Origin: a virus
Direction: 5' to 3' (one strand)
Virus record (IMG/VR): IMGVR_UViG_3300020428_000102
Location: 1-22,396 of that record
Length of the DNA stretch: 22,396 bases
A program made the translations under genes and the position numbers. Positions 1-22,396 of the stretch are shown piece by piece. Positions within the stretch are counted from its first letter, which is position 1; every line of letters starts with the position of its first letter. Below the pieces are notes generated by a model that was not told the DNA's origin, made no database searches, and worked only from the letters and a program-made list of their open reading frames with translations.

Positions 1-1
1 A

Positions 2-55
2 CCTTGGCTTGCAGTGTCTGCTACAGCAGCATCTCTGGTCGGTACAATTACCTAA
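2..55 (+). CDS. 3' end of an upstream gene (partial)
   Basis: An open frame enters from the left edge and ends at TAA 53-55. Only 17 residues are visible, a small hydrophobic/Ala-Thr-rich tail ending in LVGTIT. That is too little to assign a family. It is supported mainly because the same strand is densely coded immediately downstream and because a late-promoter-like motif begins at its stop codon, as expected at a gene boundary. It could be chance open frame. Confidence 0.35.
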   Translation, partial: PWLAVSATAASLVGTIT

Positions 56-61
56 TAAATA
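54..61 (+). promoter_or_regulatory. Putative T4-type late promoter -10 (AATAAATA)
   Basis: AATAAATA matches the NATAAATA late motif known for T4-like cyanophages (T4 consensus TATAAATA). It overlaps the stop codon of the partial upstream gene and lies 29 nt before the ATG at 90. The motif is short and the DNA is AT-rich, so the position between two genes is the main support. Confidence 0.45.
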
Positions 62-89
62 ATAACTCGTACAAAAATCTAATCAATCA

Positions 90-257
90 ATGCCAGATCT
101 AGTAGTAGACACGTTCCCAATATGGAAAGCAGTTGCATGGTGTTTTTATCCAGTAGCATTGCTAGTGACAGTTGAACTACTTCTTCGTGTAGCGAACGAT
201 GATGATGACGATGACAGAGACGGTGGTATAATGGTTCCATCATACACTGGGGCTTGA
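90..257 (+). CDS. Small membrane protein with poly-Asp tail (55 aa), function unknown
   Basis: Starts at ATG 90 and ends at TGA 255-257. The protein has a short N-terminus (MPDLVVDTF), one hydrophobic helix at about residues 11-34 (WKAVAWCFYPVALLVTVELL), a run of six Asp encoded by GAT/GAC repeats near 199-216, and a short polar tail. This predicts a single-pass inner-membrane protein with an acidic soluble tail. Similar small proteins occur in other marine cyanomyoviruses (from memory, not searched), but no function is known to me. It is followed at once by a strong promoter whose -35 box overlaps its stop codon. Confidence 0.65.
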   Translation: MPDLVVDTFPIWKAVAWCFYPVALLVTVELLLRVANDDDDDDRDGGIMVPSYTGA

Positions 258-282
258 CATAGAGTATTAATACCTATATACT
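254..282 (+). promoter_or_regulatory. Near-consensus sigma70-type (early) promoter
   Basis: TTGACA (254-259), a 17-nt spacer and TATACT (277-282) match the bacterial sigma70 consensus at 11 of 12 positions with ideal spacing. Transcription would start near 289-290, just before the 25-codon ORF at 305. T4-like cyanophage early genes are known to use host sigma70-like promoters. This one would drive the small membrane genes and the 2OG oxygenase, and possibly read on into gp45/gp44. Confidence 0.75.
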
Positions 283-304
283 TATAGAGTATTTTTACCT
301 AGTC

Positions 305-382
305 ATGCCTCAAATTGTATTCTTAATTGGATTAACCTTTTTCGCAACACATCCTGAGATTGTAAACATTGCATTTCAATGA
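305..382 (+). CDS. Putative 25-aa hydrophobic micropeptide
   Basis: ATG 305 to TGA 380-382 encodes 25 residues (MPQIVFLIGLTFFATHPEIV followed by NIAFQ). The first half is a hydrophobic stretch able to enter a membrane. Its stop overlaps the next start as ATGA (379-382), the same coupling used by many real gene pairs in this window, and it sits directly behind the predicted start of the 254-282 promoter. The short length makes chance possible. Confidence 0.45.
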   Translation: MPQIVFLIGLTFFATHPEIVNIAFQ

Positions 383-660
383 ATAGTTTGATTTACTTTT
401 TATTAAATTTTTTAGACTTTTGGTTTTTACCCTTAGTCATCGCACTTATAGTATCAGTTGTAGTAGAGCAAGTAATCAGAAGGAAAGGATCTGATGCTGC
501 TATATTCACAGCAATGAGGATACGTAAGTTTCTTTACAGACAAAACGTCATATTAAATTTCGTTTGGTTCTTGTCATATTTCATCTTTGTTGTTATAATG
601 AGGCCATCTATGCCAGTGGGAGATCCCATGGCAAGTCCTGACCTCCTTTGGAACTTTTGA
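379..660 (+). CDS. Two-helix membrane protein of unknown function (93 aa)
   Basis: Begins in an ATGA overlap with the 25-aa ORF and ends in a TGATG overlap with the oxygenase gene. Two hydrophobic segments are visible: residues about 4-29 (LIYFLLNFLDFWFLPLVIAL and on) and about 57-74 (VILNFVWFLSYFIFVVIM). A basic loop containing RRKG and RIRKF separates them, suggesting a hairpin topology with a cytoplasmic loop. The C-terminus is short and polar. I do not recognise a family. Confidence 0.6.
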   Translation: MNSLIYFLLNFLDFWFLPLVIALIVSVVVEQVIRRKGSDAAIFTAMRIRKFLYRQNVILNFVWFLSYFIFVVIMRPSMPVGDPMASPDLLWNF

Positions 661-1214
661 TGAAAGACTTTATAGGTGTGTATGATAACGCATTCACACC
701 TGACCAATGTGCTGATATGATTGAATATATTGAGTCTCTCCAAGAGAATCATTTATTATTCCAAGACAAAGAAAAAAAACATGACACAGACCACCAAGCA
801 GTAGGTCTGTTTTATCATAACTTGTTAGGGACTTCCCCCTTTGGGGCGAAGTTCCTTCCTTGTATTCAGCAGTATGTTGATTCCTACCTTAATGAATACT
901 CGGTACTATCAAGACAAAGGTTTTTAATATATGATGTCAAGGTTAAGAAGATACCTGACGGTGGTGGCTTCCATTCTTGGCACTACGAAGCAAATAATTT
1001 TGTGTATGCTACCAGAGCATTTGTAGTTCAGTTATACCTTAATGATATAGAAGAAGGTGGTGAAACAGAATTCCTGTACATGGGTAAAAGGATACAAGCA
1101 AGAGCAGGTAGACTCATTATCTTCCCTGCTGGTTTCACTCATGCACATAGAGGAAACCCACCACTAGGACAGACAAAATATATTTGTTCTTCATGGGGTA
1201 TCGTTCAGGAATAG
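660..1214 (+). CDS. 2-oxoglutarate/Fe(II)-dependent oxygenase (prolyl-4-hydroxylase-like)
   Basis: A 184-aa double-stranded beta-helix oxygenase that would couple 2-oxoglutarate decarboxylation to hydroxylation of an unknown substrate. Iron ligands are visible as His108-x-Glu110 in FHSWHYE (a Glu variant of the usual HxD) and a distal His in FTHAHRG (161 or 163). Lys173, about 10 residues further, is placed to bind the 2OG carboxylate. The fold core includes VVQLYLND, EGGETEF and GRLIIFPAG. I chose ATG 660 because it forms a TGATG overlap and gives a family-like N-terminus; an in-frame ATG at 648 would add four residues. T4-like cyanophages carry many such oxygenases, with substrates mostly unknown. 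Confidence 0.85.
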   Translation: MKDFIGVYDNAFTPDQCADMIEYIESLQENHLLFQDKEKKHDTDHQAVGLFYHNLLGTSPFGAKFLPCIQQYVDSYLNEYSVLSRQRFLIYDVKVKKIPDGGGFHSWHYEANNFVYATRAFVVQLYLNDIEEGGETEFLYMGKRIQARAGRLIIFPAGFTHAHRGNPPLGQTKYICSSWGIVQE

Positions 1215-1218
1215 TATG

Positions 1219-1227
1219 TGCTATAAT
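1219..1227 (+). promoter_or_regulatory. Extended -10 promoter (TGCTATAAT)
   Basis: A perfect TATAAT (1222-1227) is preceded by TG-N, the extended -10 form that can work without a good -35 box. No convincing -35 is seen at 16-18 nt spacing. It lies in the 35-nt gap after the oxygenase stop and 22 nt before the ATG of the DUF3310 gene. It would start the clamp/clamp-loader unit. Confidence 0.6.
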
Positions 1228-1249
1228 ATAAACGAACATATTATTGATA

Positions 1250-1573
1250 ATGGTTTGGAAGTATCGTGAATTGAGTACCCTGACATTGATTCAGGAGTAC
1301 ATTGCCAAAACCTATGAAGCACACTATGCTCAAGGTAAGACACAGACATTAGATCTGATAGAATCTCTAGGTGATGCTGAGTCATACACCAAGTGTAATG
1401 CTATCAAGTACCTTTCTAGGTTCGGTGCTAAGAATGGCAAGAACCCAGATGACGTTTTAAAAGCAATTCACTATTGCATCCTCTTATACCATTTTGCTGA
1501 CTTACATGATGAAAATTTCAAAAAAGACAACCGAAATTCTAGCAAACTTCACGAGCATAAATCAGTCTCTTAG
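1250..1573 (+). CDS. DUF3310-family protein (phage nucleotide-kinase-like)
   Basis: A 107-aa protein whose centre matches the DUF3310 pattern seen in many phages: an aromatic/Gly-rich lead-in, then TLDLIESL, then AIKYLSRFGAKNGKNPDD and VLKAIHYCILL. Some family members are annotated as nucleotide kinases, but I see no P-loop, so no activity is assigned. ATG 1250 is preferred to the in-frame TTG 1244. The 3' end overlaps the start of gp45 by about 65 nt in another frame, and the residues after about 87 (charged, low-complexity) look like a free tail shaped by that overlap. Confidence 0.75.
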   Translation: MVWKYRELSTLTLIQEYIAKTYEAHYAQGKTQTLDLIESLGDAESYTKCNAIKYLSRFGAKNGKNPDDVLKAIHYCILLYHFADLHDENFKKDNRNSSKLHEHKSVS

Positions 1574-2183
1574 TTTTAGAGAAGGTAGGCAACTAAGGAC
1601 TATTTCTCCTATGCAGAATGTTCTTGCACAGGCAGATATTGAGGAGTATATACCAAAGGATTTTGCAATCTACGATCTACCACAGTTCTTGAATACTGTT
1701 GGTCTATATTCTGATCCAGATATAGATGTTAAGACTAATGAATCTTATGCATCTATTAAGGAAGGTAATGCTAATCGTTCAAAGTATTTCTTTTCAGATC
1801 CTAGTGTAATCATTGCACCACCTGAAAAGGAAATGAAACTACCTAGTGAAGAAGTTTCCTTCACACTGAATAAGGATACATTAACTAAGATTCTTAAGTC
1901 TTCAGCAATTCTAAACCTACCAGACTTAGCAGTAGTGGGTGGTGAAGGTGTAGTTAAGTTGGTAGTTAATGACAGAAAGAACGATACATCTAATGAGTAT
2001 AGTATTGTTGTAGGTCAAACTGATAAGGAATTTAGTTTCAACTTTAAGATTGAGAATCTTAAATTGATTAATGGTACTTATGAAGTAAACATATCAGAAA
2101 GAAAACTTGCTAAGTTTTATAATGCTGATTACAAATTAACTTACTTTATTGCCTTGGAGCCTGATTCTGTTTATGAAGGATGA
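1509..2183 (+). CDS. 45: gp45 sliding clamp (DNA polymerase processivity factor)
   Basis: Full length at 224 aa (T4 gp45 is 228). The N-terminus MKISKKTTEILANFTSIN aligns with the T4 start MKLSKDTTALLKNFATIN, then follow FAIYDLPQFL (T4 VAIYDLNGFL), DPSVIIAP (T4 DPSTVVAP) and the C-terminal YFIALEPDS (T4 YVVALEADS). The trimeric ring encircles DNA, tethers gp43 and in T4 also activates late transcription. That second role fits the late motifs found further right. The start is ATG 1509; ATG 1506 would add one Met. It overlaps the DUF3310 gene upstream and gp44 by 11 nt downstream, suggesting translational coupling. Confidence 0.95.
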   Translation: MKISKKTTEILANFTSINQSLSFREGRQLRTISPMQNVLAQADIEEYIPKDFAIYDLPQFLNTVGLYSDPDIDVKTNESYASIKEGNANRSKYFFSDPSVIIAPPEKEMKLPSEEVSFTLNKDTLTKILKSSAILNLPDLAVVGGEGVVKLVVNDRKNDTSNEYSIVVGQTDKEFSFNFKIENLKLINGTYEVNISERKLAKFYNADYKLTYFIALEPDSVYEG

Positions 2184-3117
2184 TTTTTTATGGGTTGAAA
2201 AATATAGACCCAAGACAATTGAAGACTGTATCCTCCCAGATAATCTTAAGAAAACACTTAGTGCTTTTATAGATAAAGGAGAACTGCCTAACCTTTTGTT
2301 AGCAGGACCGCCAGGCATCGGTAAGACTACCGTTGCCAAGGCATTGTGTCATCAAATAGGAGCAGACTATTATGTCATCAACGGATCAGATGAAGGCAGG
2401 TTTCTCGACACCGTGCGTAATCAGGCTAAGAATTTTGCCTCTACTGTTTCCCTTACGTCAGGGAGCAAGCATAAGGTTATCATCATTGACGAGGCAGACA
2501 ACACCACCCATGATGTTCAGTTACTTCTTCGGGCAAACATAGAGTCGTTCTATAATAATTGTAGATTTATCTTCACGTGTAACTATAAAAATAAAATCAT
2601 AGAACCATTGCATTCTAGATGTGCTGTAGTTGATTTTAGTATAGGTAAGAAAGAGAAGCAACAGATTGCTGCTACATTTTTTAGGAGGTTAGTTGAGATA
2701 CTAGATAAGGAAGGAATTACTGCTGATAAGAAAGTATTAGTTGAGGTAATCCAAAAGCACTTCCCAGATTGGAGAAGAGTGCTTAATGAGTGTCAGAGGT
2801 ATAGTGCATCAGGATCTATTGATACTGGTATACTTACAGTATTCAGTAATACTAATACCACTGAACTTGTAGGGTTTCTACAAAGAAAGGAGTTTGGTAA
2901 TGTACGTAAGTGGGTTGTTCAGAATCTGGACAATGACCCTAACTTGATATTACGGAACATCTATGATATAATGTATGAAACATTAAAACCAAAGTCTATT
3001 CCAGAGGCAGTTTTGGTTATCGCAAGATACCAATATCAAACTGCTTTCGTTGCTGATCAGGAAATAAACCTAATGGCAGCGTTGACTGAACTAATGTGTA
3101 ACTGTGAATTCAAATGA
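2173..3117 (+). CDS. 44: gp44 clamp-loader large subunit (AAA+ ATPase)
   Basis: A 314-aa AAA+ protein (T4 gp44 is 319) that, with gp62, opens and loads the gp45 clamp using ATP. Visible motifs are the N-terminal WVEKYRPKTIEDCILP box, Walker A GPPGIGKT (45-52), Walker B IIIDEAD (103-109), a sensor region FIFTCNYKNKI and the SRC arginine-finger motif in HSRC (147-150). The start is ATG 2173, which overlaps the end of gp45 by 11 nt; upstream in-frame TTG 2149 lies deep in gp45 and is unlikely. It ends in an ATGA overlap with the next gene. Confidence 0.95.
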   Translation: MKDDFLWVEKYRPKTIEDCILPDNLKKTLSAFIDKGELPNLLLAGPPGIGKTTVAKALCHQIGADYYVINGSDEGRFLDTVRNQAKNFASTVSLTSGSKHKVIIIDEADNTTHDVQLLLRANIESFYNNCRFIFTCNYKNKIIEPLHSRCAVVDFSIGKKEKQQIAATFFRRLVEILDKEGITADKKVLVEVIQKHFPDWRRVLNECQRYSASGSIDTGILTVFSNTNTTELVGFLQRKEFGNVRKWVVQNLDNDPNLILRNIYDIMYETLKPKSIPEAVLVIARYQYQTAFVADQEINLMAALTELMCNCEFK

Positions 3118-3377
3118 CTAAATCATCACGACCTGCAAAAAAAGCAACGGTCACCAATCGTGAGATCAAAGACTCAGTTGAAGAACTGAAGATCTCTATG
3201 CCTAGGCAAAAGAAAAGTATATTCTACTATCAGTTCTGGAGTGTTGCTGCATTGTCAGTACTTGCTGGACAACTATACGTAGGAACTGGATACCGTCAGA
3301 TGTCAAGATCTTTTGATCGTATCGTAGACAGTATCGTAGTTGAAATAACTGAAGACTCTGGACCTAAGTTCTATTAA
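3114..3377 (+). CDS. Small membrane-anchored protein, function unknown (87 aa)
   Basis: Overlaps gp44 by ATGA. The N-terminal half is basic and polar (SSRPAKKATVTNREIKDSVE), followed by a single hydrophobic segment near residues 43-60 (WSVAALSVLAGQLYVGTG) and an acidic tail. This predicts one membrane span with a cytoplasmic, positively charged N-terminus. From memory a small protein is usual at this place in cyanophage replication clusters. It would then be the last core gene before the cargo block that separates gp44 from gp62. Confidence 0.65.
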   Translation: MTKSSRPAKKATVTNREIKDSVEELKISMPRQKKSIFYYQFWSVAALSVLAGQLYVGTGYRQMSRSFDRIVDSIVVEITEDSGPKFY

Positions 3378-3381
3378 GTTG

Positions 3382-4056
3382 ATGAAAACTAATATATTCT
3401 ATGTTTATGGATATCTTCGCACTGATGGAACACCCTACTATATTGGTAAGGGTCGTTCTAAAAGAATAGATGATGCACACCAGAATGTAAAAGTTCCACC
3501 TAAAGATAGAAGAGTTAAGTTAAGGGAGAATTTAGAAGAGCAAGAAGCATATGATTATGAGATGGAATTGATAAAGAAGTATGGTAGAAAAAGAATTGAT
3601 GAAGATGGAATTTTATATAATGTTGCAGTGGGTGGACCTTATGCAGCAACAAAATTACTTACGGAAGAAGAAAGAATCGAATCTCAAAGAAGAGCTCGTC
3701 TAAAGTATTATAATGCACATAAGGATGATCCAGAATATATGGAAAATAGAAGGTTGTCTGATAAGAAAAGAAATAAGTCAGAAAAAAGGCAGCAATGGAA
3801 TCAAAGATCAGAAGTTAAAGAGTATAAAAATAAAACTGCTCTAAAATTTTATTATGAAACTCTTAAACAAGATCCTGAAAGATATGCAGAACATATAGAA
3901 AAAAATAGGATCCGTAGAAGAAAACAAAGATTTACTGCTGAAGGAAGGGAAGAACACAATAACAATTGGAGAAAGTATTACCAAAAAATGAGAGAAGATC
4001 CAAAAAGATGGGCTGCATATTTAGAAAAGAAAAAAGATTATAGGAGAAAAAAATGA
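3382..4056 (+). CDS. GIY-YIG family endonuclease (probable homing/mobile endonuclease)
   Basis: A 224-aa protein (from ATG 3382; an in-frame TTG lies at 3379). The nuclease core is at the N-terminus in the VYGYL...TPYYIGKG variant of GIY-YIG, with a following basic residue and His (KRIDDAHQ) and a downstream acidic residue in YEMELIKKYGR. These are the expected catalytic and metal-binding positions. The rest (about 95-224) is very rich in Lys, Arg and Glu and looks alpha-helical, with DPE/DPK-type repeats spaced through it, likely DNA-binding. Free-standing GIY-YIG genes of the T4 seg type commonly invade T4-like genomes between core genes. It lies at the left edge of the cargo block and is very A-rich. 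Confidence 0.85.
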   Translation: MKTNIFYVYGYLRTDGTPYYIGKGRSKRIDDAHQNVKVPPKDRRVKLRENLEEQEAYDYEMELIKKYGRKRIDEDGILYNVAVGGPYAATKLLTEEERIESQRRARLKYYNAHKDDPEYMENRRLSDKKRNKSEKRQQWNQRSEVKEYKNKTALKFYYETLKQDPERYAEHIEKNRIRRRKQRFTAEGREEHNNNWRKYYQKMREDPKRWAAYLEKKKDYRRKK

Positions 4057-4262
4057 TTAGTAAAGTTGAATTGTTACATCATAGACTTCAAGAAGTCTTA
4101 AGAAAACATACATTCTCTGGTAATAATAGTCTTGAATATCTTGGTGAAGATGAACGTGGTCACAAATATAGAATTGCTGGCAATGAAGTATATGTTGATC
4201 AGATTGCTAAAGGTTTAGCAAAACGTTTTCTTGATACTCATTTTGAAGAATTTGAGGACTAA
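4053..4262 (+). CDS. Hypothetical protein (69 aa)
   Basis: Coupled to the GIY-YIG gene by ATGA and to the methyltransferase gene by TAATG. The protein has a helical, basic N-terminus (VELLHHRLQEVLRKH), a central strand-rich part (YLGEDERGHKYRIAGNEVYV) and an acidic C-terminus ending FEEFED. No signal peptide or membrane span is seen and I do not recognise a family. Tight coupling on both sides supports it as a real gene. Confidence 0.6.
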   Translation: MISKVELLHHRLQEVLRKHTFSGNNSLEYLGEDERGHKYRIAGNEVYVDQIAKGLAKRFLDTHFEEFED

Positions 4263-5113
4263 TGAAATCATTAAAAACTCCACTTCGTTATCCAGGTGGT
4301 AAGTCACGTGCAATTACAAAGATTAGTCCTTGTTTTCCTAATCTAAAGGAATGCAAGGAATTTAGAGAACCGTTCCTAGGGGGTGGTTCTGTTTCTTTGT
4401 ATGTCACTAAAGCCTTTCCACACTTAACTATTTGGGTTAATGATCTTTACACACCGCTTACGAACTTTTGGCAACAACTTCAGAAAAACCCTGACGAGAT
4501 TACGAAAGAACTTACGGGACTCAAAGGTCGATACGACACACCCGAACGAGCGAGACACTTGTTTGCTGAATGCAAGGAATGTCTTAATCATACTAACAGT
4601 GGGAAGAGTTCTAGGGCCGTTAGTTTTTATATCGTTAACAAGTGCTCATTTTCTGGACTTTCGGAATCTAGTTCCTTCAGTGCTCAAGCCTCAGAATCCA
4701 ATTTCTCAATGCGAGGAATTGAAAAGTTGCCAGGATACTCAGAATTAATTAAAGACTGGATCATAACAAACCAATCTTACGAAAAGTTATTATGTAATGA
4801 CTGGGATAGTAAAGGTCATTTTGTGTACATGGATCCACCATATGATATCAAAGATAATCTATATGGTAAGAAAGGTGACATGCATAAAAGATTTGACCAT
4901 GACCAGTTTGCAAAGGACTGTGATGAGTATAAGTCTCCAATGTTAATATCTTATAATTGTGACCAATTGATAAAGGATAGATTTTCTGAGTGGAATGTGG
5001 TAGAGTATGACCATACATATACTATGAGATCTACCGCATCTTACGGTAAGGATCAAAGAGAACGTAAAGAGTTACTACTATTGAACTATGACTGTCGAAA
5101 AACTTTGGGATGA
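4262..5113 (+). CDS. dam: D12-class adenine-N6 DNA methyltransferase (Dam-like)
   Basis: A 283-aa alpha-group methyltransferase that would transfer a methyl group from S-adenosylmethionine to adenine. Motif X is PLRYPGGKSR (7-16), motif I is FREPFLGGGSV (34-44), and the catalytic motif IV is DPPY (191-194) in FVYMDPPYD. The family commonly methylates GATC, but the target cannot be read from sequence alone. The first half (about 4380-4640) uses CGA, ACG and CCC codons more than the second half, hinting at mosaic origin. It lies in the cargo block, so it is probably accessory, protecting phage DNA or marking it for replication. Its 3' end overlaps the next gene by 26 nt. Confidence 0.9.
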   Translation: MKSLKTPLRYPGGKSRAITKISPCFPNLKECKEFREPFLGGGSVSLYVTKAFPHLTIWVNDLYTPLTNFWQQLQKNPDEITKELTGLKGRYDTPERARHLFAECKECLNHTNSGKSSRAVSFYIVNKCSFSGLSESSSFSAQASESNFSMRGIEKLPGYSELIKDWIITNQSYEKLLCNDWDSKGHFVYMDPPYDIKDNLYGKKGDMHKRFDHDQFAKDCDEYKSPMLISYNCDQLIKDRFSEWNVVEYDHTYTMRSTASYGKDQRERKELLLLNYDCRKTLG

Positions 5114-5324
5114 TAGTAAATGGCGTGAACAATCACTGCCATATTATACAGGGTTAAAAGCAGAGTTGCTTAAGAATGGACCTAAAAGTCTTTCCCAATC
5201 ATGGATACTGGGAGCAATGTATAGTGAATGGAAGAGAAGAAATGGATACGAAGATGTTGAACCACCCAACTGTCAATCATCTTTAAAGAAATTTTTACAG
5301 GAACAAAAAGACCAAGGAATCTAA
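5088..5324 (+). CDS. Hypothetical protein (78 aa)
   Basis: Starts 26 nt inside the methyltransferase gene (ATG 5088) and ends in a TAATG overlap with the next gene. It is a soluble protein with Trp-rich segments (KLWDDSKWREQ, SQSWILGAMYSEWKRR) and a Lys/Gln-rich C-terminus. I recognise no family, signal peptide or membrane span. It is too short and dissimilar to be gp62, which is found at 9466. Confidence 0.6.
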   Translation: MTVEKLWDDSKWREQSLPYYTGLKAELLKNGPKSLSQSWILGAMYSEWKRRNGYEDVEPPNCQSSLKKFLQEQKDQGI

Positions 5325-5665
5325 TGGCAATTTATCATGATGCTGAGATTAGAATTAATCTCAATGAACTTGTACAAACTAGATCTAACTACTTGTTTAG
5401 AAGTAGTAAAGTTAGTACAAACCTTAGTGAAAAAGATATAGATTGCTTGTCTTCAAGTCTCCCATCAAAGTTAACATGGGATGCTTTGTATGGTATGGTA
5501 GACAGTGCTATCTTTGAGTATCTTGATGAAGCAGATACACACTACGGTGAAAGAACTATTGAAACCATTGAGGTAACAAGGGAACAAGAATTTAAAAAGA
5601 ATTTTAAAATGGTTAAACTAGAATCATCTGCATGGACAATCGAAGTACCTTTGAGGAAGAAGTAA
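5324..5665 (+). CDS. Hypothetical protein (113 aa)
   Basis: Begins and ends in TAATG overlaps. The sequence is a mixed alpha/beta soluble protein: a strand-like start (YHDAEIRINLNELV), a helical middle (KLTWDALYGMVDSAIFEYLDEA) and a strand-like end (WTIEVPLRKK). No recognised motif. Position directly before the heme oxygenase, with stop and start fused, suggests co-translation with it. Confidence 0.6.
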   Translation: MAIYHDAEIRINLNELVQTRSNYLFRSSKVSTNLSEKDIDCLSSSLPSKLTWDALYGMVDSAIFEYLDEADTHYGERTIETIEVTREQEFKKNFKMVKLESSAWTIEVPLRKK

Positions 5666-6318
5666 TGCTGGCACAAGAGTTAAAAGAAGGAACAAAGAAA
5701 TCACATTCTCTGGCAGAGAACACATCTTTTGTGAAAGGATTTCTTAGAGGTACTCTTAGTGAGTATAACTATGTGGTGCTACTTTCTAATTTCTATTACA
5801 TATACAGGGCATTAGAAGAAGAGGTAGGAGTTCATAATAAAAATTCTAAAGTTGGTTCTATAAATTTTGAAGAACTTAAAAGGGTTCCATCTATTGTAAA
5901 AGATTTAAAATATTTTATAGGTCCAGACTGGGCTAATAGAGTTGTACTTACTGATGCAACAGAAAGATATATTCAACGTATCAGGGAAGTATCTAAGGAC
6001 AGTCCATACTTATTGCTAGGACATCATTACACAAGATACTTAGGTGATCTATCTGGTGGTCAGATACTTAAAGGTATTGCAAAGAAGTCATTGAAGTTAG
6101 GAGATGAAGGACTTGCTTTCTATGAGTTTGATAAGATAGATGATAATAAAGTATTTAAAGAAAGGTATAGATCAGTATTGAATAGTATAGATCTAACAGA
6201 ATCTGAAAAGAATGCTATAATAGTTGAGGCAAACTATGCTTTCAGATTAAACATGTATATGTTTCAAGAGTTTGAAGGTAATGTATTCAAAATTATTTGG
6301 AATTTAATACGTGGATAG
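5665..6318 (+). CDS. ho1: Heme oxygenase (ferredoxin-dependent HO-1 type)
   Basis: A 217-aa all-helical heme oxygenase that would open heme to biliverdin IX-alpha, releasing CO and iron. Biliverdin is the precursor of phycobilin light-harvesting pigments in cyanobacteria. The proximal heme ligand is His14 in GTKKSHSLAEN. The distal helix signature is YTRYLGDLSGGQIL (122-135) with the flexible GDLSGG stretch. Length is close to cyanobacterial HO-1. ATG 5665 is chosen because it gives the canonical N-terminus, has a purine-rich ribosome site (GAGGAAGAAG) and forms a TAATG overlap; an upstream in-frame ATG at 5632 is less likely. ho1 is known in cyanophages such as P-SSM2, but no pebS or pcyA is seen here. 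Confidence 0.93.
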   Translation: MLAQELKEGTKKSHSLAENTSFVKGFLRGTLSEYNYVVLLSNFYYIYRALEEEVGVHNKNSKVGSINFEELKRVPSIVKDLKYFIGPDWANRVVLTDATERYIQRIREVSKDSPYLLLGHHYTRYLGDLSGGQILKGIAKKSLKLGDEGLAFYEFDKIDDNKVFKERYRSVLNSIDLTESEKNAIIVEANYAFRLNMYMFQEFEGNVFKIIWNLIRG

Positions 6319-6757
6319 TGTAGGTAAGGTTGGTAAATGGATATATGATGTATTGAGCCAACCCAGTAGGGTCTTTGGTGATCTACCACCATGTCCATTT
6401 GCTAAGAAGTCTTGGGATGACGGTGGTATTGATGTTCTAGATTTTAGATCTTGGGATGATGTTGAAGAACATTTAGATATACTACAGGACGTTATGATCT
6501 TTATGATGGAGGATATATCGTCAGAAGAACTCGTAGAAAGAGCACGTTACTTTAATAATAAATACTCACACCTAGTATTCTTAGAGGAACACCCTGACCT
6601 CGTAGAAGAATTTGATGGTGTGACAGTAAACTCTGGTTATACTATGCTTATTGTTCAAGACAGGAAGCATCTTGTAGATTCAAGAAAGTTATTAGAGGAT
6701 ACTGATTACTATTATCATTGGTCACCTAAACTTAAACAACGTATCCTTGACAGATGA
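6311..6757 (+). CDS. Conserved protein with LPPCPFAKK motif, function unknown (148 aa)
   Basis: A GTG start at 6311 overlaps the end of the heme oxygenase gene; the protein ends in an ATGA overlap with the first amidinotransferase. The N-terminus carries a short signature, SRVFGDLPPCPFAKKSW, with the only Cys in the protein, followed by an acidic alpha/beta body. From memory, proteins with this signature occur in marine bacteria and phages, sometimes beside amidinotransferase-like genes, but I know no demonstrated activity. Its stop/start coupling to the amidinotransferase pair suggests a shared pathway. The single conserved-looking Cys could be catalytic or a tether. Confidence 0.7.
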   Translation: MDSVGKVGKWIYDVLSQPSRVFGDLPPCPFAKKSWDDGGIDVLDFRSWDDVEEHLDILQDVMIFMMEDISSEELVERARYFNNKYSHLVFLEEHPDLVEEFDGVTVNSGYTMLIVQDRKHLVDSRKLLEDTDYYYHWSPKLKQRILDR

Positions 6758-8184
6758 ACAAGTATAACTATTGGGCTCCTTGGCATAAACTAAAGACTAC
6801 TATACTTGGCAAGTTTTATTCTCCTGAATTTTTTGAGAACGTAGAGAATGACCTTATAAGATCTAACCTACAAAGAATTGCAGAGGAAACAGAAGAAGAT
6901 TTATTAAACTATAAGTCAGTACTAGAAAGTGCTGGTGTACGTGTTATAAGACCATACCTAGATCCTAATGATAGGATAGAAAGATACTTACAAGATGGTA
7001 TGGTTAATAATATTAATCCCTTTGGTCGTGTAAGGACTGTACCTAGAGCACCTTTACAACCAAGGGATTTTGCTTTGGTTGTGAATGGAAAATTACATAT
7101 TACACATGGAGATCATGCTGGATTGTTTGATCTAGTAGATGAATATAATAAAGAGGATCAGGTTATCTTAGATTGGGAGATAGATTCATTACCTGAAGAT
7201 AAGAAAGATAAACTTTATAGGAAGTATTATAATACTAGAAAGACAAGGGATTGGCCTTCTTTTGAAGATATACACACTGCTGATATATCTAAGATGGATC
7301 CTATGACTCAAATGGAAGTAGGATACTTTAGAAAATATGCTAGACAGTCTATGGTACACATGGTTAAAGCACCTTGTGTCACAATAGTTGGAAAAGATAT
7401 GATTGTTGAGGGTGCATTGTTTGATCAAGATAAGTTTAAGGACATAAATTGGGGATATAATCCAAGGTACAATCTCATTAACATAGGTGGTCATGCTGAT
7501 GGATGTTATCGTCCTATAAAGGAAGGTGCTATCGTATCAATATTCCCACCATCAAAATATAAATCTACTTATCCTAAGTGGGACGTTTGTGAATTATATA
7601 ATACAGGTAAACATACAGATATTATTAAACAATTCTACAAGTGGCGTGGTGCTATAGGTGGTAGGTGGTATGTTGATGGTGAGATTAACCATCAGTTTAT
7701 TGATTTTGTTGAGAACTATTTGACTGATTTTGTTGGGTTCACTGTTGAGACTGACTTTGATGTTAACTGTATATCATTAGATGATAAGAATATATTAGTA
7801 TCAGGTCTTACTGATAAGGTAAGTGATTTCTTTAAGAAGCATAAGGTAGAACCTACATTAGTTCCATTCAGACATAGACATTTTCATGATGGTGGACTGC
7901 ATTGTGTTACCTTGGATCTATACCGTGAAGGTGACATGGTGGACTATTGGCCAAATGAAAAAAATAATATAGAAGATTCTGATGGTAATGTTCATTTAAG
8001 TACAGGTAACAAATATAGAAGAAGAGGATTTGGTGATCAAACTACTTTGGATGAAAGTGTAGAGGAATATAATTTTAAAAATGAAGAGGCACGTGAGAAG
8101 TTTGAACTTGAAAAAGAATTGAGGAGGATTGAAAAAGAAGGTGGTGGTCAAAAATTACAATCTAGAGGACAGTGGTGGACATGA
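6754..8184 (+). CDS. Amidinotransferase-family enzyme, paralog 1 (476 aa)
   Basis: A member of the guanidino-group-modifying superfamily (arginine:glycine amidinotransferase / arginine deiminase fold). The N-terminus is WAPWHKLKTTILGKFY, like the family opening. Candidate catalytic residues are His247 and Asp249 in GGHADG and the nucleophile Cys384 in HDGGLHCVTLDL; VEGALFD (218-224) is a further family landmark. Such enzymes move an amidino group from arginine to an amine or hydrolyse arginine; the substrate here is unknown. About 60 residues at the C-terminus form a charged, likely helical extension absent from paralog 2. It overlaps the second copy by ATGA. Cyanophages are known to carry amidinotransferase-like genes, but two in tandem is notable. 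Confidence 0.85.
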   Translation: MNKYNYWAPWHKLKTTILGKFYSPEFFENVENDLIRSNLQRIAEETEEDLLNYKSVLESAGVRVIRPYLDPNDRIERYLQDGMVNNINPFGRVRTVPRAPLQPRDFALVVNGKLHITHGDHAGLFDLVDEYNKEDQVILDWEIDSLPEDKKDKLYRKYYNTRKTRDWPSFEDIHTADISKMDPMTQMEVGYFRKYARQSMVHMVKAPCVTIVGKDMIVEGALFDQDKFKDINWGYNPRYNLINIGGHADGCYRPIKEGAIVSIFPPSKYKSTYPKWDVCELYNTGKHTDIIKQFYKWRGAIGGRWYVDGEINHQFIDFVENYLTDFVGFTVETDFDVNCISLDDKNILVSGLTDKVSDFFKKHKVEPTLVPFRHRHFHDGGLHCVTLDLYREGDMVDYWPNEKNNIEDSDGNVHLSTGNKYRRRGFGDQTTLDESVEEYNFKNEEAREKFELEKELRRIEKEGGGQKLQSRGQWWT

Positions 8185-9476
8185 TGCAAGGTAAGTACAA
8201 TCAGTGGTCACCTTGGGGCAAGTTAAAGACTTGTATGTTAGGTAGTTTTTATCCACCAGAATTCTTTAATGCTATTAAGGAAGATAATATACGTACATGT
8301 ATGCAACGTATATCAGAAGAAACATTAGAAGACATAGAAAATTTCCATAAGGTATTACTTGACTTTGGTGTGGATGTACATAAGACTCAGACCAATCCTA
8401 ATGATAGTATAGACAGATATATTATTGATGGTGAAGTTAATTATATTAATCCATTTGGTAGAGTACGTACAGTACCTAGACCACCATTACAATGTAGAGA
8501 TAGTGCAAGAGTTATTGGTGATAAACTGTATATAACTCATGGAGATCATGCAGACATATTCAGAGTTCTTGATAATTATAATAAAAAAGATCAGGTCATA
8601 TTAGATTTTGAATTAGATAATTTAGATCAGGAACAAAAGGATAAACTATATGAGGTTTATTACTATACAAGAAGGACTAAAGATTGGCCACCGTTAGAAG
8701 AAATAGATTCTGATATATCACATCTAGATTCTATGACTCAGATGGAGATTGAATATTTTAGAAAGTATGCTAGACAATCTATGGTGCATCTTTTAAAAGC
8801 ACCATGCATGACTTTAGTAGGAAAGGATCTATACCTAGAGGGTGCATTGTTTGACTTGGTTGAGTTTAAGAATATAGATTTTGGTACAGACCTTAGATTT
8901 AATATTGTTAACATGGGTGGTCATGCTGATGGATGTTTTGCACCACTTAAACCTGGTGCTTTGATGGTAGTACAGGACACATCATTATATAAAGAGTCTT
9001 TCCCTAACTGGGATATATGCCATCTACCTAATACTAGTAAGAGTTCTGATTTGGCAGCATTTTTTCGTGATTCAAAAGCATGGGTAGGTGGTAGGTGGTA
9101 TATTGATGGTAAGATTAATCCTGAGTTCATTGCCTTTGTGGATAAGTATATGGTAGAATGTACTGGGTTTACAATGGAAACTAACTTTGATGTAAATTGT
9201 TTAGTCCTAGATGAGAACCATGTAGTTGTTTCTAATTTGATACCAAAGGTAGCAGAGTTCTTTAAGAAACATAAGATAGAACCAATCGTTGTTCCATTCA
9301 GGCATAGACATTTTCATGATGGTGGACTACACTGTATTACGTTAGACTTGTACCGTGAAGAAGACAAGGTAGACTACTTCCCAGAAAGAACTTCTGATGT
9401 TGCGATTACAGCGTCAGATGGAAAAATTAGAAGAGGATTCAAATGGAACTTAAACAATGGTTATCATGGAACTTAA
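8181..9476 (+). CDS. Amidinotransferase-family enzyme, paralog 2 (431 aa)
   Basis: A clear paralog of the preceding gene, similar along nearly its whole length: WSPWGKLKTCMLGSFY at the start, INPFGRVRTVPR, YARQSMVH, GGHADGCF, and an almost identical active-site block FRHRHFHDGGLHC. The nucleotide sequence of that block is also highly similar, so the duplication is not ancient or has been homogenised. The His/Asp and Cys candidate catalytic residues are retained, so both copies look functional. ATG 8181 is in an ATGA overlap; upstream GTG codons are unlikely. The 3' end runs into a duplicated copy of the gp62 start, so its last few codons are probably derived from gp62 sequence in another frame. 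Confidence 0.85.
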   Translation: MMQGKYNQWSPWGKLKTCMLGSFYPPEFFNAIKEDNIRTCMQRISEETLEDIENFHKVLLDFGVDVHKTQTNPNDSIDRYIIDGEVNYINPFGRVRTVPRPPLQCRDSARVIGDKLYITHGDHADIFRVLDNYNKKDQVILDFELDNLDQEQKDKLYEVYYYTRRTKDWPPLEEIDSDISHLDSMTQMEIEYFRKYARQSMVHLLKAPCMTLVGKDLYLEGALFDLVEFKNIDFGTDLRFNIVNMGGHADGCFAPLKPGALMVVQDTSLYKESFPNWDICHLPNTSKSSDLAAFFRDSKAWVGGRWYIDGKINPEFIAFVDKYMVECTGFTMETNFDVNCLVLDENHVVVSNLIPKVAEFFKKHKIEPIVVPFRHRHFHDGGLHCITLDLYREEDKVDYFPERTSDVAITASDGKIRRGFKWNLNNGYHGT

Positions 9477-9488
9477 AGAATGGTTAAA
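9443..9488 (+). repeat. 23-bp tandem direct repeat at the cargo/gp62 junction
   Basis: Two adjacent 23-bp units (9443-9465 and 9466-9488) match at 20 of 23 positions. Both begin with ATGGAACTTAAA and continue AATGGTTA. The second unit is the true start of gp62 (MELKEWLK). The first would read MELKQWLS but shifts out of frame and stops after 14 codons; it now supplies the 3' end of amidinotransferase 2 in a different frame. It looks like a target-site or homology duplication left when the upstream block was inserted. Confidence 0.8.
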
Positions 9489-9846
9489 GACAATTAATGT
9501 TTCAAAGAAGAATCTTATAGATGAAGAACCAGATTTAGAAAAAAAATATCCAGCATATATTGTTAATAGATGTCTTGCTGGACATCTTGATGCAATAGTA
9601 TATGTTAATGAGTTAAACATAAACCATCACTTAGATAAGAAGTTACAATACGACTTTCTACTAAATACTTTGAGGTCTGCAAAGCGGTATTCTCCTTGGA
9701 TACGTAAGGATGAGGCAGACAATCTTGATGCAGTAAAACGTTATTATGGTTATAGTAACGAGAAATGTAAGCAAGTGTTGTCTATACTTACCGAAGATCA
9801 ATTGAATTATATCCATAAAAAACTTGATACTGGGGGATTAAAATGA
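9466..9846 (+). CDS. 62: gp62 clamp-loader small subunit
   Basis: A 126-aa protein that would form the clamp-loader complex with gp44 (T4 gp62 is 187 aa; cyanophage versions are shorter). Features consistent with cyanophage gp62 are MELKEWLK, YPAYIVNRCLAGHLDAIVYVNE, DKKLQYDFLLNTLR, KRYSPWIRK and a C-terminal ILTEDQLNYIHKKL. The position immediately before RegA is the T4 order. Start at ATG 9466 is set by the family N-terminus. It overlaps amidinotransferase 2 by 11 nt and RegA by ATGA. It is separated from gp44 by about 6 kb, unlike T4, where they adjoin. Confidence 0.88.
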   Translation: MELKEWLKTINVSKKNLIDEEPDLEKKYPAYIVNRCLAGHLDAIVYVNELNINHHLDKKLQYDFLLNTLRSAKRYSPWIRKDEADNLDAVKRYYGYSNEKCKQVLSILTEDQLNYIHKKLDTGGLK

Positions 9847-10274
9847 ATGTCGCTGAGCCCGAATATAATTGGACTCCTGATAAGATGGTCGAGGTCAGCC
9901 TTGCTGAACCTGATGACTTCCTTAAAGTCCGTGAGACTCTTACTCGCATAGGTGTTGCATCTAGGAAAGAGAAGAAGTTATATCAATCATGTCACATCTT
10001 GCATAAGCAAGGAAAGTATTACATAGTCCATTTCAAGGAACTCTTCGCCCTTGATGGTAAGAAAGCAAACTTAAGTCTTAATGATATACAGAGAAGGAAT
10101 AGAATTATTCAACTACTATCTGACTGGGTATTGGTTACTCTTATAGAACCAGATTCTGTGCTTGATATAGCACCACTTAATCAGATAAAAGTTATTGCTT
10201 ATAAGGAAAAGCAAGAGTGGATACTAGAAACTAAGTATAATATTGGTAAGAAACGTACTCAAGAGCAGGGTTAA
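9843..10274 (+). CDS. regA: RegA translational repressor
   Basis: A 143-aa RNA-binding protein that in T4 represses translation of early mRNAs, including its own and clamp-loader messages. It matches T4 RegA closely: EPDDFLKVRETLTRIGVA (T4 KPEDFLKVKETLTRMGIA), LYQSCHILHKQGKYYIVHFKE (T4 LYQSCHILQKKGLYYIVHFKE, one residue class per position), and near the C-terminus KEKQEWIL. An N-terminal extension of 14 residues precedes the T4-equivalent Met (9885). I keep ATG 9843 because it follows a strong ribosome site (TGGGGGATTAAA) and overlaps gp62 as ATGA. RegA could act on that same site for autocontrol. Confidence 0.95.
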   Translation: MNVAEPEYNWTPDKMVEVSLAEPDDFLKVRETLTRIGVASRKEKKLYQSCHILHKQGKYYIVHFKELFALDGKKANLSLNDIQRRNRIIQLLSDWVLVTLIEPDSVLDIAPLNQIKVIAYKEKQEWILETKYNIGKKRTQEQG

Positions 10275-10298
10275 CCGTAGTTTAATATAAAAGACTTC

Positions 10299-10307
10299 TG
10301 GTATAAT
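10299..10307 (+). promoter_or_regulatory. Extended -10 promoter (TGGTATAAT) before hsp20
   Basis: A perfect TATAAT (10302-10307) preceded by TG-N lies in the 83-nt gap between RegA and the small heat-shock gene. No good -35 is seen. The predicted start near 10314 leaves a leader of about 44 nt with a GAGG ribosome site just upstream of ATG 10358. It probably drives hsp20, the nucleotidyltransferase gene and gp43. Confidence 0.6.
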
Positions 10308-10357
10308 TAGTATTGTGATGCCTTTGGGGTCACAGTTCAGACGCTTAATGAGGTCTT

Positions 10358-10795
10358 ATGTTTAACGAAGCTAACGCTATTACTTTGTCCGTTCCTGAGA
10401 CAAAGGCTTACCTAGACAAGGTAAGAAGAAATATGATTGGGTTTGATGACTGGTTCACAAACTTTGATCAGCATTTTTCACAGCAAAATAACTATCCACC
10501 ATACAACACAGTAAAACTCAGCAACCATGAGTACCGTGTTGAGGTTGCACTTGCTGGATTTAAAAAAGATGATTTAAAAGTTTACACACAGGAAGGTAAA
10601 CTAATCCTTGAAGGAAACAAGGAAGGTGATGCTCGTGATTATGTCCACCAAGGACTAGCACAGAGATCATTTACTAGAACATGGGCATTACCTGATGATC
10701 TAGTAGTTAAGAACGTAGAATTCCAAGACGGACTACTTCTTATTGACATAGACAGAGTTATCCCTGACCATCAGCAACGAAAAGACTGGCTCTAA
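10358..10795 (+). CDS. hsp20: Small heat-shock protein (Hsp20 / alpha-crystallin)
   Basis: A 145-aa holdase chaperone that binds unfolding proteins. The alpha-crystallin domain spans about residues 47-135: YPPYNTVKLSNHEYRVEVAL, AGFKKDDLKVYTQEGKLILEG, then QRSFTRTWALPDDLVVKNV and FQDGLLLIDI. The N-terminus (DDWFTNFDQHF) is typical for the family. Ribosome site GAGG precedes the ATG. Hsp20 next to gp43/RegA is a known trait of T4-like cyanophages. Its own predicted promoter suggests early, strong expression. It may protect phage or photosystem proteins during infection (inference). Confidence 0.95.
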   Translation: MFNEANAITLSVPETKAYLDKVRRNMIGFDDWFTNFDQHFSQQNNYPPYNTVKLSNHEYRVEVALAGFKKDDLKVYTQEGKLILEGNKEGDARDYVHQGLAQRSFTRTWALPDDLVVKNVEFQDGLLLIDIDRVIPDHQQRKDWL

Positions 10796-10817
10796 ATAAA
10801 GAAAAGATGAGCTAGAC

Positions 10818-11561
10818 GTGTACAGCAGGGTACTCAAACATATCAGTGGGTCAGATCTTCGTGCTTTAAACGAAGATCTGACTTTGAAGTTTAGGGATGA
10901 ATTAAACCCTATGTTTTGGAAGGGTGATACTCTTAAGGGTGTCATCAAGACTGCTTTGATGAAGTTTGCTAATGCATTTGCAGAATATGTAGAACTTGAT
11001 AACAGAGCAATCAAAGATGTCTTAATGTTGGGTGGTAATGCAGGGTATAATTATACTCAGCACTCAGACATCGATGTACATATTGTAGTAGATCCTAAGT
11101 ATGTTCCTGGATGTGATCCAGAATTATTAGATGATTACTACATGGACAAGAAGACATTGTGGGAACTAACCCATGAGGTTAAGATCTATGGTGTACCAGC
11201 AGAACCATATATTGAACAACCAGGTATCAAACGTAAGAAAGCACAGGGTGTGTATAGTTTGATGAAGAACAAGTGGGTTCAGAAACCACAAAAATTTGAA
11301 GGGGAACTAGACGAAAGAGAACTTGAAAAGAAAGTTAATAATATTAAACGTAAGTTAGACTGTATGATACAGTCAGATAATGGTGTAGGACTTAAGGCAG
11401 CAGTCAAAAGGTTACGTGATGCTAGGCAAGCATCTCTTGAAAAGTATGGTGAGTATGGTATGGAGAACTTGGTGTTCAAAGAACTACGTAACTCAGGTTA
11501 CATTGACAAAGTGAGGAAGGCAGTGCTAAAATATACATCAGCAAGCCTATCGCTTAAATGA
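10818..11561 (+). CDS. Nucleotidyltransferase-fold protein, function unknown (247 aa)
   Basis: Starts at GTG 10818; the nearby ATG 10807 hits a stop after two codons. An in-frame ATG at 10911 is a possible alternative. A nucleotidyltransferase-type motif is visible at about residues 72-89: LGGNAGYNYTQHSDIDVHIV, with Asp84 and Asp86 as metal ligands in SDIDVHI and GGNAG in place of the usual GS. The C-terminal half is highly charged and helical (EGELDERELEKKVNNIKRKL). The family transfers nucleotides to RNA, proteins or small molecules; the substrate here is unknown. A perfect 12-bp inverted repeat lies in its first 25 codons. It overlaps the next gene by ATGA. Confidence 0.75.
   Translation: MYSRVLKHISGSDLRALNEDLTLKFRDELNPMFWKGDTLKGVIKTALMKFANAFAEYVELDNRAIKDVLMLGGNAGYNYTQHSDIDVHIVVDPKYVPGCDPELLDDYYMDKKTLWELTHEVKIYGVPAEPYIEQPGIKRKKAQGVYSLMKNKWVQKPQKFEGELDERELEKKVNNIKRKLDCMIQSDNGVGLKAAVKRLRDARQASLEKYGEYGMENLVFKELRNSGYIDKVRKAVLKYTSASLSLK
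10850..10882 (+). other. Perfect 12-bp inverted repeat (hairpin) in the 5' coding region
   Basis: Left arm 10850-10861 (GTCAGATCTTCG) and right arm 10871-10882 (CGAAGATCTGAC) are perfectly complementary around a 9-nt loop (10862-10870). It begins 32 nt after the GTG start of the nucleotidyltransferase gene. No T-run follows, so it is not a standard terminator. It could modulate translation, mark an RNA cleavage point or bind a protein as DNA. Confidence 0.7.
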
Positions 11562-11827
11562 TCAAGATTTTATTATTGAAGGAGTATCAGTTGGTGCTGA
11601 TCGCTAGGATGGAAGAGTTACAAACAGAACTAGGTGAACCAGATTGTAAACTAGACCAACCTTTTGAGATAGTTGATGCTAGTGGGCAGTTTACTATGAG
11701 ACCTTGGCCTTCTTTTACTACTCAGAAGCAATTGATTATTCATTCTGATAGCATCTTAACTATTGTAGAACCAGATAAAGAACAGTTAGATAAGTACCAA
11801 GCATTGACCGCTAACGCTGCTGCATGA
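11558..11827 (+). CDS. Hypothetical protein (89 aa)
   Basis: Coupled by ATGA on both sides, upstream to the nucleotidyltransferase gene and downstream to gp43. The protein is soluble, with a hydrophobic N-terminus (IKILLLKEYQLVLIARM), a mid-region rich in Asp, Phe and Trp (FEIVDASGQFTMRPWPSF) and an Ala-rich end. The N-terminal stretch is too short and charged for a clear membrane span. No family recognised; its place immediately before gp43 suggests a co-expressed replication accessory. Confidence 0.65.
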   Translation: MIKILLLKEYQLVLIARMEELQTELGEPDCKLDQPFEIVDASGQFTMRPWPSFTTQKQLIIHSDSILTIVEPDKEQLDKYQALTANAAA

Positions 11828-14322
11828 GATATTATACCAATGTCCAGATGATTGGGAATGAGTTCCTAGTCAGGGGATATGAGAATGGAAAATCTTTTGT
11901 TACTAGGGAGACATTTTCTCCCAAGTTATATGTTCCCAGTCGTATAAAAACCGACTGGAAAACTCTTGATGGTAAGTATGTTGCAGAGATAGAACCAGGT
12001 GGTGTAAGAGAATGTCGTGAGTTTATACGTGACCATCAGGACGTAGAAGGATTTGACATCAGTGGTAATCGTAGATACATTTATCAATACATCTCTGAGA
12101 AGTACCCAGAGGATGAAATAAAGTTTGAGATGAAGAACATTTATCTTGTTACTATTGATATTGAGGTTCAAGCAGAAAGAGGATTTCCTTCAGTTGATAA
12201 CTGTGACGAGGAGATGCTCTGTATTACTATGCAGAACTATGCTACAAAGAAAATTGTAACTTTTGGTGTAGGTAAGTTTACAAATAATGATAAGGATGTT
12301 ACTTACATTGAATGTAAGGATGAGTATGACTTACTAAGTAGGTTCTTAGAGTATTGGCAATCCAATCCACCAGAAGTTGTTACTGGTTGGAACTGTCAGT
12401 TATATGACATACCTTATCTTGCTAAAAGAATAACTAAAGTATTGGGAGACAAACCATGCAAACGATTATCACCTTGGGGGTTGGTAACAAATGAAGAAGT
12501 CTTTGCTCATGGGCGTAATCATTTGGTCTACGATATTGGGGGTATTACTGTCCTTGACTACCTTGATCTCTACAAGAAATTCACCTACAAGGCACAGGAA
12601 AGCTATAGACTCGATTACATTGGACAAGTTGAAGTCAATGCACCGAAATTAGATCACTCTGAGTTTGATACCTTTAAAGATTTCTATAGAGGTAACTGGC
12701 AAAAGTTTGTTGAGTATAACATACAAGACGTTAAGATCGTTGACCAGTTAGAAGAGAAGATGAAACTGGTAGAACTAGCAGTCACTATGGCATTTGATGC
12801 CAAGGTAAATTTTACTGATGTGTTCTTCCAAGTTCGTATGTGGGATATGATTATCTACAATGATCTTAAGAGGAAAAATATATGCATACCACCTAAAGAA
12901 GAAGAAATAAAGAATGAAAAGTATGCTGGAGCATACGTTAAGACTCCTGTACCTGGCATTTATGATTGGGTTGTGTCGTTTGACCTTAACTCACTGTATC
13001 CACATCTTATAATGCAGTACAACATATCACCTGAGACGTTGCTAGAAGAACGTTACAGGAATGTTAGTGTGGATAAACTACTGAATGACGAGGTAGACAT
13101 GTCTGACCTACCTGAAGACGTTACAGTATGTCCTAATGGTGCTATGTATCGTAAGGATGTAAGGGGATTTTTACCTAAATTAATGGAGAAGATCTATTCT
13201 GAAAGAGTAGTCTTCAAAAAGAAGATGATTCAGGCAAAGAAAGACTATGAGAAGACCCCCACTAAGGCACTGGAGAAAGAAATTTCTAGATGTAACAACA
13301 TACAGATGGCGAAAAAGATACAACTTAATTCTGCTTATGGTGCTATCGGTAATAATTACTTCAGGTATTACAAACTAGCAAACGCTGAAGCCATCACACT
13401 AGGTGGTCAGTTCTCTATCAGATGGATAGAGAATAAAATGAACCAGTATTTGAATAGAATACTTAAAACAAAGGAGAGTGATTATGTTGTCGCATCTGAT
13501 ACCGATTCTATCTATCTCAATCTTGGTCCTTTGGTGGAGAACGTATACCAAGGTAGAGAAAAGAATGTTGAGGGCATTGTGTCGTTCCTTGATAAGATCT
13601 GTCAAGTGGAATTTGAAAAGTATATTGCGAATTCTTATGAAGAATTGGCCACGTACGTGAATGCTTATGACCAAAAGATGTTCATGAAACGTGAGACTAT
13701 TGCTGAACGTGGTATATGGACTGCTAAGAAGAGATATATTTTATCTGCATGGGATATAGAAGGTGTTAGGTTTGCCGAACCTAAGTTAAAGATGATGGGT
13801 ATTGAGGCAGTGAAGTCTAGTACCCCTGCACCATGCAGAAAGATGATTAAAGATGGGTTGAAGTTGTTAATTAATGGTACAGAGAAACAGACTCAGGATT
13901 ATATTGCCAAGTGTCGTAGAGAATTTAGTAAACTAGATCCAGCAGACATAGCATTTCCACGTACAGTAAGTAATGTTGACAAGTATAAGAGTCCTGTAGC
14001 AATCTATGGTAAGAATACACCAGTACATAGTCGTGGTGCTTTATTGTTCAATCACTATATCAAGGAACGTGGTTTAGATAATAAATATAATGCCATCAAC
14101 AATGGTGAAAAGATAAAGTTTGTGTATTTAAAAAAACCGAATCCAATACACGAGAACGTTATATCATTTATCAGCGAGTTCCCCAAAGAACTCGGACTAT
14201 CACCCTACGTAGATTACGAACTGCAATTTACGAAGAGTTTTCTTGAGCCTATGAAAGTTATATTAGATTCTATCGGTTGGAATGTTGAGCAAGTTGCTAC
14301 TCTTGAATCTTTTTTCGTTTGA
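11824..14322 (+). CDS. 43: gp43 family B DNA polymerase
   Basis: An 832-aa replicative polymerase with proofreading (T4 gp43 is 898). The 3'-5' exonuclease has Exo I TIDIEV (Asp112, Glu114), Exo II GWNCQLYDIPYL and Exo III YNIQDVKIVD. The polymerase domain has motif A FDLNSLYP (Asp387), motif B KKIQLNSAYGAIGN and motif C SDTDS (Asp559, Asp561). The C-terminal end LESFF matches the T4-type tail that binds the clamp. All catalytic residues are present and the gene is intact, with no intron. It starts in an ATGA overlap with the preceding gene, and a promoter for the next unit lies within its last codons. Confidence 0.97.
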   Translation: MRYYTNVQMIGNEFLVRGYENGKSFVTRETFSPKLYVPSRIKTDWKTLDGKYVAEIEPGGVRECREFIRDHQDVEGFDISGNRRYIYQYISEKYPEDEIKFEMKNIYLVTIDIEVQAERGFPSVDNCDEEMLCITMQNYATKKIVTFGVGKFTNNDKDVTYIECKDEYDLLSRFLEYWQSNPPEVVTGWNCQLYDIPYLAKRITKVLGDKPCKRLSPWGLVTNEEVFAHGRNHLVYDIGGITVLDYLDLYKKFTYKAQESYRLDYIGQVEVNAPKLDHSEFDTFKDFYRGNWQKFVEYNIQDVKIVDQLEEKMKLVELAVTMAFDAKVNFTDVFFQVRMWDMIIYNDLKRKNICIPPKEEEIKNEKYAGAYVKTPVPGIYDWVVSFDLNSLYPHLIMQYNISPETLLEERYRNVSVDKLLNDEVDMSDLPEDVTVCPNGAMYRKDVRGFLPKLMEKIYSERVVFKKKMIQAKKDYEKTPTKALEKEISRCNNIQMAKKIQLNSAYGAIGNNYFRYYKLANAEAITLGGQFSIRWIENKMNQYLNRILKTKESDYVVASDTDSIYLNLGPLVENVYQGREKNVEGIVSFLDKICQVEFEKYIANSYEELATYVNAYDQKMFMKRETIAERGIWTAKKRYILSAWDIEGVRFAEPKLKMMGIEAVKSSTPAPCRKMIKDGLKLLINGTEKQTQDYIAKCRREFSKLDPADIAFPRTVSNVDKYKSPVAIYGKNTPVHSRGALLFNHYIKERGLDNKYNAINNGEKIKFVYLKKPNPIHENVISFISEFPKELGLSPYVDYELQFTKSFLEPMKVILDSIGWNVEQVATLESFFV

Positions 14323-14331
14323 TGGTACAAT
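14303..14331 (+). promoter_or_regulatory. Sigma70-type promoter at the 3' end of gp43
   Basis: TTGAAT (14303-14308), a 17-nt spacer and TACAAT (14326-14331) with an extended TG at 14323-14324. A second candidate -10, TATACT, lies at 14335-14340 but has no matching -35. The predicted start near 14338 would give a very short leader before ATG 14352. It would drive the psbN-like/uvsX/gp41 unit independently of gp43. Confidence 0.6.
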
Positions 14332-14351
14332 GAATATACTAATTTACTTAC

Positions 14352-14522
14352 ATGGATTTACCTGTCACTGACAAAGAACTTGGAATGATTATTAATGCAT
14401 TGCATTTAGGGGGTGATACCTCCCTATTTCTGAAACTAAAATTAGTTAAGGAAGTTAGGGAAGAAAACCCAGGCGGTCCTTACAAAAAAATTCTACGAGA
14501 ACAATACGGTATGATCATATGA
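14352..14522 (+). CDS. Hypothetical protein (56 aa)
   Basis: ATG 14352 to TGA 14520-14522, ending in an ATGA overlap with the psbN-like gene. The protein is soluble, with helical stretches (DKELGMIINALHL and FLKLKLVKEVREEN) and a basic end (GPYKKILREQYG). No recognised family. It is the first gene after the promoter in the gp43 tail, and the gp43-psbN gap would otherwise be empty, which supports it as real. Confidence 0.65.
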   Translation: MDLPVTDKELGMIINALHLGGDTSLFLKLKLVKEVREENPGGPYKKILREQYGMII

Positions 14523-14821
14523 TCTTTCTATCAAAACCATCAGTGTATACATTACCAGGTACATGGGAGAAGCAACCCGATGCTATCATCCCACACCTAA
14601 ATCTCACACCTGATCAAGGATTTATTTTATTTTTTGGTTTAGTTGTGCTATCATTAGTGGGGTATGGACTATACCTTACATTTGGAGCAGGTAAAAAGAA
14701 CCTAAGAGACCAAATTGACGAACATGCTAAAATGCATGAACTCGGAATAGCACATGGTCACGGTGGTAACAAGGATGCCTATGAGGTCTCTGGTAAACTT
14801 GACCACTCAATTGACGACTAA
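14519..14821 (+). CDS. psbN: PsbN-like photosystem II protein
   Basis: The middle of this 100-aa protein matches cyanobacterial PsbN: a membrane helix at about 35-55 (FILFFGLVVLSLVGYGLYLT) followed by FGAGKKNLRDQIDEH, compared with the host pattern GYxLYxxFGxxxxxLRDPFxEH. Host PsbN is about 43 aa. Here there is an extra N-terminal stretch of about 34 residues and a His-rich tail (AKMHELGIAHGHGG) plus an acidic end. PsbN is linked to photosystem II assembly in plants and cyanobacteria. Placement inside the replication cluster means early expression. It overlaps both neighbours by one to four bases. Confidence 0.78.
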   Translation: MIFLSKPSVYTLPGTWEKQPDAIIPHLNLTPDQGFILFFGLVVLSLVGYGLYLTFGAGKKNLRDQIDEHAKMHELGIAHGHGGNKDAYEVSGKLDHSIDD

Positions 14822-15036
14822 TGATTACTAAAGAAAAACAAATGACTTTATCATCACAAACAAACGATTACTTAGGTGAAGCTGAAGGTAGCATTCGTAG
14901 TGCAATCAGAGGTGCTGCTCGTTGTGAGTCTCCTTTAGTAGTGAGTCAGTTAGCAAAATTACTAACAGACATTCAACATGTTAGAGACTTTGAGAGTCTC
15001 CATGATTTATTAGAGAAAAACATTGAAACTGATTAA
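14821..15036 (+). CDS. Hypothetical protein upstream of uvsX (71 aa)
   Basis: Shares one base with the stop of the psbN-like gene (TAATG) and ends in TAATG with uvsX. The start may be ATG 14821 or the in-frame ATG 14842 (MTLSSQTNDYLG). The protein is soluble and helical, with AIRGAARCESPLVVSQLAKL and a Leu-rich C-terminal segment. No family recognised. Its coupling to uvsX suggests joint expression with recombination functions. Confidence 0.65.
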   Translation: MITKEKQMTLSSQTNDYLGEAEGSIRSAIRGAARCESPLVVSQLAKLLTDIQHVRDFESLHDLLEKNIETD

Positions 15037-16061
15037 TGGATTTTTTAAAAGAACTTGAAAAGGTTGTAGGTGATGAGTTTAGTTCTCTTGCCGAAACTTT
15101 AAATGATGAGGAACAGTATGTAGATACAGGTTCCTATGTTCTAAATGCTTTAGTTAGTGGTAGTATCTTTGGTGGTGTATCAAAGAAAAGGATTACTGCT
15201 ATAGCAGGTGAGACCAGTACAGGTAAAACCTTCCTGTCATTGGCAGTGGTTAAGAATTTCCTTGACCATGACCCAACAGCATCGATTGTATACTTTGACT
15301 CAGAGTCTGCAATCACAACGAACATGTTAGATGAAAGACAGATCGATAGATCTAGATTTTTCCTAATGAAATGTGCGACTGTCGAGACATTCAGGCACAA
15401 AGCATATGCTGCATTAGACGTATACTGTAAGAAACCTGAAGAAGAACGCAAACCTTGTATGTTTGTGTTAGACTCATTGGGGATGCTTTCCACAGAGAAA
15501 GAAAGTACTGACATATTAAATAATAAACAAGTACGGGATATGACCAAATCCCAATTAGTTAAGGCTACGTTCAGAACATTAACTCTGAAACTGGGTCAAG
15601 CTAACATCCCACTAATAGTTACTAACCACACTTACGATGTTATTGGATCCTATGTCCCAACTAAAGAAATGGGCGGAGGCAGCGGCCTCAAGTATGCAGC
15701 CAGTACAATCATATATCTCAGCAAAGGTAAGGAAAAGGAAGGAACGGAAGTCGTTGGCAATGTTATCAAAGCAAAGACACATAAATCACGTTTAACAAAA
15801 GAGAACCGTGAGATAAAGACTCGTCTATACTATGACCACCGTGGTCTTGATCGTTACTATGGTCTCCTAGAATTAGGAGAACTTGGTGGACTGTGGAAGA
15901 ATGTTGCAGGTAGGTATGAGATGGATGGTAAAAAGTTATATGCCAAACAGATCCTTGCTGATCCAGAAACCTACTTTAATGATCAAGTGATGCAAGCACT
16001 TGACGAAATAGCACAAAACGAATTTAGTTATGGCGGAAAGGATTCCACTAACAATCCTTAA
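15036..16061 (+). CDS. uvsX: UvsX RecA-like recombinase
   Basis: A 341-aa strand-exchange ATPase that forms filaments on single-stranded DNA and starts recombination-dependent replication (T4 UvsX is about 391 aa). Walker A is GETSTGKT (58-65), Walker B is MFVLDSLGML (142-151), and the glycine-rich DNA-binding loop region is MGGGSGLKYAASTI. IPLIVTNHTYDV is the L1-like strand typical of the family. The start is ATG 15036 in a TAATG overlap. Its 3' end overlaps gp41 by 32 nt in another frame, so the two are probably translated together. Confidence 0.95.
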   Translation: MDFLKELEKVVGDEFSSLAETLNDEEQYVDTGSYVLNALVSGSIFGGVSKKRITAIAGETSTGKTFLSLAVVKNFLDHDPTASIVYFDSESAITTNMLDERQIDRSRFFLMKCATVETFRHKAYAALDVYCKKPEEERKPCMFVLDSLGMLSTEKESTDILNNKQVRDMTKSQLVKATFRTLTLKLGQANIPLIVTNHTYDVIGSYVPTKEMGGGSGLKYAASTIIYLSKGKEKEGTEVVGNVIKAKTHKSRLTKENREIKTRLYYDHRGLDRYYGLLELGELGGLWKNVAGRYEMDGKKLYAKQILADPETYFNDQVMQALDEIAQNEFSYGGKDSTNNP

Positions 16062-17409
16062 GAATCTTCTTCATAACGAGAAATATACAAGAAAAGTTCT
16101 ACCATTTATCAAAGAGGAATTCTTTGATGAAAGGACTGATCGTGTAGTCTTTGAAGAAATAGGTGGTCATGTTCAGTTGTATGATGGACTACCTACCAAA
16201 GAAGTTCTCCATATTGAAATAGAAAGTCGAGATGATCTATCCCAAGATGAGCATAAACTCATCTTGGATACTATAGATTGTCTAGAAGAATCTGAGGTAG
16301 ACCACAAATGGTTACTTGACACTACTGAGAAGTGGTGCAAGGAACGTGCTATCTACTTGGCACTCATGCAGTCTATTAAGATTGCTGATGGTCAGGATGA
16401 GAAGAAACAACCTGATGCTATACCATCTATACTTTCTGATGCATTAGCAGTATCCTTTGATGATCACATAGGACATGACTACATCGATGATTCAGAAGAT
16501 CGCTTTGCATATTATCACCGAGTCGAACGTAAGACATCCTTTGATCTTGAGATGTTCAATAAGATTACTGCGGGTGGACTATCAAATAAGACACTTAACA
16601 TCGCTCTTGCTGGCACAGGTGTGGGTAAGAGTCTCTTTATGTGCCATGTCGCTGCAAGCGTTCTCACAGAAGGAAAGAATGTTTTATACATCACACTTGA
16701 GATGGCAGAAGAGAAGATTGCAGAAAGAATCGATGCAAACTTACTTAATGTTAATATCCAAGAGATACAGGATATCCCAAAGTCTACATTCACCAAGAAA
16801 ATTGACAAACTTAGAGACAAGACGAAAGGGAAACTGATTGTTAAAGAGTATCCTACTGCTTCAGCACATACTGGACACTTTAAAGCATTGTTGAATGAGT
16901 TGTCCTTGAAGAAATCCTTTAAACCTGATATAATATTTGTAGATTATTTAAACATCTGTTCGTCATCTCGTTATAGAGGTGCAGTTAACGTAAATTCTTA
17001 TTCCTATGTCAAGGCAATCGCAGAAGAACTTAGAGGACTCGCTGTCGAATTTGACTTACCAATTGTCTCAGCTACGCAGACTACTAGGTCTGGTTTTGCT
17101 AGTTCAGATCCTAATCTTACTGACACATCTGAATCTTTTGGTCTCCCTGCTACTGCTGACCTTATGTTTGCTCTTATTAGTACAGAAGAGCTGGAGGGAC
17201 TTAATCAAATAATGGTTAAGCAGTTAAAGAATAGGTACAATGATCCTACTATGAACAAGAGATTTGTTGTTGGTATTGATCGTGCTAAGATGAGATTGTA
17301 TGACTGTGAGCAAGCAGCACAGGAGGATATAGTTGACGACACAGATGAAGTAAAGTATAATAAGAAAGACAATAGTTCACATGCTAAGTTTGATGACTTC
17401 AAATTTTAA
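16030..17409 (+). CDS. 41: gp41 replicative DNA helicase (DnaB-like)
   Basis: A 459-aa hexameric 5'-3' helicase (T4 gp41 is 475). The N-terminal helical domain (MAERIPLTILKNLL, VLPFIKEEFFDERTDRVVFE) matches the DnaB type. The RecA-like domain begins with FNKITAGGLSNKTLNIALAG, Walker A AGTGVGKS (194-201), YITLEMAEEKIAERID, and Walker B IIFVDYLNIC (301-310). SATQTTRSGFASSDP follows with the H3/H4 region. The tail is acidic. ATG 16030 lies inside uvsX. The 3' end overlaps mazG. Confidence 0.95.
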   Translation: MAERIPLTILKNLLHNEKYTRKVLPFIKEEFFDERTDRVVFEEIGGHVQLYDGLPTKEVLHIEIESRDDLSQDEHKLILDTIDCLEESEVDHKWLLDTTEKWCKERAIYLALMQSIKIADGQDEKKQPDAIPSILSDALAVSFDDHIGHDYIDDSEDRFAYYHRVERKTSFDLEMFNKITAGGLSNKTLNIALAGTGVGKSLFMCHVAASVLTEGKNVLYITLEMAEEKIAERIDANLLNVNIQEIQDIPKSTFTKKIDKLRDKTKGKLIVKEYPTASAHTGHFKALLNELSLKKSFKPDIIFVDYLNICSSSRYRGAVNVNSYSYVKAIAEELRGLAVEFDLPIVSATQTTRSGFASSDPNLTDTSESFGLPATADLMFALISTEELEGLNQIMVKQLKNRYNDPTMNKRFVVGIDRAKMRLYDCEQAAQEDIVDDTDEVKYNKKDNSSHAKFDDFKF

Positions 17410-17794
17410 TAAGTATACTAAATTTGTAAACAATGTTACAAGTATTCCTTCACAAGACTCCGATGCTTTTATATACCGTTTACAGGAACTTGGTGGTGAT
17501 GTCGCTATTCAACGCCTTCTTACTGCTGCTGTTGGTATTAGTGCCGAGGGTGGTGAGTTTATGGAGATTGTTAAGAAAATGATTTTCCAAGGTAAACCTG
17601 CTAATGCAGATAACCTAGAGCATCTTAAAATAGAACTTGGTGATGTTATGTGGTACGTAGCACAGGCATGTATGGCATTAGAAATTGATATGGATGAGGT
17701 ATTAGATACTAATATTAAGAAGTTGGAGAAGAGATATGAAGATGGGCACTTCTCCGAGTATTATAGTGAGAATAGGAAAGCAGGTGATCGATGA
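17393..17794 (+). CDS. mazG: MazG-type nucleotide pyrophosphohydrolase
   Basis: A 133-aa protein that would hydrolyse nucleoside triphosphates to monophosphates and pyrophosphate. The all-alpha NTP-PPase signature appears as SAEGGEFMEI (Glu56, Glu59, counted from the upstream ATG 17381) followed by IELGDVMWYV (Glu85, Asp88), the ExxE...ExxD metal-binding arrangement. mazG is common in cyanophages. An early idea was ppGpp control; biochemical work on a cyanophage enzyme instead favoured dGTP and dCTP (known from the literature, not visible here). The start is ATG 17393 or 17381; both lie within the gp41 3' end. It ends in an ATGA overlap with the methyltransferase gene. Confidence 0.88.
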   Translation: MTSNFNKYTKFVNNVTSIPSQDSDAFIYRLQELGGDVAIQRLLTAAVGISAEGGEFMEIVKKMIFQGKPANADNLEHLKIELGDVMWYVAQACMALEIDMDEVLDTNIKKLEKRYEDGHFSEYYSENRKAGDR

Positions 17795-18714
17795 AAGATA
17801 CCATACTGTATGGTGATTGTCGTGAAACACTAGATGGATTCCTACCTAATAGTGCTAGAACATGTGTCACCTCACCACCTTACTATGGTCTAAGAGATTA
17901 TGGTAAAGAAGATAAGCAGATAGGTCAAGAAGATACACCAGAAGAATACATTGAAAACCTTGTAGGTATATTCAGAAAGGTACGTGATGTACTTACTGAT
18001 GATGGTACACTATGGTTAAACATAGGTGACTCATACTATAACTACAGACCAGGTAAAGCATATCCTAAACAAACTGTAAGTAAAACCAAGCAAGATTTAC
18101 CAGACTACACACCTAAACGTAGTAATAAACTAGAAGGACTGAAAGAAAAAGACCTTATAGGTATACCATGGATGCTTGCTTTTGCATTACGTGCTGATGG
18201 ATGGTACTTGAGACAGGATATTATATGGAACAAACCAAACCCTATGCCTGAGTCAGTTAAGGATAGATGTACTAAGTCACATGAGTACATATTTTTATTA
18301 AGTAAGAATAAAAACTATTACTATGACAACGAAGCAATTAAAGAACCAGCAAAGGATTGGGGAACCAGAGATAGGACTAATGGCAAGTACACAAGTACGA
18401 ATGAGTATGGACAGACTCCACACTCAGGATTAACAAAAAGTTATCCAACTAAGAATAAGAGATCTGTATGGTCAGTAACTAATAAACCATATAAGGGTGC
18501 TCACTTTGCTACTTATCCACCTGATTTAATTGAACCTTGTATCAAGGCAGGGAGTAAGAAAGGGGATAATGTATTAGATCCATTCATGGGTAGTGGTACT
18601 ACTGCTATGGTTGCAAGATCATTAGGTAGATACTATCTTGGTTGTGAACTCCATGAACAATATGAAGATCTTATACATCAAAGAGTACCAACCTCCCTAC
18701 CATTTGATACATAG
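17791..18714 (+). CDS. Beta-group DNA methyltransferase (N4-cytosine or N6-adenine)
   Basis: A 307-aa SAM-dependent methyltransferase with circularly permuted (beta) order: catalytic motif IV TSPPYYGLRDYG near the N-terminus (27-38) and SAM-binding motif I DPFMGSGTT near the C-terminus (263-271). Between them, DIIWNKPNPMPESVKDRCTK and HEYIFLLSKNKNYYYD are typical landmarks. TSPPY is most common in N4-cytosine enzymes but also occurs in N6-adenine enzymes, so the base is undecided. The target sequence is unknown. The gene overlaps mazG by ATGA. It is the second methyltransferase in this window and unrelated in class to the first. The codon use resembles its AT-rich neighbours. Confidence 0.9.
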   Translation: MKDTILYGDCRETLDGFLPNSARTCVTSPPYYGLRDYGKEDKQIGQEDTPEEYIENLVGIFRKVRDVLTDDGTLWLNIGDSYYNYRPGKAYPKQTVSKTKQDLPDYTPKRSNKLEGLKEKDLIGIPWMLAFALRADGWYLRQDIIWNKPNPMPESVKDRCTKSHEYIFLLSKNKNYYYDNEAIKEPAKDWGTRDRTNGKYTSTNEYGQTPHSGLTKSYPTKNKRSVWSVTNKPYKGAHFATYPPDLIEPCIKAGSKKGDNVLDPFMGSGTTAMVARSLGRYYLGCELHEQYEDLIHQRVPTSLPFDT

Positions 18715-18726
18715 TAAAAACGCATT

Positions 18727-18945
18727 ATGACTATGAAAGACAAGATGGTCAATGCACTAATAGCACATGCTAAAGGTGACATTGAAAAACATAAGATGAA
18801 CGTTGAAGTTTATCTGAATAACCCTGCTGGTATCGGTGAACACTCTGACATTCTTGAAGCAATTGAGAATGAACTTAATATGATTGCTAAGTATGAGGAT
18901 CAAGTCGAAGTATTAAATAAATACTTCAAGAAGCATGCTATGTAA
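18727..18945 (+). CDS. Conserved small protein (72 aa), function unknown
   Basis: ATG 18727 (an in-frame ATG at 18733 is also possible) to TAA 18943-18945. A helical protein (KMVNALIAHAKGDIEKHKMNV, then DILEAIENELNMIAKY) with no Cys, no signal and no membrane span. I recall near-identical small proteins in other cyanomyoviruses, but the role is unknown. It is separated from the methyltransferase by only 12 nt. The next ORF continues in the same reading frame directly after its stop codon. Confidence 0.75.
   Translation: MTMKDKMVNALIAHAKGDIEKHKMNVEVYLNNPAGIGEHSDILEAIENELNMIAKYEDQVEVLNKYFKKHAM
18916..18923 (+). promoter_or_regulatory. Putative late promoter -10 (AATAAATA)
   Basis: AATAAATA inside the last codons of the 72-aa gene, 22 nt before the predicted start of the next ORF. 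This spacing is close to the sites at 54-61 and 21107-21114. It marks the switch from the replication block to a late-type block. Confidence 0.45.
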
Positions 18946-19827
18946 TTGCAAGTAACCGACTACTCGGAAGATCTATATGGGGGTGACCCTGACTATACAG
19001 ATTACACCAACTCAGGTGGTGTAGCTAATAAGTCGGGTAAAGTTAACATGGGATTCATTTTAGAATCCAAGTTATTCTCCCAGTATAGAACAGTCGGAAT
19101 GATACCTCAAGGATTTACACCAGCAGGGGCATCTAATACTGCTGCTGACTTAGAATTACTCGTTAAGAATTATAATTTACTTAATCAAGATCTGATTACA
19201 CGTATACGTGTTGAGGTTAAGTTAGATACTACTGCTGACTATGGGCAAAGTGGTCTTAAATGGAGGACTGGTAGTCATTGGTATATAACGGGTAAGCAAG
19301 ATACAGCATCAGTCAACATGCAGAACATGTTGAAGACTATGAATATAGAAAGGACTGTTAATAATATATGGCCTCAAGATATGCCAAACCTATTCAAGTA
19401 TAACTCTGCTAGGGAAGTACCTGATATGGAGAAGGAGTCTGATAAGGAAAGATATAAGAGTAAAATGATAAAGGGTGAGCAGTTCTTGAATACTTTTCAA
19501 GACTATTACCTAAGTAAGAACATCCCTTATATACAAATAGGTGATTATGGGTTATACTACCTGAAAGGACATGACCCTGCTGGTCTAAAGTTTGTAGGTG
19601 CTTCAGATTTTAATTCATCTGGTGCAAGTATGAAACTGAGGATTAGAAATAAACCTAGTGGTGGAGGTAACTATAGGTTCTCTACTGCATTGCTTATAGA
19701 TAGAAAACCTAGAAGATCTGGGTTTGATCTAGACGGTAATGCTGACATGGCAAGACTGCAAGGTGATGCTGTTATGTGTGATGACGCACCACCACAACTT
19801 CAAAAACAAAGACTATTATTTCAATGA
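18946..19827 (+). CDS. Unknown protein with possible PD-(D/E)xK nuclease core (about 293 aa)
   Basis: The open frame begins right after the TAA of the 72-aa gene with TTG 18946; the first ATG is at 19048 (Met35), so the true start is uncertain. After an acidic Tyr-rich N-terminus comes MGFILESKLFSQY, then PAGASNTAADLELLV, then DLITRIRVEVKLD and YGQSGLKW. The order Glu, Asp, ExK, Gln is like the catalytic core of restriction-type nucleases. A C-terminal domain has PYIQIGDYGLYYLKG and MKLRIRNKPSGGG. This is a weak-motif inference. Two genes downstream of a DNA methyltransferase, it could be a restriction-like nuclease; the late promoter instead suggests a packaging or virion role. It overlaps the lipoprotein gene by ATGA. 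Confidence 0.6.
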   Translation: MQVTDYSEDLYGGDPDYTDYTNSGGVANKSGKVNMGFILESKLFSQYRTVGMIPQGFTPAGASNTAADLELLVKNYNLLNQDLITRIRVEVKLDTTADYGQSGLKWRTGSHWYITGKQDTASVNMQNMLKTMNIERTVNNIWPQDMPNLFKYNSAREVPDMEKESDKERYKSKMIKGEQFLNTFQDYYLSKNIPYIQIGDYGLYYLKGHDPAGLKFVGASDFNSSGASMKLRIRNKPSGGGNYRFSTALLIDRKPRRSGFDLDGNADMARLQGDAVMCDDAPPQLQKQRLLFQ

Positions 19828-20012
19828 AAAAACTATTATTGCTACCAATTACTTTACTATTAGTTGGATGTGATCCTTCAGGTGGTATGGGAAGTTTTAA
19901 TTGGTCACCACCAGGTGAACCAGATGGGCAAACATGTGAATCAACAGTAGGTTTCTGGCAACAGTATTGCGGTACTGGAGAACATCCTAACATATGTGAT
20001 TGTTACCAATGA
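19824..20012 (+). CDS. Small predicted lipoprotein (62 aa)
   Basis: The N-terminus is MKKLLLLPITLLLVGC, a classical lipoprotein signal peptide with lipobox LVGC; cleavage would leave Cys16 as the lipidated residue, followed by Asp17, which in E. coli favours inner-membrane retention. The mature part is about 47 residues, rich in Gly, Pro and Cys (Cys38, 49, 58, 60), and ends CDCYQ. Outer-membrane spanins of lysis systems are small lipoproteins, but no partner inner-membrane spanin is seen here. It could also be an exclusion lipoprotein. Gene starts in ATGA overlap and ends overlapping the next. Confidence 0.75.
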   Translation: MKKLLLLPITLLLVGCDPSGGMGSFNWSPPGEPDGQTCESTVGFWQQYCGTGEHPNICDCYQ

Positions 20013-20311
20013 ATAAATTATTAGAGCATCTGATCATCGCATACTCCTTTGATAGGAAGAAGGTTGAGCGTTTGCCTAATGAGATTGAGAACTTTTCCAG
20101 ATTCTTTGTTGAATTTGGATCACCTATCTCAGAAGATAAGTATAAATATAATCAATACACTACGCTTGGACTAGCGTTTATTCGTCAACACCGCAACGAA
20201 ATCTACAGAAGAATCCGTGAAGCAGTTCGATCAGTTCATAACAGAAGCAAGAATAACACGAGCTTCAACTCAGGCAAAACGCATCGGTCTCGTAGGAGAC
20301 GGGCATGGTGA
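20009..20311 (+). CDS. Hypothetical protein with basic C-terminal tail (100 aa)
   Basis: ATG 20009 overlaps the lipoprotein stop as ATGA, so it is preferred to the in-frame start at 20000. The N-terminal 70 residues look like a folded helical protein (NKLLEHLIIAYSFDRKKVERL, FSRFFVEF, LGLAFIRQHRNEIYRRI). The last 30 residues are basic and disordered (ending in SRRRRAW) and are encoded entirely in the region that overlaps the next gene in another frame. No family recognised. Confidence 0.65.
   Translation: MNKLLEHLIIAYSFDRKKVERLPNEIENFSRFFVEFGSPISEDKYKYNQYTTLGLAFIRQHRNEIYRRIREAVRSVHNRSKNNTSFNSGKTHRSRRRRAW
20141..20148 (+). promoter_or_regulatory. Putative late promoter -10 (TATAAATA)
   Basis: An exact match to the T4 late consensus TATAAATA, within the 20009 gene and 68 nt upstream of the GTG start of the structural gene at 20217. 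It encodes ordinary residues (KYKY), so chance is possible, but its context before a likely virion gene supports it. Confidence 0.4.
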
Positions 20312-21107
20312 TTGGTATGACCGCCAAGGTCAACTAAAAGCCAAGACTATTCGTGGCGAACTTAAAATGTTCGATGCGAAATCTGCTGCTAAAGATGAAG
20401 ATGAACGTGAGAAAAATTCACAGACATTAGCGTCACGTAGTGGTTCTAGTGCTACTGCTAACCCTACTGCTGGTGGTGCAGGTCAGGTAAAACCAGATGT
20501 AGATAGGATGGGACGTGCTCTATCTAACTTCCAAGCAAAACAACAATTCGATCAGGCAGCAAGAGACGAACCATTAACAGTTGCTTTTGATAAATTTGAT
20601 GATGACGTAGTAGGTGATAATATAATAGCAACAGCAGCACAGACATCAGAAGAATTCTATATTTTCCCTTCTAGGGATGCTGATATCAAACGTTTGAAGG
20701 AAGCACACCCAGATTTACAAGAAGCAATAATAGATGATGCTAATGCTGAAACAATTTATGATGTTCTACAATCAATATATGAGAATGGTTATAACTCTTT
20801 GAACATAGTAGTAAGACAGTCTAGAGCACAGGAGATTGCTAAGTTAGCACTGGAACAGAATGGTAAGTTATATAATTATGTCATGCTTAACGTAATACCA
20901 GTTGACGAAAGGACTTTGAGAGAACAATATGTGTCAGGTGACTTGTTCAAGGTAGGTACATTTGTTGAATCTAGTGATATTGTTGGTAAGATTATAAGAC
21001 GTGGTGCTAACCATTTGATATGTGTTGATGAGAATGCACGTATGTTTAGGACATGGATAACTGAGTGTACGGAAGTGGGTAAGTTTAATCTTGGAGTAGA
21101 TTTCTAA
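20217..21107 (+). CDS. Probable virion structural protein (296 aa)
   Basis: A GTG start gives the N-terminus MKQFDQFITEA, of the MKxFxxFxxEA type that opens many T4-like cyanophage head-associated proteins. The I-T-E/A within it fits the [LI]xE cleavage pattern of the prohead protease gp21. A low-complexity Ser/Ala/Gly linker (about 68-90) precedes an alpha/beta domain (EEFYIFPSRDADIKRLKE, LNIVVRQSRAQEIAKL). The C-terminus has an SH3-like end, FKVGTFVESSDIVGKIIRRG followed by NHLICVDENARMFRTW, seen repeatedly in cyanophage structural proteins. The first 95 nt overlap the preceding gene. Role in the virion is inferred, not shown. Confidence 0.7.
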   Translation: MKQFDQFITEARITRASTQAKRIGLVGDGHGDWYDRQGQLKAKTIRGELKMFDAKSAAKDEDEREKNSQTLASRSGSSATANPTAGGAGQVKPDVDRMGRALSNFQAKQQFDQAARDEPLTVAFDKFDDDVVGDNIIATAAQTSEEFYIFPSRDADIKRLKEAHPDLQEAIIDDANAETIYDVLQSIYENGYNSLNIVVRQSRAQEIAKLALEQNGKLYNYVMLNVIPVDERTLREQYVSGDLFKVGTFVESSDIVGKIIRRGANHLICVDENARMFRTWITECTEVGKFNLGVDF

Positions 21108-21114
21108 ATAAATA
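21107..21114 (+). promoter_or_regulatory. Putative late promoter -10 (AATAAATA)
   Basis: AATAAATA lies in the 30-nt gap between two likely virion genes, at and just after the stop codon, and 23 nt before ATG 21138. The context CTAAATAAATAATA is very close to that at 52-64. It is the best-placed late promoter in the window. Confidence 0.6.
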
Positions 21115-21137
21115 ATAGGACAAGTATTAGTTTACCC

Positions 21138-22283
21138 ATGGGAATCTGGAATCAGACATTTGATGATCTACGTAAGCCTTACTTAGAAGGTAAAGATCAG
21201 GAAAAGAAATCTAAACGCTGGCAAGATGATGACGGTGATGGGAAGTGGTATGAAAAAAGTGATGTAGATGGTAAGATCTCTGACAGAGAAAAGAAAGAGA
21301 AGAAGAAAAACTCAAAAAAGAATGAAGCGTATACTGTTACTAACGCTGATAAAAAAGGTAATACTAAAGCATACCAAGGATTTGTTGCAGGTATGAAGAG
21401 TAAGGTGACAGGTAAGCCAATGTATAAGGCTGCTGATCACATGAAGACTGAGCATCATTCAAAGGACTGTGATGATACTTGTGAACCAAAGTGTGAGCAT
21501 GACCAAGAAGTAAAGGAAGCATCACTAGAAACAGCACGTAAGAATATAGGTAAGGATCCCAAGAAGGCATCTTGTTGGGATGGATACAAAGCAACTGGAA
21601 CTAAGATGAAAGGTGGTAAATCAGTACCTGATTGTAAGAAAGAAGATGTTGAAGTTGTAAATGAATTAAGTAAGAATACTTTAGGTGGTTATGTTAAGAA
21701 GGCAAGTAAAGAAACCAGAATGAACGTGGTGTCAACACAGCATGGATCTGGTATACCCAAGAAAGCAAGAGATATAAAACAAAGGCAGATCAGTAAAAGA
21801 CTGAAGGGTATGGAGAAGGCAGGTGAGAAGTTGGCGAAAGAAGATGTTGAATTGATAGATGAAAGAGGACGTGATGACAGTACTACTCTAGGTGATAGAG
21901 CACTAAGTAAAGCAAAACGTCTAGGTCAGAAGAGGAGAAATTCTAAAGAATATAAGCAAGGATTGAGACGTGGTACTGGTGCAAAGGAGTATGCTAACTA
22001 CAAACTAGCAAGAAAGCAGCATAGTAATGATGCATCAAGTGAGAATCAGATGAGTAGATCTAAACCTCAACGTGGTGAAGGTAACAAAGCAAAGAGAAGA
22101 GCTGGTGAGAAGGTAAGAAATACTAGAAATGACAGAGTAGTTAGTGACCGCAACGGATTCAGGGTAGTACGTGGTGAGCATCTTGATTGGAGAGCTGATC
22201 TAGGTTACCTTACGGAAAAATCTGAATGTGATAGTGGAGATAAGAAAGTAAAAAAGCAAAAAAGGGAAAGCACAAGTTCGTAA
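21138..22283 (+). CDS. Lysine-rich modular virion protein, zero-frame product (381 aa)
   Basis: A strongly basic, low-complexity protein likely to belong to the virion. Visible modules are RWQDDDGDGKWYEKSDVDGK (28-46) with DxDxDG calcium-loop-like repeats; a His/Cys cluster at 101-121 (Cys111, 115, 119; His106, 107, 121) that could bind metal; a CWDGYKATGTKMKGGK segment (146-161) that I recall from other cyanophage structural proteins; and repeated EDVEVVNE/EDVELIDE linkers. LIDE and YLTE fit prohead-protease cleavage sites. The zero frame ends at TAA 22281, just after a slippery heptamer, and the -1 frame carries on to the window edge. The longer fusion may be the functional product. Confidence 0.75.
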   Translation: MGIWNQTFDDLRKPYLEGKDQEKKSKRWQDDDGDGKWYEKSDVDGKISDREKKEKKKNSKKNEAYTVTNADKKGNTKAYQGFVAGMKSKVTGKPMYKAADHMKTEHHSKDCDDTCEPKCEHDQEVKEASLETARKNIGKDPKKASCWDGYKATGTKMKGGKSVPDCKKEDVEVVNELSKNTLGGYVKKASKETRMNVVSTQHGSGIPKKARDIKQRQISKRLKGMEKAGEKLAKEDVELIDERGRDDSTTLGDRALSKAKRLGQKRRNSKEYKQGLRRGTGAKEYANYKLARKQHSNDASSENQMSRSKPQRGEGNKAKRRAGEKVRNTRNDRVVSDRNGFRVVRGEHLDWRADLGYLTEKSECDSGDKKVKKQKRESTSS

Positions 22284-22293
22284 CTGTTTTCCC
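22250..22293 (+). promoter_or_regulatory. Candidate programmed -1 ribosomal frameshift signal
   Basis: In the zero frame the codons AAA and AAG (22251-22256) preceded by A form the heptamer A_AAA_AAG, the same as in E. coli dnaX. After a 7-nt spacer (22257-22263), GGGAAAGCA (22264-22272) pairs with TGTTTTCCC (22285-22293) as a 9-bp stem with one G-U and a 12-nt loop. The zero-frame stop (22281) lies in the loop. Heptamer, spacer and stem match the standard layout of a -1 frameshift site. Confidence 0.65.
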
Positions 22294-22396
22294 AGACGTT
22301 AAAACTGAAGAGAAGCTACTAGATAAACGTGCCAAAGCAAATGACAAAGACTATCCTAAGACTCTTAATGTAGAAGGATCTGCATACGGTATTACC
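22256..22396 (+). CDS. -1 frame continuation of the lysine-rich virion protein (partial)
   Basis: After slippage the -1 frame reads 47 residues to the window edge without a stop: AKKGKHKFVTVFPDVKTEEK, then LLDKRAKANDKDYPKTLNVE, then GSAYGIT. It has coding character (ordered mix of charged and hydrophobic residues, preferred codons). In this frame a stop lies at 22241-22243, and no ATG, GTG or TTG follows before the window end, so it cannot be an independent gene within view. It is therefore either reached by frameshifting or separated from its parent gene by a one-base error in an A-run. The true end lies outside the window. Confidence 0.65.

Follow-up and report, generated by a model that had tools for sequence, protein, structure and literature searches.

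A programmed -1 ribosomal frameshift of the dnaX type is, in our judgement, the best explanation (with a probability of roughly 0.87, judged from sequence comparison) for a junction between two reading frames in a modular, lysine-rich gene of a marine cyanophage. The gene lies on a 22,396-nt sequence, which is the whole of its IMG/VR record and is called the window here. An earlier note on this DNA had proposed such a frameshift from the window's letters, and its proposal gains support from three related contigs, from independent junctions elsewhere in the gene family and from a site that is widespread in T4-like cyanophages. The anatomy and phase of the signal, the absence of a start codon, a coding -1 frame, conservation in relatives and the same architecture elsewhere in the family can be read directly from the DNA; six positions in the family carry -1 frameshift signals. 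This would add a widespread and apparently undescribed gene family of abundant ocean viruses to the phage genes with programmed frameshifting.

A candidate slippage signal at the window junction

All features described here lie on the plus strand. The zero-frame ORF (21138-22283) encodes the short form, a modular lysine-rich protein of 381 residues, and ends at a TAA (22281-22283). The -1 frame, whose preceding stop is at 22241-22243, is open from 22244 to 22396, where it is cut because the IMG/VR record ends; its 50 codons include no ATG, GTG or TTG. Within the overlap of the two frames a heptamer of the X_XXY_YYZ type used in bacterial programmed -1 frameshifting, A_AAA_AAG, stands in phase at 22250-22256, and a 7-nt spacer (22257-22263), inside the literature range of 5-8 nt (PMC4066793), separates it from a predicted stem-loop (22264-22293). 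The arms of this stem (22264-22272 and 22285-22293) form 9 bp, including one G-U, at a predicted -11 kcal/mol, and its 12-nt loop contains the zero-frame stop. The earlier note had described these frames, the heptamer, the spacer and the stem at the same positions, and we arrive at the same anatomy; absent from it was a Shine-Dalgarno-like GGAG at 22236-22239, 10 nt 5′ of the heptamer, an element which is frequent, though not obligatory, at bacterial-type sites.

The earlier note also judged the combined signal unlikely to be due to chance. For the heptamer alone, the chance of finding it in the overlap is between 0.03 (codon order shuffled) and 0.12 (same amino acids, codons shuffled), so that it is weak evidence in so A-rich a gene. 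The chance of a GGAG at the observed spacing is 0.025 and that of an equally stable 37-nt stretch about 0.04, these figures all being simple shuffles or background counts for the window site alone. When a 44-nt stretch with the stem was shuffled, 3 of 200 versions were equally stable (z -2.7), and longer stretches including the stem were unexceptional (z -1.1 and 0.1); a search of Rfam gave no significant match. An internal negative control is provided by a second in-phase A_AAA_AAG at 21314-21320, where the fold is weak, the 22 nt upstream contain no GGAG or GAGG and the -1 frame closes after one codon. Taken on its own, the window site is suggestive.

The exact junction is known in four sequences from three lineages: the window, two further IMG/VR contigs (L001 and L002) and the single-cell record MH319730 (L162); a composite junction query returned these known relatives and no others. 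Aligning homologs was the check proposed in the earlier note, and the three relatives do retain the heptamer, the phase change and the stem, together with the GGAG and the spacer. The sole change inside the signal is GTA to GCA at 22249, directly 5′ of the heptamer, a substitution that spares the heptamer itself and does not alter the residue read in the -1 frame. Sequencing error is ruled out by the identical junction in independent records. The -1 frame of L162 stays open through at least 426 codons, has no start codon in the first 53 past the slip, and gives matches to DUF6321 (E 1e-21) and to PHROGs (down to 1e-47). The modules downstream of the junction differ between the window and L162, and L001 lacks a stretch found in L162; the frame is the same in all. 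The zero-frame ORF has dN below dS against both L001 and L162, and downstream of the junction the differences are too few for a dN/dS estimate; since the stem is invariant among the relatives, it is unsuited to a covariation test. Internal modules amounting to about 320 nt, present in L162 and in the window (within 21138-22283), are missing from L001 and L002, with the frame kept.

Related junctions in the gene family and in cyanophage genomes

In the loci fetched for the family, in-phase A_AAA_AAG occurs at start-less -1 junctions at four further positions of related modular, lysine-rich proteins, which we call sites B, C, D and E. At site B (L203, L204, L205, L211 and L202, the last on the same contig as L120) the heptamer is immediately 5′ of a TAG, with GGAGG 16 nt upstream in all members; site C (L004, L005, L219, L221 and L222) reads A_AAA_AAG-ACC-TAA, with GGGAGG 13 nt upstream. 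Both are conserved across diverged relatives. Site E (L017) has a stem of -18.8 kcal/mol beginning 5 nt past the heptamer. The two members of site D (L220:5069, on the same contig as L177, and L223:5022) have unrelated modules upstream but share the same unit of A_AAA_AAG, stop and GCCCAATT stem, together with the module that comes next. Rough Nei-Gojobori estimates, made on shuffled modules, give dN below dS for the -1 frame at sites B, C and D. L040, which encodes another related modular protein, may have a -1 site of a different type, G_GGA_AAG (4497-4503), where its frames meet with no start codon.

A heptamer near the stop was found in 8 of the 13 ORFs with a start-less -1 extension of at least 100 codons and in 12 of the 746 others, counts which include related sequences and are not independent events. 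This rules out, for the family as a whole, the chance heptamer that is possible at the window alone. Seven of the 12 are real sites with short extensions (in P-HM1, Syn1, S-CAM3, Sf-FR1 and three contigs). Rejected as sites were L189, a chance heptamer that is absent from the relatives and is followed by a gene with a start of its own, and L148, L158, L212, L021 and L066, where the -1 frame closes in 4-9 codons.

At the site that is widespread in T4-like cyanophages, cultured and uncultured (L193:6294, L194:6267, L195:6534, L196:6255, L345:4085 and L226-L305) the zero frame ends ...EKK-stop and the -1 frame reads V..VEVMPE.... A search pattern of heptamer-stop, any gap and then GARRTNATGCCNGA matched at least 120 IMG/VR stretches. 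Among the matches listed, the -1 frame was kept in 79 of 80, with gaps of 11, 14, 17, 20 or 23 nt; the one out-of-frame match among them, L245, was taken as chance. In loci fetched without regard to the heptamer, an in-phase A_AAA_AAG precedes all 13 of these motifs, and no case of an in-frame fusion was seen. GGAG or GAGG was present 5-20 nt upstream in 67 of 72 unique contexts among the matches listed, against 10% in the control, with the GGAG mostly 8-12 nt from the heptamer. The folding energy of the 45 nt downstream is -11.95 kcal/mol, whereas control positions give -6.06 kcal/mol. Of the 13 consensus pairs of the stem in the VEVMPD subgroup, 6 have two-sided, compensatory changes; the consensus stems of the other subgroups show little or no covariation.

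Twelve of the 14 isolate genomes read directly carry the widespread site (S-PM2, P-HM1, P-HM2, MED4-213, Syn1, S-RIM44, S-CAM1, S-CAM3, S-H9-2, Sf-FP1, Sf-FR1 and Sf-CH11), a proportion that is not a survey fraction because the isolates were found largely through similarity to site-carrying sequences. The two without it are S-CAM4 and ACG-2014j; in other isolates, S-ShM2 and P-SSM7 among them, ordinary separate genes take its place. In S-CAM4 and ACG-2014j (L381 and L382) relatives of the gene lack the heptamer, and the ATG of the next gene overlaps the stop; these relatives may show how the site was gained or lost.

Competing explanations

The junction could be nothing more than a broken gene, in which a one-base indel in an A-run has split a modular ORF and left its downstream part untranslated or decaying. 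Frame breaks at A-runs are what indels are expected to produce, and the window lineage offers few downstream differences by which to judge. Furthermore, L170, L176 and L180 encode a comparable module without a frame break (by eye): the window's frameshift product, DWRADLGYLTEKSECDSGDKKVKK-AKKGKHKFVTVFPDVKTEE, resembles the one-frame module SNWREEF...EKKVSEKKGIKNKIIINPKLGEAVEE of L180. An indel in an ancestor is therefore the probable origin, and the break was probably then kept. The earlier note would have taken homologs that encode the same protein in one frame, with no heptamer, as refuting its proposal; the one-frame module of some phages corresponds to this only loosely, and all the close relatives of the junction that were found keep both the frame change and the heptamer. 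Decay does not sit well with the fact that three lineages share the identical break and that their -1 frame stays open, for up to 426 codons, into different modules. Nor does it sit well with our scan of the family loci, in which the genuine-looking start-less junctions were all -1, with the heptamer in slippery phase, and none of the +1 kind had the heptamer in phase. Sites B and C and the widespread site have, in addition, persisted among diverged phages together with their GGAG and their structure. We consider decay unlikely, since it leaves the joint conservation of the parts of the signal unexplained.

The same protein would result if RNA polymerase added a base in the A-runs at 22250-22255 or 22258-22263, reframing part of the mRNA, and the presence of two A6 runs within the overlap is compatible with this. 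However, bacterial transcriptional slippage usually needs runs longer than the 6-7 A seen here: a homopolymer of about nine or more A or T would be expected, and the overlap has A6 runs only. Slippage by the polymerase would not require the phase of the heptamer, the GGAG or the stem, yet these recur across the family, and we regard it as quite improbable.

Reinitiation, in which the downstream frame would be a separate gene read from an internal codon past the zero-frame stop, is the least probable of these alternatives. It is the reading adopted by annotators, who in S-PM2 make the two halves p142 and p143, with p143 starting from a GTG, and who annotate the extension as a separate gene in P-HM1, Syn1 and others (in MED4-213 and Sf-FP1 it has no annotation at all); an ATG does lie within VEVMPE. 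But the start-less codons of the window and of L162 offer no place to reinitiate, the residues ahead of the inner ATG are conserved at the widespread site, and reinitiation would not require the near-constant frame across gaps of variable length. If the frameshift reading is right, what annotators treat as two genes in S-PM2, P-HM1, Syn1 and others would in each case be one recoded gene, with a predicted junction in S-PM2 of ...EETEKK/VKKPVIEVMPEIDD....

Proposed mechanism, known systems and the gene locus

We propose that most ribosomes stay in the zero frame and stop at 22281 to give the 381-residue protein, and that a fraction would be held at A_AAA_AAG, from behind by pairing of the GGAG with 16S rRNA and from in front by the stem-loop. 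Both lysine tRNAs would then slip back one base, and translation would go on in the -1 frame through further modules, to give a long product of at least 420 residues in the window and at least 744 in L162. Slippage itself, its efficiency, the roles of the GGAG and the stem and the use of both forms are what we infer from the pattern of the sequences, and the likeliest use of two forms would be a set ratio of short to extended modular phage protein. A single partial Prochlorococcus genome contains one tRNA-Lys, with anticodon UUU, and none with CUU; a sole tRNA-Lys is, according to the main recoding review (PMC5009743), the situation that makes A_AAA_AAG so slippery in Escherichia coli. More tentatively, T4-like cyanophages could be shuffling modules together with ready-made -1 cassettes (GGAG, A_AAA_AAG, stop and stem), in which case the order of the modules and the proportion of short to extended product would co-evolve. 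The unit shared by L220 and L223 and the six signal-bearing positions of the family suggest this reading; we hold it to be possible, with the odds somewhat against it.

The mechanism is a known one, while the gene family, its breadth and its several sites appear to be new. A close likeness is to E. coli dnaX (tau/gamma), which also has A_AAA_AAG, an upstream Shine-Dalgarno-like element and a downstream stem-loop (PMC5009743); the genes are unrelated, and in dnaX the frameshift yields the short product whereas in the cyanophages it would yield the long one. IS911 and its relatives similarly combine an A-rich heptamer, an upstream GGAG and a downstream stem-loop, and there too the frameshift joins two ORFs into a longer product (PMC4066793), but those are transposase genes and no transposase feature was seen in the modular cyanophage gene. 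In lambda, also a double-stranded DNA tailed phage, the tail assembly chaperone G/GT likewise gains a C-terminal extension through a -1 frameshift close to the 3′ end of its gene (PMC5009743), though at another locus and in another protein family. Finally, frameshifting in csoS2 of alpha-carboxysomes produces a short and a long version of a protein that lies within a capsid-like shell (PMC5009743); csoS2 is a bacterial gene whose short form is the frameshift product, and we see a resemblance only. Like the earlier note, which knew of no described frameshift in such genes, we found no report of frameshifting in them, or in cyanophages at large, in the open-access literature. The available parts of the recoding review and of the PRFect paper (PMC10274946) make no mention of cyanophages, and two cyanophage genome papers that we checked make none of frameshifting. 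The PRFect paper cites a study of T4-like phages, the title of which suggests that their tail chaperones use another mechanism.

The proteins of the family are mosaics of short lysine-rich modules, which recur in reshuffled order in many marine phage ORFs, and the window's zero-frame ORF has no match in Pfam. Its upstream neighbour (20217-21107) belongs to a cytidyltransferase-like family (phrog_395, E 6e-24). The same neighbourhood is found in P-HM1, Syn1 and S-PM2, the isolate locus lying between the cytidyltransferase-like gene and gp61/nrdA. By its position the gene is not a tail-chaperone G/GT gene, since it follows the cytidyltransferase-like gene instead of lying between the genes for tail tube and tape measure. 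The label of putative virion protein comes from annotation, that of a module relative in S-SCSM1 as a virion protein and that of neighbouring genes in Sf-FS3. With the site present in cultured phages, the function of these modular lysine-rich proteins becomes testable.

Elsewhere in the window, the adjacent ORFs at 6754-8184 and 8172-9476, which we take to be amidinotransferase-like, have translations that look mutually paralogous, and the ORF at 5632-6318, presumably heme-oxygenase-like, has 49% identity to a gene of a Prochlorococcus single-cell genome (L346).
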